Both the position numbers and the translations under genes were made by a program. 64,000 bases of DNA from Thalassospira lucentensis (GTDB taxonomy: Bacteria > Pseudomonadota > Alphaproteobacteria > Rhodospirillales > Thalassospiraceae): NCBI RefSeq assembly GCF_032921865.1, contig NZ_CP136684.1:69501-133500 (forward strand). The letters run 5' to 3'. Positions 1-64,000 of this stretch are shown piece after piece. The notes beneath the pieces are model-generated. The model was not told where the DNA came from and searched no databases. It saw only the letters and a list, made by a program, of their open reading frames with translations. How positions within the stretch are numbered: the stretch's first letter is position 1; every line of letters begins with the position of its first letter.

Positions 1-349
1 TGTGGAACCCGATGGCGTGGTTCGAGCTGGCAAACAGGATGCGCGGCTTGCCATTTTTGCGCGCACCTTCATACAGGTTATAGGTGCCAAGAAAATTGGC
101 CTGCAGCAGGTCATCAAATGCGGCCTCAATCGAAATTCCGCCCAGATGAATGATCCCGTCGCAATCCTTGGTCAGTTCATGCACAGCCGCTCGATCCGAA
201 AGATCGCACGGCACGACTTCCTCGCCAAGACCGGCCGGGTCCATCGGTGCGATATCCGAAAGGCGTAGGACATCGGCATAGCCTTTAAGCCCCTCGCGCA
301 GGATTTTTCCAAGGTTGCCGGCAGCACCGGTAATCAGCAAACGTTTCAT
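1..349 (-). CDS. udh: Uronate dehydrogenase, N-terminal part (runs off window)
   Basis: NAD-dependent SDR/epimerase-fold enzyme that oxidises D-galacturonate or D-glucuronate to the aldarolactone, the first step of the oxidative hexuronate pathway. About 116 residues are visible from ATG at 349 and the 3' end lies beyond base 1. The N-terminus MKRLLITGAAGNLGK carries the GxxGxxG Rossmann motif; CDLSD, a GIIHLGG strand and FASSNHAIGF near the window edge match uronate dehydrogenases. AGAGGAAGACG precedes the ATG. It lies 33 bp downstream of the TRAP DctM gene in the same direction, so it is probably the last or later gene of a hexuronate uptake operon. The catalytic YxxxK is outside the window. 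Substrate preference between galacturonate and glucuronate cannot be read here. Confidence 0.85.
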   Translation of the reverse strand, partial: MKRLLITGAAGNLGKILREGLKGYADVLRLSDIAPMDPAGLGEEVVPCDLSDRAAVHELTKDCDGIIHLGGISIEAAFDDLLQANFLGTYNLYEGARKNGKPRILFASSNHAIGFH

Positions 350-382
350 CGTCTTCCTCTTTGAAGTCATCTTGGTCCGCAA

Positions 383-1672
383 TCAGCCCCCACCGAACAC
401 AAGGTTCGGTAGCGTCAGGGAGATCGCCGGTACATAGGTTGTCAGCATAAGCGCCGTCAGGATCGCCAGATAGAATGGCCAGATCGTCATTACGGCCTTC
501 TCGATCTTCACCCCGCCAATCGCGCAACCGACAAACAGGCAGGAGCCGACCGGTGGCGTACAAAGGCCAAGCCCCAAATTCATCATCAGCACCATACCGA
601 ACTGGATCGGGTCCATGCCGAATTGGGTCGCCAGTGGCAGGAAGATCGGCGTACAGATCAGGATCAATGCGGCCATATCCATGATCATGCCGGCAATCAG
701 CAGCATGACATTGATCAATAGCAAAACCATGATCGGGTTATCGGTGACGGATGTAATCGCATGCGCCAATGCATCGGGTACCTGATAAAACGCCAGCATA
801 TAGCCATAGGCCGATGCACACCCGACCAGCAGCATGACAAGGGCCGTTGTCTTCGCCGATTGCTTGACCGCCGCAACAAAACCGGCCCAGTTCAGTTCTC
901 GATAGACAAGCCCGGTAATGATCAACGCATAGGCCACACCGATGGCTCCGGATTCCGTCACTGTGAACACACCGCTCAACACACCGCCGACGATAATCAC
1001 GGCTGTGAAAAAGCCCGGAATGGCGCGAATGGCCGTAACCCCGACAACCCGCCATCCCGGAAACGGTACAGCCGGATAGCCATGCTTGATCGCCACAAGC
1101 CATGTCGCAAGGCCAAGCAGCAGGCACATGATGATGCCCGGCACCAGTCCCGCCATGAACAGCTTGGAAATCGAAATCCCGCCACCGGCCGCAACCGCAT
1201 AGAGGATCATGTTATGGCTGGGCGGGATCATGATACCCGCGATCGACGAGGTCACCGTAACGTTGACCGCATAATCGGCACGGTAGCCTTCCTTTTTCAT
1301 CACCGGGATCAGGATCGAGCCAAGTGCAGAGGTATCGGCTACGGCCGATCCGGAAATGCCACCAAACAGCATCGATGAAAACACGTTCACAATGCCAAGT
1401 CCGCCGCGGCGGCTGCCGACCAGTGCGGTTGCAAACTGCACCAGCCGGTTGGCAATCCCGCCATGAAGCATCAGTTCACCGGCAAAGATAAAGAACGGAA
1501 TGGCCAGAAGCGAAAAGGCACTGATGCCCGAACCAATACGCTGAAACGCGATCAGGGTTGGCAGACCTTCAAAGAAAAAGGTCGCAAGGGCCGCAATACC
1601 AAGTGCAAGGGCAACGGGCATGCCAATGACAATACCAACGGCAAACAGGCCCAAAAGAATGGTCATGCCCAT
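383..1672 (-). CDS. TRAP transporter large permease subunit (DctM family)
   Basis: The 429-residue, multi-spanning inner-membrane subunit that carries the transport path of a tripartite ATP-independent periplasmic transporter, driven by an ion gradient. The N-terminus starts with a hydrophobic helix, and the family's gly-rich signatures are visible (FGGISGSAVADTSALGSI near residue 100, MIPPSHNMILYA near 150, GLGLCTPPVGSCLF near 370). The start codon directly abuts the DctQ stop, the usual M-after-Q arrangement. With DctP, DctQ, kdgD and udh around it, the substrate is most likely a hexuronate or aldarate; that assignment is by context only. Confidence 0.93.
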   Translation of the reverse strand: MGMTILLGLFAVGIVIGMPVALALGIAALATFFFEGLPTLIAFQRIGSGISAFSLLAIPFFIFAGELMLHGGIANRLVQFATALVGSRRGGLGIVNVFSSMLFGGISGSAVADTSALGSILIPVMKKEGYRADYAVNVTVTSSIAGIMIPPSHNMILYAVAAGGGISISKLFMAGLVPGIIMCLLLGLATWLVAIKHGYPAVPFPGWRVVGVTAIRAIPGFFTAVIIVGGVLSGVFTVTESGAIGVAYALIITGLVYRELNWAGFVAAVKQSAKTTALVMLLVGCASAYGYMLAFYQVPDALAHAITSVTDNPIMVLLLINVMLLIAGMIMDMAALILICTPIFLPLATQFGMDPIQFGMVLMMNLGLGLCTPPVGSCLFVGCAIGGVKIEKAVMTIWPFYLAILTALMLTTYVPAISLTLPNLVFGGG

Positions 1673-2224
1673 TTATTCAGTGTCCTTATCAAGCAATTCG
1701 TCGCTGTAAAACCGGCTATGCGCGATGGTTTTCCAACCGGTGATGATTTTAAGGATATGCACGAGGCTGTAAAATACGATGCCCCCGCCACAAACCAGCA
1801 TCGGAATGGACCGCAATCCGTCGGGAACATGGATGATCGGCATGCTTTTGGCCCAGTTGAAAACAACCAGATCGTAGGCGCCGACCAACATGTAAAAACC
1901 GAATACCACCATGGTCGCATAACTGATCAAAGCCAATACAGCCGCGGCCTTGGGCGGTAATGCATCGCGGAAAAATGATACCGAAAGATGGCTGTTGTCA
2001 CGGATACAGGCTGCAGCAACCGGAAAAGTAATCAGAACAATCAGGATCAGGGAAATCTGTTCGACCCAGGTCGGGGTTTCGTTAAGGACATAACGCCCGA
2101 AAACCAGCCAGGCAAAACTGGGGATCAACGCTATCAGCGCAATTCCGCCGATCAGATTAAGGATTTTGGCTAGTCCGCCACCCAAACGGTCAAGCATCCC
2201 GGTGAGTTGTGAAAGCATTCGCAC
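1673..2224 (-). CDS. TRAP transporter small permease subunit (DctQ family)
   Basis: A 183-residue membrane protein with four predicted hydrophobic segments (about residues 20-40, 55-75, 95-120, 140-160), typical in size for DctQ subunits, which pair with the large subunit to form the membrane complex. The motif GRYVLNETPTWVEQ after the first helix is characteristic of the family. The stop codon is immediately followed by the DctM ATG. A strong hairpin separates it from the upstream binding-protein gene, which would allow the binding protein to be made in excess. Confidence 0.92.
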   Translation of the reverse strand: MRMLSQLTGMLDRLGGGLAKILNLIGGIALIALIPSFAWLVFGRYVLNETPTWVEQISLILIVLITFPVAAACIRDNSHLSVSFFRDALPPKAAAVLALISYATMVVFGFYMLVGAYDLVVFNWAKSMPIIHVPDGLRSIPMLVCGGGIVFYSLVHILKIITGWKTIAHSRFYSDELLDKDTE

Positions 2225-2268
2225 GCCGCCAGAAATGGATTAACAAAAAGACCGGATACAAGCGTAAA

Positions 2269-2297
2269 GAAGGGCGGCGAAAATGTCGCCGCCCTTC
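2269..2297 (-). terminator. Intercistronic hairpin between TRAP binding protein and DctQ
   Basis: A perfect 12-bp inverted repeat (GAAGGGCGGCGA / TCGCCGCCCTTC) with a 5-nt loop AAATG lies between the binding-protein stop and DctQ. On the minus strand it lacks a long U-run, so partial termination or 3' stabilisation of the binding-protein mRNA is more likely than full termination. Confidence 0.7.
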
Positions 2298-2311
2298 TAT
2301 GGCTTGATCAA

Positions 2312-3304
2312 TTATTTCTGGGCGTCCTGGATCGCCTTGACCAGATCGGCCAGATCCGGATTGGCTTTGATGAAGTTGTCATATACAGGCTGCATCGCAT
2401 CCTGGAACGCTGCCTTGTCGGCGACTTCGTTCACTTCGATACCGGCTGCAACAACTTTCTCTTTGGACTTTTCTGCACGTTCTGCCCAGGCAGCGCGCTG
2501 AACCTTGACCGACTCATCTGCGGCTTCCTGAAGGATTTTCTTCTCGTCATCTGACAGGCCATCATAAAGCGCCTTGTTCACGCACAGGCATTCCGGAAGG
2601 ATCAGATGCTGGGTCACCGAATAGTATTTGGCAGCTTCGAAATGGCCGGAGCTGTCATAGGACGGATAGTTGTTTTCCGCGCCATCAATAACACCGGTTT
2701 TCAGCGACTGATAAACTTCGCCATACGGCATCGGGGTTGCGTTGCCGCCAAGGGCTGCAACCATCTGCACATACAAATCGTTGCTCATCACGCGGAATTT
2801 AAGACCTTTGAGATCTTCGGGCGTGTTGATCGGATGCTTGGTATTATAGAAGGAACGCGCACCGGAATCGTACCAGCCAAGAGCCTGAAGACCTGCTTCG
2901 GCAAGGCCGTCTGCGATCTGCTGACCTGCCGGACCGTCCATGACTTCATGCATGGCATCGACGTTTTTGAAGATGAAAGGCAGCGAAACAACGTTTGCTT
3001 CAGGCGCAACTTCACCGAGCGGGCCGAGGTTGAAAACAGCCCAGTCCAGACCGCCAAGGCGAACCTGCTGAATGGCATCGGGCTGATCGCCCAGAACGCC
3101 GCCGTGATAAACCTTGGCTTCAAGGTCGCCACCGGATTTTTCATTGATCAGACGGGCAAATTCTTCCATCCCGGTCGAAACCGGATAGTCTGCCGGATGG
3201 ATGTTCCAGCCGCGCCATTCGCGTGCTTGCGCACCGGCGACAAAGGCGATCGACATTGCCGCTGCGGCAAGTGTCAGTGTGGTGGTCTTCATTAACTTGT
3301 TCAT
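2312..3304 (-). CDS. TRAP transporter periplasmic solute-binding protein (DctP family)
   Basis: A 330-residue periplasmic binding protein that captures the substrate for the DctQM permease. A Sec signal peptide covers about residues 1-27 (MKTTTLTLAAAAMSIAF... ending AGAQA|RE). The conserved DctP features are present: YPVSTGMEEFARLI, the FRVMSNDLY / PMPYGEVYQSLKTGVIDGAENN stretch around residues 170-215, with the arginine that normally binds the substrate carboxylate in KFRV. GGGAGGAATATCA gives a strong ribosome site before ATG 3304. Sequence and neighbours (kdgD, udh) favour a uronate substrate. It is the first gene of the transporter set and has its own promoter region upstream. Confidence 0.93.
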   Translation of the reverse strand: MNKLMKTTTLTLAAAAMSIAFVAGAQAREWRGWNIHPADYPVSTGMEEFARLINEKSGGDLEAKVYHGGVLGDQPDAIQQVRLGGLDWAVFNLGPLGEVAPEANVVSLPFIFKNVDAMHEVMDGPAGQQIADGLAEAGLQALGWYDSGARSFYNTKHPINTPEDLKGLKFRVMSNDLYVQMVAALGGNATPMPYGEVYQSLKTGVIDGAENNYPSYDSSGHFEAAKYYSVTQHLILPECLCVNKALYDGLSDDEKKILQEAADESVKVQRAAWAERAEKSKEKVVAAGIEVNEVADKAAFQDAMQPVYDNFIKANPDLADLVKAIQDAQK

Positions 3305-3381
3305 TGATATTCCTCCCGTGACTTTATGTCATTCAACGTTAAAGTCTTGTTTTCCCTGATGGGACCAGTTGTTGTCAGAAA

Positions 3382-3412
3382 ATCTTACATCTTGTCACTT
3401 GTAACAACAAGT
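3382..3412 (-). promoter_or_regulatory. Candidate promoter and GntR operator for the TRAP operon
   Basis: On the minus strand TTGTTG (3410-3405) is followed after 17 nt by TAAGAT (3387-3382). The perfect inverted repeat ACTTGT-N4-ACAAGT occupies 3397-3412 and overlaps the -35. The words CATCTTGTCA (3388-3397) and ACTTGTAA (3397-3404) recur in front of the GntR regulator gene at about 7.3 kb, suggesting that this regulator controls both. Promoter strength and regulator identity are inferred. Confidence 0.55.
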
Positions 3413-3474
3413 AATGGTTTTTCTGACAGCCGAATTTTGCGCGCCATTTGCTTTTGCGGCGTCACAGAGGTAAT

Positions 3475-3497
3475 CCCGGCAGAAGCCACCTGCCGGG
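3475..3497 (-). terminator. Hairpin downstream of kdgD
   Basis: CCCGGCAG / CTGCCGGG, a perfect 8-bp stem with a 7-nt loop, follows the kdgD stop by about 10 nt. There is no U-tract on the minus strand, so it may be a weak terminator or a 3'-end stabiliser. Confidence 0.5.
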
Positions 3498-3507
3498 GTC
3501 GCCAAGC

Positions 3508-4449
<942 letters not shown>

Positions 4450-4470
4450 TCATAAATCGGCGACATAACC

Positions 4471-4647
4471 TATGATGATTCTATAAATTCATCATATCAT
4501 TTTGTCAATCATATTACTCACAAACTTTAGTCTAGCGAGAAAACAGCGATTTACCGGGAATTTGGCCCATACCACCCCTTCAACCGAATCATCATATCAA
4601 CGGGATTGACACTGCAAATCCATGACTCTCGACAATTGATATGATGA
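4471..4647. promoter_or_regulatory. Divergent control region with repeated TCATCATAT operator words
   Basis: Between kdgD and the FAH-fold hydratase: a perfect inverted repeat TATGATGA-N10-TCATCATA at 4471-4496, then TCATCATATCAT at 4489-4500, TCATCATATCAA at 4589-4600 and its exact inverse TTGATATGATGA at 4636-4647. A related word, TCATATGATGA followed by CTTT, recurs at 8391-8405 next to the second GntR gene. This pattern suggests a FadR-type GntR regulator acting at both places; the link is inferred from shared words only. Confidence 0.55.
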
Positions 4648-4711
4648 CTTTATACTTTCATGCCGCTACGCTGCTGAAAACATCGCAAAAACAGAAGGAT
4701 GCGCGCGGAAA

Positions 4712-5476
4712 ATGACCGACATCACCAAGGCAAGCCGGATTCTGGCCGATGCGTTTAAGCAAAACATTCTGATAGATCCCCTGCCCGCAGACGCGAGTCC
4801 GGTCGACTTCGATACTGCCTACGACATACAGCAAGCCACTCTTGCCCTGACTGGCGCGAAGCAAACCGGATGGAAGCTTTCGGTCGCGACACGCGCTGCA
4901 CAGGCTGGGCTTGGGATTGAAGGGCCGCTGGTCGGGCCGTTGCTGGATGGCCGGATCATCGAAAACGGGGCGACCATCACCACAAATGATGTTCATTTCC
5001 CAAATATCGAGGCCGAGATTGCCGTGGTCATGGCCAGCACGCCCGATGGCAACGCCACCATTGATAAGGTACTGGACCACATCAAAAGCGTGCATCTGGC
5101 AATCGAAATCGCGGACCGCAGATATCGTGAAAGACAGGGACCGGTTGCAACACTGGCCGATCTGAACTCGACAGGTTATCTGGTGCTAGGCCCGGAAATC
5201 ACCAACTGGCGAGACATGGCGTTTCTGAATGTCCCGGTCGAAACAAGATCGGATGACAAAATCCTCGCCCAGAACAGCGATCCCGCCGCATGGCCTGATC
5301 CGTTTGGCGGATTGGCTTATCTCGCCGGTTTCCTTGCCAAACGCGGCACACATTTAAAGGCGGGTGACGTCATCACCACCGGGGCCTGTGCGGTACCGAC
5401 CCTGACCAGCCATGGCCGGATCGAGGCAATCTTTGATGGCATCGGCACAGCACATGCAACCATCAAAACCGGATAA
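4712..5476 (+). CDS. 2-keto-4-pentenoate hydratase-like protein (FAH superfamily)
   Basis: A 254-residue protein of the MhpD/FAH fold, which performs metal-dependent hydration or decarboxylation of 2-oxo acids. Visible features are GWKLSVATRAAQAGLGIEGPLVGPLLDG (residues about 50-77, close to the hydratase GxKxGxT region) and the metal-binding run IEAEIAVVM, with further acidic residues at AIEIADRR. The C-terminal LKAGDVITTGACAVPT is typical. It stands alone, divergent from kdgD and convergent with the lactonase gene across a strong terminator. In this setting it may act on a deoxy-keto sugar acid rather than an aromatic-pathway intermediate; the substrate is not known. Start ATG 4712 has GCGGAAA just upstream. 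Confidence 0.75.
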   Translation: MTDITKASRILADAFKQNILIDPLPADASPVDFDTAYDIQQATLALTGAKQTGWKLSVATRAAQAGLGIEGPLVGPLLDGRIIENGATITTNDVHFPNIEAEIAVVMASTPDGNATIDKVLDHIKSVHLAIEIADRRYRERQGPVATLADLNSTGYLVLGPEITNWRDMAFLNVPVETRSDDKILAQNSDPAAWPDPFGGLAYLAGFLAKRGTHLKAGDVITTGACAVPTLTSHGRIEAIFDGIGTAHATIKTG

Positions 5477-5497
5477 GGCATCCGGAAAACCAAAAGA

Positions 5498-5533
5498 AAA
5501 AGGGCCGTGCAGAACAAACTGCACGGCCCTTTT
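5498..5533. terminator. Bidirectional rho-independent terminator
   Basis: A 15-bp perfect inverted repeat AAAAGGGCCGTGCAG / CTGCACGGCCCTTTT with a 6-nt loop lies between two convergent genes. The A-tract and T-tract make it work on both strands. Confidence 0.93.
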
Positions 5534-5550
5534 GATTCAGGTCTTATACC

Positions 5551-6453
5551 TTATCCGCCTTCGCGGAACCGGTTGACCGGCACCCCCGCGACATCGACAC
5601 GCAGCATGACAAGTTTGCCCGCATCGGGGAATTCGTCACGCTTTTCCGCCGGGTAGTTTTCCATATGGCTGGTGACATAAAGCGTTTTCATATCCGCCCC
5701 GCCAAAGCACGGCATGGTGGGATTTGGCATCGGCATATCAATAGATAGCAACAATGTGCCATCAGGGCCAAAACGGTTCAGTTTGCCCGCCGAAACACCC
5801 GCACTCCAATAGCAGCCTTCCATGTCAACCGCCGCACCATCCGGACGCCCGACCGTGTCATCAAGATCAAGGAAACGCTGGCAATTGCCAATCGCGCCGG
5901 TTTTGGCATCAAAGTTCCAGCGATTGACCCACGGCCCGCGAGAATCCGAGTGATACATGACCCGTCCATCGGGCGACCAAGCCAGACCGTTGGAAATCTT
6001 GATCCCGCCAGCCTTGTGTTCGACCTGCCCTTTACCGGTCACACGATAAAGCGATGCTACCGGTTGCTTGTCGATGTTTTGATCCATGGTACCGACCCAG
6101 AACGCGCCGTCCGGGCCGATCTTGCCGTCATTGGTGCGGCTCATGTCATTGTCGCTGTCGACAGCCGCCAGTTTTTCGCGCTTACCGGTTTTCGGATCAA
6201 ACAGGACAATGTCACTTTTCAGTGCCACAACCAGACGCCCCTGATCGGTCAGACCGAAACAGCCGACTTCGCTCTCGAATGACCAACTGTGGCGCTGCCC
6301 GGTTTCGATATCAAGTGCATGGATTTTCTGACCAATGATATCAGCCCAGTAAAGGCGGCTGTTATCTCCGTCCCAGTTCGGGCATTCGCCCAGTTCAAAC
6401 CGTTCTTCCAGCAGAATGCGGGGTTGCTGTACGGCTGAAATATCACCTGACAT
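5551..6453 (-). CDS. SMP-30/gluconolactonase family lactonase
   Basis: A 300-residue six-bladed beta-propeller enzyme of the SMP-30/regucalcin family that hydrolyses sugar lactones with a bound divalent metal. Family residues seen: FELGECPNWD near the N-terminus (metal-binding Glu), SRTNDGKIGPDGAFWVGTM around 105-125 (NDG motif), GIKISNGLAWSPDGRVMYHSDS around 150-170 (Asn), and RPDGAAVDMEGCYWSA around 203 (metal-binding Asp). AGGAACGGATC precedes ATG 6453. It could open aldarolactones made by uronate dehydrogenase or pentonolactones made by the SDR dehydrogenase at 23 kb; it is the only obvious lactonase in the window. It lies downstream of a GntR gene in the same direction. Confidence 0.88.
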   Translation of the reverse strand: MSGDISAVQQPRILLEERFELGECPNWDGDNSRLYWADIIGQKIHALDIETGQRHSWSFESEVGCFGLTDQGRLVVALKSDIVLFDPKTGKREKLAAVDSDNDMSRTNDGKIGPDGAFWVGTMDQNIDKQPVASLYRVTGKGQVEHKAGGIKISNGLAWSPDGRVMYHSDSRGPWVNRWNFDAKTGAIGNCQRFLDLDDTVGRPDGAAVDMEGCYWSAGVSAGKLNRFGPDGTLLLSIDMPMPNPTMPCFGGADMKTLYVTSHMENYPAEKRDEFPDAGKLVMLRVDVAGVPVNRFREGG

Positions 6454-6577
6454 GATCCGTTCCTGTATTCTTCCCGACGCAATTCGTCATATGACTTGTG
6501 TGCAGGCGCACGGGGGCACTTGTCAACAAATTTGCGTGGAAACTTTACAGGATGTTCTGTGCGTGATAGCCGCGACT

Positions 6578-7309
6578 TTACATATCACGCGCATGGTCGG
6601 TTACCCGCTGACGGGCCTGATGAAGGTGATAACGCATCAGCAATTCCGCGCTCTCGCCGTCCTGCCCGCGGATCGCATCATAAATCTGGCGATGTTCCAA
6701 AAGAACCTTTTTCACCCGGTCAGCTGATCCGGTACGGGTGATGTTAAGCGCGACATTCATGGTTTTGGCAATCACGCCATGCAGCGACGTCAGCATGGTG
6801 ACAAAAATATCATTTCCGCTGGCGCGCGCGATTGACATATGAAATTCAAAATCTGCCTGATCAGCGATGTCACCGGCTGCAATGCCTTGTTCAAGCATTT
6901 TAAGCGCCCGTTCGATATCGCGATGATGGCGCAGCGTGGCACGTTCCGCCGCCATGCGTGCGGTTGCGGCTTCGATCGCGATACGGGCCTCAAAACAGCG
7001 CAGCAACCCCGCCACATCATTGATACCGCCAAACTCGATCAACCCTTGTGGCGGACGTTTCTTGACAAAAGACCCAACCCCCTGTCGGGCATAAACCAAC
7101 CCGTCAGACTGCAATTTACGCAGCGCTTCACGTACCACGGGCCGTGACACACCAAAAGACGCACATATTTCATTTTCAGATGGCAGCTTTGCCCCTTCAG
7201 ACAGATTGCCAGATACAATCTGTTCCAGAATTTGCCCATAAAGCTGATCCGCAAGCTTTTCACGCTTCTGTATTTTAAGCTGCAAGCCGGTCATTTCCCC
7301 AATCCCCAT
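6578..7309 (-). CDS. GntR family transcriptional regulator, FadR subfamily (1)
   Basis: A 243-residue regulator: winged helix-turn-helix at about residues 20-85 (LPSENEICASFGVSRPVVREALRKLQSDGLV, RQGVGSFV) and an FCD ligand-binding domain at about 100-230, with the metal-site residues suggested by DFEFHMSIARASGN and EHRQIYDAI...HL. Such regulators usually release DNA on binding a sugar acid or other carboxylate. Its own promoter region carries CATCTTGTCA and ACTTGTAA words also found before the TRAP operon, so autoregulation and control of hexuronate uptake are likely. ATG 7309 is chosen; ATG 7294 (after GGGGAA) is an alternative. The lactonase gene follows. Confidence 0.9.
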   Translation of the reverse strand: MGIGEMTGLQLKIQKREKLADQLYGQILEQIVSGNLSEGAKLPSENEICASFGVSRPVVREALRKLQSDGLVYARQGVGSFVKKRPPQGLIEFGGINDVAGLLRCFEARIAIEAATARMAAERATLRHHRDIERALKMLEQGIAAGDIADQADFEFHMSIARASGNDIFVTMLTSLHGVIAKTMNVALNITRTGSADRVKKVLLEHRQIYDAIRGQDGESAELLMRYHLHQARQRVTDHARDM

Positions 7310-7311
7310 CA

Positions 7312-7340
7312 ACTTGTCATCTTGTCATTCTTACTTGTAA
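7312..7340 (-). promoter_or_regulatory. Probable autoregulatory GntR operator
   Basis: Directly upstream of the GntR start lie ACTTGT (7312-7317), CATCTTGTCA (7318-7327) and TTAC-TT-GTAA (7331-7340). The two longer words also occur at 3388-3404 before the TRAP binding-protein gene. Position next to the start codon fits steric repression; the assignment is by shared sequence. Confidence 0.5.
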
Positions 7341-7379
7341 GTTTTATCGGCAAATTCTGAAGGGGTAAAGGGGAAGCAA

Positions 7380-8363
7380 TCAGTCGACCAGTGAATAATC
7401 CCGCCTGCCGACCGGTTCCTCGTGATCATCGACAAGGCCATTATCCGATCCGGTCAAAAGGCCTGGTGTCAGGGTCATGACGCCAGAAAGCGTATCGTTA
7501 TAGCCAAGCACCCTGACATCGCCGAATTCCTTGAATTCCGGGCGGTTATGGACGTTTGGTACATGTGACACCGGCTCGACACAGAATGTCTGACCGTTTT
7601 CCGGGATATAGAATTGCAGATTCGACAAAGTGTCACTGGCTTCCAGAAGCAGGCTTAACTGCCGGTCTGCCCAGACCATTTCCGCCTGTTTGTTCCAGCC
7701 GATATAATGAACATCAAGCCCCTTGTGATGGCGGATCATCTTGCCATCGGCAAAGTCACGCCCAAGATCAATCACGGTGCGCGTGGTCGGCAATTTTCCC
7801 TCATCCGTGCTAAAACAGTCGGTCGCAACAAACTGCACCCATACGCTTTCACCGCCGGGGAACCATGGATGCAACCCGATCCCATAAGGCATCGGTCCCT
7901 TTCCCAGATGACGCACGCCGATTTCGATTGAAATGGTATCGTTTGCAACTTTGATCTGTTGCCAGGCGACATAGCAGAAACCCGTCTGCGGATCGTCATG
8001 TTTGTGATTGAAGCGGATGGTATCAACTGTCGGGCGTTCTATATCCCAGACACTGGAAATTCCAAATCCGTGAATTGCATGCGGATCCGGTGCCCGGTTG
8101 GCCGGAACATTGATGGTTTTGCCGTCGAATTCGAACTGGGCGTAACCCAGCCGGTTGGCAAACGGCACCATCGGAAAACATCCCAGATGCGACGGATTAC
8201 CTGATGTCAGGGCATAGTCGTCAACCGGGCGCAAAAGGTTAATCACCCCGTTGCCGTCGGGACGTACCCAGTCAATTCTTGAAATGGCGCCACCACGGGG
8301 CACAATCCCGACCTTGAAAGGGCCGCTGTTCCAGCGATATTCAGCTTCGGCCGTTTTGGCCAT
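7380..8363 (-). CDS. Aldose 1-epimerase (mutarotase) family protein
   Basis: A 327-residue protein of the galactose mutarotase-like fold, which interconverts alpha and beta anomers of free sugars in the cytoplasm. Family landmarks are visible: GCFPMVPFANRLGYAQFEFDG (NRL arginine motif, about 62-82), HAIHGFG (about 95-101, first catalytic-site His), PMPYGIGLHPWF (second His, about 165-175), and FCVEPVSHVPNV (catalytic Glu, about 262). GAGGCGACGATA lies before ATG 8363. It is divergent from a second GntR gene, and the shared gap holds candidate operators. It would feed sugar anomers to the C1-dehydrogenases of the window. Confidence 0.9.
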   Translation of the reverse strand: MAKTAEAEYRWNSGPFKVGIVPRGGAISRIDWVRPDGNGVINLLRPVDDYALTSGNPSHLGCFPMVPFANRLGYAQFEFDGKTINVPANRAPDPHAIHGFGISSVWDIERPTVDTIRFNHKHDDPQTGFCYVAWQQIKVANDTISIEIGVRHLGKGPMPYGIGLHPWFPGGESVWVQFVATDCFSTDEGKLPTTRTVIDLGRDFADGKMIRHHKGLDVHYIGWNKQAEMVWADRQLSLLLEASDTLSNLQFYIPENGQTFCVEPVSHVPNVHNRPEFKEFGDVRVLGYNDTLSGVMTLTPGLLTGSDNGLVDDHEEPVGRRDYSLVD

Positions 8364-8390
8364 TATCGTCGCCTCGTCACTATATCAAAA

Positions 8391-8461
8391 TCATATGATG
8401 ACTTTCCGTCACCAACATCGTAGGACTATTTCAGGATGTTAAGTTTGTCATTATTAACATC
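8391..8461. promoter_or_regulatory. Divergent operator region between epimerase and GntR (2)
   Basis: Two elements are seen: TCATATGATGA at 8391-8401, containing the perfect 10-bp palindrome ATCATATGAT and matching the repeated word in the kdgD region, and a perfect inverted repeat GATGTTAA-N11-TTAACATC at 8435-8461. Both could bind the adjacent GntR protein or, for the second, another regulator. Confidence 0.5.
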
Positions 8462-8496
8462 TGGTTCCGATCATAGCGGATTTGCAGAGCAAGAAA

Positions 8497-9228
8497 ATGA
8501 GCAACAACGCCGCGCGAAATGCACCACGCAAAGTTTCCCTGACCGAAAAGGTCATCGCAAGCCTGCGACACGAAATTGAAAGCGGCATGCGCACCCCCGG
8601 CAGCAAACTGCCGACCGAGCCCGTGCTGACCGAACAATTCGGCGTCAGCCGCACGGTCGTGCGCGAGGCCATCGCAGCCCTAAAGGCCGACGGTTTGCTT
8701 GAACCGCGCCAGGGAGCCGGTGTGTTTGTGCTCGCCCCCAGCCCACGCAAACTGGGTAGCGCAATCTTTGCTGTCGATTCCGCGCAGATTTCCGATGTTC
8801 TGGAAATTCTTGAACTGCGCATGGCGGTCGAGATCGAGGCCGCAGGTCTTGCCTGTGCGCGAAGTTCGGCGGCACAGCAGGCGAAAATCTACGAAGCCCT
8901 GCAGGAAATGACCGACCAGTTCGAACGCGGCAATCCGACCGAAAAGGCCGATTTCGAGTTCCACCGTGCCATTGCAGATGCGACAAACAATCGGCGCTAT
9001 GTCGAGTTCCTTGAACATCTGGGCGATAAAACCATCCCGCGCGCGCAATTGCGCCGCCGCCCTCCAGAGGTCGAAGACCAGAAAAACTACATGCAGAAAA
9101 TTCTGGCCGAACATCATCGCATCTTTGATGCAATTGCCGCGCGCGATGCCGAAACCGCCCGCACGGCAATGCGCGAACATCTCAGCCAAAGTCAGGCCCG
9201 GTATCAAAGCCTGCTGCGTCAACGCTAG
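8497..9228 (+). CDS. GntR family transcriptional regulator, FadR subfamily (2)
   Basis: A 243-residue regulator with an N-terminal winged helix-turn-helix (LPTEPVLTEQFGVSRTVVREAIAALKADGLLEPRQGAGVFV, about 37-78) and a C-terminal FCD domain (about 95-235; metal/ligand-site candidates in DFEFHRAIADATNN and EHHRIFDAIAARD...REHL). It is paralogous to the regulator at 6.6-7.3 kb. It is divergent from the aldose epimerase gene and its upstream region shares the TCATCATATGA word with the kdgD/hydratase control region, which suggests it controls those genes in response to an aldarate or similar acid. ATG 8497 is preferred over a TTG at 8482, but the ribosome site is weak for both. Confidence 0.9.
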   Translation: MSNNAARNAPRKVSLTEKVIASLRHEIESGMRTPGSKLPTEPVLTEQFGVSRTVVREAIAALKADGLLEPRQGAGVFVLAPSPRKLGSAIFAVDSAQISDVLEILELRMAVEIEAAGLACARSSAAQQAKIYEALQEMTDQFERGNPTEKADFEFHRAIADATNNRRYVEFLEHLGDKTIPRAQLRRRPPEVEDQKNYMQKILAEHHRIFDAIAARDAETARTAMREHLSQSQARYQSLLRQR

Positions 9229-9234
9229 ATAAAA

Positions 9235-9969
9235 TCAGCCCTGACTAATCAGGGCTGCGATATCACGCATGCCGTCAAAAACCACGTCAGCCCCGGCTTC
9301 GTAAAGCCGGGCTGCGGCAATTTTGCGATCTTCCACATAGTGCCCGCCACCGACATAACCAATACAGGTCATGCCTGCGGCCACCGCGGCCTTGACCCCG
9401 GCGACGGAATCCTCAATCACCACCGCCTGTTCCGGGCGAAAGCCCATTTTATCGGCGGCATATAAAAACAGATCAGGTGCTGGTTTGCCGTTCTTGACGA
9501 AATCCGCACTATAGATGTCGGTACCAAACCAGTGACCAAGGCCGGTAACCGCCATCGTACGTTCAAGGCGCTGCACTGAACTGCTTGATGAAATGCAAAA
9601 CGCGATATTGCGGTGGCTTAATGCAGTCAAGACATCCTCAATGTCGTCTGTTTTCTGCAATTCGACGTCATAGCGGGCAAACAGCCGTTCATAAAAGAAC
9701 GGTTTGAATTCTGCGGTGATATCCCGTCCGGTTTCGATACGGATATGTTCAATTGGTGCCGCACTTGATCGCCCGGTAAAACGGGCGGCCACTTCGGCAA
9801 GATCAAGCGGTGCACCATAATGATCAAGCACATCGACAAGCGTCGCGAGCGAAATAGGTTCACTGTCGACCAGAACGCCGTCACAATCGAAAAGAACGAC
9901 ATCCTTGCCGATCATGATCGGAGCCGACGCCGGGTTAGGGGCGTTATCTTGGACATTTCCGGGGGCCAT
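9235..9969 (-). CDS. HAD-superfamily sugar phosphatase/phosphoglucomutase-like hydrolase
   Basis: A cytoplasmic HAD hydrolase of subfamily IA (beta-phosphoglucomutase/YieH-like), acting on small sugar phosphates. Motifs: DCDGVLVDSE (nucleophile Asp and general acid Asp), CISSSSS (motif II Ser), KNGKPAPDLFLYA (motif III Lys) and VVIEDSVAGVKAA (motif IV ED). The cap sits between motifs I and II. Start choice is uncertain: ATG 9969 follows CCAGG, GTG 9999 would add 10 residues, and ATG 9915 would give the compact N-terminus usual for the family. It is divergent from the FGGY kinase and convergent, 6 bp apart, with the GntR gene. Substrate unknown; the kinase next door suggests a pentulose or polyol phosphate. 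Confidence 0.85.
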   Translation of the reverse strand: MAPGNVQDNAPNPASAPIMIGKDVVLFDCDGVLVDSEPISLATLVDVLDHYGAPLDLAEVAARFTGRSSAAPIEHIRIETGRDITAEFKPFFYERLFARYDVELQKTDDIEDVLTALSHRNIAFCISSSSSVQRLERTMAVTGLGHWFGTDIYSADFVKNGKPAPDLFLYAADKMGFRPEQAVVIEDSVAGVKAAVAAGMTCIGYVGGGHYVEDRKIAAARLYEAGADVVFDGMRDIAALISQG

Positions 9970-10038
9970 GTTGAACCTGGCTTCATTGGGTTTGATCACA
10001 AAAGCCTATACAATCGCGAATGTCATCGTCAATCAAAA

Positions 10039-10071
10039 TGAACATTTGACCAATCGATGCACTTTTGCTCA
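10039..10071 (+). promoter_or_regulatory. Tandem operator-like repeats upstream of the FGGY kinase
   Basis: TGAACATTTGACCA (10039-10052) and TGCACTTTTGCTCA (10058-10071) are identical at 10 of 14 positions, 19 bp apart start to start, in the divergent gap between the HAD gene and the kinase. Such TGxxC-TTTG-xxCA words resemble sites of SorC/DeoR-type sugar regulators, none of which is encoded next to them. Confidence 0.35.
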
Positions 10072-10192
10072 ATTACGTACGGCACTAATTTATCGCGGTG
10101 ACCAACACGCGCGAAGAATGCATAAAACCGGGATCGGGTTTGCCTATGAAATACAGGGTTCCCGCCAGCCGGCCCCGCGGGAGGAATACCAT

Positions 10193-11782
10193 ATGAGCCT
10201 TACAGACAAAGTCATTATCGGTGTGGATGTTGGCACCGGGAGTGCGCGCGCAGGCGTGTTTAGCCAAGATGGAAAACTGCTCGGCAGTGCCGCCCATGCG
10301 ATTGCCATGAACAGACCAAAGCCCGATTTTGTCGAACAGGACTCGGAAAATATCTGGCAATCGGTTTGCCAATCGGTCCGTGATGCGCTGGCAAAATCAA
10401 ACATCGCAGCCAATCAGGTCGCAGCCATCGGGTTTGACGCCACCTGTTCGCTCGTGATCCGCGATGCCAATAACCGTCCGCTTGGTGTCACCCCAGGCGG
10501 CGGCGATAACTGGGATGTTATTGTCTGGATGGACCACCGCGCGGTCCGCGAGGCCGAAGAATGCACAAAAACCGGCGCAAAGGTTCTTGAATATATCGGC
10601 GGCACCATGTCACCCGAAATGGAATTGCCCAAACTGATGTGGTTAAAACGCCACCACCGTCAGAACTGGGACAAAATGGGTGCAGCTTACGACCTTGCCG
10701 ATTTCCTGTCTTTCCGCGCAACCGGCAGCAACAAGCGGTCCTGCTGCACGATAACCTGCAAATGGACCTATCTGGCCCATCAGGATGATTCGTGGGATCG
10801 CGCATTTCTTGATCAGATCGGCCTTGATGATTTCCCCCGCAAAGCCAGAATTGACCGCAAGGCATTGGGTGTTGGCGATCTGATCGCCAATTTGTCCGAA
10901 CAGAGTGCGGCCGAACTTGGCCTGACCACCGATTGCGTCGTGGGCGCAGGCTTGATTGATGCCCATGCCGGGGCCCTTGGCACACTTGGCGAATATCTGG
11001 ATGGCAATCTGGATGAGCGGTTCGCCATGATTGCCGGCACCTCGACCTGCCATATGGCGCTGTCATCCGAACCGCGCTTCATCAAGGGCGTATGGGGCCC
11101 CTATTTCGGGGCGATTGCGCCGGGTCTTTGGCTTAACGAGGGCGGCCAGTCGGCAACCGGTGCATTGCTTGATCACATTGTTGCCATGCATCCTTTTTCG
11201 CATGCTATGGGTCGCGATGCTCACAAGCTTGCCGGCGAAAAACTTTTGCACCGGATGATGGAAACACCCGATCTTGCGCCGCGCCTGCATGTTCTGCCCG
11301 ATTTTCATGGCAACCGATCACCACTCGCCGATTCAGAAGCGCTTGGCGTGATTTCCGGCCTCAACCTTGATCAAAGCGAGGAAAGCTTCCTTGACCTTTA
11401 CTGGGCAACCGCCTGCGCCATTGCCTATGGCACACGCCATATCATTGATGCGCTGAATGCAACGGGCTATGAGATCAAACATATCCATCTAAGCGGCGGA
11501 CACACTGCAAGCCCGGTTCTGGTCAAACTTTATGCCGACGTCACCGGCTGCAATGTCGTGATGTCCGATTGTGCCGAACCGGTCCTGCTGGGCTCCGCCA
11601 TGCTGGGTGCTGCGGCCCTTCATCCCGAAGGCGGTCTTGCACTTGCGTCGCGCCGGATGGCTGGCAAGGAAACCATCCACGCGCCGGACCAAAGCGCAAA
11701 GGACGCCCACGACAGGCGCTATGCCATTTTCCACAAGCTTCATGCCCACCGACAGGAACTTGATGCCATGGCAGCAGGCTGA
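10193..11782 (+). CDS. FGGY-family carbohydrate kinase, ribulokinase-like
   Basis: A 529-residue cytoplasmic kinase that phosphorylates a pentulose or related ketose with ATP. Seen: IIGVDVGTGSARAGVF (phosphate-1 loop, residues about 8-23), WMDHRA (about 110), CKWTY before the linker, AGLIDAHAGALGTLG, AGTSTCHM (phosphate-2 loop, about 287) and IHLSGGHTASPVLVKLYADV (adenosine motif, about 433-452). The D-ribulokinase branch of FGGY proteins (ribitol/D-ribulose metabolism) is the nearest fit. GGAGGAATACCAT gives a clear start at ATG 10193, although the frame stays open further upstream. No isomerase, epimerase or aldolase is adjacent, so its pathway is not closed in this window. Confidence 0.88.
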   Translation: MSLTDKVIIGVDVGTGSARAGVFSQDGKLLGSAAHAIAMNRPKPDFVEQDSENIWQSVCQSVRDALAKSNIAANQVAAIGFDATCSLVIRDANNRPLGVTPGGGDNWDVIVWMDHRAVREAEECTKTGAKVLEYIGGTMSPEMELPKLMWLKRHHRQNWDKMGAAYDLADFLSFRATGSNKRSCCTITCKWTYLAHQDDSWDRAFLDQIGLDDFPRKARIDRKALGVGDLIANLSEQSAAELGLTTDCVVGAGLIDAHAGALGTLGEYLDGNLDERFAMIAGTSTCHMALSSEPRFIKGVWGPYFGAIAPGLWLNEGGQSATGALLDHIVAMHPFSHAMGRDAHKLAGEKLLHRMMETPDLAPRLHVLPDFHGNRSPLADSEALGVISGLNLDQSEESFLDLYWATACAIAYGTRHIIDALNATGYEIKHIHLSGGHTASPVLVKLYADVTGCNVVMSDCAEPVLLGSAMLGAAALHPEGGLALASRRMAGKETIHAPDQSAKDAHDRRYAIFHKLHAHRQELDAMAAG

Positions 11783-11793
11783 TCCATCAAAAG

Positions 11794-11819
11794 AGCCCCG
11801 CAATATTCACTGCGGGGCT
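11794..11819. terminator. Bidirectional terminator between kinase and FAH-family gene
   Basis: AGCCCCGCA / TGCGGGGCT, a 9-bp perfect stem with an 8-nt loop, followed by TTTTCATTTT on the plus strand and by CTTTT on the minus strand, between convergent genes. Confidence 0.88.
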
Positions 11820-11842
11820 TTTCATTTTGCTTACAAGCCTCA

Positions 11843-12685
11843 TCAGGCCTGAACGGTTTTCTGACGCTGGCTTCCAAGCCCTTCGACGCCAAGCTCCATG
11901 ACATCGCCCGGCTTCAGGAAACGCTGCGGCGTCATGCCCATACCGACACCGGGCGGGGTCCCCGTTGTGATGATGTCGCCCGGCTGCAAGGTCATGAATT
12001 TCGACAGATAGCTGATCAGATGGGCAACGCCATAAACCATGGTTGCGGTGCTGCCATTCTGGACGCGTTCGCCGTTCAGTTCCAGCCACAGGCGCAGGTT
12101 CTGCGGATCGGCAATCTCGTCACGTGTTACAAGCCACGGGCCAATCGGGCCAAAGGTATCATGGCTTTTGCCTTTCACCCACTGCCCGGCATGTTCAAGC
12201 TGAAATGCGCGTTCGGACACATCATTGACCACACAGTAACCTGCCACATGATCAAGCGCCTCTGCCTCGGTCACATATTTGGCTTCCTTGCCGATCACGA
12301 TGCCCAGTTCGACTTCCCAGTCGGATTTTTGCGAACCGCGTGGAATTTCCACATCGTCATTCGGGCCGCAAACCGCCGACGTTGCCTTGAAAAAGATGAT
12401 CGGCTCAGGCGGCACCTGCATGCCTGCTTCCGCCGCGTGATCGGAATAGTTCAGACCAATGCAGATAAACTTGCCCGGTTTAGCAACACAGGCACCGATC
12501 CGCGGGTTGCCTGAGACGACCGGAAGGCCTGCCGAATTAAGGGTGGCAATTTTGGCAAAGGTGGCATCGGAAATGGTGTCTGGATTGAAATCCTCGATCA
12601 CCGCCGACAAATCTCGGATTACACCGCCCTGATCCAGTAATCCGGGTTTTTCCGCACCAACAGCGCCGAAACGCAGCAGTTTCAT
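11843..12685 (-). CDS. Fumarylacetoacetate hydrolase family protein (2,4-diketo-3-deoxy-sugar-acid hydrolase-like)
   Basis: A 280-residue FAH-fold enzyme that splits C-C bonds of diketo acids using a bound divalent cation. Seen: short N-terminal domain MKLLRFGAVGAEKPGLLD, then FICIGLNYSDHAAEAG, PIIFFKATSAVCGPNDDVEIP, the metal-binding pair in DWEVELGIVIGKEA (E-x-E), and the C-terminal LQPGDIITTGTPPGVGMGM. These match the group annotated as ureidoglycolate lyase or 2,4-diketo-3-deoxy-L-fuconate hydrolase. The latter, from oxidative 6-deoxyhexose breakdown, fits the sugar-acid setting, but no fuconate or rhamnonate dehydrogenase is next to it. GGGAGGAAACAAA precedes ATG 12685. Confidence 0.88.
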   Translation of the reverse strand: MKLLRFGAVGAEKPGLLDQGGVIRDLSAVIEDFNPDTISDATFAKIATLNSAGLPVVSGNPRIGACVAKPGKFICIGLNYSDHAAEAGMQVPPEPIIFFKATSAVCGPNDDVEIPRGSQKSDWEVELGIVIGKEAKYVTEAEALDHVAGYCVVNDVSERAFQLEHAGQWVKGKSHDTFGPIGPWLVTRDEIADPQNLRLWLELNGERVQNGSTATMVYGVAHLISYLSKFMTLQPGDIITTGTPPGVGMGMTPQRFLKPGDVMELGVEGLGSQRQKTVQA

Positions 12686-12772
12686 TTTGTTTCCTCCCAT
12701 GATCGGTCTATTTGCATTCCTCATACAAATAATTTGACATGCGGTCCAGCAACGATCCGCAACCCCAAAACA

Positions 12773-12798
12773 AAAGGGCCGCATATTTGCGGCCCTTT
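12773..12798 (-). terminator. Rho-independent terminator of the dienelactone hydrolase gene
   Basis: An 11-bp perfect stem AAAGGGCCGCA / TGCGGCCCTTT with a 4-nt loop follows the hydrolase stop and separates it from the FAH-family gene; the minus strand continues TTTTGTTTT. Confidence 0.9.
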
Positions 12799-12816
12799 CT
12801 GGTATCTTTTATAAGG

Positions 12817-13512
12817 TCAGGCAAGGTTGGCGCTGAAAAACTCGGCCGTTCTTGAATTGGCGGTTTCAGCATCCTTCTCGTCGTAATGCGCCCCTCCCTT
12901 ACGCGCAAAGGCGTGATCACGACCTGGATAGAAATGCAGCTCTGTCAACGGATGATCATCAAGCGCGTCCTTGATAACCGCCTGCGCATCGGCTGGGATA
13001 TACTCATCATTCCCGGCAAGGTGAATGATCACCGGCTGTTTGATCTTTCCGGCCTCGCCGACATAATTGTTCATCCCACCGCCGTAATAGACCGCAAATG
13101 CATCGCCATCGGTGCGCGTCGCCGACAGGAAGGTCAAAAGCCCGCCAAGGCAGAAACCGACAACCCCGGCTTTGCCATTTGCACCATCAAGCTTGCGCGC
13201 TGCCTGAAGGGTTGCGGCGATATCTTCGACGCCCTTATCGACATTAAATGCCTGATAATAGCCAAATGCCTGTTTCCATTCTTCTTCGGTCTTGTCGGTG
13301 ATTTCGATCCCTGGCTCGATCCGCCAGAACAGATCGGGACAAACCGCAATATATCCCTGCTTGGCATAGTCATCGGCAATGCCCCGCATCACGGCGTTAA
13401 CACCAAAAATTTCCTGAATAACCACCACCACCGGTGCCGGTAACTTGGCAGGCATGGCGACATAGGCATCGAAATTTCCGTCTGGCGTCGTTACGGTCAG
13501 CTTGCTGGTCAT
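12817..13512 (-). CDS. Dienelactone hydrolase family protein
   Basis: A 231-residue alpha/beta hydrolase of the dienelactone hydrolase (carboxymethylenebutenolidase) family. Family marks: APVVVVIQEIFGVNAVMRGIADDYA (about 21-45, with the QEIFG glutamate), VVGFCLGGLLTFL (about 115-127, catalytic Cys in GFCLGG), and the C-terminal triad Asp and His (AGNDEYIP and YPGRDHAFAR). AAGGAGGACCATC gives a strong start at ATG 13512. It is a single-gene unit with its own terminator, with no aromatic-degradation gene nearby; it may act as a general lactone or ester hydrolase. The physiological substrate is unknown. Confidence 0.9.
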   Translation of the reverse strand: MTSKLTVTTPDGNFDAYVAMPAKLPAPVVVVIQEIFGVNAVMRGIADDYAKQGYIAVCPDLFWRIEPGIEITDKTEEEWKQAFGYYQAFNVDKGVEDIAATLQAARKLDGANGKAGVVGFCLGGLLTFLSATRTDGDAFAVYYGGGMNNYVGEAGKIKQPVIIHLAGNDEYIPADAQAVIKDALDDHPLTELHFYPGRDHAFARKGGAHYDEKDAETANSRTAEFFSANLA

Positions 13513-13619
13513 GATGGTCCTCCTTGTCGATATCCGATTTTTCCGGCGACGCCGGTTGTTTCCCTGTTGAGGTATTGGATCGTACCGGTTTCGCAAGGGG
13601 TTAAATGGAAGCAATCTGT

Positions 13620-14993
13620 TTATTCGTCATCAACGCGCAAGGTAAATGGCAGGGTAATCAGAACGTCCAGCCCACCGCCATCCCGGTTGCGAATGGAAAT
13701 TTCCCCGCCATGTGCCTTGATCGCGCGCCGTGCAATTGACAAACCCAGTCCGAAACCGGCTCCGTTTATTCCCGGTTCCCCGCGAATGAATGGCTCAAAC
13801 ATATTTTCAAGCTGTTCAGCAGGAATGCCTGGCCCCTGATCGGATATGGTGATGCAGAAAACATTGCGACTGGCATCTGCTTCGGCAGAAATCCGGACAA
13901 GTTGACCTTCGCGTGAATGACGAAGGGCATTACGCACTATATTCTCAAAGGCCCGCCGCAGAAGTTCGGCGTTGCCGACCACCACCGGTACTTCACCGTG
14001 CCAGTTGCGTTTAATAGCAAGGTTTGTCTGGACCTTGATCCCGGTCGCCTCGGCCTCAAACCGGGCATCACCAACAACACGACCCAGCAGATGGTCAATA
14101 TCAAGCCATGTCTGGTTCTGGCTGGCGCCGCTTTCCGCACGCGACAGGGTCAGAAGTTCACCAACCAGTTCATCCAGACGAATGGTTTCCTTTTCAATCC
14201 GGTCAAGTGATCCTTCGATCCGTTCCGGTTTCTGGCGCGCTAGCCCAACAGCCAATTGCATCCGCGCCAGCGGGGACCGCAGTTCATGCGATACGTCGTT
14301 CAATAGGCGGTCGCGTGCCTCGATCAATTGTTGCAATCGCACGGCCATCACATCGAAATCACGCGCCAGATCAGCAATCTCGTCACGTCTACGGCCGATC
14401 TTTTCGCCCAGTCGCCATGTCAGATCCCCGGTCGACAGTCGCTCGAACCCTTCCTGAAGCTGGCGGATCGGTCGGGTTAGATACCAGGCAAGCACGCCGC
14501 TAAACACAAGCCCTCCCAGCACGCCCGCAATTACCAACGGGGTCGGCACATTGAACCGCCCCCGCTCCGGGATAGACGCAACAATATCGGTCACATCAAA
14601 CTTCAAATGCACAAGCAACCCGACCGGGCTAACCGCATCACGTGACAGAAACCCGTTTTCGCGGATCTCCTCGAACCGGACGGGGGGGAATGTTTCAGGT
14701 ACGGAACCGCGCACGGAGCTGTCGGTGTGGTTTGCATCCGGCTCGATACTTAGTCGGACACGTTCATTGTCGGGCCAGTGTGCAATCGCCTTCTCAAGCG
14801 CACCAATACCTTCGGCCTCGATAATACTTGCAGCAGTATCGATATAACCGCGTGCCGTTTCCTGCAGATATCCGACATGATAGGGTTTGGGTGGGTCACC
14901 ATATAACGTAAAAAGAAGCCACACGCCCTGCCAGATCCCCATGAAGGTCAAAGCAAACCCGATCAGGATTTTCCAGAATAACCGTCCTCTCAT
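13620..14993 (-). CDS. Sensor histidine kinase, CpxA/EnvZ-like
   Basis: A 457-residue inner-membrane kinase. Order of domains: transmembrane helix (about 8-30), a periplasmic sensor of about 120 residues, second helix (about 152-172), HAMP (TRPIRQLQEGFERLSTGDL, about 173-225), dimerisation/phosphoacceptor helix with NDVSHELRSPLARMQ (phosphorylatable His, about 240), and a C-terminal ATPase with N-box FENIVRNALRHS, G1 DQGPGIP and G2 GAGFGLGLSI. It overlaps the response regulator gene by 4 nt (ATGA) and is translated after it. Divergent location next to the MacAB-type exporter suggests that envelope stress or an exported compound is sensed; no ligand can be named. Confidence 0.93.
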   Translation of the reverse strand: MRGRLFWKILIGFALTFMGIWQGVWLLFTLYGDPPKPYHVGYLQETARGYIDTAASIIEAEGIGALEKAIAHWPDNERVRLSIEPDANHTDSSVRGSVPETFPPVRFEEIRENGFLSRDAVSPVGLLVHLKFDVTDIVASIPERGRFNVPTPLVIAGVLGGLVFSGVLAWYLTRPIRQLQEGFERLSTGDLTWRLGEKIGRRRDEIADLARDFDVMAVRLQQLIEARDRLLNDVSHELRSPLARMQLAVGLARQKPERIEGSLDRIEKETIRLDELVGELLTLSRAESGASQNQTWLDIDHLLGRVVGDARFEAEATGIKVQTNLAIKRNWHGEVPVVVGNAELLRRAFENIVRNALRHSREGQLVRISAEADASRNVFCITISDQGPGIPAEQLENMFEPFIRGEPGINGAGFGLGLSIARRAIKAHGGEISIRNRDGGGLDVLITLPFTLRVDDE

Positions 14994-15718
14994 ATGTCCT
15001 GCCTCAGACGATAGCCAAAGCCGCGCACAGTTTCGATCAGGCCAACATCGTTACTGACAGATTGAAGCTTCTGTCGAAGGTTGCTCATATGGACATCAAT
15101 CGAACGATCATAAACCTCGCGCGGGCGGCCCAGCACCTTTATCGAAAGCTCGTTTTTTGACATTGCCCGTTCTCTGGCACGCATCAGAACTTCCAGAAGA
15201 TTGAATTCCGATACCGTCAGTTCCATGTCTTGACCATCAAACTGCGCCACCCGGCGTGCGGTATTAAGCCGCAATTTGCCAAGAACGATTTCGTCGCCAT
15301 TGTCCGGCCCGCCTGCATCTCGGCGGCTTTCGCCAACCGGTTCGGCCCGGCGCAGAACCGCGCGAATGCGCGCCACCAGTTCGCGTGGATAGTATGGTTT
15401 GGGTATGTAATCATCCGCCCCCAGTTCCAGCCCGACAACACGATCGACATCGTCGCCCTTGGCGGTCAGCATGATGACCGGCACCCGGCTTTTGGCGCGC
15501 AATTCGCGCAGCACCTCAATCCCGCCGATGCCAGGCATCATGATGTCAAGCAACACCACTGCAAACCCGCCCTCCAGCGCCATACGCAGGCCATCCTTGC
15601 CGTTATAGGCGTTGGCGATCTCGAACCCCTCACCTTCAAGATACTCGCCCAGCATCGTGCCGAGCTCGACATCATCATCAACAAGCAGAATTCTGGTCAC
15701 GGTTTCCGGGTCTTTCAA
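14990..15718 (-). CDS. Two-component response regulator, OmpR/PhoB family (CpxR-like)
   Basis: A 242-residue regulator: receiver domain (about 8-122) with acidic pocket LLVDDD, phospho-acceptor Asp in VVLLDIMMPG (about 57), the switch Thr in VIMLTAKGD and the Lys in DYIPKPYYPREL. A winged-helix DNA-binding domain follows (about 145-240; SEFNLLEVLMRARERAMSKNEL, GRPREVYDRSIDVHMSNLRQKL, ETVRGFGYRL). It forms an operon with the kinase behind it. The gap to macA contains a TTTAC/CTTAC direct repeat that fits this family, so the pair probably regulates the efflux genes and itself. Confidence 0.93.
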   Translation of the reverse strand: MKDPETVTRILLVDDDVELGTMLGEYLEGEGFEIANAYNGKDGLRMALEGGFAVVLLDIMMPGIGGIEVLRELRAKSRVPVIMLTAKGDDVDRVVGLELGADDYIPKPYYPRELVARIRAVLRRAEPVGESRRDAGGPDNGDEIVLGKLRLNTARRVAQFDGQDMELTVSEFNLLEVLMRARERAMSKNELSIKVLGRPREVYDRSIDVHMSNLRQKLQSVSNDVGLIETVRGFGYRLRQDI

Positions 15719-15790
15719 ATGCGGGTTAATTCCTGTTCATGATGACATTCTAGCGCTTAAAACGCCTGACGAAAGGCACGGATGGCGAAC

Positions 15791-15806
15791 TTTACACATT
15801 CCTTAC
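15791..15806. promoter_or_regulatory. OmpR/CpxR-type direct repeat between regulator and efflux genes
   Basis: TTTAC (15791-15795) and CTTAC (15802-15806) are spaced 11 bp start to start, equal to GTAAG-N6-GTAAA on the minus strand and close to the CpxR box GTAAA-N5-GTAAA. It lies in the divergent gap between the response-regulator gene and macA. Confidence 0.4.
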
Positions 15807-15923
15807 AGATCATTTTCATCCTCCTCACCCCGTTCTGACAAAGGGGTTGCTATGTCTGGGATGCCCGATGGCTCAATTGCCTTTCGCCGTCGGGTGCGTT
15901 TCATCCAAGGACATGAAAGCCCG

Positions 15924-17108
15924 ATGAAGAAATCATCCAGAACCGCACGTAACCTTGTCATCGCCGTGATCATCATCTTGGCAGCAGGATGGATGGCACA
16001 GGCCTATCTGTTCCCATCCGAAGCCAAAACCGGTTATGTCACCACCAAACCCCGTATCGGCAACCTTGCCGATACGGTTCTGGCAAGTGGCACCATCACC
16101 GCCTCTAAACTGGTCAGTGTCGGCGCGCAGGTGTCCGGGCAGATCAAGGCACTGCATGTCGATCTCGGTGATGAAATCAAGGAAGGCGATCTGATTGCCG
16201 AAATCGATCCATCAACACAGCAGAATGATTTGCGCGATACCGAGGCCGCCCTTGCCAATATCAAGGCACAGCTTGCCGCCAAGCAGGCCGAACTGAAACA
16301 AGCGGAACTTGATTATGCACGGCAGAAAAAGATGCGTGCGCTTGATGCCTCGCCACAGGAAGATTTCGAAAGTGCCGAGGCAACCCTTAATGTGACCAAG
16401 GCTGAAATCGCAGCGCTCAACGCGCAAATCGATCAAGCAAAAATCGCCGTTGATACCGCCGAGATTGATCTGGGATATACCAAAATCCTAGCCCCCATGG
16501 ATGGTACGGTTGTTGCCCTGCCAGTCAAGGAAGGGCAGACCGTGAACGCCGCCCAATCCACGCCGACCATCATAAAACTTGCACAGCTCGACACCATGAC
16601 GGTCGAGGCCGAAATATCCGAGGCCGACGTCATCCGCGTTCGTGAAGGCCAAGCGGTCAGCTTCACCATTCTGGGCGATCCCGACACGCGCTATGAAAGC
16701 ACCCTTCGCGCCATCGAACCCGCCCCGACCGGAATCGAGGATGACGACGACAATACCGATGACGAAGCCGTTTATTACAATGGTCTGTTTGACATCGCCA
16801 ATCCGGATCACCGCCTGCGCGTCTGGATGACAGCCGAAGTCACCATCACACTAAACGAAGTTGAAAATGCGTTGATCATTCCGTCCGCCGCGCTGAGTGG
16901 TCCGGACAAGGACGGGTTATATACCGTTAAGGTTCTTAACGACAAAGGTGACCCGATTGAAAAGCCGGTCACGGTCGGCATGAACACCAATATCAACGCC
17001 CAGATCATCAGTGGCATTTCCGAAAATGACGACATTGTTATCGGCGCGACCAGCGGTGTGGTCGCCACCAGCCAATCCATACGTCGTGGCCCAGGGGGGA
17101 TGTTCTGA
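15924..17108 (+). CDS. macA: MacA-like periplasmic adaptor (membrane fusion protein)
   Basis: A 394-residue HlyD/RND-type adaptor that links the MacB-like ATPase to an outer-membrane channel. N-terminal signal anchor (about 11-30), then the first half of the lipoyl/barrel-sandwich domain ([31 protein letters not shown]), a long alpha hairpin coiled coil (about 95-170, with [20 protein letters not shown]), the second lipoyl half ([22 protein letters not shown]) and a C-terminal beta-barrel. An acidic insert [11 protein letters not shown] near residue 275 is notable. ATG 15924 is chosen because it starts at the basic n-region of the anchor; the upstream frame is open to about 15.6 kb. The macB ATG follows the stop within 3 nt. 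Confidence 0.9.
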
Positions 17109-17110
17109 TC

Positions 17111-19093
17111 ATGAACCAGATAGGGAGCAACACTCACAAAACCCCGCTGATCGAAATCCGAGATCTGTGGCGGCACTACCCAGCGGGCGAGGATCGCATT
17201 GCCGTGCTAAAGGGCGTCAACCTGACGATTGAACGCGGCGAAATGGTTGCGATCATTGGCGCTTCCGGGTCGGGTAAATCGACCCTGATGAATATTCTGG
17301 GCTGTCTTGACCGACCGACCGGCGGGGAATACCGGGTTAATGGCCGCCTGACAGGCAATCTGGAACCCGATGAACTGGCCGCCCTTCGGCGCGAATATTT
17401 CGGCTTTATCTTTCAACGCTATCATCTGCTGTCGGATTTAAGCGCGCTTGGCAATGTCGAAGTCCCGTCGATCTATGCCGGGTTTGATGCCGAAACACGG
17501 CGTGACCGGGCAATGGATATCTTGACCCGTGTCGGGCTTGGCGACCGCATTCATCACCGCCCCAGCCAGCTTTCCGGCGGGCAGCAGCAACGTGTCAGTA
17601 TTGCGCGCGCCCTGATGAATGGCGGCGACGTCATTCTGGCCGATGAACCAACCGGTGCACTCGATAGCCAAAGCGGTGCACAGACGCTTGAACTGCTGCG
17701 CAACCTGCATCGCGATGGCCATACGGTCATTCTGGTCACCCATGATCATGATGTTGCCGCCCATGCCGAACGCATCATTGAAATCCGTGACGGCGAAATC
17801 ATCCGTGATGAACGCCAGACGCAGGCCTTCATACAATCCGGTCCCCGTAAAAAGGTCGAAAACCATACCCATCGGTCATCACGCATTCGGGCCGAAATCG
17901 ACCGGTTTACCGAAGCATTCAAAATGGCGCTGGTGGCGATGAATGCTCACCGGTTGCGGACCTTTCTGACGATGCTGGGCATCATTATCGGGATCGCATC
18001 GGTGGTGTCGGTCGTAGCCCTTGGCCAAGGATCGCAGGATCGCATCCTTGCCGATATCAGTTCAATCGCGACCAATACGATTGATGTCAATCGCGGCAAG
18101 GATTTTGGTGATCGCGATGCCAGTCAGATCAGGACATTGACTGCGGCCGATGCAGATGTGCTGTCGACCCAGTACTATGTCGACAGCGTCACCCCCCGTG
18201 TTTCAAGCACCGTCACCCTGCGGTATGGCAATATTGAAGTGGATGCCACTGTCGCCGGTGTCGGTACCGATTATTATCGGGTGCGCGGCTATGAAATGGC
18301 CGATGGCATCTGGTTTAACAGCCTTGCCGTCGACAAACGCAGCCAGGATGCGGTCATTGACGACAATACGCGCGAAAAGCTGTTTCCCAATGGCGAAGAC
18401 CCGCTGGGGCAGGTGATTTTCCTTGGCACTGTCCCGGTACGCATCATTGGTGTCACCGCGCCAAAGGACAGCACATTTGGCAATAATGACAGCCTGAACA
18501 TCTGGGTTCCCTACACCACCGCACTGACCCGAATTCTCGGCCAGAATTACCTAAGCAGCATCACCGTCCGTATTGATGACGCAGTCCAAACCGCATTGGC
18601 GCAACAGAACATCGAAACCCTTCTGACCCAACGGCACGGGGTGAAAGACTTTTTCACGATCAATACCGACACCATCCGTGAAACCATCGAAAAGACCACC
18701 AGCACCATGACGCTTCTGATTTCGTCGATTGCTGTGATTTCCCTGATTGTTGGTGGCATTGGCGTGATGAATATCATGCTGGTGTCGGTTACCGAACGCA
18801 CCGGTGAAATCGGGGTACGGATGGCGGTCGGCGCACGTCAAAGCGACATTCTTCGACAATTCCTGATCGAGGCGGTTCTGGTCTGTATCCTTGGCGGGGC
18901 GCTTGGCGTTCTGACAGCCCTTGGCATCGGGGTTCTGTTCGATGCGATGGGAAGCTCGTTTTCAATGGTCTATTCGACAACCTCGATTGTCGCGGCTTTT
19001 GCCTGCGCCACATTGATCGGAATTTCATTCGGCTTTCTGCCTGCCCGCAATGCCGCCCGGCTTGATCCGGTCGACGCCCTGTCGCGCGATTGA
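17111..19093 (+). CDS. macB: MacB-like ABC exporter, ATPase fused to permease
   Basis: A 660-residue inner-membrane protein. The ABC domain (about 10-240) shows Walker [10 protein letters not shown], signature [15 protein letters not shown], Walker [13 protein letters not shown] and the switch His in VILVTHDHD. After a linker comes an FtsX/MacB-type permease: first transmembrane helix near 285-305 ([21 protein letters not shown]), a large periplasmic domain (about 310-530), and three C-terminal helices including [30 protein letters not shown], the hallmark of the family. These mechanotransmission pumps export macrolides, lipopeptides or siderophores from the periplasm through a TolC-type duct. 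Co-transcribed with the adaptor and the outer-membrane factor; cargo unknown. Confidence 0.94.
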
Positions 19094-19107
19094 CGGAGAA
19101 TACAAAA

Positions 19108-20544
19108 ATGATCACACGGATTTTAAAAACCGGGACCATCCTGTCGATGATTGCACTCGCAGGATGCAGCAGCCTGACCGAAACCCGATATTCCCGTCCG
19201 GATATTGCGGCGGAAAACAGCTGGAACGGATCTGCCACCACATCGGACAACAGCCGCGCATCCGACATCGCCGCCACGCAAGACTGGTGGCAAAATTTCG
19301 GCGATGACCAGCTTGACGCACTTATCGCCCGAGCACTTGAACGCAATAACGATCTCGCTGCCGCCACCATCAAGGTTCGCAAGGCACAACTGACTGCGGG
19401 CCTCGCCGAAGATGACCTGTATCCAGATTTTTCCGGTGGTGCGGATGCGTCGGTTTCGCGCGATCTGGACGAGGATAACGGCAGCACGCGAAGCTTTGGC
19501 ACCAATGCCGGAATCAGTTACGAACTCGATCTTTGGGGCAAGCTTGGCCATGATTACGACGCCGCCCGCTGGGAAGCACTGGCGACCCTTGAAGATCGTG
19601 AAAGCACGGCATTATCGCTGATCGGCACCACCGCCACCCTTTATTGGCAGGCTGTCTATTATCAGCAGCGACTAGATATTGCACAGGCCAGCATCGATTA
19701 TGCTCAGCAAACCCTTGATCTGGTGGATGTTCAGTATGCGTCCGGTTCGACATCATCGCTGGAACTGTTCGAAGCCCGCCAGAACCTTGAAAGCCAGTTG
19801 GCCGATTATACCCAGATCGAACAAAGTCTGACTGAAACCAAAAACGCCCTATCGATCCTGTTTGACCGCCCACCGGGCGATATTGCAATCCCGCGCGCAA
19901 CATTGCCATCAGATGCCCTGCCCGATGTGGCCGCTGGATTACCATCCGAATTGCTGTCGCGCCGGCCCGATGTTCGGGCGGCGGAATTGCGCCTGAAGGA
20001 AAGCGTTTCGGATTTGAATTCGGTCAAAACCAGCTTGCTGCCAACCCTGACCCTGACAGGCGATCTGGGCACCAGCAGCGATCAGTTGCGCAACCTTTTG
20101 CAAAATCCAATCGGCACGCTGGGCGCAAGCCTTGCCCTGCCGTTCCTGAACTGGAACGAGGGGCAGCTCAACATCAAGGTATCCGAGGCCGAATATGAAC
20201 AAGCCGTCGCCGAATTCCGTCAGACAGCCTACGAAGCTATGAGCGACGTTGAAAACGCTCTTTCGGCCCGCACACAGTATGATCGTCGTGCCGCCCGGCT
20301 TGAAGCCGCGCTTGACGCCGCACGCAATGCCGAACGGATTTATGAAACCCGTTTCCGATCAGGGGCAGTCGCCATGCAGGATTGGCTGGACGCACAGGAA
20401 ACCAGACGCACGGCCGAAGAATCCGTTCTGGCCAACCAGCTTGATCGCATTACCAATCTGATCACGCTCTATCAGGCACTGGGCGGCGACGCCACCCCGG
20501 CCAATGCCCAAACCAGCCCGGCACCGGATACCTCAGCCGCCTGA
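19108..20544 (+). CDS. Outer-membrane efflux lipoprotein, NodT/TolC family
   Basis: A 478-residue outer-membrane factor that completes the tripartite pump. The N-terminus carries a lipoprotein signal with lipobox LAGC (cleavage before Cys 19 or close to it). DWWQNFGDDQLDALIARALERNNDL and LGYELDLWGK-like ISYELDLWGKLGHDYDAARWEA are typical of the NodT group, as are the two internally repeated alpha-helical halves (about 60-250 and 270-450, SRRPDVRAAELRLKES and NWNEGQLNIKVSEAEYEQAV). ATG 19108 has GGAGAA 9-14 nt upstream; a TTG at 19090 would overlap the macB stop. C-terminal tail is rich in Ala, Pro and Ser. Confidence 0.92.
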   Translation: MITRILKTGTILSMIALAGCSSLTETRYSRPDIAAENSWNGSATTSDNSRASDIAATQDWWQNFGDDQLDALIARALERNNDLAAATIKVRKAQLTAGLAEDDLYPDFSGGADASVSRDLDEDNGSTRSFGTNAGISYELDLWGKLGHDYDAARWEALATLEDRESTALSLIGTTATLYWQAVYYQQRLDIAQASIDYAQQTLDLVDVQYASGSTSSLELFEARQNLESQLADYTQIEQSLTETKNALSILFDRPPGDIAIPRATLPSDALPDVAAGLPSELLSRRPDVRAAELRLKESVSDLNSVKTSLLPTLTLTGDLGTSSDQLRNLLQNPIGTLGASLALPFLNWNEGQLNIKVSEAEYEQAVAEFRQTAYEAMSDVENALSARTQYDRRAARLEAALDAARNAERIYETRFRSGAVAMQDWLDAQETRRTAEESVLANQLDRITNLITLYQALGGDATPANAQTSPAPDTSAA

Positions 20545-20568
20545 TACCAACCACCAGACAGGGAAACG

Positions 20569-20736
20569 ATGATGCGTTTTGAAAATCTTTCGCACCATAT
20601 AGGTCATGTCCTGGTCCTTTTCGGGGCAGGATTATGCGCAACCGCAATCCTGCTTGGCGAAAGCCGGGCGGCACAGGATCGCAAGTATGACACTGGATTT
20701 GATCGTCAGGCGAGTATCAGTTTCGCCACGGATTGA
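20569..20736 (+). CDS. Small hypothetical membrane or exported peptide (55 aa)
   Basis: ATG 20569 opens a 55-codon frame ending at TGA 20734-20736, 25 bp after the outer-membrane factor stop and preceded by CAGGGAAACG. The peptide begins MMRFENLSHHIG, continues with a hydrophobic stretch (VLVLFGAGLCATAILLG, residues 14-30) and then ESRAAQDRKYDTGF; this looks like a signal peptide with a possible AxA-type site (ESRAA|QD) or a single membrane anchor. It overlaps the end of the oppositely oriented dehydratase gene by 20 nt. No family is recognised. Position suggests co-transcription with the efflux operon. Confidence 0.45.
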   Translation: MMRFENLSHHIGHVLVLFGAGLCATAILLGESRAAQDRKYDTGFDRQASISFATD

Positions 20737-22882
20737 CCGCACGGCGGTCCACCACACCGGGCACAATCCCGCGTGCCGCGTTCGATACATGATCCATCAC
20801 GTTACTGGCCGCGATATCGTATTGACGGGCGACCATGCGTTTTTGCCGTTCGGCAAATAACGGTGCACGATCCGCCAGATCAATAGGGCTTCCGGCGGTT
20901 TCGGTCCCGGCAAGGAACGCGTCACGATCAAGCCAATCAAGCATATTTTTCGTCAGATCAAGGCGCAGCACATCGCCATCGCGCAAATGACCGATACCAC
21001 CGCCAGAAAATGCTTCCGGGACCATATGACCAATACAGGCCCCCTTGGTCACGCCCGAATAACGGCCATCGGTAATCAGCATACTGGATGCTTCAAGGAT
21101 GCGATGATGGCGAAGGTTCTGGGACGGCGAAAACATTTCCGGCATGCCATAGGCTTCCGGCCCCTGCCCGCCAATGACAAAGGCAAAGGACAAATGCCCC
21201 TGTGCCAGCATGTCCTTGGGCGCATCCATATCAACCCGGTTGCCCCCATTGCGGCGGACCACGGCAGCAATCAGGTCTTCGTCCACACCATCGGTTTCAA
21301 TCAAACGCGTCACCAGATCGGGCGACGCAAAATCGGCGTTGCAGACATGCTCGTTTTCGTAATAGCGCACGATGAAAACGTGATTGTCGAAATGTTCGAT
21401 CAGATGGTCGCTCATACCCGATGTCTTGACCGCACAATTTTCAAAGAAACTGCCGGTCAGAACATCAACACCGGACCGCTTGCGCACCGGTGTTGCCCGA
21501 ATAACCGACTTATCGCCCAGCGACAGATCAACGGGTTTTTCAAGATCGGCAATCCGTTCGCCCCATGTTTTGCCAAGCACGGTTGGCGCATCCAAATCCA
21601 TCGCCACACCTAGATCGGCAAGCACCCGATAAATGCTTTCCATGCCGCGGTTTTTGCCTTCGGCCATTTGCTGCGCCAGAACAAAGGTATCGCGGTTTTC
21701 GGTCAGACTATGGGCGAAGATTTCCGGCACCGGCGTTTTAAGACGCACATCCTGATAATCATCAATCGTCACATCAAACCCGGCATAGCGCATCATGAAG
21801 GGCAAATGCAGCAGCATGTTGCTGCTTGAACCCGTGGCATTATGAATGCGGACGAAATTGGCAAAGTTGCGTTTCAACAGATTGCTGATCGCATATTCGG
21901 CTTTGTTAAAGACACCAAACAGCGCATCAATCCCGGCCGCCACTGCCGCATAGGGCGGCACATCGGTCAGCAACTCCAGTTCCGGCGGCGTCAGGCCAAA
22001 GGCTGCCAGCATCGTCCGCGATGAATTGCCCGTACCGTTAAAGGCGCAAATTCCCCCCTTGGAATCACAGGTCGCCCCGGCAAGCTCATCAAGAACCCGG
22101 CGTTCCATCTTGCCATCGATAATGCCCAGCAACCGCGCCCGGTCCAGCAACCCGGCAAAGGCTTCATCCGATGTGCATTGCAGGATATAGCGCATGTTTT
22201 CACGAATATCGCCGCCGAGGTCATCATGCCCGGCACGATCCGCGTCATCAGCAATTTTATCAAGCAACCGACGGGTGCCGTCGGGAATTTCCCCGCCCTT
22301 CAGCACGTGGGACGGGGCAAATACCGCCCAAACCGGGGCCTGATCGCCGCGATATTTCCGCGCCTGATCGGCCGCCGCCAAACCGGCCACAACGGCGGCG
22401 GGTGATTTGTCGCACCCGGCAATCACATAGGCCGCATGATAACTGTGACCTTCAAAGGTAATGTTCACGGCGGCCGCCGTATGGTTGCGTGACGCAAGCG
22501 AATAACTTTGGCCGATATTGTTTTGCGCCGTGCCATCGCAGATTACCGGTACATGAAACAGGAACGGCACCCCGCCCATTTCCCAGATACGAATAGCCGC
22601 CATCAAGGCCTGTGGCCGATCCAGCAAATGCGCAGGATGATCCGGTGCGCCGCCGATAATCGCAATGCGTGGCCGGTTTTCCACCAGCCGCCCGACAACA
22701 TCGCGGATTTCGGGCACCGCAAATTTCCGATCGCTGGCAACAACCGGGTTTTCATTCACCGCATCACGCAAAAGACGGACAACCGTAATCGGCTGATTGG
22801 CCAACCCCTGAATACAGTCGCGATAGGGATTGGCTTTTTCATCAATGGTGATGGCATTGGGGATGGATCGGGATTGGGGCAT
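20717..22882 (-). CDS. IlvD/Edd family dehydratase, unusually long (721 aa)
   Basis: An Fe-S dehydratase of the IlvD/Edd superfamily, which removes water from 2,3-dihydroxy acids such as sugar acids. Candidate cluster ligands are visible: Cys in VPVICDGTAQNN (near 115), Cys in VIAGCDKSPAA (near 155), and Cys in SKGGICAFNGTGNSSRTM (near 275), followed by the NATGSSSNMLLHLP segment. Usual members have about 570-610 residues; this one has extra length at the N-terminus and in the middle and belongs to a divergent branch. It sits behind an SDR dehydrogenase gene (80-bp gap) and opposite a xylose-type ABC importer, so a pentonate or hexonate is the likely substrate. A second, ordinary-length family member lies at 33-35 kb. 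Confidence 0.85.
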   Translation of the reverse strand: MPQSRSIPNAITIDEKANPYRDCIQGLANQPITVVRLLRDAVNENPVVASDRKFAVPEIRDVVGRLVENRPRIAIIGGAPDHPAHLLDRPQALMAAIRIWEMGGVPFLFHVPVICDGTAQNNIGQSYSLASRNHTAAAVNITFEGHSYHAAYVIAGCDKSPAAVVAGLAAADQARKYRGDQAPVWAVFAPSHVLKGGEIPDGTRRLLDKIADDADRAGHDDLGGDIRENMRYILQCTSDEAFAGLLDRARLLGIIDGKMERRVLDELAGATCDSKGGICAFNGTGNSSRTMLAAFGLTPPELELLTDVPPYAAVAAGIDALFGVFNKAEYAISNLLKRNFANFVRIHNATGSSSNMLLHLPFMMRYAGFDVTIDDYQDVRLKTPVPEIFAHSLTENRDTFVLAQQMAEGKNRGMESIYRVLADLGVAMDLDAPTVLGKTWGERIADLEKPVDLSLGDKSVIRATPVRKRSGVDVLTGSFFENCAVKTSGMSDHLIEHFDNHVFIVRYYENEHVCNADFASPDLVTRLIETDGVDEDLIAAVVRRNGGNRVDMDAPKDMLAQGHLSFAFVIGGQGPEAYGMPEMFSPSQNLRHHRILEASSMLITDGRYSGVTKGACIGHMVPEAFSGGGIGHLRDGDVLRLDLTKNMLDWLDRDAFLAGTETAGSPIDLADRAPLFAERQKRMVARQYDIAASNVMDHVSNAARGIVPGVVDRRAVNPWRN

Positions 22883-22962
22883 GATCGTCTCTGACTGCGG
22901 GATATCGGGGCTGCGGAATACTGGCGATTATGGCGTAACGTTACTTCGTTCTGAGCAGACTA

Positions 22963-23724
22963 TCAGACAAGTCCGCCGTCGACGATAAAGCTTTGTGACG
23001 AACATGCCGATGACACGTCAGATGCGAGGAAAAGCACCATCTGCGCAACATCATCCCCGACAAGTCGACGCTTGATGCATTGTTCGGACTGAATGCGCTC
23101 TTCATCTTCCGGGCTGATCCAAAGGTCAAGCTGTCGCTGGGTAATGATACAGCCCGGAATGACCGTATTGACCCGGATACCATCCGCACCCCAATCACGC
23201 GCCAGTGCGCGCGTCATGCCAACCACACCGGCTTTGGCCGTTTCATAACCGACCAGATCGGGCAGCCCCATCAAATAACTTACCGAACTGAAATTAATGA
23301 TGCTGCCCCGGCCCTTCTCAGCCATGCCCTTTGCCACGGCACGCGAACAGAAAAACTGGTGTGACAGATTGACATCAAGCTTGTCACGCCATTCATCCGG
23401 CCCGGTTTCTTCGGGGCTGTGGCGATCATCACGCGCGGCATTATTGACCAGAACATCAATCACGCCGATTTTCGATGCCATTTCGGTAACGGCCTTGGGA
23501 ATCCGGGCCTGATCGCGCAGATCAAGTGACATGTAATGCGGACGCACATCCAGATCGCGTTCGATTTCGGCACACAGTTTTGCCGCAGCATCATCATCGA
23601 TATCAAAAAAACCGACCCGCGCCCCCTGCACACAAAAAGCCCGGACGATAGACGCCCCGATGCCCGATGCGCCACCGGTTACAAGAACCGATTTGCCGTC
23701 TATGTCGTGATAACTCGCTGTCAT
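22963..23724 (-). CDS. SDR-family sugar dehydrogenase
   Basis: A 253-residue classical short-chain dehydrogenase. Seen: nucleotide-binding TGGASGIG (about 17-24), acidic residue after beta-2 in FFDIDDD (favours NAD), NNAARDD, catalytic Ser in NFSSVSYL (about 142) and YETAK (Tyr and Lys, about 160-164), with C-terminal SSQSFIVDGGLV. CAGGGAACGTC precedes ATG 23724. In Caulobacter-type Weimberg pathways an SDR enzyme (XylB) oxidises D-xylose to xylonolactone, and the same role is likely here because the gene is divergent from a xylF-like importer and followed by a sugar-acid dehydratase. L-arabinose or D-galactose remain possible. Confidence 0.88.
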   Translation of the reverse strand: MTASYHDIDGKSVLVTGGASGIGASIVRAFCVQGARVGFFDIDDDAAAKLCAEIERDLDVRPHYMSLDLRDQARIPKAVTEMASKIGVIDVLVNNAARDDRHSPEETGPDEWRDKLDVNLSHQFFCSRAVAKGMAEKGRGSIINFSSVSYLMGLPDLVGYETAKAGVVGMTRALARDWGADGIRVNTVIPGCIITQRQLDLWISPEDEERIQSEQCIKRRLVGDDVAQMVLFLASDVSSACSSQSFIVDGGLV

Positions 23725-23854
23725 GACGTTCCCTGACTTGTTTTCATCTTTTATTTTTCACTATCAAATTAAATGCTGCGCTGCATCAACTCAAATCCAC
23801 ATGGAATCAACTAAACATGCGGTTTAATGATGGATTTGAGCCTGAAAAGCGAGA

Positions 23855-23909
23855 TTTTTAATTTGTTCATTAAAAAAAATTTGACAGGACGGATCGAAGG
23901 CGTCAACAT
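23855..23909 (+). promoter_or_regulatory. Candidate promoter and ROK-type operator for the sugar ABC operon
   Basis: TTGACA at 23881-23886 is followed after 17 nt by CAACAT at 23904-23909, a plausible sigma-70 promoter. Immediately upstream is the AT-rich perfect inverted repeat TTTTTAAT-N6-ATTAAAAA (23855-23876), the kind of site bound by ROK/XylR repressors; such a gene ends this operon. The divergent SDR gene may share the operator. Confidence 0.5.
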
Positions 23910-23968
23910 TTTTTCGACAACAAAAATAAATGTCACTGCAAGACACATATCATTCAGGGAAGAAACAG

Positions 23969-25000
23969 ATGAAAAAACTCCTCTCCTCGGTCGCACTGGC
24001 CGGTGCCGTGCTGTTTTCCGCCAATGCCTTTGCTGACGATCTGATCGTTGGCGTCAGCTGGTCGAACTTCCAGGAAGAACGCTGGAAAACCGACGAAGCC
24101 GCCATTGTGAAGGCACTGGAAGCAGCCGGCGCAGAATATATCAGCGCAGATGCCCAAAGCTCTCCGTCCAAACAGCTTTCCGATATCGAAAGCCTGATTT
24201 CGCGTGGCGCAGATGCCCTTATCGTTCTGGCACAGGATTCCTCATCCATTGGTGCTGCAGTCACACAGGCGATCAATGAAGGCATTCCGGTGGTTGGCTA
24301 CGACCGCCTGATCGAAGACCCGAACGCCTATTACATTACGTTCAACAACAAGGAAGTCGGCCGTCTTCAGGCCGAAGCCGTGTTTGCCGAACAGCCGAAA
24401 GGCAATTACGTCTTCATCAAAGGCGCACCGACCGACCCGAACGCCAATATCCTGCATGAAGGCCAGCTTGAAATCCTTCAGGCCGCTATCGATAGCGGCG
24501 ACATCAAAGTCGTCGGCGAAGCTTATACCGATAGCTGGCAGCCCGCCATCGCCCAGCGCAACATGGAACAGTTCCTGACCGCTGCCGATAACAAGGTTGA
24601 TGCCGTTGTCGCCTCGAACGATGGCACTGCTGGCGGCGTGGTTGCCGCCCTCTCGGCACAGGGCATGCAGGGCATCCCGGTTTCCGGTCAGGATGGTGAT
24701 CACGCCGCACTTAACCGTGTTGCTCTTGGCACCCAGACGGTTTCGGTCTGGAAAGATGCCCGCCTTCTGGGACAGCGCGCAGCCGAAATCGCGGTTGAGC
24801 TGGCAAAAGGTGCAAAACTTGGCGATGTCGAAGGCACTCAGGACTGGAACAGCCCGAACGGCGTCACCATGAAATCCTACTTCCTTGATCCGGTGGCGAT
24901 AACCCAGAACAAGCTTGATCTTGTGATTGATGCAGGCTGGGTATCGAAAGACGTCGTCTGCAAAGGGGTTGAAAGCGGCAAGGTCGCTGCCTGTAACTAG
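23969..25000 (+). CDS. xylF: D-xylose-type ABC transporter periplasmic binding protein
   Basis: A 343-residue periplasmic binding protein of the CUT2 class. Signal peptide MKKLLSSVALAGAVLFSANAFA|DD; then the periplasmic-binding fold with DLIVGVSWSNFQEERW at the N-terminus, GADALIVLAQDSSSIG (about 70-85), GIPVVGYDRLIED (about 99-111) and a hinge region ASNDGTAGGVVAALSAQG (about 213-230), closely resembling XylF. CAGGGAAGAAACAG precedes ATG 23969. First gene of a xylF-xylH-xylG-xylX unit. Xylose is the most likely ligand, but arabinose or other aldoses cannot be excluded. Confidence 0.92.
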   Translation: MKKLLSSVALAGAVLFSANAFADDLIVGVSWSNFQEERWKTDEAAIVKALEAAGAEYISADAQSSPSKQLSDIESLISRGADALIVLAQDSSSIGAAVTQAINEGIPVVGYDRLIEDPNAYYITFNNKEVGRLQAEAVFAEQPKGNYVFIKGAPTDPNANILHEGQLEILQAAIDSGDIKVVGEAYTDSWQPAIAQRNMEQFLTAADNKVDAVVASNDGTAGGVVAALSAQGMQGIPVSGQDGDHAALNRVALGTQTVSVWKDARLLGQRAAEIAVELAKGAKLGDVEGTQDWNSPNGVTMKSYFLDPVAITQNKLDLVIDAGWVSKDVVCKGVESGKVAACN

Positions 25001-25084
25001 GCAGGTTTCCTCCCTCCGACCTTGTTAAACCCCGGGGCCGGCCGCACCCTTTCGACCGACCCCGCTGCCTGACGAGCATTTTAC

Positions 25085-26350
25085 ATGACAAGACTACTTG
25101 CCAAGATGGAAGTCGACCGCCGCCTTGTGGGGCTCGCCGTTGTGCTTCTGGTTATCTGGATCGGCTTTGATATTGCCTCTGGCGGCCGCTTCATCACCCC
25201 GCGAAACATCTTTAACCTGTCGGTCCAGACCGCCTCTGTTGCCGTGATGGCCTGCGGGATGGTCCTGATTATCGTCACCCGCCATATCGATCTTTCGGTC
25301 GGTGCGATGCTGGGTGTCCTGGCGATGATCATGGGCGTGGTGCAAACCGACTTCCTGCCGCAATTTCTTGAATACAATCATCCGATGACCTGGATCATTA
25401 CCCTGCTTGTCGGTTTGGTCGTCGGGGCTGCAATTGGTGGCGTTCAGGGGCTTGCCGTTGGCTATCTTGGCGTTCCGGCCTTTATCGTAACCCTGGGCGG
25501 GCTCCTGGTCTGGCGCGGGGCGGCATGGTGGGTCACACAGGGGCGTACCGTTGCTCCTCTCGATCATAATTTCATGCTGCTTGGCGGCGGGATCGAAGGC
25601 ACGATTGGCGCCACATGGAGCTGGATCGTGGCCGCGATTGCGATTGTCGCGATCATCTATGCCGCGATCATGGAACGCCGCCGCAGGCTTTCCTTCCAGT
25701 TCCCGGTCAAACCGATCTGGGCGGAATATACCAATACACTGATCAAGGCCGGGCTGGTTCTGGTGGCGATCATCACGCTAAATGCCTATCACCTGCCCGA
25801 ACGCGCCGCCGAACGTATTCTTGAGGATCGCGGCATTCCGGTAACGGCGGAAAACCTTGTGATTTCGCACGGCATTCCGATCCCGCTTCTGATTGTGGCA
25901 CTGGTCGCCATCGTGCTGACCATCGTTGCCAAACGCACCCGGTTCGGGCGCTATGTCTTTGCCATGGGCGGCAACCCGCAGGCAGCCGAACTGGCCGGGA
26001 TCAATGTCAAACGCATGACGGTTGCGGTCTTTGCCCTGATGGGTGTCCTGTGCGCGATCAGTGCGGCGATTTCATCGGCACGCCTGCAATCGGCGGGCAA
26101 CGATCTTGGCACGCTTGACGAATTGCGCGTGATTGCTGCGGTTGTGATTGGCGGCACGTCGCTGGCGGGCGGTGTTGGCACCATTTACGGTGCGCTGATT
26201 GGCGCCCTAGTGATGCAAAGCCTGCAAAGCGGTATGGCGCTTCTAGGCGTTGATACATCGCTGCAAAGCATCGTCATCGGCCTTGTGCTTGTCCTTGCCG
26301 TGTTCAGCGACAAATATTTCCACCGTCGCTATAGCGACCCGACCAGCTAG
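25085..26350 (+). CDS. xylH: Sugar ABC transporter permease, XylH-like
   Basis: A 421-residue inner-membrane permease of the ribose/xylose (CUT2) class with about ten hydrophobic helices. Family marks are GRFITPRNIFNLSVQTASVAVMACGMVLIIVTRHIDLSVGAMLG in the first 80 residues, GYLGVPAFIVTLGGLLVWRGAAW, and the ATPase-contact loop FAMGGNPQAAELAGINVKRM. A central insert (about 195-270, with LSFQFPVKP and a basic/proline-rich stretch) is typical of XylH rather than RbsC. It has a weak ribosome site before ATG 25085 and lies 84 bp after xylF. Confidence 0.93.
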   Translation: MTRLLAKMEVDRRLVGLAVVLLVIWIGFDIASGGRFITPRNIFNLSVQTASVAVMACGMVLIIVTRHIDLSVGAMLGVLAMIMGVVQTDFLPQFLEYNHPMTWIITLLVGLVVGAAIGGVQGLAVGYLGVPAFIVTLGGLLVWRGAAWWVTQGRTVAPLDHNFMLLGGGIEGTIGATWSWIVAAIAIVAIIYAAIMERRRRLSFQFPVKPIWAEYTNTLIKAGLVLVAIITLNAYHLPERAAERILEDRGIPVTAENLVISHGIPIPLLIVALVAIVLTIVAKRTRFGRYVFAMGGNPQAAELAGINVKRMTVAVFALMGVLCAISAAISSARLQSAGNDLGTLDELRVIAAVVIGGTSLAGGVGTIYGALIGALVMQSLQSGMALLGVDTSLQSIVIGLVLVLAVFSDKYFHRRYSDPTS

Positions 26351-26362
26351 GAGCATAGGGAT

Positions 26363-27181
26363 ATGAACGATATCAAAACCGGTCAAAACCCGCTGGTCGA
26401 AATGCGCGACATTCATATCAGCTTTGGCGGGGTCAAGGCGGTCGACGGGGTTTCCATCGATCTTTATCCCGGCGAAGTGGTTGGCGTGCTTGGCCATAAT
26501 GGTGCAGGCAAATCAACCCTGATCAAGGTGCTTTCGGGCGCATATAAGGCCGATACAGGCCAGATCATCGTCGATGGTCGTGAAGCCAAAATTGAAAATG
26601 CGCGCGATGCCCGTGACAACAATATCGAAACCATCTATCAGAACCTGGCCCTTGCCGATAATCTTGACGCCGCTCAGAACCTGTTTCTGGGTCGCGAAAT
26701 CGTCGACAAGCTCGGCTTTCTGGATGACGCAGCGATGGAACACAAGGCGCGCGAAGTCCTGCATCGCCTGAACCCGAATTTCCATAAATTCACATCACCG
26801 GTTTCGGCCCTTTCGGGCGGGCAACGCCAATCGGTCGCAATTGCGCGCGCGCTTTTGTTCGAAGCCCGCGTCCTGATCATGGATGAACCCTGCGCGGCAC
26901 TTGGCGTGCATGAAACCCGCATGGTCGGCGAACTGATTGCCCAGCTTAAACGTGACGGGCTCGGTATTTTGTTGATCAGTCACGATCTTCATGATGTGTT
27001 TGATTTGTCTGATCGTTTGCATGTTATGAAGAACGGCAAGCTGGTCGGCACCGTCCCGACCAAGGATGTCACCCATGACGATGTTCTGGGCATGATCATT
27101 CTGGGTAAAATGCCCGAACATCTTATGCATCTGGCCGGGCCGGGTGCCACCAACGCCCCGAACAAAGAGGCTCCCGAATGA
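26363..27181 (+). CDS. xylG: Sugar ABC transporter ATP-binding protein, single nucleotide-binding domain
   Basis: A 272-residue ATPase that powers the XylFH importer. Walker [10 protein letters not shown] (about 45-53), Q-loop IYQNLALAD, signature [15 protein letters not shown] (about 150), Walker B VLIMDEP and switch His in LLISHD are all present. Classical XylG proteins have two fused ABC domains (about 510 aa); this one has a single complete domain and would work as a homodimer. The Walker B context [12 protein letters not shown] is unusual where DEPTAALG is normal. Its stop overlaps the next start (ATGA), so the short length is genuine rather than a truncation. TAGGAG lies upstream of ATG 26363. 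Confidence 0.9.
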
Positions 27182-28359
27182 CTATCGACTTTCCGAATAC
27201 CGCCCGCGATATTCTGCCCGACGATCATGGCAATGCCATCTTGGTTGGTCGCGTCTGGGATCCACGTGTTTCCGGCCCGACCCCGGTCGTTGTCGATCAG
27301 GGAAACCTTCGCGATATCAGCAAACTGGCCCCGACGATCAGCCAGCTTCTCGAACGCGAGGACTTGGTGTCCCAGCTTCGTAACCCGTCGGGTTTCCCGC
27401 TGGTCGGCACCCTGGATGACATTGTTGCCGCATCCAGGCCCGGTGCAGGATCGCAAACCTTGCATCTGCTCAGCCCCAATGACCTTCAGGCGATCAAGGC
27501 CAGCGGTGTCACCTTTGTCGCAAGCCTTCTGGAACGCGTGATCGAAGAACAGGCGCGCGGCGACGCCAGCAAGGCCGACCTGATCCGCACCGAAATCACC
27601 GGCATCATCGGCGATGACCTGTCACAGATCGAACCGGGATCGAAAAAGGCCGCGGACATCAAGGAAGTCCTGATCGGCAAAGGTGCATGGTCGCAATATC
27701 TTGAAGTCGGCATTGGTCCGGATGCGGAAATCTTCACCAAATCCCCGCCGATGTCAGCCGTGGGTCATGGCGCACATGTTGGCCTGCATCCGATTTCAAA
27801 CTGGAACAACCCGGAACCCGAAGTTGTTCTCGCCGTCAGCTCAAAGGGCAAAATCGTCGGTGCGACCCTTGGCAACGATGTCAACCTGCGCGACGTCGAA
27901 GGCCGCTCAGCATTGCTTCTGGGCAAGGCAAAGGACAATAACGGCTCCTGCGCCATCGGACCGTTCATCCGCATTTTTGATGGTAATTTCACGCTTGAAA
28001 CCGTCAAGCAGGCCGATCTTAAAATGGCGGTCGACGGACAGGATGGCTATCACCTTGATGCTGGCTCCTCCATGAGCCAGATCAGCCGGTCACCCGAAAG
28101 CCTCGCCGCACAGGCATGCGGCAAACATCATCAATATCCGGATGGCTTCATGCTGTTTCTGGGCACGATGTTTGCGCCCACCGATGATCGTGGCGGCAAG
28201 GGCAAGGGCTTTACCCATGAAATGGGCGACCTTGTCACCATTTCGACCCCTTGCCTTGGCACACTTTGCAATCAGGTCGACCGGTCAGACGCAATTGCGC
28301 CCTGGACCTTTGGCATCACGGCATTGATGACCAATCTGGCCGCGCGCGGATTGCTTTAA
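27178..28359 (+). CDS. xylX: 2-keto-3-deoxypentonate dehydratase, XylX type (FAH superfamily)
   Basis: A 393-residue FAH-fold protein. Its C-terminal two thirds carries the XylX signature: [33 protein letters not shown] (metal-binding E-x-E), [36 protein letters not shown] and [18 protein letters not shown]. In the Caulobacter Weimberg pathway XylX converts 2-keto-3-deoxy-D-xylonate to 2-oxoglutarate semialdehyde. It overlaps xylG by 4 nt, so uptake and breakdown are translationally linked. A DHDPS-fold enzyme able to catalyse the same kind of step is encoded in the neighbouring operon (32.1-33.0 kb), so the two may serve different stereoisomers. Confidence 0.85.
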
Positions 28360-28464
28360 CCCGGTGCATCACCAGCTTGCCAAAGCGGTAAAAAACATGC
28401 CCTTATCCGGAACCGGGTTTTCTCCCGGTTCCGGTCCCGCCTTGCAGAATAACAGGCCCCGCCC

Positions 28465-29709
28465 ATGAGCCGCCGAACCGATCACGATACTCCGCGCCAA
28501 CCGTCCCAGATTGCCATTCTGCGCTTTCTGCGTATCCATGGCCCGGCCGCACGGATCGATATTGGTAATGCCACCGGTTTAAGCCCGGCAACCGTCACCT
28601 CGCTGACCGCTGATCTGATTGCGCAGGGGCTGGTCAAGGAAACCCAGGGCACACCAAACGGCACAAATGGCAATGGCGGCCAAAGTGCTACACGTGGCCG
28701 CCCCAAGGTTCTGCTTGATCTTGTTCCCTCTGCGGCCAGTGTGATTGGTGTCAAACTGACCATCAATCTTGTTGAAATCGCGTTGGGCAATTTCAAGGGC
28801 GAGATTGAACGCAGCATCCAGCACAGCATCAATACCCGCGATCTTGATGAAACATCGCTGGTGACGACACTTTGCGATCTGATTGATCATTTCATTACCG
28901 ATAACCGCGATATCGCGCCAAACCCGCCCATCGGGATCGGCATCGCCATACAGGGTGTCGCCGACAGCAACAGCGGCGAAATTATCTGGTCACCAGCCCT
29001 TCGCAATCGTCACATCGCGATTACCAAACCGTTACGCGAACGCTTTGGCGGGATTGTCCAGATGTCAAACGATGCCAACTGTATTGCGACCGCAATTACC
29101 CAGAATAACGATCTTGGCGGCAATGGCGATTTTGCCGTGATCATGCTGGGCTATGGTGTCGGTATGGGGCTTGTCCTGAACGGGGCGGTCTATAACGGGC
29201 ATTTTGGTGCAGCCGCCGAATTTGGGCATATGAAATACCAACCCGACGGGCCGCTTTGCAATTGCGGGCGACGCGGCTGTATTGAAGCCTATATCGGGGA
29301 TTACGCCATTTTGCGTGATGCCAGCGGCCTTATTGACCTGCCCGATCCCAACAGTCTGCATCCCAGTGAAAAACAGATGATGGATCTGGTCAGACGGGCA
29401 CGTGACGGCCACGACGACCTTGCCGATCTATTCCGCCACGCCGGAAAGGTACTGGGATATGGCATTGCCAATCTGATCGCCCTTCTGGGACCTGAACGCA
29501 TCCTGATTACCGGTTCCGGCGCACGCGCCTATGATTTGATGGAACCCGAAATCGAACGCGGCCTTCGCGAGGCACAGGTGCCGGAACTGCGCAACGGACC
29601 AAAGATCATCCACCTGCCCTGGGATAAGGATCTGGCGTTGCAGGGCGCAATCGGCCAAAGCCTTTTGCGCCATGACGAAAGCATGTTCGCCAATCCACCG
29701 GCAAACTGA
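28465..29709 (+). CDS. ROK-family transcriptional repressor, XylR-like
   Basis: A 414-residue regulator: N-terminal winged helix (about 12-70, RIDIGNATGLSPATVTSLTADLIAQGLV), a Gly/Asn-rich insert (NGTNGNGGQ) and a ROK sugar-kinase-like domain with VIMLGYGVGMGLVLNGAVYNG and the zinc motif CNCGRRGCIEAY (about 271-282). Ligand would be the free sugar imported by XylFGH. Located 105 bp downstream of xylX in the same direction; the TTTTTAAT-N6-ATTAAAAA repeat before xylF is the best candidate target. Confidence 0.9.
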   Translation: MSRRTDHDTPRQPSQIAILRFLRIHGPAARIDIGNATGLSPATVTSLTADLIAQGLVKETQGTPNGTNGNGGQSATRGRPKVLLDLVPSAASVIGVKLTINLVEIALGNFKGEIERSIQHSINTRDLDETSLVTTLCDLIDHFITDNRDIAPNPPIGIGIAIQGVADSNSGEIIWSPALRNRHIAITKPLRERFGGIVQMSNDANCIATAITQNNDLGGNGDFAVIMLGYGVGMGLVLNGAVYNGHFGAAAEFGHMKYQPDGPLCNCGRRGCIEAYIGDYAILRDASGLIDLPDPNSLHPSEKQMMDLVRRARDGHDDLADLFRHAGKVLGYGIANLIALLGPERILITGSGARAYDLMEPEIERGLREAQVPELRNGPKIIHLPWDKDLALQGAIGQSLLRHDESMFANPPAN

Positions 29710-29739
29710 CCGGATCACTTGGCTAGACCCGAAATGCAA

Positions 29740-29765
29740 AAAGCCGCCCGAAACAGGGCGGCTTT
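29740..29765. terminator. Bidirectional terminator between ROK gene and RraA-like gene
   Basis: AAAGCCGCCC / GGGCGGCTTT, a 10-bp perfect stem with a 6-nt loop, between convergent genes. Confidence 0.92.
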
Positions 29766-29793
29766 ACGCAGTATTCAGCAAAGCATAACGGGA

Positions 29794-30519
29794 TCAGCGA
29801 CCCGTTTTTTTGCGCCATGCCTCATAATTGGCTTTGGTTTCGTCCTTGGTCGCCGGATAAAGGCCGATGATCGGCTTACCTGCCAGGACTTCTTCAAAAA
29901 CGAAGTCCTCGAAGCTTTCCATGCCTGCGCATTCCTCAGCCAGCTCGTCGGCAAGATGGGCCGGAATGACAACAACGCCATCCTTATCCCCAACCAGAAC
30001 ATCCCCCGGGAAAACCGGCGCATCGCCACACCCGATCGGGACGTTAAGGTCATAAGCCTCGTGCAGGGTCAGGTTGGTCGGCGCCGACGGGCGGTTGTGA
30101 TAGGCATGGATATCAAGTTTACCAATGCCTTCGGCATCACGGAAACCACCATCGGTGACGATACCGACAACGCCGCGCTTCATCAGGCGGGTCACGAGGA
30201 TCGATCCGGCAGACGCCGCACGCGCGTCCTTGCGGCTATCCATCACCAGAACATGACCGGCCGGGCATTGTTCGACCGCAATACGTTGCGGATGGTTTGG
30301 ATCGCGGAAAACCTCGATCGGGTTGCGGTCTTCGCGGGCCGGGATATAACGCAGGGTATAGGCCTGCCCGACCATATTCTCGCCTTTTGGCGCAACCGGG
30401 CCGACATCCTGAATAAACTGATTGCGCAGGCCACGTTTGAAAAGGGCCGTGCAAAGCGAGGCCGTGCTGACTTTCTTAAGCTTCTCGCGCGTTGCGTCGC
30501 CAAGGACATAATCGCTCAT
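29794..30519 (-). CDS. RraA family protein (aldolase/decarboxylase-like)
   Basis: A 241-residue cytoplasmic protein of the RraA/4-hydroxy-4-methyl-2-oxoglutarate aldolase family, a trimeric fold with members that cleave or decarboxylate 2-oxo acids and others that inhibit RNase E. The aldolase-type active-site motif is present: GSILVTRLMKRGVVGIVTDGGFRD (Arg and Asp of R-x-x-x-D, about 120-140) and VFPGDVLVGDKDGVVVIP. ACGGAGTTCATATA precedes ATG 30519. It is the last gene of the arabonate-type operon, after the semialdehyde dehydrogenase; metabolic function fits better than RNA regulation, but the reaction is unknown. Confidence 0.85.
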   Translation of the reverse strand: MSDYVLGDATREKLKKVSTASLCTALFKRGLRNQFIQDVGPVAPKGENMVGQAYTLRYIPAREDRNPIEVFRDPNHPQRIAVEQCPAGHVLVMDSRKDARAASAGSILVTRLMKRGVVGIVTDGGFRDAEGIGKLDIHAYHNRPSAPTNLTLHEAYDLNVPIGCGDAPVFPGDVLVGDKDGVVVIPAHLADELAEECAGMESFEDFVFEEVLAGKPIIGLYPATKDETKANYEAWRKKTGR

Positions 30520-30578
30520 TATATGAACTCCGTAGGTGCGCCGGGGCGCGATCACCCCGGCAAATCAATAAAATGCGA

Positions 30579-32093
30579 TCAGGCCAGATCAGCCGGCAGG
30601 ACATCGGTGGGGATGTTCTGATAGCAAACCGGACGCAGGAAGCGACGGATCGACATGGTGCCAACCGATGTCGCCCCGAAATTCGTCGATGCCGGGTATG
30701 GTCCGCCATGCACCATGGTGTCGGAAACCTCGACCCCGGTCGGGAAACCATTGGCCAGAATACGCCCCGCCTTGCGTTCCAAAATCGGCAGCAACGAACG
30801 CGCATCCGCCGCATCCCCGCCATCCATATGGATCGTGCAGGTCAGCTGACCTTCAAGCGCCCTGGCAATCGCCTGCATTTCGGCAATGTTCTTCACCCGG
30901 ACAACAAGCCCAAGCGGGCCAAACACTTCCTCGCCCAGCACATGATTGGCCAGCCAGTTTTCACCAGTGGTTTCAAACAGATACGGCGTCGCATTGCGAA
31001 GATCACATGACGTGGTCAGGACTTCCTTCACACCCGATGTCGCGGCAATGCGTTTCGCACCGCTGCGATAGGCATCGGCTATGCCATCGGTCAGCATGGT
31101 CTGGGCTGCCACGTCGCCTAGGCCCGCCCTGGCGGTTTCGACAAACGCATCGGCATCCGGCCCGTCAAGGACAACCGCAATCCCCGGATTGGTGCAGAAC
31201 TGCCCTGCCCCCATGGTCAGCGATCCGACCCAGCCCTTGGCGAGTTCTTCGGTGCGCGCGCTCATGGCCTTGGGCAGCAGGAACATCGGGTTGACCGAGC
31301 CCAACTCGCCAAAGAACGGGATCGGCTCCGGACGCTGCGCGCACAGATCGAACAACGCACGACCACCGCCCAGCGACCCAGTAAAGCCGACCGCCTTGAT
31401 CAGCGGATGCTGCACAAGGCTCTGGCCGACATCGCGCTTGCCACCCTGAATAAGGCTGAACACACCGGGATGAATGCCACATGCCTTGACCGCAACATCA
31501 ATCGCCTGTGCGACAATCTCACCGGTTCCCGGATGGGCCGAATGGCCCTTGACCACGACCGGGCAGCCAGCCGCAAGGGCGGCGGCGGTATCACCACCAG
31601 CGACCGAGAATGCCAGTGGGAAGTTGGACGCACCGAACACCGCCACCGGGCCAATCGGGCGCTGCATCAAACGCAGGTCCGGGCGCGGCAGGGGTGCGCG
31701 ATCCGGAAGCGCTTCGTCATGACGGCGGTCAAGATAATCACCGGCAAGGATATGGCTGGCAAACAGGCGAAGCTGGCCGACGGTACGACCAAGCTCGCCA
31801 TTCAGACGTGCCTCCGGAAGGCCGGTTTCCTGGGTGCCGATTTCGGTGATTTCCGCACCGCGGGCATCGATCTCGTCGGCAATTTTATTGAGGAACTTCG
31901 CGCGTTCTTCACGTGTGGAATAGCCATAGGACCAGAATGCTTCCTCGGCGGCCTTGGCGGCCTGATCGACCATGGCCGGGGTGCCGACCGGGAAAGTATT
32001 GGCCGGACCATGGGCCGGTTCGGACTGGAAGGTCTGCTCGCCTGCGACCCATTCGCCGGCAATCAGGTGTTTTCCTGTCAGTTTATAGGACAT
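30579..32093 (-). CDS. 2-oxoglutarate semialdehyde dehydrogenase (KGSADH, type III-like)
   Basis: A 504-residue NAD(P)-dependent aldehyde dehydrogenase that oxidises 2-oxoglutarate semialdehyde to 2-oxoglutarate, the last step shared by the pentose and hexuronate oxidative routes. Seen: RPIGPVAVFGASNFPLAFSVAGGDTAAALAAGCPVVVKGH (N/K catalytic residues), GFTGSLGGGRAL, FFGELGSVNP (catalytic Glu, about 267) and MGAGQFCTNPG (catalytic Cys, about 300). The family of proline/asparagine-rich KGSADH III proteins of about 500-530 aa fits best. GCAAAGGAGGCACCA gives a strong start. Order in the operon is IlvD-type dehydratase, DHDPS-fold dehydratase, this gene, RraA. Confidence 0.92.
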   Translation of the reverse strand: MSYKLTGKHLIAGEWVAGEQTFQSEPAHGPANTFPVGTPAMVDQAAKAAEEAFWSYGYSTREERAKFLNKIADEIDARGAEITEIGTQETGLPEARLNGELGRTVGQLRLFASHILAGDYLDRRHDEALPDRAPLPRPDLRLMQRPIGPVAVFGASNFPLAFSVAGGDTAAALAAGCPVVVKGHSAHPGTGEIVAQAIDVAVKACGIHPGVFSLIQGGKRDVGQSLVQHPLIKAVGFTGSLGGGRALFDLCAQRPEPIPFFGELGSVNPMFLLPKAMSARTEELAKGWVGSLTMGAGQFCTNPGIAVVLDGPDADAFVETARAGLGDVAAQTMLTDGIADAYRSGAKRIAATSGVKEVLTTSCDLRNATPYLFETTGENWLANHVLGEEVFGPLGLVVRVKNIAEMQAIARALEGQLTCTIHMDGGDAADARSLLPILERKAGRILANGFPTGVEVSDTMVHGGPYPASTNFGATSVGTMSIRRFLRPVCYQNIPTDVLPADLA

Positions 32094-32126
32094 TGGTGCC
32101 TCCTTTGCGCTGGGATATCCCGGCGC

Positions 32127-33038
32127 TTATTTCACAAGTCTGTTTTCGCGCATGAAACCGACAAGCTTGTCATGCTGCGCAGGCGTCAGTGGCCAGGCTG
32201 ATGGCGGACGCGTCGGACCGCAATCATTGCCCAGAAGCTGCAACGCGGATTTAACTCCGGTCACATTGGTACCATTCATTTCCTCGGCCCGGACATCTTC
32301 AAATGCCCGCATTTCCGAAATCAGTTTGCGGGCGGTTTCGTAATCGCCGCCTTCAAGGGCCGCATGGATCGCCATCGAACGTTCCGGCCACACATTGATC
32401 AGACCCGACGTAAAGCCACGCGCGCCCACCGCATAGAAAGTCGGCGCCCACACTTCGGCCAAACCACCAACCCATACGATATCGGGATCGCAGGCTGAAA
32501 TCGCCTCGGCCAGCTTCATCGGATTTGGCGTCGCCCATTTGACACCGGCAACACCTTCAACAGCGCATAGATCGGCAATCGCCTTGGTGCCAATCGTATC
32601 GTTGCGAAGATACAGCATCATCGGCAAACCATCCGATGCATCGGCAATGCGTTTAAGATAGTCGACAACACCACGCGGCGCGACAAAGGGATCTGGTGGC
32701 TGATGGATCATAAGCGCTTCGGCACCGGCCTCTGCCGATGCCTTTGCCAGTGCAACCGCATCACGAATGCCGCGACCAACCCCGGCCAGCATCGGCGCAC
32801 GACCGTCAAGCATTTCGGCAACCGATCTGGTCATGGTAATGGCCTCGTCCGTGGTCAGGGCATAAAATTCGCCGGTATTGCCGTTTACGACCGGGAAATG
32901 AACCCCCGCAGTCAGCGCACGGTCAATAATCGGCGAAAGCTTTTTCGGCGCAACATCGCCATTTTCATCATAAGGCGTCACAAGAATGCCGGAAATACCG
33001 GACAGCACGCCACGCAAATCGGCTTTGGAAAGTGCCAT
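32127..33038 (-). CDS. DHDPS/NAL-family dehydratase, probable 2-keto-3-deoxypentonate (L-KDA) dehydratase
   Basis: A 303-residue class I enzyme of the dihydrodipicolinate synthase fold. GILVTPYDENGDV, the VVNGNTGEFYALT motif (GTGE replaced by NTGE, about 50-62), the Tyr in MMLYLRND (about 143) and Schiff-base Lys in GVAGVKWATPNP (about 170) are visible. Position between an arabonate-type dehydratase and the semialdehyde dehydrogenase strongly suggests conversion of L-2-keto-3-deoxyarabonate to 2-oxoglutarate semialdehyde. Paralogue kdgD at 3.5-4.4 kb acts on the hexuronate intermediate. Confidence 0.87.
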   Translation of the reverse strand: MALSKADLRGVLSGISGILVTPYDENGDVAPKKLSPIIDRALTAGVHFPVVNGNTGEFYALTTDEAITMTRSVAEMLDGRAPMLAGVGRGIRDAVALAKASAEAGAEALMIHQPPDPFVAPRGVVDYLKRIADASDGLPMMLYLRNDTIGTKAIADLCAVEGVAGVKWATPNPMKLAEAISACDPDIVWVGGLAEVWAPTFYAVGARGFTSGLINVWPERSMAIHAALEGGDYETARKLISEMRAFEDVRAEEMNGTNVTGVKSALQLLGNDCGPTRPPSAWPLTPAQHDKLVGFMRENRLVK

Positions 33039-33116
33039 TGGTCAAAGTCCCTGAATTCTGTTGGCGATGGCGCGATGGGCGCACCACCTGTCTGTCATCA
33101 GTCGATCATCACCGGA

Positions 33117-34862
33117 TCAGAAGATATCCGGCTCGCCCGCGGTTTTGCCGAAATCGGGCGATAGGAAGTCGAAATCGCAACCTTCGTTTGCCTGGGTGAC
33201 GTGCTTGCCAAACATCCAGCCATAACCGCGCTGATAGCGATCCTCGGGCTTTTGCCATGCCGCACGACGACGTTCGAGTTCGCCTTCATCCACCAGCATG
33301 TCCAGACGACGGTTATCAAGATCAAGATTGACGATATCGCCCGTTTTCAAAAGTGCCAGCGGCCCACCGATATAGCTTTCAGGTGCAACATGAAGCACAC
33401 AGGCCCCATAAGACGTGCCCGACATACGGGCATCCGAAATACGCAGCATGTCACGATGCCCCTGCTTGATCAGCGCCTTGGGAATTGGCAGCATCCCCCA
33501 CTCGGGGAAACCTGGCCCGCCAAGCGGCCCGGCATTGCGCAGAACCATCACATGGTCGGGCGTGATATCAAGATTTTCATCATCAACCGCTTTTTTCATT
33601 TCCGGATAGCTGTCAAACACCAAGGCAGGACCCTGATGATTGCGGAACCGTTCATCACAGGCAGCCGGTTTGATCACCGCCCCGTCCGGGCACAGATTGC
33701 CACGCAGAACCGCAAGTGATCCTTCGTGATAGACCGGGTTGGACAGCGGACGAATGACATCGTCATTATAGACAGTCGCACCCTCAAGCGTTTCGCCGAG
33801 AGTCTTGCCGGTAACGGTCGTAACGCTTGTATCAAGCTTGTCGCCAAGCTCCGCCATAAGCGCGCGCAAACCACCAGCATAGAAGAAATCTTCCATCAGG
33901 TAATCGCCCTTGCCTGACGGGCGGATATTGGCAATCAGCGGCGTGGTGCGGCCAAGTGCGTCAAGGTCATCAAGATCAAGCTTGATGCTGGCCCGGCGCG
34001 CCATCGCCAGAAGATGCACCACCGCATTGGTCGAACAGCCGGTTGCCATGGCAACAACAGCAGAGTTACGAACCGATGCCGGGGTAACGATTTTTTCGGG
34101 CGTCAGATCTTCCCAGACCATATCAACGATGCGGCGGCCACACTGGGTCGACATGCGGATATGACCGGCATCCGGTGCCGGGATCGACGATGCGCCGGGA
34201 AGGCAAAGCCCCATGGCTTCGGCAATCGCGGTCATGGTCGATGCGGTGCCCATGGTCATGCAGTGACCATAGGAACGTGCAATGCCGCCTTCGACACCCA
34301 CCCATTCCTCGTCACTGATGTTACCCGCACGGCGTTCATCCCAGTATTTCCAGGCATCCGACCCGGAACCAAGGATTTTACCGGCATAGTTGCCGCGCAG
34401 CATCGGCCCGGCCGGAAGATAGATCATCGGCACACCGGCTGAAATCGCCCCCATGACAAGACCCGGCGTCGTTTTATCGCAACCGCCCATTAGAACCACA
34501 CCATCCAGCGGGTGGGAGCGGATCATTTCTTCCGTTTCCATCGCCAGCAGGTTGCGATACAGCATCGAGGTCGGCTTGGTGAAAGATTCATCAACCGAAA
34601 TCGCCGGAAGTTCGACCGGGAAACCACCCGCCTGATGCACGCCCTTTTTGACATCACCGGAACGTTCACGGAAATGCGCGTGACACGGGTTAAGTTCCGA
34701 CCAGGTATTCAGAATTCCGATGACCGGACGACCGGTCCAGTCTTCCGGATCAAGGCCCATCTGCATCAGGCGCGAACGATGCCCGAACGAACGCAAGTCG
34801 TCGGGCGCAAACCAGCGCGCGCTTCTGAGATCTTCGGCAGATTTTTTTTGCTTTTCGGACAT
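33117..34862 (-). CDS. IlvD/Edd family sugar-acid dehydratase, L-arabonate/xylonate type
   Basis: A 581-residue [2Fe-2S]-type dehydratase that converts a pentonate to 2-keto-3-deoxypentonate. Cluster Cys candidates are NPCHAHFRER (near 55), MGGCDKTTPG (near 123) and YGHCMTMGTASTM (near 196); TGCSTNAVVHLLAMARRASI and DARMSGTSYGACVLHVAPES (catalytic-site Ser region, about 475-495) are also typical of L-arabinonate dehydratases. GGGAGGAACGCC precedes ATG 34862. First gene of a four-gene operon with the DHDPS-fold dehydratase, KGSADH and RraA protein. Compared with the 721-aa relative at 20.7 kb this one has the normal length. Confidence 0.92.
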   Translation of the reverse strand: MSEKQKKSAEDLRSARWFAPDDLRSFGHRSRLMQMGLDPEDWTGRPVIGILNTWSELNPCHAHFRERSGDVKKGVHQAGGFPVELPAISVDESFTKPTSMLYRNLLAMETEEMIRSHPLDGVVLMGGCDKTTPGLVMGAISAGVPMIYLPAGPMLRGNYAGKILGSGSDAWKYWDERRAGNISDEEWVGVEGGIARSYGHCMTMGTASTMTAIAEAMGLCLPGASSIPAPDAGHIRMSTQCGRRIVDMVWEDLTPEKIVTPASVRNSAVVAMATGCSTNAVVHLLAMARRASIKLDLDDLDALGRTTPLIANIRPSGKGDYLMEDFFYAGGLRALMAELGDKLDTSVTTVTGKTLGETLEGATVYNDDVIRPLSNPVYHEGSLAVLRGNLCPDGAVIKPAACDERFRNHQGPALVFDSYPEMKKAVDDENLDITPDHVMVLRNAGPLGGPGFPEWGMLPIPKALIKQGHRDMLRISDARMSGTSYGACVLHVAPESYIGGPLALLKTGDIVNLDLDNRRLDMLVDEGELERRRAAWQKPEDRYQRGYGWMFGKHVTQANEGCDFDFLSPDFGKTAGEPDIF

Positions 34863-34946
34863 GGCGTTCCTCCCGTGTATCCACCCTGTCGGTTGACTAT
34901 GCACATGCAGAACCGACAGGACAATGCGATTTCGTTTATGATTCAA

Positions 34947-34975
34947 TGTATGCGCATACACAATACCGTTGTCAA
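34947..34975 (-). promoter_or_regulatory. Promoter of the arabonate operon with LacI-type operator
   Basis: On the minus strand a perfect -35 TTGACA (34975-34970) is followed by the 14-bp perfect palindrome TGTATGCGCATACA (34960-34947), which fills the spacer and overlaps the -10 position (CATACA or TACATT). A central CG pair is typical of LacI-family operators, and a LacI-type gene lies at 38.5 kb. Confidence 0.65.
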
Positions 34976-35034
34976 GTTATCTTACATGTATTTTACCAGA
35001 TGAAGCTTAGAGAAAAAGACCAAAGATTCCGGGA

Positions 35035-35081
35035 TTGACAGAAGTTAAATCGACTTGTATGAAATTATGTATGCGCTTTCA
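35035..35081 (+). promoter_or_regulatory. Promoter of the TCT transporter operon with LacI-type operator
   Basis: TTGACA (35035-35040), 17-nt spacer, TATGAA (35058-35063), then TGTATGCGCTTTCA (35068-35081), matching 12 of 14 bases of the palindrome at 34947-34960. The operator would sit at the transcription start. Remaining 126 bp up to the start codon show no further obvious signal. Confidence 0.6.
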
Positions 35082-35207
35082 TATCTCCTGAAAATTTACA
35101 GGTGACAATAACAAGAACAAGCAAAGTGCTGCCCTCGGGAACCACCCCGACCGGGCTGTTACGGGCAAGGAGCCCACGATCAGGAACGTGTCATTCGGGA
35201 GGAAACA

Positions 35208-36254
35208 ATGACCGGACTTTTCAAAACCCTAGCAACCGCAGCCGGTTTGGCTGCCATGGTTGCAACACCGATTCTCGCCAGCGCATCGGAACTGCCAGGC
35301 AATGTCCGCATGGTAATCGGTTCCAAATCGACCGGTGGCGACACCTATCAGAACAGCGCGATCATCGCCGAAGCGCTCTCCAAAAAACTCGATATCAATG
35401 TCAAGGTTGATGCGGTCGGCGCCAGCGAAGCTTTCAAGGCGCTGGAACGTGACAGTCGCGGCACCACGATCATGATTTTCCATGATCAATCCTATCTTGC
35501 GCATCTGTATGGCGTTCGCGGTTACGACGACATCTTTGAAAACTTCAAGGTCGGCCCGACCGTCGCAATCAACCCGGGCAATGCGTATCTCGTTGCTAAA
35601 AATTCGCCGCTGCAATCCATGGAAGACGTGATTGCCGCTGCCGCCGCCGGACAGCGTGTCCGCGTTGCCATTCAGGCCGGTGGTGTTTCGGAAATCGGTT
35701 TCTCGGCACTTAAGAACGCCGTGAAAATCCAGCATCCGGGTGCCGAGGAAAACATCGTTCCGGTCAATACCGGTTCCCAGGCCGATAAAAACCAGCTGCT
35801 GTTTGATGGTCAGGCTGACGTGATCAATGGCTCGGTCCAGGCCAACGAACAGTTCACCCAGCTTCCGGAAGACGACCAGAAAGCCATGCGCTTCATCTGG
35901 CTAACCGCCCGCGAAGAAACCATCGCACAGGCAAACCCGGAAGGCATGGGAGACACGACGCGTGACGAACTTCTTGCATTCACCACCCCGAATGTCAGCG
36001 TCACAATGGACGGCGAAAAGGATTTCACCTTCGACAAGGAATTCTTCCTGCTGTTCAACAAGGACATGGATCCGGAACAGATTGCCACGATCGACAAGGC
36101 TCTGACCGAAATCTTTGCTGCGGGCGAGATTCAGGAAACCCAAAAGGCATCCTTCTTTATCCCGAACTTCAAACCGTCGGCAGAAGCCACGGAATATCTG
36201 AAGGCAAAGCGTGAAGATTACCGTCACATCATCGACGCAATCGCCACGAACTAA
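35208..36254 (+). CDS. Tripartite tricarboxylate transporter substrate-binding protein (TctC family)
   Basis: A 348-residue periplasmic binding protein. Signal peptide covers about residues 1-25 (ATAAGLAAMVATPILASASE region). The Bug/TctC fold is indicated by VRMVIGSKSTGGDTYQNSAIIAEALSKKL, AFKALERDSRGTTIMIFHDQ, NAYLVAKNSPLQSMEDVIAAAAAG, and the GG loop AIQAGGVSEIGFSALK. GGAGGAAACA precedes ATG 35208. Substrates of such systems are carboxylates; given the divergent arabonate-degradation operon and shared LacI-type sites, a sugar acid such as arabonate or xylonate is a reasonable guess, not proved by sequence. Confidence 0.88.
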   Translation: MTGLFKTLATAAGLAAMVATPILASASELPGNVRMVIGSKSTGGDTYQNSAIIAEALSKKLDINVKVDAVGASEAFKALERDSRGTTIMIFHDQSYLAHLYGVRGYDDIFENFKVGPTVAINPGNAYLVAKNSPLQSMEDVIAAAAAGQRVRVAIQAGGVSEIGFSALKNAVKIQHPGAEENIVPVNTGSQADKNQLLFDGQADVINGSVQANEQFTQLPEDDQKAMRFIWLTAREETIAQANPEGMGDTTRDELLAFTTPNVSVTMDGEKDFTFDKEFFLLFNKDMDPEQIATIDKALTEIFAAGEIQETQKASFFIPNFKPSAEATEYLKAKREDYRHIIDAIATN

Positions 36255-36263
36255 GACCATCAT

Positions 36264-36289
36264 CCGGCCCGGACATTGTTTCGGGCCGG
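36264..36289 (+). terminator. Intercistronic hairpin after the TCT binding-protein gene
   Basis: CCGGCCCG / CGGGCCGG, an 8-bp perfect stem with a 10-nt loop followed by TTT, sits 9 nt after the stop. Same layout as the hairpin after the TRAP binding-protein gene; probably raises binding-protein output over the permeases. Confidence 0.65.
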
Positions 36290-36397
36290 TTTCGCCTGCC
36301 CTGCCCGGCCAGAAACACCGAACCTAATCGGAATTTCGCATTTTGCCGCAGCTGTCCCAACATGGATGGAAAGACAGGCGAAATAAGGAGGCGTCCC

Positions 36398-36823
36398 ATG
36401 TCCCAAGACTCCCTGCTTGGTGTGTCGATCAATTTCGATACATCACACACCGTTTTCCCGACCATCATTGCCGTCATCCTAGGCATCCTTTTTGTTGCCA
36501 TCCTTGTGACGCGCGGCAAGACCATGCTGGTCGCGGTTGGCAATGGCCCTTGGTGGCCTGTTGGCATAGACCATATGCGGTTTTTCGGAACGATTGCCGG
36601 AACCGTCGTCTATTTTCTGGCGATGCCTGCGGTTGGTGATCTGTTTCCCAATACCGGCCTTGGATTTTACCTGTGCTCGATCCCGTATCTGTTTGGCATG
36701 AGCGTGCTGTATCTGCATGAACGTGGGCGCAAACAGCTTTTGATCGCGGGACTGAATGCGATCATCGCGCCGAGCCTTGTCTGGTACATCCTGTCCGAAC
36801 TTTTCAATATCTCGCTGCCATAG
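36398..36823 (+). CDS. Tripartite tricarboxylate transporter small subunit (TctB family)
   Basis: A 141-residue membrane protein with four predicted hydrophobic segments (about 18-38, 58-78, 85-102, 115-138), the usual topology of TctB, the small permease partner of TctA. Sequence similarity within this family is low, so the call rests largely on size, topology and position between a TctC and a TctA gene. AAGGAGGCGTCCC marks ATG 36398 as the start; an ATG at 36362 in frame lacks a ribosome site. Confidence 0.85.
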   Translation: MSQDSLLGVSINFDTSHTVFPTIIAVILGILFVAILVTRGKTMLVAVGNGPWWPVGIDHMRFFGTIAGTVVYFLAMPAVGDLFPNTGLGFYLCSIPYLFGMSVLYLHERGRKQLLIAGLNAIIAPSLVWYILSELFNISLP

Positions 36824-36862
36824 GTCCTGAACCAAGGCGCGGATTGACCCAAGAGATTTATC

Positions 36863-38353
36863 ATGGATCTTCTTTCCATCCTGACACCGCTGTTCTTTAC
36901 GCTTGTTGCCGTTGGCACGGTGATCGGCATCATCTTTGGCGCGATCCCCGGCATGACAGCGACCATGGCGGTTGCAGTCTGTTTGCCGCTGACCTATTCA
37001 CTTGGGCTTGAAAACGGCCTGGCACTTTTGCTTGGCCTTTATGTCGGGGGAATTTCCGGCGGGCTTGTCCCGGCGATCCTGCTCAATATCCCTGGTACAC
37101 CTTCATCGATCACGACTACGCTTGACGGTTATCCGATGACGATGGCCGGCGAAGGTGAAAATGCGCTCAAGATCGGCATCATCTCGTCGGTCATTGGCGG
37201 CCTGATCAGCCTCGCCGCACTTTATTTGTTTGCGCCGGCATTGGCTGATTTCGCGATCAAGTTTTCCTATATCGAAAAATTCCTGATCATCTTCTTCGCC
37301 CTTACCGTCATGGCAGCACTGAGCAGCAGCCTTCTGGTCGGCATCTTCAGCGGCGTTCTGGGCATTTTCATCAGCCTGATCGGGGCCTATGACATTTCGC
37401 GTGGCGGCAACGGTGAATTGCGTCTCGTCCCGGAATTTCTTGAATATTACCTTGAAAGCGGCTTTTCACTTTTGCCGGTTCTGATCGGCCTGTTCGGTCT
37501 GGCAACCATCCTGATCGAAGCCGAAAACGGCATGCCCGAAGGACAGGGACTTTCGGGTGTGAAAATCGCCAAGGGCAAACCGTTCAGATTGTCGGTTTTC
37601 AAGGGCCAAATCGTCAACCTGATCCGGTCTTCGGGGATTGGTACGTTTGTCGGTATTCTGCCCGGTGTCGGCGGCAGTGCGGCTTCGATCCTGGCATACA
37701 GTCAGGAAAAGAACTTTTCACGCCATCCCGAACGTTTTGGCAAGGGTGAACCGGCCGGTGTGATTGCATCGGAAAGCGCCAATAACGGCCTGACCGGCGG
37801 GGCACTGGTGCCGTTGCTGTCACTTGGTATTCCGGGCGATTCAACCACCGCCATCCTGATCGGGGCCTTCACCCTGCAGGGCATTCAGGTCGGCCCGCTG
37901 TTTATCGGCAACAATCCGGTGACGTGGGATGCAATGATCATCGCCATGCTGGCGGCCAACCTTGTCATGTTCCTCGTAATGATCTTTGCCATCCGCCATA
38001 TCGCCAAGGTGGTATCGGTTCCGAAAAACATCCTGTTTCCAATCATCCTGATGATGTGCGTGGTAGGGGCCTATACGATCAATTACGGGGTGATGTTCGA
38101 TGTCTGGACGCTACTGATCTTTGGGCTGTTTGGTTATCTGGCACACAAGATCAGCCTTGAAATCGCACCCTTTATCATCGGCTTCATTCTTGGTCCGTCA
38201 GCAGAAATCTATTTCGTCAAAAGCCTTGAGTCTTTTGGCACATTGTCGATCTTCTTTACCAAAAGCTGGATCGCGGTTCTGCTTTGGGTACTGATTGCCC
38301 TGTCGATCGGCTTTTCGATCATGGTATCGCGCAAAACCAAAAAAATGCGCTAA
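36863..38353 (+). CDS. Tripartite tricarboxylate transporter large permease (TctA family)
   Basis: A 496-residue inner-membrane protein with about eleven or twelve hydrophobic helices. The family's hallmark FGAIPGMTATMAVAVCLPLTYSL (about 27-50), YVGGISGGLVPAILLNIPGTPSSITTTLDGYPM (about 72-105) and the repeated half GTFVGILPGVGGSAASILAYSQEK with ALVPLLSLGIPGDSTTAILIGAF are present. Together with the upstream TctC and TctB proteins it forms a secondary carboxylate importer. A LacI-type regulator gene follows in the same direction after a hairpin. Confidence 0.95.
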   Translation: MDLLSILTPLFFTLVAVGTVIGIIFGAIPGMTATMAVAVCLPLTYSLGLENGLALLLGLYVGGISGGLVPAILLNIPGTPSSITTTLDGYPMTMAGEGENALKIGIISSVIGGLISLAALYLFAPALADFAIKFSYIEKFLIIFFALTVMAALSSSLLVGIFSGVLGIFISLIGAYDISRGGNGELRLVPEFLEYYLESGFSLLPVLIGLFGLATILIEAENGMPEGQGLSGVKIAKGKPFRLSVFKGQIVNLIRSSGIGTFVGILPGVGGSAASILAYSQEKNFSRHPERFGKGEPAGVIASESANNGLTGGALVPLLSLGIPGDSTTAILIGAFTLQGIQVGPLFIGNNPVTWDAMIIAMLAANLVMFLVMIFAIRHIAKVVSVPKNILFPIILMMCVVGAYTINYGVMFDVWTLLIFGLFGYLAHKISLEIAPFIIGFILGPSAEIYFVKSLESFGTLSIFFTKSWIAVLLWVLIALSIGFSIMVSRKTKKMR

Positions 38354-38362
38354 CCACCAGCA

Positions 38363-38395
38363 CAGCCGTCTGTCGCCTGTGGTGACGGACGGCTG
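38363..38395 (+). terminator. Hairpin downstream of the TctA gene
   Basis: CAGCCGTCTGTC / GACGGACGGCTG, a 12-bp stem with a central mismatch, begins 10 nt after the TctA stop. No U-tract follows, so termination efficiency is uncertain. Confidence 0.5.
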
Positions 38396-38498
38396 GCTTG
38401 CCCCCGATGAATGCCTTATGTAATGTTTGAATTCGGGGCTCACCCGATCCGATATCCGGAATGATCCGTAACGGATTGACCTGTCACGAGAAACCGAT

Positions 38499-39539
38499 TT
38501 GCTTAATATACCGAAACATAATGACGTCCTGAAAAATGGCGATCTGAAATCCGGCACGGTCACCATGGAAACTGTGGGACGGCTGGCCGGTGTTTCGCAG
38601 GTGACGGTTTCACGTGCCCTGAATGATCCCAAAAAGGTCTCGGCAAACACGCTTAAACGCATTCAGGATGCGATTGAGCTGACCGGCTATGTTCCCAACA
38701 TGGTGGCCGGTGCCCTGGCATCGAAACGCAGTCAGTTGATCGCGGCCCTTGTGCCATCGATTACCAATGTCATCTATTCCGACCTGATGCAGAATTTCAT
38801 CGATGTCATTCGCGGGTCGGGCTACCACGTTCTTATGGCCGAAACCGGCTTTTCACAGGAAGAAGAACAGGCTGTTCTAACAACGATGCTCAGCCGCCGC
38901 CCCGATGGTATTCTTCTGACCGGTATCCACCATTCAGCAGGCTGCAAACGCATGTTGCTGGGGGCTGGCATCCCGGTCATCGAAGTGTGGGATACAACGG
39001 AATCCCCGATTGATGTCTGTATCGGCTTTTCCCATATCCGGGCTGGCGAAGAGATGGCGCAATTCGCGTTTGAACGCGGCTATCGCAATGCCATCGCTGT
39101 ATCGGCGGGCGATGAACGCGCCCTCCGCCGCAAGGACGCATTCTGCACCCGTTTCGGAAAACTGACCGGCACAACACCGGGTGCTGTCTGTTTTGAAAGC
39201 GGTGCAACCATCGAACGTGGCCGCAACGGACTGGCACGCGCAATTGACGGTGGTTTTCGTAATGGTCTGGTGATGTGCAGTTCGGATCTTCTGGCGCATG
39301 GGGTTCTGATCGAGGCACAGTCACGCGGCATATCCGTCCCCGGCGATATTGCCGTAATGGGCTTTGGCAATCAGGATTTTTCGGCCTTCACCCTTCCGGC
39401 CCTGACCACGGTCGATATCGATCGCAAACATCTGGGCGCACAGGCCGCCAACGCCCTTGTCGCCCGGATCGGCAATCAGGAATTACCAAGCAGAAGCATT
39501 GATGTCGGTTTCCAGATCATTCCGCGCGCCTCGGCCTGA
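38499..39539 (+). CDS. LacI/GalR-family transcriptional regulator
   Basis: A regulator of about 346 residues: N-terminal helix-turn-helix METVGRLAGVSQVTVSRALNDPKKVS with hinge helix YVPNMVAGALASKRS, then a periplasmic-binding-like effector domain (about 85-340; LIAALVPSITNVIYSDLM, DGILLTGIHHS, GDIAVMGFGNQDFSAF, ALTTVDIDRKHLGAQAANALVARI). The GntR-type gluconate repressors of this family are near relatives. The start is uncertain: TTG 38499 gives a short leader before the helix-turn-helix, while ATG 38565 would begin inside it. The LacI-type palindromes at 34947 and 35068 are its probable operators, making it the regulator of the TCT and arabonate operons. Confidence 0.87.
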   Translation: MLNIPKHNDVLKNGDLKSGTVTMETVGRLAGVSQVTVSRALNDPKKVSANTLKRIQDAIELTGYVPNMVAGALASKRSQLIAALVPSITNVIYSDLMQNFIDVIRGSGYHVLMAETGFSQEEEQAVLTTMLSRRPDGILLTGIHHSAGCKRMLLGAGIPVIEVWDTTESPIDVCIGFSHIRAGEEMAQFAFERGYRNAIAVSAGDERALRRKDAFCTRFGKLTGTTPGAVCFESGATIERGRNGLARAIDGGFRNGLVMCSSDLLAHGVLIEAQSRGISVPGDIAVMGFGNQDFSAFTLPALTTVDIDRKHLGAQAANALVARIGNQELPSRSIDVGFQIIPRASA

Positions 39540-39572
39540 TCCCGTCTAACTGATCCGGCGCACCGATCGGGT

Positions 39573-40385
39573 TCAGGCAAAACGCCGGAACAACCCACGC
39601 CGTTCGCGGCAAATCATCGTCAATCCTGCCTGCCGCGCCAGATTGACCGCGGTTAATGTTGGCCCCGAAAGGGTTACAAGCCCGCCCACCCCGCATTGCA
39701 CGGTTTTGGTGACGATTTCATAAGAACAGCGGCTGGTCATCAGGATAAACCCACCCGTTTTATCAAGGCCTTCACGGGCCACTGCCCCCAAAACCTTGTC
39801 CAGTGCATTATGCCGTCCGATATCCTCGCGAACGATGCGAATGACACCGGTCGCATCAACAAAGGCACTGGCATGCAAAAGCCCACCACCTTCGCGGTTG
39901 CGTGTCTGATGATCGGGAAGAGCATCAATCGCGCACAAAACAACATCCTGCGACATATTACCCGGCACGACGGTGCCGATCTTGTCCATCGCAACCGCAT
40001 CAAGCGATTGCACTCCGCAGAGCCCGCATCCTGAACGCCCTTCAAGGGTGCGTTGACGGACTTCAAGCCGGTCAAGGATGTCTTCATCCAGATCGGCCTC
40101 AATCACATATCCCTGCAGGGTTTTGCGCACATCGCGCAAACTTATCTGCCCGACATGATCCGCAATGCCTTCGGACAGGGCAAAACCGATCATGAAATCT
40201 TCAAGATCGTGGGGTGATACCATCATCACGGCATGAGATTTACCGTTGAATGTCAGGGCAGCCGGAATTTCTGGCTGCAGAATAATCGGCGCATCATCAC
40301 CGCCATCGCCGCGCACAACGGCACGCGCCGGGTCATGGTCACGACCATCAATGATGCGGTTTGCTGATGTCATTTCTGCTGTCAC
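39573..40385 (-). CDS. fdhD: Formate dehydrogenase accessory sulfurtransferase FdhD
   Basis: A 270-residue cytoplasmic protein that transfers sulfur from a cysteine desulfurase to the molybdenum cofactor before insertion into formate dehydrogenase. The sulfur-carrying loop motif CGLCG (about 119-123), preceded by RTLEGRSG, is intact; EDIGRHNALDKVLG and MTSRCSYEIVTKTVQCGV match the family. Start at GTG 40385 overlaps the fdsD stop (GTGA); ATG 40373 is an alternative. Last gene of the fds operon. Confidence 0.93.
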   Translation of the reverse strand: MTAEMTSANRIIDGRDHDPARAVVRGDGGDDAPIILQPEIPAALTFNGKSHAVMMVSPHDLEDFMIGFALSEGIADHVGQISLRDVRKTLQGYVIEADLDEDILDRLEVRQRTLEGRSGCGLCGVQSLDAVAMDKIGTVVPGNMSQDVVLCAIDALPDHQTRNREGGGLLHASAFVDATGVIRIVREDIGRHNALDKVLGAVAREGLDKTGGFILMTSRCSYEIVTKTVQCGVGGLVTLSGPTLTAVNLARQAGLTMICRERRGLFRRFA

Positions 40386-40606
40386 GCTGGTTGCTTGACC
40401 TTGCGGATCGATGGTGCGGCTTCGATCACCAGCGGGTGAAAGCCCTCATGACCGCTTTCAATCATGTCAAAAAGCTGCTTGCGCATCCGTGGTTCCCAGA
40501 AATCGCTGATATGCCCTGCCACACCAGCCACGCCTTCGGCATGGGGTTTGGATTTGAAAAAAGTCGCGATCTGATTGGCCATATAGACGAGTTTGTCAGG
40601 TGCCAT
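40382..40606 (-). CDS. fdsD: Formate dehydrogenase delta subunit
   Basis: A 74-residue protein of the FdsD family: starts MAPDKLVYMANQIATFFKS, with a central GVAGHISDFWEPRMRKQLFDMI segment characteristic of the family. In Rhodobacter and Ralstonia FdsD is required for maturation or assembly of the NAD-linked formate dehydrogenase. GCGGGAG lies about 11 nt before ATG 40606. Stop overlaps the fdhD start; a hairpin separates it from fdsA. Confidence 0.9.
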   Translation of the reverse strand: MAPDKLVYMANQIATFFKSKPHAEGVAGVAGHISDFWEPRMRKQLFDMIESGHEGFHPLVIEAAPSIRKVKQPA

Positions 40607-40651
40607 TGGCGTTTAAACTCCCGCCAGAATTCTTGATTTACGGACGAAAAC

Positions 40652-40689
40652 GCCCGGTTTCATGATGATATCCTATCATGAAGCCGGGC
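40652..40689 (-). terminator. Hairpin between fdsA and fdsD
   Basis: A long stem formed by GCCCGG...CCGGGC closing an inner TTCATGA / TCATGAA repeat, interrupted by a G-U pair. It starts about 12 nt after the fdsA stop. No U-tract; could attenuate or protect the transcript so that the two accessory genes are made at lower level. Confidence 0.55.
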
Positions 40690-40701
40690 AATGTTTCGCA
40701 C

Positions 40702-43581
40702 CTATTCGGCCGCATCAACACGCGGAAGTATCCGGCGCGCCTGTTCGGCCTGCTTGTCATATTCCACCTGCCATTCGGTCGGCCCGTTGCTGGGCGTAAC
40801 CTGAACGGCGGTAACCTTGTATTCCGGGCAGTTGGTTGCCCAGTCGGTATAATCGGTGGTGATCACGTTGGCCTGCGTGCCCGGATGGTGGAAGGTCGTA
40901 TAAACCACACCGGGGGCAACACGGTCCGTGATCGTCGCACGCAGCGACGTTTCACCCGACCGCGATGCCAGACGGATCCAGTCCCCTTCGCGAATGCCCC
41001 GCTGTTCGGCATCATGGGGATGGATTTCAAGCAGGTCTTCCTTATGCCATGCGCTGTTGGCCGTCCGGCGGGTCTGTGCCCCGACATTGTATTGCGAAAG
41101 AATACGCCCCGTCGTCAGCAACAGCGGGAAGCGCGGCCCGGTACGTTCATCGGTTGCGACATATTCGGTCACAACAAACTTGCCCTTGCCGCGTACGAAG
41201 CCGTCAATATGCATGACCGGAGTGCCCAACGGGGCCTTCTCGTTACACGGCCACTGTATAGAACCCTCGCGTTCCAGAAGGTCATAACTGACCCCGGCGA
41301 AGCTTGGTGTGGTGCGTGCGATTTCATCCATCACCTGCGACGGATGGGTATAGTTCCAATCAAGTCCCATCGCACGGGCAAGGTTCTGCGTGACTTCCCA
41401 GTCGGCAAAGCCGTTTTTCGGGCTCATCACCTTGCGCACACGGTTAATGCGGCGTTCGGCGTTGGTAAATGTCCCGTCCTTTTCAAGGAAGGTCGAACCG
41501 GGCAGGAAGACATGCGCATGGTTCGCCGTTTCATTCAGGAACAGGTCATGGACCACAACGCATTCCATCGCGGCAAGACCGGCGGCAACATGTTTGGTAT
41601 CCGGGTCCGACTGCAGGATGTCTTCACCCTGAATATAGATACCCTTGAATGTGCCTTCGACGGCAGCATCAAGCATGTTCGGAATGCGAAGACCCGGTTC
41701 GTCATCCAGTTTGACGCCCCAGATTTTTTCAAACACATCACGCGTCGCATCATCGGCAATATGACGATAGCCCGGCAGTTCGTGCGGGAACGATCCCATA
41801 TCGCACGAACCCTGCACATTATTCTGCCCGCGAAGCGGGTTAACCCCCACGCCCGGACGCCCGATATTGCCCGTCGCCATCGCAAGGTTGGCAATCGCCA
41901 TCACGGTGGTCGACCCCTGGCTGTGCTCGGTCACGCCAAGTCCGTAATAAATAGCGCCATTGCCGCCTCGGGCAAAAATACGCGCTGCCTTCCGAAGGGT
42001 TTCTGCTGGAACACCGGACTGGCGTTCGACTTCTTCCGGGCTGTTTTGCGGATCGGATACAAACGCTGCCCAATCCTGGAACTCGTCCCAATCGCACCGT
42101 TCGCGAATGAACGCCTCGTCAAACAGGCCTTCGGTCACGATCACATGTGCAAGCGATGTCAGAACCGCAACATTGGTGCCCGGACGCAATGCCAGATGAG
42201 CTGCGGCCTTGATATGCGGCGTGCGCACCAGATCAATACGACGCGGGTCGATCACGATCAGCTCCGCCCCCTGACGCAACCGCTTTTTGAGGCGCGATGC
42301 AAAAACAGGGTGCCCGTCCGTCGGGTTGGCCCCGATCAGGATCACGACATCTGTGTGCTCGACACTGTCAAAATCCTGCGTCCCGGCCGATGTCCCGAAT
42401 GTGGTCTTAAGGCCATAACCGGTGGGCGAATGACAGACACGTGCACAGGTATCAACGTTGTTATTGCCAAACCCGGCACGGATCAGCTTCTGCACAAGGA
42501 AGGTTTCCTCGTTCGTGCAGCGCGATGACGTGATCCCGCCAATCGCGGCCTTGCCGTATTTTTCCTGAATGGAACGGAATTTATCGGCGGTGTAACGAAG
42601 GGCTTCTTCCCAACTGACTTCGCGCCACGGATCGGATGTGTTTTCCCGGATCATCGGGTTGAGGATACGGTCCTTGTGGCTGGCATAGCCATAGGCAAAC
42701 CGTCCCTTGACGCATGAATGCCCGCGATTGGCCTTGCCATCCTTGTACGGCACCATGCGCACCAGTTCATCACCACGCATTTCCGCCTTGAACGAACAGC
42801 CAACCCCGCAATAGGCACATGTGGTCACGACCGAATGTTCCGGCTGACCGATTTCGATTACCGATTTTTCCTGAAGCGTCGCCGTCGGGCAGGCCTGAAC
42901 ACAGGCACCGCACGACACGCATTCTGAATCCAGGAAGTTTTCATGCATGCCCGGCGACACCCGGCTTTCAAACCCGCGTCCCTCAATCGTCAGGGCAAAG
43001 GTTCCCTGCACTTCCTCGCACGCCCGCACGCAACGTGAACAGACGATACATTTCGACGGGTCATAGGTGAAATACGGGTTGCTCTCGTCTTTGGCCATGT
43101 AGCGCGGGTTTTCCTCGCCATTCTGGCGGGTCTTGACGTGGTTGCCCCCATCATAACCATAACGGACATCGCGCAAGCCAACCGCACCGGCCATGTCCTG
43201 CAATTCGCAATCGCCATTCGCCGCACAGGTCAGGCAATCCAGCGGGTGATCGGAAATATAAAGTTCCATAACACCTTTGCGGATTTTCTTGAGCCGTTCG
43301 GTCTGGGTATGGACCACCATGCCATCCGCCACCGGGGTCGTGCAGGATGACGGGGTGCCGTTGCGACCTTCGATTTCGACCAGACACAGGCGGCACGAAC
43401 CAAACGCATCGACCATGTCAGTCGCGCACAGTTTCGGTACCTGAATGCCCGCCTCCATCGAGGCCCGCATGATCGACGTGCCTTCGGGCACGGTCACATC
43501 AAATCCGTCAACATTGATCGTCACGGTCTTTTCGGATTTGGCGGCGGGGGTTCCGTAGTCGACTTCTTTTACCAAGGACAT
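40702..43581 (-). CDS. fdsA: NAD-dependent formate dehydrogenase alpha subunit (Mo/Fe-S)
   Basis: A 959-residue catalytic subunit that oxidises formate to CO2 at a bis-MGD molybdenum centre. Domains in order: plant-type [2Fe-2S] ferredoxin (first 90 residues, CATD...CRLC), a NuoG-like His/Cys cluster (HPLDCLTCAANGDCELQ), two [4Fe-4S] clusters (CIVCSRCVRACEE; CVSCGACVQACP), then the molybdopterin oxidoreductase with CAYCGVGC cluster and the active-site segment DTCARVCHSPTG, whose Cys-His pair is coded by TGT-CAT (cysteine, not selenocysteine), and a C-terminal MGD-binding domain. ATG 43581 is preferred; GTG 43590 overlaps the fdsB stop. Cytoplasmic, forming a complex with FdsB and FdsG. Confidence 0.95.
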   Translation of the reverse strand: MSLVKEVDYGTPAAKSEKTVTINVDGFDVTVPEGTSIMRASMEAGIQVPKLCATDMVDAFGSCRLCLVEIEGRNGTPSSCTTPVADGMVVHTQTERLKKIRKGVMELYISDHPLDCLTCAANGDCELQDMAGAVGLRDVRYGYDGGNHVKTRQNGEENPRYMAKDESNPYFTYDPSKCIVCSRCVRACEEVQGTFALTIEGRGFESRVSPGMHENFLDSECVSCGACVQACPTATLQEKSVIEIGQPEHSVVTTCAYCGVGCSFKAEMRGDELVRMVPYKDGKANRGHSCVKGRFAYGYASHKDRILNPMIRENTSDPWREVSWEEALRYTADKFRSIQEKYGKAAIGGITSSRCTNEETFLVQKLIRAGFGNNNVDTCARVCHSPTGYGLKTTFGTSAGTQDFDSVEHTDVVILIGANPTDGHPVFASRLKKRLRQGAELIVIDPRRIDLVRTPHIKAAAHLALRPGTNVAVLTSLAHVIVTEGLFDEAFIRERCDWDEFQDWAAFVSDPQNSPEEVERQSGVPAETLRKAARIFARGGNGAIYYGLGVTEHSQGSTTVMAIANLAMATGNIGRPGVGVNPLRGQNNVQGSCDMGSFPHELPGYRHIADDATRDVFEKIWGVKLDDEPGLRIPNMLDAAVEGTFKGIYIQGEDILQSDPDTKHVAAGLAAMECVVVHDLFLNETANHAHVFLPGSTFLEKDGTFTNAERRINRVRKVMSPKNGFADWEVTQNLARAMGLDWNYTHPSQVMDEIARTTPSFAGVSYDLLEREGSIQWPCNEKAPLGTPVMHIDGFVRGKGKFVVTEYVATDERTGPRFPLLLTTGRILSQYNVGAQTRRTANSAWHKEDLLEIHPHDAEQRGIREGDWIRLASRSGETSLRATITDRVAPGVVYTTFHHPGTQANVITTDYTDWATNCPEYKVTAVQVTPSNGPTEWQVEYDKQAEQARRILPRVDAAE

Positions 43582-43586
43582 CGTTC

Positions 43587-45143
43587 TCACTCCGCGGCTA
43601 TATCAAGCGCATGGGGCTTGAAATCATCAGGGAAATGGGTCAGTGCGCTCATCACCGGATAGGGGGTAAACCCGCCCAGCGCGCATAGCGACCCGAACTT
43701 CATCGTTTCACACAGATCGGTCAGAAGTTCCTTCTGCATTTCGGGATCTTCACCGCGTGCGATCTTGTCGACAACTTCGGTGCCACGTGTTGACCCGATG
43801 CGGCATGGTGTGCATTTGCCACATGATTCAATCGCACAGAATTCCATGGCAAAACGGGCCTGTTTCATCATGTCGACACTGTCGTCAAACACGACGACAC
43901 CGGCATGACCGATCAGACCATCCGCCTTGGCGAATGCCTCGTAATCAAATGGTGTGTCAAATAGTTCGCGCGGGAAATACGCGCCCAGCGGACCACCGAC
44001 CTGAACCGCCTTGACCGGGCGGCCGCTTGCCGTGCCACCGCCGATCTGATCAACGATTTCACCAAGTGTCAGGCCAAACGCCGTTTCATAAAGGCCGCCA
44101 TGTTTGACATTGCCCGCGATCTGGATCGGAATGGTCCCGCGCGACCGGCCCATGCCGAAATCACGGTAATATTCCGCACCCTTTTCAAGGATCACCGGCA
44201 CCGAGCACAACGAGATAACGTTGTTAACAACCGTCGGCCGCCCCATAAAGCCCTCAAGGGCCGGAAGGGGTGGCTTGGCGCGGACAACGCCCCGCTTGCC
44301 TTCCATACTGTTCAAAAGCGAGGTTTCCTCGCCACACACATAGGCACCCGCCCCCATGCGGACTTCCATGTCGAACGCGTAATCCGATCCCAGAACCTTG
44401 GGCCCCAGCAGTTTGTTTGCTCGTGCGACTTCTATCGCTTCGTTCATGATGCGGATCGCATCGGGATATTCTGACCGGGTATAGACATATCCCTTGGTCG
44501 CCCCGGTCGCGAGACCGGCAATGATCATCCCTTCGATCAGGACAAACGGCTCGCCCTCCATGATCATGCGATCAGCAAACGTGCCGCTGTCGCCTTCGTC
44601 GGCGTTACAGACGATGTATTTCTGATCACCGGGCGCCTGACGCACGGTATTCCATTTGATACCCGTCGGGAAACCGGCACCACCGCGACCGCGAAGGCCT
44701 GAATCCGTAACCGCCTTGACGATATCCTCGGACGTCATCCCAAGGGCATTTTCAAGCCCCTTGAGCCCGTCATTGGCACGGTAATCGTCAAGCGACACCG
44801 GATCGATGATCCCGCACCGCTGGAAGGTCAGGCGCGTCTGCGCCTTCAGGAACGGGATATCCTGCGTGTGGCCAAGGAAACGTTTATGATCGCCACCGTT
44901 CAGGAAACCGGCATCAAACAGGCTGTCCACATCCTCGACCGCGACCGGACCATAAGCCAGACGCCCGCGCGATGCTTCGACCTCGACCATCGGCTCCAGC
45001 CAGTACATGCCAAACGAACCGTTACGCACGATCTGGACATCTTCACCGCGTTTGATCGCTTCGGCGGCAATGGCCTTTGCCACGTCATCCGCACCAAGGG
45101 CAACCGAACCGGAATCAAGCGGGATGTAAATCTTGACTGTCAT
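43587..45143 (-). CDS. fdsB: Formate dehydrogenase beta subunit (NADH-reducing, NuoF-like)
   Basis: A 518-residue flavoprotein passing electrons from FdsA to NAD. An N-terminal NuoE-like thioredoxin-type domain (about 1-90, without obvious cluster cysteines) is fused to a NuoF-like part: GLRGRGGAGFPTGIKWN (FMN/NADH site, about 151-167), NADEGDSGTFADR, GAYVCGEETSLLNSMEGKRG and the [4Fe-4S] ligands ESCGKCTPCRIGSTRG (about 438-453). Start overlaps the fdsG stop by 4 nt (ATGA). Confidence 0.95.
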   Translation of the reverse strand: MTVKIYIPLDSGSVALGADDVAKAIAAEAIKRGEDVQIVRNGSFGMYWLEPMVEVEASRGRLAYGPVAVEDVDSLFDAGFLNGGDHKRFLGHTQDIPFLKAQTRLTFQRCGIIDPVSLDDYRANDGLKGLENALGMTSEDIVKAVTDSGLRGRGGAGFPTGIKWNTVRQAPGDQKYIVCNADEGDSGTFADRMIMEGEPFVLIEGMIIAGLATGATKGYVYTRSEYPDAIRIMNEAIEVARANKLLGPKVLGSDYAFDMEVRMGAGAYVCGEETSLLNSMEGKRGVVRAKPPLPALEGFMGRPTVVNNVISLCSVPVILEKGAEYYRDFGMGRSRGTIPIQIAGNVKHGGLYETAFGLTLGEIVDQIGGGTASGRPVKAVQVGGPLGAYFPRELFDTPFDYEAFAKADGLIGHAGVVVFDDSVDMMKQARFAMEFCAIESCGKCTPCRIGSTRGTEVVDKIARGEDPEMQKELLTDLCETMKFGSLCALGGFTPYPVMSALTHFPDDFKPHALDIAAE

Positions 45144-45619
45144 GATCCCACCTCGCTCAGGATGCGATCAAGACGATCCTTGTTTACCCGGCCGACAACC
45201 TTGCCATCAACCATGGCCGCCGGTGCACAGGCACAAAGCCCAAGGCAGAAGACCGGCTCCAGCGTCACATTCTTGTCGCTGGTCGTTTCCGACCAGTCGA
45301 CTTTCAGTTTGCGCCGCGCATGGTCACCGACATCATCGGCCCCCATCGCCTGACAGGCTTCAGCACGGCAGATTTTGATCACATGTTTGCCCGGCTTTTC
45401 TTCCCGGAAGTCATGATAGAAACTGGCAACCCCGTGGACTTCTGCCCGGCTAAGGTTCAGTTTTTTGGCAATGGTCTGAAGCGCGCCTTCGGGAATAAAG
45501 CCGAATTCTTCCTGCACCTCATGCAGGATCGGCAAAAGCGGGCCTTCAAGTCCGGACAGCCCATCACAGATGGTGCCGACGCGGATGGATATTTCCTCGG
45601 TCGTCTCGGTTAAAGACAT
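45140..45619 (-). CDS. fdsG: Formate dehydrogenase gamma subunit (NuoE-like)
   Basis: A 159-residue [2Fe-2S] protein with thioredoxin-like fold. Helical N-terminal part (GPLLPILHEVQEEFGFIPEGALQTIAKKLNLS) then the cluster cysteines in KICRAEACQAMGA (about 86-98) and CLGLCACAPAAMVDGKVVG (about 128-146). ATG 45619 with GAGAGGCTTGC upstream is chosen over GTG 45634. First structural gene of the fds operon; a LysR-type box lies about 100 bp upstream. Confidence 0.94.
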   Translation of the reverse strand: MSLTETTEEISIRVGTICDGLSGLEGPLLPILHEVQEEFGFIPEGALQTIAKKLNLSRAEVHGVASFYHDFREEKPGKHVIKICRAEACQAMGADDVGDHARRKLKVDWSETTSDKNVTLEPVFCLGLCACAPAAMVDGKVVGRVNKDRLDRILSEVGS

Positions 45620-45716
45620 GCAAGCCTCTCTCACTTAGCAGTCTATTGAATTATTTGTTATTCCAGCCAGTGTCGGTGATTGCCGCCGCCGGTTCAATAA
45701 AGGCATCCCGTTACGC

Positions 45717-45733
45717 GATAGCGAAAACCTATC
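45717..45733 (-). promoter_or_regulatory. LysR-type binding site upstream of fdsG
   Basis: GATAG-N7-CTATC, a 17-bp perfect inverted repeat holding the LysR-type ATAG-N7-CTAT pattern, with an extra GATAG half-site on the minus strand about 10 bp further upstream (45741-45745 on the plus strand reads CTATC in part). It lies between the LysR stop and fdsG, so the LysR protein probably activates fds from here. Confidence 0.55.
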
Positions 45734-45742
45734 AAGCCGCTA

Positions 45743-46636
45743 TCAGGCCAGTTCAAGTTCCGAAATCTGTTTGGCCTCTTTCAGCAATGCGGACACAACC
45801 GGTGTCGCCGGCTCGCGCTTCGCCGCAATCATGCCCACAAGATGCGATGCATCGGGATCGACAATCGGGATCGATTTGACCCGATCACGCATGCTGAATT
45901 CCTTGACCATCTTGACCGGCATAATGCTGGCCCAGTTCCCCGTATGAACGTGGGTAAACAGGGCAATCATCGAATCACTTTCAAGTGTCGGGCTGACGCG
46001 CGCGCCTGCCTCGGTCAGGTGCTGATTGATAATCCGCCGGTTCTGCATATCGGGTGTCAGCAAACATAACGGAAACTCTGCCGCCTCCCGCCAAGTGATG
46101 CTTTCGCGGTCCCCGATATCATCGAAATTCGACGTCACAAGGTGATAGCGTTCATAATAAAGCGGGATCGATGTCACCCGGCCAAGCGGTTCATTATCCA
46201 GATAGGTAATGCCGACATCGATTTGAAGGTTATCAAGCAATGCCTGTATTTCAGTCGATGTCCGCGACAATACCGCAAAAGTCACATCCGGATGCTTTTC
46301 GCGAAACGGGGTCGTCAATTCATGCACCATCGAAAGTGCGGTCGGAATAACTGCGATCTGCACCTGTCCGGTCAAACCGAACCGCATGGCGCGCATTTCA
46401 TCGCGCATCGACCGCGAACTGCCGACAATATGGCGCGCCCATTCCAGAACCCGTTCACCTTCGGGCGTTAACCCCTGATACCGTGAGCCGCGCCGCACAA
46501 GCACCACCCCCAAATGATCTTCAAGCTGGCGCAGGGCACTGGAAAGGGTTGGCTGTGTCACGCCGCATTCCTCGGCGGCGTGACCAAAATGCTGCTCGCG
46601 GGCAAGCACCATAAACATTTCGAGTTTGTCGATCAT
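45743..46636 (-). CDS. LysR-family transcriptional regulator of formate dehydrogenase genes
   Basis: A 297-residue regulator: N-terminal winged helix (MIDKLEMFMVLAREQHFGHAAEECGVTQPTLSSALRQLEDHLGVVLVRRG) and a periplasmic-binding-like effector domain (about 90-290; GQVQIAVIPTALSMVHELTTPF, IDVGITYLDNEPLG). ATG 46636 gives the standard LysR N-terminus; the frame is open for 50 more codons upstream without a clear ribosome site. It is directly upstream of fdsG in the same direction, the usual fdsR position. Confidence 0.9.
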   Translation of the reverse strand: MIDKLEMFMVLAREQHFGHAAEECGVTQPTLSSALRQLEDHLGVVLVRRGSRYQGLTPEGERVLEWARHIVGSSRSMRDEMRAMRFGLTGQVQIAVIPTALSMVHELTTPFREKHPDVTFAVLSRTSTEIQALLDNLQIDVGITYLDNEPLGRVTSIPLYYERYHLVTSNFDDIGDRESITWREAAEFPLCLLTPDMQNRRIINQHLTEAGARVSPTLESDSMIALFTHVHTGNWASIMPVKMVKEFSMRDRVKSIPIVDPDASHLVGMIAAKREPATPVVSALLKEAKQISELELA

Positions 46637-46851
46637 GGCGTATCCGGCGCCTTTCGGAGTTACCCCCATATGGTGGCGCACTTTATGTGATTGGTGGACA
46701 CCATTTACGGGGCGGATGTCCTGATCGCAGGATAACCCGAAAGGCCATAAAAACCGAGGGGTTAATCCTGCAACAGGACCGGACATGACATTGATGCACT
46801 TTCATGTCCAGACGGGTCTGGGGACAGACAGACATACCCGAACCCTTTGGC

Positions 46852-46876
46852 GCCGGTCGGGGTCAAGCCGACCGGC
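46852..46876 (-). terminator. Hairpin downstream of the OFA transporter gene
   Basis: GCCGGTCGG / CCGACCGGC, 9-bp perfect stem, 7-nt loop, 15 nt after the transporter stop. No U-run on the minus strand; probable weak terminator. Confidence 0.5.
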
Positions 46877-46890
46877 TCCGGGGTTTGGTA

Positions 46891-48633
46891 CTACGCTTCA
46901 GACGTTGCCTCGCGGCCTGACGGTGTCGGCTTTGCAGGCTCGGCCGTGGTTTCCATGTAATGCTTGTCATGGATCGGCTTGACCAGTGCGTTGGCAATCA
47001 GGCCAATCACCAGCAGGGCCGCCATGGCATACATGGTGGTGTTATAAAGGCTCGGCGTCGGATCAACCGTCCCGGCAGGGGCGATTTCCATCAGACGGCC
47101 AATGGTAACGGTTTTGGCAGCAATCAGCTGATCAAGCTGATCCATACCGGCACCGAACTTTGCCTGAAACGCTGCCGGATCAATCTTGGCCGCCAGTTCC
47201 TTGACCGAGTTCCCGACCGAGGTCTGACGCAACTGGGTGATGGCAACCGGCCCCAGCACGCCTGCAACACTCCATGCGGTCAGAAGACGGCCATGGATGC
47301 CACCGACATATTTGGTACCGAAAACATCAGCAAGATAGGCCGGAATGGTCGCAAAACCACCGCCATACATGGTGAAGATGATCATGGTTGCGCCATAGAA
47401 CATCACAAGCCACGTCACGACCGGGTTCACACTGACCTGTCCCGCAGCATACGGGATCGACAGATAAAGGATGATGCCAAGAATGAAGAAGCAGTAATAG
47501 GTGTTCTTCCGCCCGATATAGTCCGAGGTCGATGCCCAGAAGAAGCGGCCGCACATGTTAAAGACCGAAATCATGAAGACATAGGTCGCAGCAAAACCGG
47601 AATTGACAATCAGCGGCAGCGTGCTGCCAAAGATTTCCGTCATCATGGTTTTGGCAACACCAATCACCCCGATACCCGCCGTCACGTTAAAGCACAGAAC
47701 GATCCACAGCATGTAGAATTGCGGGGTTTTAAGTGCCTGATCGATATGGACGTTTTTCTGGGTGATCATCCGCTTGGAGGCTTCTTCGCCCGTTGGCGGT
47801 GTCCAGCCTGCCGGCAGCCAGCCTTCACGCGGGACACGATACGAGAATGCCGCAATGATCATGACAATGAAATAAGCCACACCAAGCGTGATGAAGGTTG
47901 CCGATGCACCAGTATTACCGGTCCCCGCAACATAAACACCTTCCTCGATCGGAACCGGCGCCGATGCCACCTGGGCTGCACCTGCAATCACGACTTCGAC
48001 CATCTGGCCACCGACTTCGGCCATGCGTTTGCCGCCTTCGGTCACCAGGTTAACAGCACTTTCCGGGCCAAGATATTCCGGCACCTTGTAGAAGAATGAA
48101 AGCAAACCTTCCTTGATCGGTGTCGCGATCATCGCCCCGCCGCCAAAGCCCATGATGGCCATACCGGTTGCCATACCGCGCCGGTCCGGGAACCAGCGGA
48201 TCAGCGTTGAAACCGGCGATACATAGCCAAGACCAAGACCGGCCCCGCCAATCACACCGTAACCAAGATAAACCAGCCAAAGCTGATGGCTGGCAATGCC
48301 AAGACCACCAATGATGAAGCCCCCGCCCCAGCAGCAGGCAGCAACAACGCCAACCATACGCGGGCCGACTTCTTCAAGCCACTTGCCACCGAATGCCGCC
48401 GCAAGACCAAGGCAGACAATCGCAACCGAGAAAATCCAGACGACAGATTGCAGCCCCCAATCACCGGAACTTGCGGCAACAACACCGAATTCCTTGACCA
48501 AAGGCGGGTTGAAAATCGACCAGGCATAGACCGAGCCGATGCAAAGATGGATGGCAATGGATGCTGGCGGGACTTTCCAGCGGTTGAAATCGTCCCCTGC
48601 AACGATATGTTCTTTTTTAAGGCGATCAAACAT
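46891..48633 (-). CDS. OFA-family major facilitator transporter (oxalate/formate antiporter type)
   Basis: A 580-residue inner-membrane MFS protein with about 12 helices. N-terminal IHLCIGSVYAWSIFNPPL and GLGLGYVSPVSTLIRWFPDRRGMATGMAIMGFGGGA are hallmarks of the OFA group; the second half begins MLWIVLCFNVTAGIGVIG. Two inserts are unusual: one of about 90 residues between helices 5-6 and 7 (about 185-275, rich in Val/Glu) and one late periplasmic or cytoplasmic loop (about 480-535, KELAAKIDPAAFQAKFG). CGGGAGGAAAAACACAA precedes ATG 48633. Likely substrates are formate, oxalate or other small carboxylates. A sigma-54 promoter and two enhancer-like sites lie upstream, next to a sensor kinase and sigma-54 activator. 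Confidence 0.9.
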   Translation of the reverse strand: MFDRLKKEHIVAGDDFNRWKVPPASIAIHLCIGSVYAWSIFNPPLVKEFGVVAASSGDWGLQSVVWIFSVAIVCLGLAAAFGGKWLEEVGPRMVGVVAACCWGGGFIIGGLGIASHQLWLVYLGYGVIGGAGLGLGYVSPVSTLIRWFPDRRGMATGMAIMGFGGGAMIATPIKEGLLSFFYKVPEYLGPESAVNLVTEGGKRMAEVGGQMVEVVIAGAAQVASAPVPIEEGVYVAGTGNTGASATFITLGVAYFIVMIIAAFSYRVPREGWLPAGWTPPTGEEASKRMITQKNVHIDQALKTPQFYMLWIVLCFNVTAGIGVIGVAKTMMTEIFGSTLPLIVNSGFAATYVFMISVFNMCGRFFWASTSDYIGRKNTYYCFFILGIILYLSIPYAAGQVSVNPVVTWLVMFYGATMIIFTMYGGGFATIPAYLADVFGTKYVGGIHGRLLTAWSVAGVLGPVAITQLRQTSVGNSVKELAAKIDPAAFQAKFGAGMDQLDQLIAAKTVTIGRLMEIAPAGTVDPTPSLYNTTMYAMAALLVIGLIANALVKPIHDKHYMETTAEPAKPTPSGREATSEA

Positions 48634-48737
48634 TTGTGTTTTTCCTCCCGGTATTATGTTCATCCGGTGGCCCCATCCCCCCAATTTCGGATGAATGCTG
48701 CATGGCCATATCGGTAAGACCCGGAAAACACAGCGTC

Positions 48738-48752
48738 GCAATTGCTATGCCA
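48738..48752 (-). promoter_or_regulatory. Sigma-54 (-24/-12) promoter for the OFA transporter
   Basis: Minus strand TGGCATAGCAATTGC (48752-48738) matches TGGCAYR-N4-TTGC with exact GG-N10-GC spacing. Predicted start of transcription is near 48726, leaving a leader of about 90 nt. The activator is probably the sigma-54-dependent regulator at 50.9-52.3 kb. Confidence 0.8.
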
Positions 48753-48818
48753 TTCAGTCTGTTGCCTGATTTTCTGGAAGTTTTGGAAAGACAATCATAA
48801 TATTGCGGCGCACGCGCA

Positions 48819-48876
48819 TGGACAAAATGTCCAACAAATTTTTACCGTGCAATGCACCATCCGGACAAAATGTCCA
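48819..48876 (-). promoter_or_regulatory. Two palindromic enhancer sites for the sigma-54 activator
   Basis: TGGACA-AAA-TGTCCA at 48819-48833 and the same core GGACA-AAA-TGTCC at 48863-48875. Centres are 43 bp apart (about four helical turns) and about 100 and 143 bp upstream of the predicted start site, the right place for upstream activating sequences of an NtrC/DctD-type protein. Confidence 0.75.
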
Positions 48877-48892
48877 ATCCCTGACGGGATAA

Positions 48893-50920
48893 TCAGTCCG
48901 CCTCGGGCAACCAGATGGTGAATAACGTGCCTTTGCCTGGTTCGCTTTCAACCGTCATAGTCCCGCCCTGTCGGTCAATCAGAGTTTTACTGATCGACAA
49001 CCCCAACCCCGTACCTTCACGGCGCTTGGTCGTGTAGAACGGATCGAAAATACGGCCCAGTATTTCGGGCGACATGCCCGTACCCGTATCGCGGATCGAA
49101 ATGCGAATGCCGGGTTTTCCTTTCTGGTCAAAATCCTCGTCAATCAGGGTTAACGTACCACTGTCGGGCATCGCATGCAGCGCATTGACCATCAGATTGA
49201 CCAGCACCTGCTGCAATTCCGTCCGGTTCATCAGGATAAGCCGCGTGGCCAGACTTTCACGTGATACCTCTATATCGGCCTTGTTCAACAAGTGCTGCAC
49301 CAGTGGCAGGCAATCACCAATCACCTCGCCCGGTGAATGGCGCTCGACAAACCCGGCATATTCTTCGGGTTTGGCAAATTGAAGAAGCTTGGTGACAATC
49401 AGATTGATGCGGCTGACCTGTTCATCAATCAAACGGAATTCCGTTTCCGCCAGCCGCACATTTTCACCCAGCAGATCCCGCACCACATCAAGGTTCCCCT
49501 GAAGCACAGCGACCGGATTGTTGATCTCATGCGCGACGCCAGCCGTGATTTCGCCAATTGCCGCCAGTTTTTCGGACATGATCAATTGCTTGGTCGTGGC
49601 TTCAAGCTGGCGGTTGGCTTCGCGAAGTTCGCTGGTACGCGCATCGACACGCGCATTCAGTTCCTCGTTCCAGGCGCGCAAACGTTTGTCACGTTCCTGC
49701 ACCTGATCAAGCAAATCATCAAGATGTTCCGCCACCAGCGATATTTCATCCTGCACCTGATCGATATTGGTCCGAGCGCCAAAGTCGCCGCTTTCTACCC
49801 GGGCAATCGTCTGGGTCATGCGTTCAAGCGGCTTGAAAATGCCGCGCGCCCAACGCAGAAAGATCGGAACGCTCAGCGTCGCGACGAACAGAAACGCCGC
49901 AATGATAATCAGCAGGCTTTCATATTTCGTCTGGGCAAACGGCGCTTCAAGGAACCCGACATACAGCATCCCGACCCGCTTGCCAAAACTGTCGGTAATC
50001 GGCTCATAGGCTGAAATATACCAGTCATTGACGACAAATGCGCTATCGAGCCACACCTTGCCGTCTTCCAGAACATTCTGGCGCACCGCCGCCGATACCC
50101 GTGTGCCAAGCGCGCGCCGCCCTTCAAACAGCCGCACATTGGTGCTGATCCGCACATCGTCGAGAAACAGGGTCGCCGTGCCCTGGCTGCCTTCAGGAAG
50201 ACTGCCTTTGCGGTAAACCAGATCATTGATCGTATCGATAAAGACAAGGTTCTGGTTCAACAATATGCCGCCAACCAGTGCGCCGTCTATCCCCTCTGCG
50301 CCCTCCATCGGCAGGGATACATGGCTTGCCGAATGCACCACCATGCCGCGCGTTTCCGCATCGCGCGTGGTGGGCACCGCGTTGGGTGTCGGCACCAGAT
50401 CAAGCCTTGCACGCGCCGCCAGACCGGGCGAAATCGCCGCCAGATCGGCATTCTCGAATATATCTACCCCGGTCAAGGACGCCCCCGAAAGGGCGGTTGA
50501 AATCACCGGCCAGTCTGCATCAAGCCGCGGGTTGGCCTGCCTCGGTGCCGCCCCTGAAACAAGCCCCTGCCGATTGGCGATATACAGGAAATCAAGGCCA
50601 AGCTCGGCCTGCTTTGTGGCCAACAGATCATCAATCCGCGCCCGATCCCCCGATGCCAGCACATCACGAAACGTCACTGACTGGCCAAGCGCCTCAATCT
50701 GCTCGCCGGTGGTTTCCAGAATATGGGTAAAATATTGATGGGCAATCGTCAGGTCACCATTGACCTTCGATGTCAAAAGCGCGTCAAACTTGCTGTTCCA
50801 GCGCACCATCATCACGCCAAGAAGCAATGGCAAAATGACCAGTGTCGGCAATAACGCAATCGCCAGCAGTTTGAATCGCACGGACCGGGTGCGTTTGGTA
50901 CGGCGGCTCCGCCACGGCAT
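48893..50920 (-). CDS. DctB-like sensor histidine kinase
   Basis: A 675-residue membrane kinase. First helix about 20-42, a large periplasmic Cache-type sensor (about 43-325, with an IANRQGLVSGAAPRQANP strand typical of the family), second helix about 330-352, HAMP (LERMTQTIARVESGDFGART), a coiled-coil linker (about 420-470), phosphoacceptor GEITAGVAHEINNPVAVLQGN and ATPase (VNLMVNALHAM N-box; RDTGTGMSP; GTGLGLSISKTLI). ATG 50920 overlaps the response-regulator stop (TGATG), indicating translational coupling; 4 extra upstream codons are possible. Sensed compound is likely the substrate of the adjacent OFA transporter. Confidence 0.92.
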   Translation of the reverse strand: MPWRSRRTKRTRSVRFKLLAIALLPTLVILPLLLGVMMVRWNSKFDALLTSKVNGDLTIAHQYFTHILETTGEQIEALGQSVTFRDVLASGDRARIDDLLATKQAELGLDFLYIANRQGLVSGAAPRQANPRLDADWPVISTALSGASLTGVDIFENADLAAISPGLAARARLDLVPTPNAVPTTRDAETRGMVVHSASHVSLPMEGAEGIDGALVGGILLNQNLVFIDTINDLVYRKGSLPEGSQGTATLFLDDVRISTNVRLFEGRRALGTRVSAAVRQNVLEDGKVWLDSAFVVNDWYISAYEPITDSFGKRVGMLYVGFLEAPFAQTKYESLLIIIAAFLFVATLSVPIFLRWARGIFKPLERMTQTIARVESGDFGARTNIDQVQDEISLVAEHLDDLLDQVQERDKRLRAWNEELNARVDARTSELREANRQLEATTKQLIMSEKLAAIGEITAGVAHEINNPVAVLQGNLDVVRDLLGENVRLAETEFRLIDEQVSRINLIVTKLLQFAKPEEYAGFVERHSPGEVIGDCLPLVQHLLNKADIEVSRESLATRLILMNRTELQQVLVNLMVNALHAMPDSGTLTLIDEDFDQKGKPGIRISIRDTGTGMSPEILGRIFDPFYTTKRREGTGLGLSISKTLIDRQGGTMTVESEPGKGTLFTIWLPEAD

Positions 50921-52347
50921 CAATCGGCCCAATCGGCAAATTTGCGGTCAATCGTCTTGCGCGAAATGCCCAGACGCCGCGCGGCTTCATTGCGATTGCC
51001 GCCGGTCTTGTGCACCATCGCCATGATGTGACGCCGTTCCATTTCCTCCAGCGTCTCGTCCTGATCGGTATGGCCATCCATCCCAGCCTGCTCGTCGCGG
51101 AATTCTGCCGGGAACCGCCCAAGGATCAGGGTGCGTTCCACAAGGTTGCGCAATTCGCGCACATTGCCAGGCCAGTCATATCGCGTCAATCCGGCACGCA
51201 CCGCCCCATCCATCGCGACTTGCGGCACCCCAAGCTGCTTGGACAGCTTGCTCATAAAGAGGCTGGCGAGTTCAAGCACGTCATCCCCGCGCTCGCGCAG
51301 GGGCGGCATCGCGATATGCATGACATTGATCCGGTAAAACAGATCGGCACGGAAACGGCCCGCTTCGACCTCTGCCTCAAGATCGGCATTGGTGGCAAAA
51401 ACAAACCGCAGATCGACCGGTGCCTCGCGCTCCGATCCCACGGGGCGGATACGGCGGCTTTCAATCGCGCGCAAAAGCTTGCTTTGCGTCGCCAGCGACA
51501 ATTCCCCGACCTCGTCGAGAAACAGGGTACCACCCTGCGCATGCATGAAAAGCCCGTCGCGCGTGGTTTGCGCCCCGGTGAAGGCCCCTTTCAGGTGCCC
51601 GAACAATTCGGCCTCTATCATCTCGGACGGAATGGCGGCACAATTGATCGGCACGAACGGCTTTTCGGCCCGGTCAGATAACGCATGTAATGACCGAGCG
51701 GTAACCTCCTTGCCCGTGCCGCTTTCGCCAGAAATCAGGATTGATGTCGGAAGGGGGGCCACCCGTGCAATGGTTTCGCGGATTTCCTGGATTTGCGCAG
51801 AATAGCCAATCAGCTTGTCGCGCAACAGAACGTGATCGGATGTTGCGCGCAATTCATGGCGCAAAACATGGTTTTCACGCCGCAACCGCATCCGGTCAAG
51901 GCAGCGCGCCACCGCATTCAAAATCTGGTTGGATCGAAACGGTTTAAGGACAAAATCAACCGCACCAGCCCGCAATGCCTTGATCGCGGTATCCAGATCG
52001 GCATAGGCAGTCATCAGGATGGCATCGGAAAAAAAGCCGATCTCGCGCTGCTCGGTCAACCACTCAACCCCGGACTTGCCCGGCATGATGTTATCAAGGA
52101 TCACGACGTCGAAATGATGCTGATCCAGAAGCTTGGTCGCTTCTTCGCAATCGGCGGCTTCTTCCACCCGCTTGGCGCGCGGCCCCAATGTACGGACAAG
52201 GAAATTGCGCATGCCCGGTTCGTCATCGACGATCAGGATCGATGCCTTTTCCAGCCACGGCCCGAATTCCGGCCCCGGCTTGCCATCCGGTTGCGATGCA
52301 GGTGATGGTGCAACCAGATCCGGCGCCCCCATTGCAATCGATCTCAT
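50920..52347 (-). CDS. Sigma-54-dependent response regulator (DctD/NtrC type)
   Basis: A 475-residue activator: receiver (about 35-150; ILIVDDEPGM, phospho-Asp in VVILDNIMPGKSG, TAYADLDTAIKALRAGAVDFVLKPF), AAA+ domain (about 175-410) with Walker A GESGTGKE, the sigma-54-contacting GAFTGA loop, Walker B GTLFLDEVGEL and WPGNVRELRNLVERT, and a Fis-type helix-turn-helix at the C-terminus (NRNEAARRLGISRKTIDRKF). GGCGGAGGAATATCA precedes ATG 52347. It is the most likely binder of the GGACA-AAA-TGTCC sites before the OFA gene. Confidence 0.94.
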   Translation of the reverse strand: MRSIAMGAPDLVAPSPASQPDGKPGPEFGPWLEKASILIVDDEPGMRNFLVRTLGPRAKRVEEAADCEEATKLLDQHHFDVVILDNIMPGKSGVEWLTEQREIGFFSDAILMTAYADLDTAIKALRAGAVDFVLKPFRSNQILNAVARCLDRMRLRRENHVLRHELRATSDHVLLRDKLIGYSAQIQEIRETIARVAPLPTSILISGESGTGKEVTARSLHALSDRAEKPFVPINCAAIPSEMIEAELFGHLKGAFTGAQTTRDGLFMHAQGGTLFLDEVGELSLATQSKLLRAIESRRIRPVGSEREAPVDLRFVFATNADLEAEVEAGRFRADLFYRINVMHIAMPPLRERGDDVLELASLFMSKLSKQLGVPQVAMDGAVRAGLTRYDWPGNVRELRNLVERTLILGRFPAEFRDEQAGMDGHTDQDETLEEMERRHIMAMVHKTGGNRNEAARRLGISRKTIDRKFADWAD

Positions 52348-53074
52348 TGATATTCCTCCGCCAATCATCCCGGTCATTTTGTTTTTATTTTTTCGAAGAT
52401 TAGATCAGCAGAAGATGAAAAGCAAAATATGTGATTGCGGCAAATATCCCTGCTCATACGCTCGGTTGTAATCGACGGCCTATCAAAGTTGAAGGCTCTG
52501 CTCTCAGGACGTGGAGCATCCGTAGTCAATTTCCGTAACGGATTTTGTTCTCCGACAAACGGTTTTACATGGCGGAGCATCGCGGCATGCCAGAGAACCA
52601 TACTGCAGGGCTTGATAACCCCATACCTGAACGGAATCGCTCACAAAAAACGGCTTAAAACGTGGCAGTTAACTTCGTGTCCGGCTCAGGACGAGCATAG
52701 TGGATGCGTCTTTTCTTAGTCGGCCCGATCATTTTCCGCAGCTTTGCTGAAACAATCATCCCGATGAGAACAAAGGAAAGATCCCCCCAAGTTCCGGAAC
52801 ATGCGTTTCTCTTTAGCCTTTCACATGTCGCAGTTGTGAATCCTACTCATAAAATCTCTCGAAATAATTCCTTTGTATAGGTACAATTCAATAATCGACC
52901 TGCTATAGACAGAAATCCAAATCGAATTGGAACGCAATTCCGCAGAAACAAGCGGAAATTCAACAATTAGAATCAAAGAGATCGACTGGTTGGGGTCACT
53001 ATACAGGCGGTAGCAAGCGGGTTATAAACCGCGTAGCTGCGTCATGGACAAGACCTAATTTGGGGGCGACCAGA
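52348..53074. other. Intergenic region of about 0.7 kb without recognised gene
   Basis: Lower in G+C than the genes to the left. A 94-codon frame (52435-52719, plus) has no recognisable domain, a poor ribosome site and many rare residues, so it is not called. A perfect inverted repeat GAATTG-GAACG-CAATTC lies at 52924-52940 and may be an operator for the polysaccharide genes; no convincing promoter was picked. Confidence 0.4.
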
Positions 53075-54490
53075 GTGCTTGCGCATAGCAGAAGCCACGT
53101 GCTTCTCAGGGATTTAATGGCGATTGGCGATATTGCGGTGCTGCTGCTTGCGGCATTGTTTGCGTCGTGGTTGCGTTTTGATGCAATCCTGCCGCCTGAT
53201 CACCTTCTGCTTCCGGTATTTGCAACGCCACTTTTTTATCTGGCAGCAATGATGGTTTTGGGCGGTTATTATACGCTTGACCCGCAAACGCTTCAGATGG
53301 GGCTTTTGCGTGTACTTGGTGCATTGGCAATTTCTTTTTCCCTGCTGCTGGCGATTGCCTATTTCTCCAAGGTATCGGATGAATTTTCCCGCCTTTGGAC
53401 TGCATATTTTGCGTTGGCGGGTTTGATATCCATTATCACCCTTCGGCTATGCAGCTTTGGGATTTTACGTGCCCTTGGCAAACAGGATATATTCCGTCCG
53501 ACGATTGCGATTATCGGGTCACTGCCGACCCCATATATAATCGAAACACTTGAGTCCCGGGTTCTGGCGCACCGCTATCGTATCATCCATCGCTGCCTGA
53601 TCAGGAAGGATGAAACTACAGCAGCCGAGTTGCAAGGCTGCCTTGCCAAATTGCGCCGAGCCGGGCCGGACATGATCATATTGGCGCTCTCGGAAACGGA
53701 TAAAGTACGTTTCGCTAACGAGCTTGACGATATTGATGCCATATCCTCCGAAATACTCGAAATCGGAGACTTTTCGAGCCGTCAGCCTGCCGATACAGAG
53801 GGAAATGCCACTTTGGATCCCGGAAGCGAATGGATCGTAATGGCTGGCCTTCCCTTCATTCGCCGCGCGATCCGTCCGTTCGGGTTACGGGGATGGTGGA
53901 TCAAACGGGTCGAGGATATCGTGATCGGATCGATTGCGATCATTATCGCCGCACCAATTATGCTTGTCGTGGCGTTTCTTGTGAAAGTCACCAGCCCCGG
54001 TCCGATATTTTACATACAACTCCGCCATGGCTTTAATGGTGAACCAATCCGCGTGCTTAAATTCCGATCAATGTATGTTGACGGATGCTCTGCCAGAGAC
54101 GCGAGCACAGTGCTACAGGCAACTCGCGATGACGCACGTATAACGCCGTTTGGTGCCTTCATTCGCAAGACCAGTCTTGATGAACTACCACAATTGTTTA
54201 ATGTGTTACGTGGAGAAATGTCATTGGTTGGCCCTCGGCCACATGCAACGCAGCACAACAAACATTATCGCTCCCGTATAGATGGATACTTTGCTCGGCA
54301 TCGAGTAAAACCGGGAATCACAGGGTGGGCTCAGGTAAACGGGTGGCGCGGAGAAACTGACACAGATGAAAAAATGCGCCAAAGAATACTCCGGGATATG
54401 TTTTACATTTCACATTGGTCGATATGGTTTGATATACGAATACTGGCTTTGACGGTCATAAGAACATCATTTGATAAAAATGCTTTTTAA
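53075..54490 (+). CDS. Initiating sugar-phosphate transferase (WcaJ/exopolysaccharide glycosylphosphotransferase family)
   Basis: A membrane enzyme of about 471 residues that transfers a sugar-1-phosphate onto undecaprenyl phosphate, the first step of repeat-unit synthesis. Four N-terminal helices (first about 150 residues), a degenerate Rossmann-like cytosolic domain ([18 protein letters not shown]), a fifth helix (about 290-310) and the catalytic bacterial sugar transferase domain: [71 protein letters not shown] and [23 protein letters not shown] 53075 after GGGGGCGA is preferred; TTG 53060 or ATG 53117 are alternatives. The base composition falls toward the 3' end. Confidence 0.88.
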
Positions 54491-54501
54491 CGAAGAAAAT
54501 T

Positions 54502-55860
54502 ATGAACTGGATAACAAAACGGGCGATAAAAGCAGCAAGCCTTGGAGGTTCAGGACGCATATTAGGCAATGCTTTGGGCCTACTCATAACCTCGTCATTA
54601 GCACACAACGTAACAGATATTGCACTATCAACGTATTTTTTAGCCATTACCTACGCTAGTATAATTAGCATCATTATTCAACTAGGCACTCCAGAAATAC
54701 TTGCTCGATTTGCTGGAGAAAAAGTAAACAGGGGAAACGAAACTAGTGCTCTTCAAATAGGGGCAACCATCGTTCTAACCAGTGCGGGTTTTATATCTAT
54801 ATTAGCACTTTCCACATATATACTTCTGAGTTTGCTAAATACATTATTCTCCCTCCCTTCTGTAATTTACGTCTACACTGTATTTTGGGGATTAGCACTG
54901 GCATCACTTAACAACAACTGTGAATTTTTTAGAACATTCCACTTTCACAAACGATTTGCCATTCATTTATATGTTAGTCAAAATATATTCTTTTTATCAC
55001 TTATCACAATAATTAGGTTGAATGGAAACACACTCGGGCCAGAGGGAATATTAGCATGTGGAATAAGCAGCACCCTACTAGCTCTTTTATTATCAAGCAT
55101 TGAAATTGCAACAATAACAAAAAGTTCAGGTTTTAAATTACGCATCCTGAGCAAAAAAGAAATAAATAAATATTTGAAATTCGGCATCCCAAACAGCCTA
55201 AACAACTTAACAAATGCAATAATTTCAAACATTGATCTTATTATTATGGGCGCCCTATCATCGCCTAGTCAAACCGCTGCGTATGGGATTGCAACACGAC
55301 TTGTGAGGTTAGCCGGCATACCGATTGTCATGGCAGCAGTCTCACTGCCGTCAACGATGTCAAATCTATTATTCCGAGATAAGAAGAACTACCTTCAACT
55401 CTTAATAAAACAAACATCGTCAATTCTTCTAACTATAAGCTCAAGTTTATTTCTGGGAATAGCTGCTTTCGGAAAACCATTAATATTATTTTTATTTGGA
55501 GAGGGTTTCGACCCTGCGTACCTGTACTTCTTAATTCTATTTACCGGAAAAATATTGTCAATTTACATAGGCCCTGCGAGCTATCTTCTTACTATAGCAG
55601 GGCTTGGACAAACGATGTTAAAGCTAAATATTATTTTCTCAATCACACTCATTGCCGCTGGTGCAGCAGTAACCAGTTTCGTCGGTGGAGCAGGAATGGC
55701 AATAGCAGTTGCTGTTATTGGAACTTGGCAATACTACGCGTTTTATAGGCTAGCACAAAAGAAAATTGGAATATCTACCAATGCATCGTGCTCAATCGCA
55801 CTTCGCCTTGCCAAAAGATTAATAAATATCCGTGCAGGTAAATCCTATAAGTGCTCATAA
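54502..55860 (+). CDS. Wzx-like polysaccharide flippase
   Basis: A 452-residue inner-membrane protein of the MATE/polysaccharide-transporter superfamily with about 12-14 hydrophobic helices, expected to flip lipid-linked repeat units to the periplasm. Segments such as KEINKYLKFGIPNSLNNLTNAIISNIDLIIMGALSSPSQTAAYGIATRLVRLAGIP and FGEGFDPAYLYFLILFTGKILSIYIGPASYLL correspond to the family's central and second halves. GAAGAAAAT precedes ATG 54502, 11 bp after the sugar-transferase stop. Strongly AT-rich. Convergent with the methyltransferase gene, 17 bp apart. Confidence 0.87.
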   Translation: MNWITKRAIKAASLGGSGRILGNALGLLITSSLAHNVTDIALSTYFLAITYASIISIIIQLGTPEILARFAGEKVNRGNETSALQIGATIVLTSAGFISILALSTYILLSLLNTLFSLPSVIYVYTVFWGLALASLNNNCEFFRTFHFHKRFAIHLYVSQNIFFLSLITIIRLNGNTLGPEGILACGISSTLLALLLSSIEIATITKSSGFKLRILSKKEINKYLKFGIPNSLNNLTNAIISNIDLIIMGALSSPSQTAAYGIATRLVRLAGIPIVMAAVSLPSTMSNLLFRDKKNYLQLLIKQTSSILLTISSSLFLGIAAFGKPLILFLFGEGFDPAYLYFLILFTGKILSIYIGPASYLLTIAGLGQTMLKLNIIFSITLIAAGAAVTSFVGGAGMAIAVAVIGTWQYYAFYRLAQKKIGISTNASCSIALRLAKRLINIRAGKSYKCS

Positions 55861-55877
55861 TACTCATAGAATCATAC

Positions 55878-56729
55878 TTAGATAAAATTAGGCTTCTCTA
55901 CAGAAAATATAATTCCATCGTCGGCTTGATTATTACGATACATTTCCCCAAGAACAGTGGAAAACGCCTCTCTTTCGCAAAAAGTCGATGTCGAAGGAAT
56001 AAAAAGGAACATAAACCTATGTTCTAATAGTAAAAGAAGCTCCTCAACCGAAACACCCGACACATATTTCAAATGATGGGGTACAAACTCAACAACCAGA
56101 TAACTTGCTTGAGATATAATCCTTTGCATTCCTTTTAATGCAAAGTACTCCGACCCTTCGATATCCATAAAGATGAAATCAAAGTAAAGTGAGGGAAATA
56201 CGTCATCAAGCTTCTTCAATGGGACCTTAATTACCTCACCACCATCATCATAATAAAATTTCATTTTATTTACAGGCTCTCTCTTTGATCCTCCCGAATT
56301 TTTTATATTTTTTATAAAATTAATTTCTCCATCTGACTCACCAGCAGCAAAATTGTATAAAGATACATTATTAATACAGTTAAGCCTCACGTTAGCCTGA
56401 AGAAAACAAAATGTATCAGGGTTAGCTTCTATAAGGGATGAATGCTTTGCCCAGAAGCTTACCGGCAAGGCAATAGCTCCTATATGAGTACCAACAAATA
56501 AACATTCCATATCATTAGTAATTACTTTCTTGATTAAATTCAGTTCTTCTGTGCCGTATTTTCCTCGCCATCTCAAGTGACGCCCAACCGCCATATCAAA
56601 TGGACTAACAAGAAAATTCATACCGTTAGCATGTGTCATCAAAGCATTTACGTAAGGACCATTAAATTTATTAGCCATATAAAAAATAATACCGCCAATT
56701 AATTTCTTTATTTTTTTATATATTCCCAT
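55878..56729 (-). CDS. FkbM-family methyltransferase
   Basis: A 283-residue SAM-dependent methyltransferase. VFGTHIGAIALP-like CLFVGTHIGAIALPVSFW (about 76-93) takes the place of the glycine-rich SAM motif, followed by IEANPDTFCFLQANVRLN (acidic ribose-binding residue) and the FkbM hallmark FDFIFMDIEGSEYFALKGM (about 183-201). Probably O-methylates a sugar of the surface polysaccharide; the substrate is not known. AT-rich, last gene of the minus-strand glycosyltransferase operon. Confidence 0.85.
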   Translation of the reverse strand: MGIYKKIKKLIGGIIFYMANKFNGPYVNALMTHANGMNFLVSPFDMAVGRHLRWRGKYGTEELNLIKKVITNDMECLFVGTHIGAIALPVSFWAKHSSLIEANPDTFCFLQANVRLNCINNVSLYNFAAGESDGEINFIKNIKNSGGSKREPVNKMKFYYDDGGEVIKVPLKKLDDVFPSLYFDFIFMDIEGSEYFALKGMQRIISQASYLVVEFVPHHLKYVSGVSVEELLLLLEHRFMFLFIPSTSTFCEREAFSTVLGEMYRNNQADDGIIFSVEKPNFI

Positions 56730-56795
56730 TTACCATCACACCAATATTTTATTTTCATATTAAAAGGAAAATGTACTTGAATGATGTAGGCAAGA

Positions 56796-57917
56796 CTAAA
56801 AAAGTCCGAACTCGCTAATTCGAGCAAAAACGCGCTCTGGCGTGATTTCTGTCATAGCAAATTTTGCCGATTTACATTTTTCAAAGCCAAACTGGATCGT
56901 TTTATCCTGCTCCATGCCACCATCAAGGTGCTTTGTATGCATTCCGATGCTTCCCCATCTTTTAGATGAAGTAGGACCATATAAACCTACTACTTTTGCT
57001 CCACACATTGAAGCCAGATGAAGAGTTCCGGTATCAACAGAGACGAGGGCATGAGAAAGCAACGTGAGATTGACATACTCATTCAATGAAAGTCGACCAC
57101 ATAAGTTCCTGACTCCAAATTTTTCATCCTTACTAAGAAAATTAAACAGCATGTTACAAACAAGAACATCATTAGAGCCACCCAATATAACCACTTGGAC
57201 ATTTTTTTGTCGAAGAAGTCGAGTCAATTCGACCCAGTTCATTATCGGCCAAGCCTTTTCTCTTGCTCGACTTCCTCCAGCGCAAGGATGAAACGCAACA
57301 GTAGGCGATATTTTCGAAATATCTGCAATTCTTAAGACATCAGGCTTACGTATTCCGATTTCAAAGTACCCCAGTTCATCACCAAAGAAACCTTTGTAAA
57401 TACGCTTCAAGTTTTCAGCCTCGTGTTCTTGAAGACTGTGCGGGATTACCAAATCAAATGAATAATGTTTAAACTGCTTCTGTGCGTTAAACCCAATGGT
57501 ATACTTTGATAAAGATAACGCAGAAATAATAGCCGTAACCCTTGCCCAAGGGGTCAAATCAATTAATATATCAATCTGATCAGCTCGCATAGCACGTAAA
57601 GTAGATATAATATTTTTGAAGTTAACAACTCTTGTTTCAACACGATCGCAAAAGAAGGACGCGGCTTGATAGTTAGTCTCTCCGACATACAAAATAACTT
57701 TAGGTGAAATCCCGGTTTCTTTATAAATCCTCCGTGAAAAACTTTTAATCAAGCCACTCGCCATAACAAGGTCTCCTATAGCTGTAGGCTGTACGAAACC
57801 AATATTTCTTATAATTTTTGGTCTTTTATTTTTTTTATGTAAAAGACCAATTGCAGCTATAAATATACTTCCTAGATATCGATCAACAAACCGATCTAAT
57901 CGATTAGACCTTTTCAT
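56796..57917 (-). CDS. Glycosyltransferase family 9 (heptosyltransferase-like), copy 3
   Basis: A 373-residue GT-B enzyme of family 9. N-terminal NIGFVQPTAIGDLVMASGLIKSF corresponds to the G-D-x-(V/L) acceptor motif; C-terminal SVDTGTLHLASMCGAKVVGLYGPTSSKRWG is the nucleotide-sugar/heptose binding D-T-G-x-x-H motif. HPCAGGSRAREKAWP lies between. Start ATG overlaps the previous stop by 4 nt. GT9 members transfer heptose to lipid A core, but the lack of heptose synthesis genes here leaves the donor open. AT-rich. Confidence 0.85.
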   Translation of the reverse strand: MKRSNRLDRFVDRYLGSIFIAAIGLLHKKNKRPKIIRNIGFVQPTAIGDLVMASGLIKSFSRRIYKETGISPKVILYVGETNYQAASFFCDRVETRVVNFKNIISTLRAMRADQIDILIDLTPWARVTAIISALSLSKYTIGFNAQKQFKHYSFDLVIPHSLQEHEAENLKRIYKGFFGDELGYFEIGIRKPDVLRIADISKISPTVAFHPCAGGSRAREKAWPIMNWVELTRLLRQKNVQVVILGGSNDVLVCNMLFNFLSKDEKFGVRNLCGRLSLNEYVNLTLLSHALVSVDTGTLHLASMCGAKVVGLYGPTSSKRWGSIGMHTKHLDGGMEQDKTIQFGFEKCKSAKFAMTEITPERVFARISEFGLF

Positions 57918-58963
57918 GAGAGTTCAACTTTCAGGAGATTTTCAACCTTCTCAATAAGTATCGAAGGAGAAATACTTTTCATACAAATATTATCGTTGGG
58001 GCAATTATCTTCCAACATGCATTTACTGCATTCCGCTTCACCTTGTAGAATATGAGCCTTCGCCCCTTGTGGATACCATTTACCAGGCACGTCACGGGCA
58101 CTGAACAGCCCAACCAGAGGCTTATGCAGATAATTCGCGATATGCATAGGGCCCGAATCAACCCCTATGAACAGTTCACAAAGTGAAATCAGGGCAGCGG
58201 ATTGCTCCAATGACAACTGCCCACAAAAGTTCAAATACCCATCAGGCAAAGCCTGAACCACTTGTTCAACAAAATCAGCATCTGACATCGCCCCCACAAA
58301 ACATATATGTCGCTCATGTCTCCTCGAAATTTCCAGAAGCACTTTCTGCCACGCCTGCAGAGACCAATTTTTGGTTGTCATTTTGGAGTTGACCGAAACA
58401 ACAACCAATTTGTCGGAGTTGAAGTTTGAGCGCCGGATGATATTCAGAACGTATTCCAAATCCGAAACCTCAAACAACGGTGTTTGCCCCAAATCTTGCG
58501 GCATGTCAGTTAAAAAAACGGCACGATAAAGGCGGTTTCCCTCAAACTCAACCAAACCGTTTCCTATATCCTGACAGTGCAAATCTCGATCTGTAAGGGG
58601 CAATCCAATTATTTCTCTAATCCCACAGGCTCTTAGGAAAACAGCGTCCCGAACGACGTCCCTCTTTCTCTTTCTTGGCATCAAATAAAAACATTTATGA
58701 ATTCTCTCTTTCCTGATTTCCTTTATCACATTAAATAAATCAGAAATATTTCTAACACCTTCTCGGTATTTAATAACCTTTTTGATCAGGTTTGCTCTAA
58801 CTAAAATCTTTTCTGTTGGAATAATTTCCGGGTTGTTCCGGTATGCGGTTAATAGCACCAAGTCTTTATCTGGATATCGACGCTTTATCTCCTCAAAAAC
58901 GGGCAAGGAAACAACAGTATCGCCTAAACTGCCTTGACGAAATATAACAATACTATTTTTCAT
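57914..58963 (-). CDS. Glycosyltransferase family 9 (heptosyltransferase-like), copy 2
   Basis: A 349-residue GT9 protein. Seen: IVIFRQGSLGDTVVSLPVFEEIKRRYP at the N-terminus, FIGVDSGPMHIANYLHKPLVGLFSARDVPGKWYPQG (D-S-G-x-x-H motif, about 265-300) and a Cys-rich tail CSKCMLEDNCPNDNICM (about 315-331) resembling a metal-binding knuckle or the Cys-containing C-termini of some GT9 proteins. It overlaps the preceding GT9 gene by 11 nt and the next by 4 nt. Confidence 0.86.
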   Translation of the reverse strand: MKNSIVIFRQGSLGDTVVSLPVFEEIKRRYPDKDLVLLTAYRNNPEIIPTEKILVRANLIKKVIKYREGVRNISDLFNVIKEIRKERIHKCFYLMPRKRKRDVVRDAVFLRACGIREIIGLPLTDRDLHCQDIGNGLVEFEGNRLYRAVFLTDMPQDLGQTPLFEVSDLEYVLNIIRRSNFNSDKLVVVSVNSKMTTKNWSLQAWQKVLLEISRRHERHICFVGAMSDADFVEQVVQALPDGYLNFCGQLSLEQSAALISLCELFIGVDSGPMHIANYLHKPLVGLFSARDVPGKWYPQGAKAHILQGEAECSKCMLEDNCPNDNICMKSISPSILIEKVENLLKVELS

Positions 58964-59930
58964 TTAAAAAATTTCCAATATAACTGGAAATTAAATTTAT
59001 ATCGTCTGTAAAATTGTTTTCACCACCTTGAAGCAATACACTGACATTTCTAGCATTGTTATAACCAAAATCTTCACTTGCCGTGACTCTATAAAGACCA
59101 ATCGTAGGCCTCCCCAAAGCAACTGCGAGATGCAACGTTCCGCTATCAGGTCCAATGAACAAAGCAGAGGTTATCAGCATCTGCTCAAGCTGAGACCAGC
59201 TCGTCAAACCACAGAAGTTGGATAAACTTGCTCCGGAAGAGACTAAATACTCTGCATAAGATCGATCAAATTCATCGCCAACTGCAATGAATTCGACTTC
59301 CTGACTTGAAAAGCGTTCAATCAAATTTAAAAATATATCTGAAGGAATTATTTTTCCACTTTTGATCTCCCCAAAATTCCGCCCTCCTCCGGGGCAAAAC
59401 AGTATTTTTTTTGAGCTATCGGAGTGAGTAGATATGCTCAAGCCGCTCTTATAAATGTTTGGGATACATGAATCTCTCGCTATATCACCTTTATCTTCCC
59501 CTCCCAAAGCAGCCGCCAAAAAAAGTCCGATTTTGCGATTACATCCTTTAAATAAATCGGTTTCAGATATTTTGTTACATTGAAATATGGCGCGCCACCC
59601 CTGCATAAATGAATAGATATTTTTATTTACAAAAAAAATCGGAACAATAATACTTAACCTAGCATCTAGACATACTATTAAATCATACGATCTAAATCGT
59701 GAAATTCCATATAAAAACTTTCGAAATATGCTTGCTTTTTTTCGCCAATACTTAGGAAGTGAGTATATCTTGGAAATTCTGTTATCTCCGGAGAGAACCT
59801 CAGAACATTCTGCGTCAACAGCAAAATCAAGCTGACAGTTGAAGCCATATTTTTTTTTCAAAGCGCATAATACCGTTGTCGCCATTAATAAGTCTCCGCG
59901 AGCTCCGCGCCTGAAAATGAGTATCCTCAT
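58953..59930 (-). CDS. Glycosyltransferase family 9 (heptosyltransferase-like), copy 1
   Basis: A 325-residue GT9 protein with MRILIFRRGARGDLLMATTVLCALKK at the N-terminus and FIGPDSGTLHLAVALGRPTIGLYRV (D-S-G-x-x-H, about 257-270) near the C-terminus; LFCPGGGRNFGEIKSG is the phosphate-binding loop. Its ATG overlaps the stop of the GT4 gene (ATGA). AT-rich like its neighbours, with phenylalanine, isoleucine and serine in excess. Confidence 0.85.
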   Translation of the reverse strand: MRILIFRRGARGDLLMATTVLCALKKKYGFNCQLDFAVDAECSEVLSGDNRISKIYSLPKYWRKKASIFRKFLYGISRFRSYDLIVCLDARLSIIVPIFFVNKNIYSFMQGWRAIFQCNKISETDLFKGCNRKIGLFLAAALGGEDKGDIARDSCIPNIYKSGLSISTHSDSSKKILFCPGGGRNFGEIKSGKIIPSDIFLNLIERFSSQEVEFIAVGDEFDRSYAEYLVSSGASLSNFCGLTSWSQLEQMLITSALFIGPDSGTLHLAVALGRPTIGLYRVTASEDFGYNNARNVSVLLQGGENNFTDDINLISSYIGNFLNEK

Positions 59931-61045
59931 TCTTCAGTTTCCCGATAAACTGTCTCAATTCTCCGCGCTAAAATTGATACCTGAAATCGATTATTCCATG
60001 TTTGCTGACCGGCAGTTTTAATTTTTTTAAGAGCACTTTTGTCTATTAAAAGGTGAATCAAAATTTCATATAATCGATTAAAGTCTCGATTAATTATAAA
60101 CCCATTTACCCCATCATCTATTATTTCAAAAGCTCCATCATTCGCTTCAGAAATAACTGCAACACCTGCACTCATGGCCTCAGCAACCACGCGACCAAAC
60201 GTCTCTGTCCGTGAAAAAAATAAAGCAATATCTACTGAATCAAATAACTCACTCGTAGTTAACTCACCGACAACAAAGGAAAGTATGTGATCTAATCCAT
60301 ATTTTTTTGATTTTTCTTGTATCATAGACAAGTATTCGACGTCTTCGCTTCTCCCCCGGATGGTAAACTCTATTGCTTTTTCCCCAGCATACCTCTCTGC
60401 AAAAAATTTTACGAAATCTACTGCGTCCTCCTGCCGTTTCAATGGTTTGATTGCGGCTGGGATTGCAACTCTGACAATATCCTCATTAGAAACATTGCCA
60501 TCACCAACGATAGCTGCGTTTACTGCATTAGGAATATGATATAACCTCGCAGATAAATTTAGATTTCTGGCTACGTTAAACTCTTTTTTAGAAATCAAAA
60601 CAATCGAATCAACAAAACACATTATAAATTTTATTCTTCTTATGCTTGTCGGCGATCGATGATGATATACAACTTTTTGCTTTGAGCCATTAAATATCAA
60701 ATAAGGAACGGCGCAAAAAAGAGATAGAATAGTATGAAAGTGCAATACATCAGATTTTATTGATTTTATAATACTGCTGAGCCTCCAAGCCGAATTAATT
60801 ATATCAAGAAATTTCCCTAAAGCATTCCATTTTTTCTCGAAACTCAATGAGGAAATTTTAGAAAAAGCAGGACAAGAACGAAAAGATATACCGTTTCTCT
60901 CCAGAAGACTTTCGATTTCTCCATCTGAACAAACGACACTAACCATAAGTCCTGATTTTTGCTGCTCTAAAGCAAGCTCAATCATACTTTTCTCGCCGCC
61001 GCCCGCCATATTGCTTTTATGCGTAAGATGTAGAATGGTTAACAT
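59927..61045 (-). CDS. Glycosyltransferase family 4
   Basis: A 372-residue GT-B enzyme. MLTILHLTHKSNMAGGGEKSMIELALEQQKSG is the acceptor-side Rossmann start with the glycine loop; the C-terminal donor domain shows VAIPAAIKPLKRQEDAVDFVKFF and the EX7E motif region ALFFSRTETFGRVVAEAMSAGVAVISEANDGAFEIIDDGVNGFI (about 280-325). ATG 61045 is chosen because it gives the usual family N-terminus; it overlaps the previous Wzy-like gene by 29 nt. A further upstream start would overlap more. Confidence 0.88.
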   Translation of the reverse strand: MLTILHLTHKSNMAGGGEKSMIELALEQQKSGLMVSVVCSDGEIESLLERNGISFRSCPAFSKISSLSFEKKWNALGKFLDIINSAWRLSSIIKSIKSDVLHFHTILSLFCAVPYLIFNGSKQKVVYHHRSPTSIRRIKFIMCFVDSIVLISKKEFNVARNLNLSARLYHIPNAVNAAIVGDGNVSNEDIVRVAIPAAIKPLKRQEDAVDFVKFFAERYAGEKAIEFTIRGRSEDVEYLSMIQEKSKKYGLDHILSFVVGELTTSELFDSVDIALFFSRTETFGRVVAEAMSAGVAVISEANDGAFEIIDDGVNGFIINRDFNRLYEILIHLLIDKSALKKIKTAGQQTWNNRFQVSILARRIETVYRETEE

Positions 61046-62243
61046 TTTTGTTATTATTCCGAATGTTTGCCCATTTAAGCGCTGACAGCACATATATTAG
61101 CGCGATTGAAAAGACAGCTGGGTATGAGAATATATCTCCAAACATCCCGCAAACACAAATCGCAAACCAAACCAAACCTGTGTCCCGACTTTCAATATTA
61201 GAAATCAATCGCCAAAAAATTGTCACTATCAATCCCGTGACGATAGACCATCCAATCAATCCATTTTCTACAAGAACAGACAGATATTGATTATCTGCAG
61301 ACTGCATTGCGATATTGAAGAGGTCTCCTCTTCCTAAAGAGTTTATTCCTTCTCCAAACAAGATTGTGAACATATCTTGATTCAGAAAACGTTGGAGAGT
61401 AGCCTCCCAGGAGAGCCCCCTTCGAGTGAAGGTATCAAGTTGTCCCCCCTCAAAGAAATATCGCCCTAACTCAAGCCAATAACGTTCGTAAAAGTAATCA
61501 AGCAACTTTGGAAAAGTAAGTGTCACCAAAGCAGCTATGCCAAATAGAATTAAAGTTATTCGCACATAGAATGAGCGTTTCGGTGAAACAAGCATCGCTG
61601 CAAACAGAAACATAACAAGCACAAATATGCCAGTTCTTGAAGCAGACAGGCCAATACCTATCGCCCCGGCGAGGACTCCGAAAATCGACCACGCTTGATC
61701 TTCTCCCTTCCCCAACTCAACCAGCGAAATAGCTAGCAGCAAAACAGCCATGGCTCCATATGGTCCAGAGTTTTCGAAGACTCCACCAGCTCGAAACATA
61801 AGTCCAAACCCAGGATACCAATATGATTGAGTAGCAACCAATCCCTCTATCTGAAGGCCAAATCCTAGCGCTCCAATCCCAATCGCGACACCTCCGAACG
61901 CCACTACAGTCCGAAATAAGTGTTTTTCCGTTAAAAGCTCCACATCACGAGCAGTTAGAACAATATAGGCGACACTAAATACGGCTACATACCTTAAAAA
62001 GCGCCGCAAATTGTCCCCTTCGGGGTTCAAACCGTCTACGTAGGTCAAAGAGATGAAACACAGCAGCAAGAAAGCAGTAATCATCCAAATAATGCTTACG
62101 TCAGCAGGTTTTATTTTCCTCGGAATCAGGAAAATTAGAAGAATTATTGCGCAAAAATCACTCGGGAAAAATGGGATATCAAAAAAATATCGAGGAAAAA
62201 TCAAAGACACGCTACATAAGAAAATCGCTATTTTTATTAACAT
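61017..62243 (-). CDS. O-antigen polymerase/ligase-type membrane protein (1)
   Basis: A 408-residue integral membrane protein with about 10-11 helices and a large periplasmic loop near the C-terminus (about 265-320: TFTRRGLSWEATLQRFLNQDMFTILFGEG-N-SLGRGDLFNIAMQSADNQYLSVLVENGLIGW). The H/N-x-x-x-x-x-x-GL-G pattern after the loop, together with SASRTGIFVLVMFLF, is typical of Wzy/WaaL proteins. Probably the repeat-unit polymerase of this locus. AT-rich. Its start overlaps the stop of the next gene by 7 nt. Confidence 0.82.
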   Translation of the reverse strand: MLIKIAIFLCSVSLIFPRYFFDIPFFPSDFCAIILLIFLIPRKIKPADVSIIWMITAFLLLCFISLTYVDGLNPEGDNLRRFLRYVAVFSVAYIVLTARDVELLTEKHLFRTVVAFGGVAIGIGALGFGLQIEGLVATQSYWYPGFGLMFRAGGVFENSGPYGAMAVLLLAISLVELGKGEDQAWSIFGVLAGAIGIGLSASRTGIFVLVMFLFAAMLVSPKRSFYVRITLILFGIAALVTLTFPKLLDYFYERYWLELGRYFFEGGQLDTFTRRGLSWEATLQRFLNQDMFTILFGEGINSLGRGDLFNIAMQSADNQYLSVLVENGLIGWSIVTGLIVTIFWRLISNIESRDTGLVWFAICVCGMFGDIFSYPAVFSIALIYVLSALKWANIRNNNKNVNHSTSYA

Positions 62244-63676
62244 TTATTATCCCTTCTATGCCCCATATTGGAAACGGACACAGCCCAAACCAATCCGATC
62301 AAATACAAGGAACTCACAGAAACTGAATACATCTTTAAGCTAAAATCAATTAAAGAATGCAACGACAACAAAAGCAATATTGCCACACCTAAGATACTAT
62401 AGACGCTACTCTTTGATCTAATTAACGCCCCTTTTACCAAATCAAAAAACACGAAAGCCACTACTAACAATGACATCAAACCAAACACAAAACCAATTGA
62501 AACAAATAAATCTAAGAATAAATTATGTGAAGATTGCCAAGTATATCTGCTCAGCTCAGGAGAATCTTTAAATGCATGAAACACTGTTTTAAAAGTACCT
62601 GCCCCATATCCTTCAAGCCAAGCTCCCGAGATTGCTTCTACCACTCGGCCATATAAAGATTTGCGAAGGTCCCAAGCATCCTGATAACCAATAATGCGCT
62701 GCAGGAGTTTTTCGCCACTCAGTAAAAAATTAAATGCAACCACAGTCAACATAGCAAAGGACGCCCCCAATAAGACTCTCTGGGTTCTTCCGACCTTGAT
62801 TAAAAAAAGACCGAAAATTATGAATATCGCCATTCCAGTGGCTGCAACTCCTCCACGTGAATGAGTCAAAATCAATGCAGAAGAATTCAACAAAACTCCG
62901 AGAAATGGAGCGAGGTTTTTATCAATTATCTGCGCGAAATTTTGTATTGCTCTCGCTCGCCCTCCTTTGTTTCTTTGAGAATACCGTTTATGTTGATCAA
63001 GCAATAACAAAAGTGATGAAACAAGTCCGATTCCAGCATAAGTTGCGTAATGATTGTGATTAATAAACGTGCTGGTCAAGTCCCCTATATATGCACTCTT
63101 GTCATACCAAAGGATTTTCTCCCACCCGCCGAAAAACACGGCGAGGCCGTAAATCGCATAAACAGTCGAAACAATAACGAAAAACTTCAACATGATTGCC
63201 GCATTCGCGCGGTCCCGCCCGTGCCGCGCGGCAAGCCAGAATACACCGGCATAGGCAAGCAGCACCATCAAGGCATCACGCGTACGTTCCGGATCAATCG
63301 AAACATATGCGGCCATATCCCGGCCAAGCTGTGCTGCCGCCTCGCCCCACATCGGATGGGCTGCGGCGGGTAAAATATCCGGGGAGGCCTGGATCACAAT
63401 CCAGATGACAACGGAAATAAAAAGAACTGCCGGAATGGCAATACGTTTCATAAACCGGCTTTCGCCGCGAACCGGGTCGGCAAATGCCGCAATGGCATCC
63501 AGCAAAACAAGAATGCCGACCCACAGGGAAAGAATGGACCATGCCCACGGCCGGTTCGAACCAAACGGCAGAGGCGCAATCGCAATCAGGGCAAGCAACC
63601 CGTAAAACACAAACCGGCGTACAAAATTCACGTCCCTGTTCCTTTCCCCATCCCTATACTCTTGTCGTATATCCAT
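62237..63676 (-). CDS. O-antigen ligase/polymerase family membrane protein (2)
   Basis: A 479-residue membrane protein with about 11 helices. Wzy_C/WaaL marks are THSRGGVAATGMAIFI (about 270-285), the periplasmic loop with GYGAGTFKTVFHAFKDSPELSRYTWQSSHNLFLDLFVSIGFVFG (about 360-403). The coding sequence is a mosaic: codons before about residue 170 use the GC-rich style of the left part of the window, later ones the AT-rich style. First gene of the minus-strand operon. Either the ligase or a second polymerase. Confidence 0.85.
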   Translation of the reverse strand: MDIRQEYRDGERNRDVNFVRRFVFYGLLALIAIAPLPFGSNRPWAWSILSLWVGILVLLDAIAAFADPVRGESRFMKRIAIPAVLFISVVIWIVIQASPDILPAAAHPMWGEAAAQLGRDMAAYVSIDPERTRDALMVLLAYAGVFWLAARHGRDRANAAIMLKFFVIVSTVYAIYGLAVFFGGWEKILWYDKSAYIGDLTSTFINHNHYATYAGIGLVSSLLLLLDQHKRYSQRNKGGRARAIQNFAQIIDKNLAPFLGVLLNSSALILTHSRGGVAATGMAIFIIFGLFLIKVGRTQRVLLGASFAMLTVVAFNFLLSGEKLLQRIIGYQDAWDLRKSLYGRVVEAISGAWLEGYGAGTFKTVFHAFKDSPELSRYTWQSSHNLFLDLFVSIGFVFGLMSLLVVAFVFFDLVKGALIRSKSSVYSILGVAILLLLSLHSLIDFSLKMYSVSVSSLYLIGLVWAVSVSNMGHRRDNKC

Positions 63677-63848
63677 GCTCTCCCCATCTGATCAAGCCGG
63701 AATAAAGCGAGCCAGCCTGCAACCGTACAAATTCCGATCAAAATTCGATCAAATCGCGGTTGTGAATGGTTGCCGCCAGTCAACAAATTCCGTATAGCTT
63801 TCGCATTCGTGCCGCATCATATACAAGCGGTTACGTTGGGGTCGAAAT

Positions 63849-64000
63849 ATGGGGGCCGTTTTGAACAGCACGACCAAGGTCAGTTCCGTGATGGATAACA
63901 GCGCGCGTGAACATAACAAATCACGCCTGAAAAGCCTGACCGATCGCATTTCTCAGCAAGGCAACAGTGACGAAATCGATCTGCAGGAACTGTTGCGCAC
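63849..64000 (+). CDS. Polysaccharide chain-length/tyrosine-kinase-like protein, N-terminal part (runs off window)
   Basis: ATG 63849 opens a frame that stays open to the window end (50 codons). It begins MGAVLNSTTKVSSVMDN, has a charged stretch, then DEIDLQELLRT at the edge, which matches the cytoplasmic start of Wzz/Wzc-type proteins (D-x-D-L-x-E-L before the first membrane helix). GTTGGGGTCGAAAT precedes the start. It is divergent from the Wzy/ligase gene, which fits a polysaccharide co-polymerase. Upstream, tandem ATTC(C)GATCAAA copies at 63731-63753 may be regulatory. Confidence 0.6.
   Translation, partial: MGAVLNSTTKVSSVMDNSAREHNKSRLKSLTDRISQQGNSDEIDLQELLR

Follow-up and report, generated by a model that had tools for sequence, protein, structure and literature searches.

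Uptake of C4-dicarboxylates in rhizobia is controlled by the DctB/DctD pair, which acts with sigma-54 on dctA, and in Escherichia coli the two-component pair YpdA/YpdB, associated with pyruvate, governs the OFA-type transporter YhjX through a LytTR-type regulator and no sigma-54. The locus described here lies in a stretch of 64,000 nucleotides from Thalassospira lucentensis, called the window below. It has a double-Cache kinase sensor, as DctB/DctD does, and an OFA-type transporter as the predicted target of a two-component pair, as in the YpdA/YpdB-YhjX system. In contrast to DctB/DctD, whose target is a DctA-type C4-dicarboxylate transporter, the adjacent target is an MFS protein, the operator word is another one, the sensor contains an sCache_3_3-type module with a formate triad, and the locus is linked to formate dehydrogenase. 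The first-pass annotation had called the pair DctB/DctD-like, which holds for its architecture and sensor fold but not as a family assignment. AtoS and AtoC were the top-scoring named models for the kinase and the regulator, yet both fell far under cut-off (189.6 versus 646 and 387.2 versus 714), and the target of AtoC differs from the transporter target proposed here.

The kinase sensor also has a Cache-type module in common with PacF, McpF, Atu0526 and the structure 8py0. PacF, McpF and Atu0526 are chemotaxis receptors, whereas here the module is carried by a histidine kinase and is membrane-proximal in a two-module domain. Arg/Thr/Thr is reported for PacF and the Arg also for McpF and Atu0526 (PMC12501870). 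The transporter can be aligned over both halves with two MFS proteins of solved structure, OxlT (8hpj/8hpk) and the L-lactate transporter SfMCT (6g9x); it keeps the substrate arginine of OxlT and lacks its Lys355.

Architecture of the locus

The features of the locus are as follows, in window coordinates:
50920-52377, - strand: NtrC-type response regulator with a receiver, a sigma-54 AAA+ domain with GAFTGA and a Fis-type HTH; predicted dyad binder
48893-50932, - strand: sensor histidine kinase with a periplasmic Cache domain ending in sCache_3_3, followed by HAMP, HisKA and HATPase; R261/T264/T277 triad
48863-48875, no strand: promoter-distal dyad GGACAAAATGTCC (GGACA-AAA-TGTCC), centre 48869; predicted enhancer
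48820-48832, no strand: promoter-proximal dyad GGACAAAATGTCC (GGACA-AAA-TGTCC), centre 48826; predicted enhancer
48793-48805, + strand: IHF-like site AATCATAATATTG between enhancers and promoter, one mismatch to WATCAANNNNTTR
48737-48752, - strand: putative sigma-54 (-24/-12) promoter TGGCATAGCAATTGCG, GG-N10-GC spacing, one mismatch to TGGCAYRNNNNTTGCW
46891-48633, - strand: MFS carboxylate transporter (OFA/SfMCT-like), 580 aa; predicted regulated gene
45743-46786, - strand: LysR regulator, which by its position we take to be FdsR-like
45140-45634, - strand: formate dehydrogenase gamma subunit, 234 bits (cut-off 198)
43587-45143, - strand: formate dehydrogenase beta subunit, named by position; 416 bits to NuoF, under that model's cut-off of 559
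40702-43590, - strand: formate dehydrogenase alpha subunit, 963 bits (cut-off 666)

Read along the - strand, the order is regulator (52377-50920), kinase (50932-48893), promoter region, transporter (48633-46891), LysR gene and the three formate dehydrogenase genes. The regulator matched Response_reg, Sigma54_activat (226 bits) and HTH_8, with GAFTGA at residue 264, and rpoN is present in the genome. Compared over the regulator, locus L001, which is named T. lucentensis, showed 99-100% identity. The sigma-54 site claimed by the first-pass annotation, with exact GG-N10-GC spacing, was found as described, reading from 48752 to 48737. Its transcript start is predicted near 48726, 12 bp beyond the promoter GC, and counted from there the dyad centres fall at about -100 and about -143, in agreement with the positions first proposed. 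The two dyads are indeed identical, and their centres are 43 bp apart, about four helical turns. The transporter likely starts at the ATG at 48633, which has GGGAGGA before it, and not at the TTG at 48741 that opens the longest ORF. IHF-like sites were scored against WATCAANNNNTTR, which we take to be the IHF consensus; a word with at most one mismatch occurred between dyads and promoter in 29 of the 64 related loci described below versus 1.4 expected from base shuffles, these loci being related and not independent.

Within the window, matches to the sigma-54 word by itself number 34 at up to two mismatches, which is unremarkable against the 42 expected, whereas the dyads exceed chance, with six matches at up to one mismatch versus 1.77 expected and one of 100 shuffles reaching six. 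Exact single dyads number seven in the whole genome, versus four with a reversed-pattern control, and the exact pair occurs once. All five of the other single exact dyads examined had no GG-N10-GC site with fewer than two mismatches inside 1.5 kb. Besides the two of the pair, the window contains one more exact GGACA-N3-TGTCC (35649-35661), which is single, lies within a 348-aa ORF and has no sigma-54 site with fewer than three mismatches inside 1.5 kb; it was taken as chance.

Conservation and specificity of the putative promoter, and rearrangements around it

Searching with the regulator gave 74 loci, and the counts below refer to the 64 that carry the transporter. Left out were L003, whose transporter lies beyond the fetched stretch and which was handled separately, the truncated locus L064, and L066-L072 and L074, which lack the transporter and whose regulators are only distantly related (35-41% identical). 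All 64 loci with kinase, regulator and transporter had, upstream of the transporter, a dyad pair and a sigma-54 site with no more than one mismatch; many of these loci come from Bradyrhizobium or Thalassospira and are related, so that the counts are not independent events. The sigma-54 site had no mismatch in 43 loci and one in 21, with the -12 C changed in three; the same search matched 7 of 1280 base-shuffled upstream regions. As for the dyads, 45 pairs were perfect, 13 included one or two single-mismatch dyads, and six (L033 and L056-L060) were degenerate, with one to three mismatches in each dyad. Hence 58/64 loci had at most one mismatch per dyad, a pattern seen in 0/1280 base shuffles of the upstream regions. 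The first-pass annotation had named, as grounds for dropping its reading, loss of the palindromes in close relatives retaining the full set of three genes; they were kept throughout, albeit in degenerate form in those six, and the check thus favoured its reading.

Conservation extends to the single positions and the geometry. Across the 128 dyads, C4 and G10 were invariant, and G2, A3, T9, T11 and C12 varied in one to three. Dyad spacing was 19-24 bp in 46 loci and 42-43 bp in 17, or about two or four helical turns, and 33 bp in one (L060), where the minimum-mismatch pair is doubtful and an alternative 21 bp pair has one and three mismatches. The proximal dyad centre lay 58-61 bp from the sigma-54 site in 41 loci, 74 bp in 16, 80-88 bp in five and 104-108 bp in two. 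We regard conservation, judged from sequence, as the decisive evidence for the observation. A chance resemblance within the window would fit the sigma-54 word, which by itself is no commoner than expected, but because the promoter is conserved in 64/64 loci this explanation is already refuted, and the absence of the dyad pair from all shuffles leaves it a vanishingly small probability. Taken together, the dyads and the sigma-54 site very probably constitute the enhancer-promoter of the adjacent NtrC-type activator.

In the 968,959 bp of the 64 loci, 101 of 104 exact dyads lay no more than 450 bp upstream of the transporter, and no further pair with at most one mismatch per dyad was found. That the regulator gene is autoregulated by a pair of its own was therefore rejected, since no pair occurs elsewhere in these loci; the exception is L017, whose transporter and regulator genes diverge from the pair, so that it could act on either gene. 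The class was sampled with 289 genomes, including the studied genome and one other of its genus; three contained an exact pair, one pair in each, and five the kinase sensor (E 1e-20), and all three belonged to the five (hypergeometric 2.5e-6). The two sensor genomes without an exact pair had no transporter gene within the 15 kb taken. The search for exact pairs in 50 of the 65 loci genomes, the 15 left out including all six with degenerate dyads, gave 44 pairs. Thirty-eight were at the transporter promoter, at most once per genome (37 at promoters of counted loci and one at that of the L003 genome), and six were a coding repeat; the 12 genomes in which no exact pair turned up at the transporter are the ones with mismatched dyads in the locus comparison. 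These results give no support to the new regulon that had been proposed, and a wider regulon of exact pairs was rejected on the counts from both genome sets. As far as exact pairs show, the activator would have a single target promoter. The coding repeat belongs to a small protein of Bradyrhizobium (L126, L128 and L129, around 1501) in which the unit DTMSKDGMMKK recurs and is encoded by codons that resemble the dyad pair; three of the six pairs were translated.

Natural rearrangements separate the promoter from its neighbours. In L003 (T. alkalitolerans), 9,650 bp of other genes on the same contig lie between the kinase end and the dyads, which adjoin the transporter at the usual distances, 43 bp from each other and, for the proximal centre, 74 bp from the sigma-54 site; behind the transporter come the LysR and formate dehydrogenase genes. 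In L017, the transporter is divergent and located beyond the regulator, where it keeps a dyad pair with one mismatch in each dyad and a spacing of 42 bp. That the dyads might be something else, such as a terminator for the kinase, a repeat of mobile origin or the site of an unrelated regulator, is suggested by their position 17 bp beyond the kinase stop codon and by a terminator-like call on the + strand that overlaps one of them. However, the dyads travel with the transporter in L003 and L017, as fits a transporter enhancer and not a kinase terminator, and they remain with it in L004 despite intervening ORFs. The kinase terminator was rejected, as the stretch at the kinase end of L003 contains no exact dyad and the kinase gene runs on the strand opposite to the terminator call; we consider any such alternative role very improbable. 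By comparison of loci, the predicted promoter architecture is thus shown to be conserved and to stay with the transporter through rearrangements.

Several further observations concern these loci. The L003 insert between kinase and transporter promoter includes ABC-transporter genes (L003:10563-15175), and a substrate-binding gene before the L010 regulator is similar to one in it, from which we conclude that the region has been rearranged. L017 is a metagenome-assembled genome labelled Stappia with the 42 bp Thalassospira-type spacing, a transporter 84% identical and a kinase only 68% identical, and either transfer or misbinning is possible. ORFs between kinase and transporter occur in L014 as well as L004; in some Thalassospira there is a small opposite-strand ORF at this place (L014:10530-10991), which in L014 gave weak matches, far under cut-off, to FosA/FosB-type and dioxygenase families.

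The candidate signal and cargo

The first-pass annotation had suggested a small carboxylate, perhaps formate or oxalate, as the signal. The sensor, the gene neighborhood and the transporter support a small carboxylate and point to formate over oxalate. In the kinase, the sensor region scored 101.6 bits to sCache_3_3 (cut-off 28.8) and 60.6 to Cache_3-Cache_2 (cut-off 27.7), the latter over only part of the profile (100-185 of 299). An Arg/Thr/Thr triad at positions 240, 243 and 256 of alignment A1, which comprises 40 of the available kinases, corresponds to kinase residues 261, 264 and 277 and was invariant in 40/40, as were many other residues of the sensor. Compared by residue spacing, this triad (Arg, +3 Thr, +16 Thr) matches R142/T145/T158 of PacF, changes of which are reported to affect formate binding (PMC12501870). 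Searched against solved structures at E <= 1, the sensor profile had two matches only, both weak, 8py1 (E 0.004) and 8py0 (E 0.015), and the printed alignments of both, as we read them, keep the triad; the title of 8py0 describes a formate complex. A gut study assigns formate to one sCache_3_3 domain with reported formate-binding residues (PMC12415202).

Some observations on the sensor count against formate. In a two-module sensor model, which has a mean pLDDT of 81 and is weak at residues 277-283, the triad lies in the membrane-proximal half, whereas the formate site of PacF is reported to be in the distal module (PMC12501870). For Atu0526, it is reported that formate binding remained in R115A and the response was abolished (PMC8698456). 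Since the best matches of the whole-sensor fold are DctB and LuxQ, the model makes it possible that another carboxylate is bound in the distal module. The same genome encodes a methyl-accepting chemotaxis protein (L150:1183-2949, C2 near 1758103) that combines sCache_3_3 with this Arg/Thr/Thr triad and is probably a chemoreceptor for formate.

Formate dehydrogenase subunit genes were present in 53/64 loci, in several arrangements and as two enzyme types, a recurrent linkage of the locus to this enzyme. They are behind the transporter in Thalassospira and Pseudohoeflea and before the regulator in Rhizobium and Ciceribacter, and in Bradyrhizobium a divergent type is found behind the transporter, the alpha subunit of which scored 721 and 729 bits in the two genomes checked (cut-off 666). 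The other 11 loci had no formate dehydrogenase gene inside the stretch covered; in one of them, L033, FdhD is at the edge, and by coordinates the alpha subunit appears just beyond. At L144:1933-11320, a kinase/regulator pair (64-68% identical) immediately precedes LysR and formate dehydrogenase genes; the transporter is missing, and neither a dyad nor a sigma-54 site was found at up to one mismatch. L144 and L145 alike keep the kinase pair and have no dyads nearby.

The transporter marginally passed the SfMCT L-lactate model NF049980 (320.7 versus a cut-off of 320), and two homologues tested, from Bradyrhizobium and Rhizobium, were just under it (319.3 and 304.5). It remained far under the oxalate:formate cut-offs (175 versus 374.85 for TIGR00890 and 118.8 versus 335 for TIGR04259). 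In OxlT, R272 and K355 are reported to be both essential for oxalate transport and both conserved in the family (PMC10070484). The R272 equivalent is kept in 65/65 transporter sequences, and the K355 equivalent is Trp in 64/65, by which the transporter departs from the family as described there (PMC10070484). The genome contains no oxc or frc over cut-off, only sub-cut-off paralogues, and no FocA-type channel. The same circuit could have oxalate as its signal and an oxalate:formate exchanger as its transporter, as the family name suggests and as a formate dehydrogenase that might oxidise oxalate-derived formate would allow. However, the replaced lysine and the lack of an oxalyl-CoA decarboxylase or formyl-CoA transferase over cut-off disfavour oxalate, and we hold this version to be highly doubtful; an oxalate pathway was rejected for the same genome. 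Given the Trp at K355, the missing oxc and frc and the missing channel, formate import is the simplest reading of the sequence, and lactate-like monocarboxylates would also be possible cargo.

Such a monocarboxylate (lactate, pyruvate or glycolate) could be both signal and cargo of an otherwise identical circuit, with formate dehydrogenase a neighbor for another reason. This agrees with SfMCT being the best model for the transporter, with the match of the sensor fold to DctB, KinD (pyruvate) and other carboxylate Cache domains, and with the 11 loci in which formate dehydrogenase is not seen. On the other hand, formate dehydrogenase is repeatedly linked to the locus in dissimilar arrangements and as two types of enzyme, and the triad of formate-binding domains is invariant, making another monocarboxylate possible but rather unlikely. 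Formate is the best candidate because of the formate dehydrogenase genes in 53/64 loci, the Arg/Thr/Thr triad of the sensor and a transporter without the oxalate lysine, and on this ground we think it is probably the signal.

A proposed dedicated local circuit

We consider it quite likely that the locus encodes a dedicated local circuit leading from a formate-sensing kinase through the activator and the dyads with their sigma-54 site to the transporter. The membrane kinase (48893-50932) would sense an extracellular small carboxylate, most likely formate, via its Cache domain and would phosphorylate the NtrC-type activator (50920-52377), which we infer to be the dyad binder. Activator dimers would bind the two GGACA-N3-TGTCC dyads on the same helix face and assemble there, and the DNA between dyads and promoter would be bent, probably by IHF. 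The AAA+ domain of the activator would then open the sigma-54 polymerase complex at 48737-48752, switching on the transporter (46891-48633), which presumably works inward and would bring formate to the adjoining NAD-linked formate dehydrogenase.

The type of circuit is already known, and the operator word and the formate assignment look new. In the literature covered, with most subscription papers outside it, we found no description of this circuit, or of formate sensing or import in these Alphaproteobacteria. In its broadest form, to which we give roughly even chances, the proposal is a new formate-sensing two-component system in Alphaproteobacteria, with an operator word of its own (paired GGACA-N3-TGTCC sites separated by two or four helical turns) and, replacing FocA channels, an MFS transporter repurposed for the regulated import of formate, which would form a self-contained module that has been rearranged with formate dehydrogenase and fitted to two transporter branches. 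For a kinase/regulator pair without a prior name, the analysis proposes the operator word, the promoter it acts on and a specific ligand. If the proposal is true, the module would be a ready formate biosensor, with sensor, promoter and enhancers defined.
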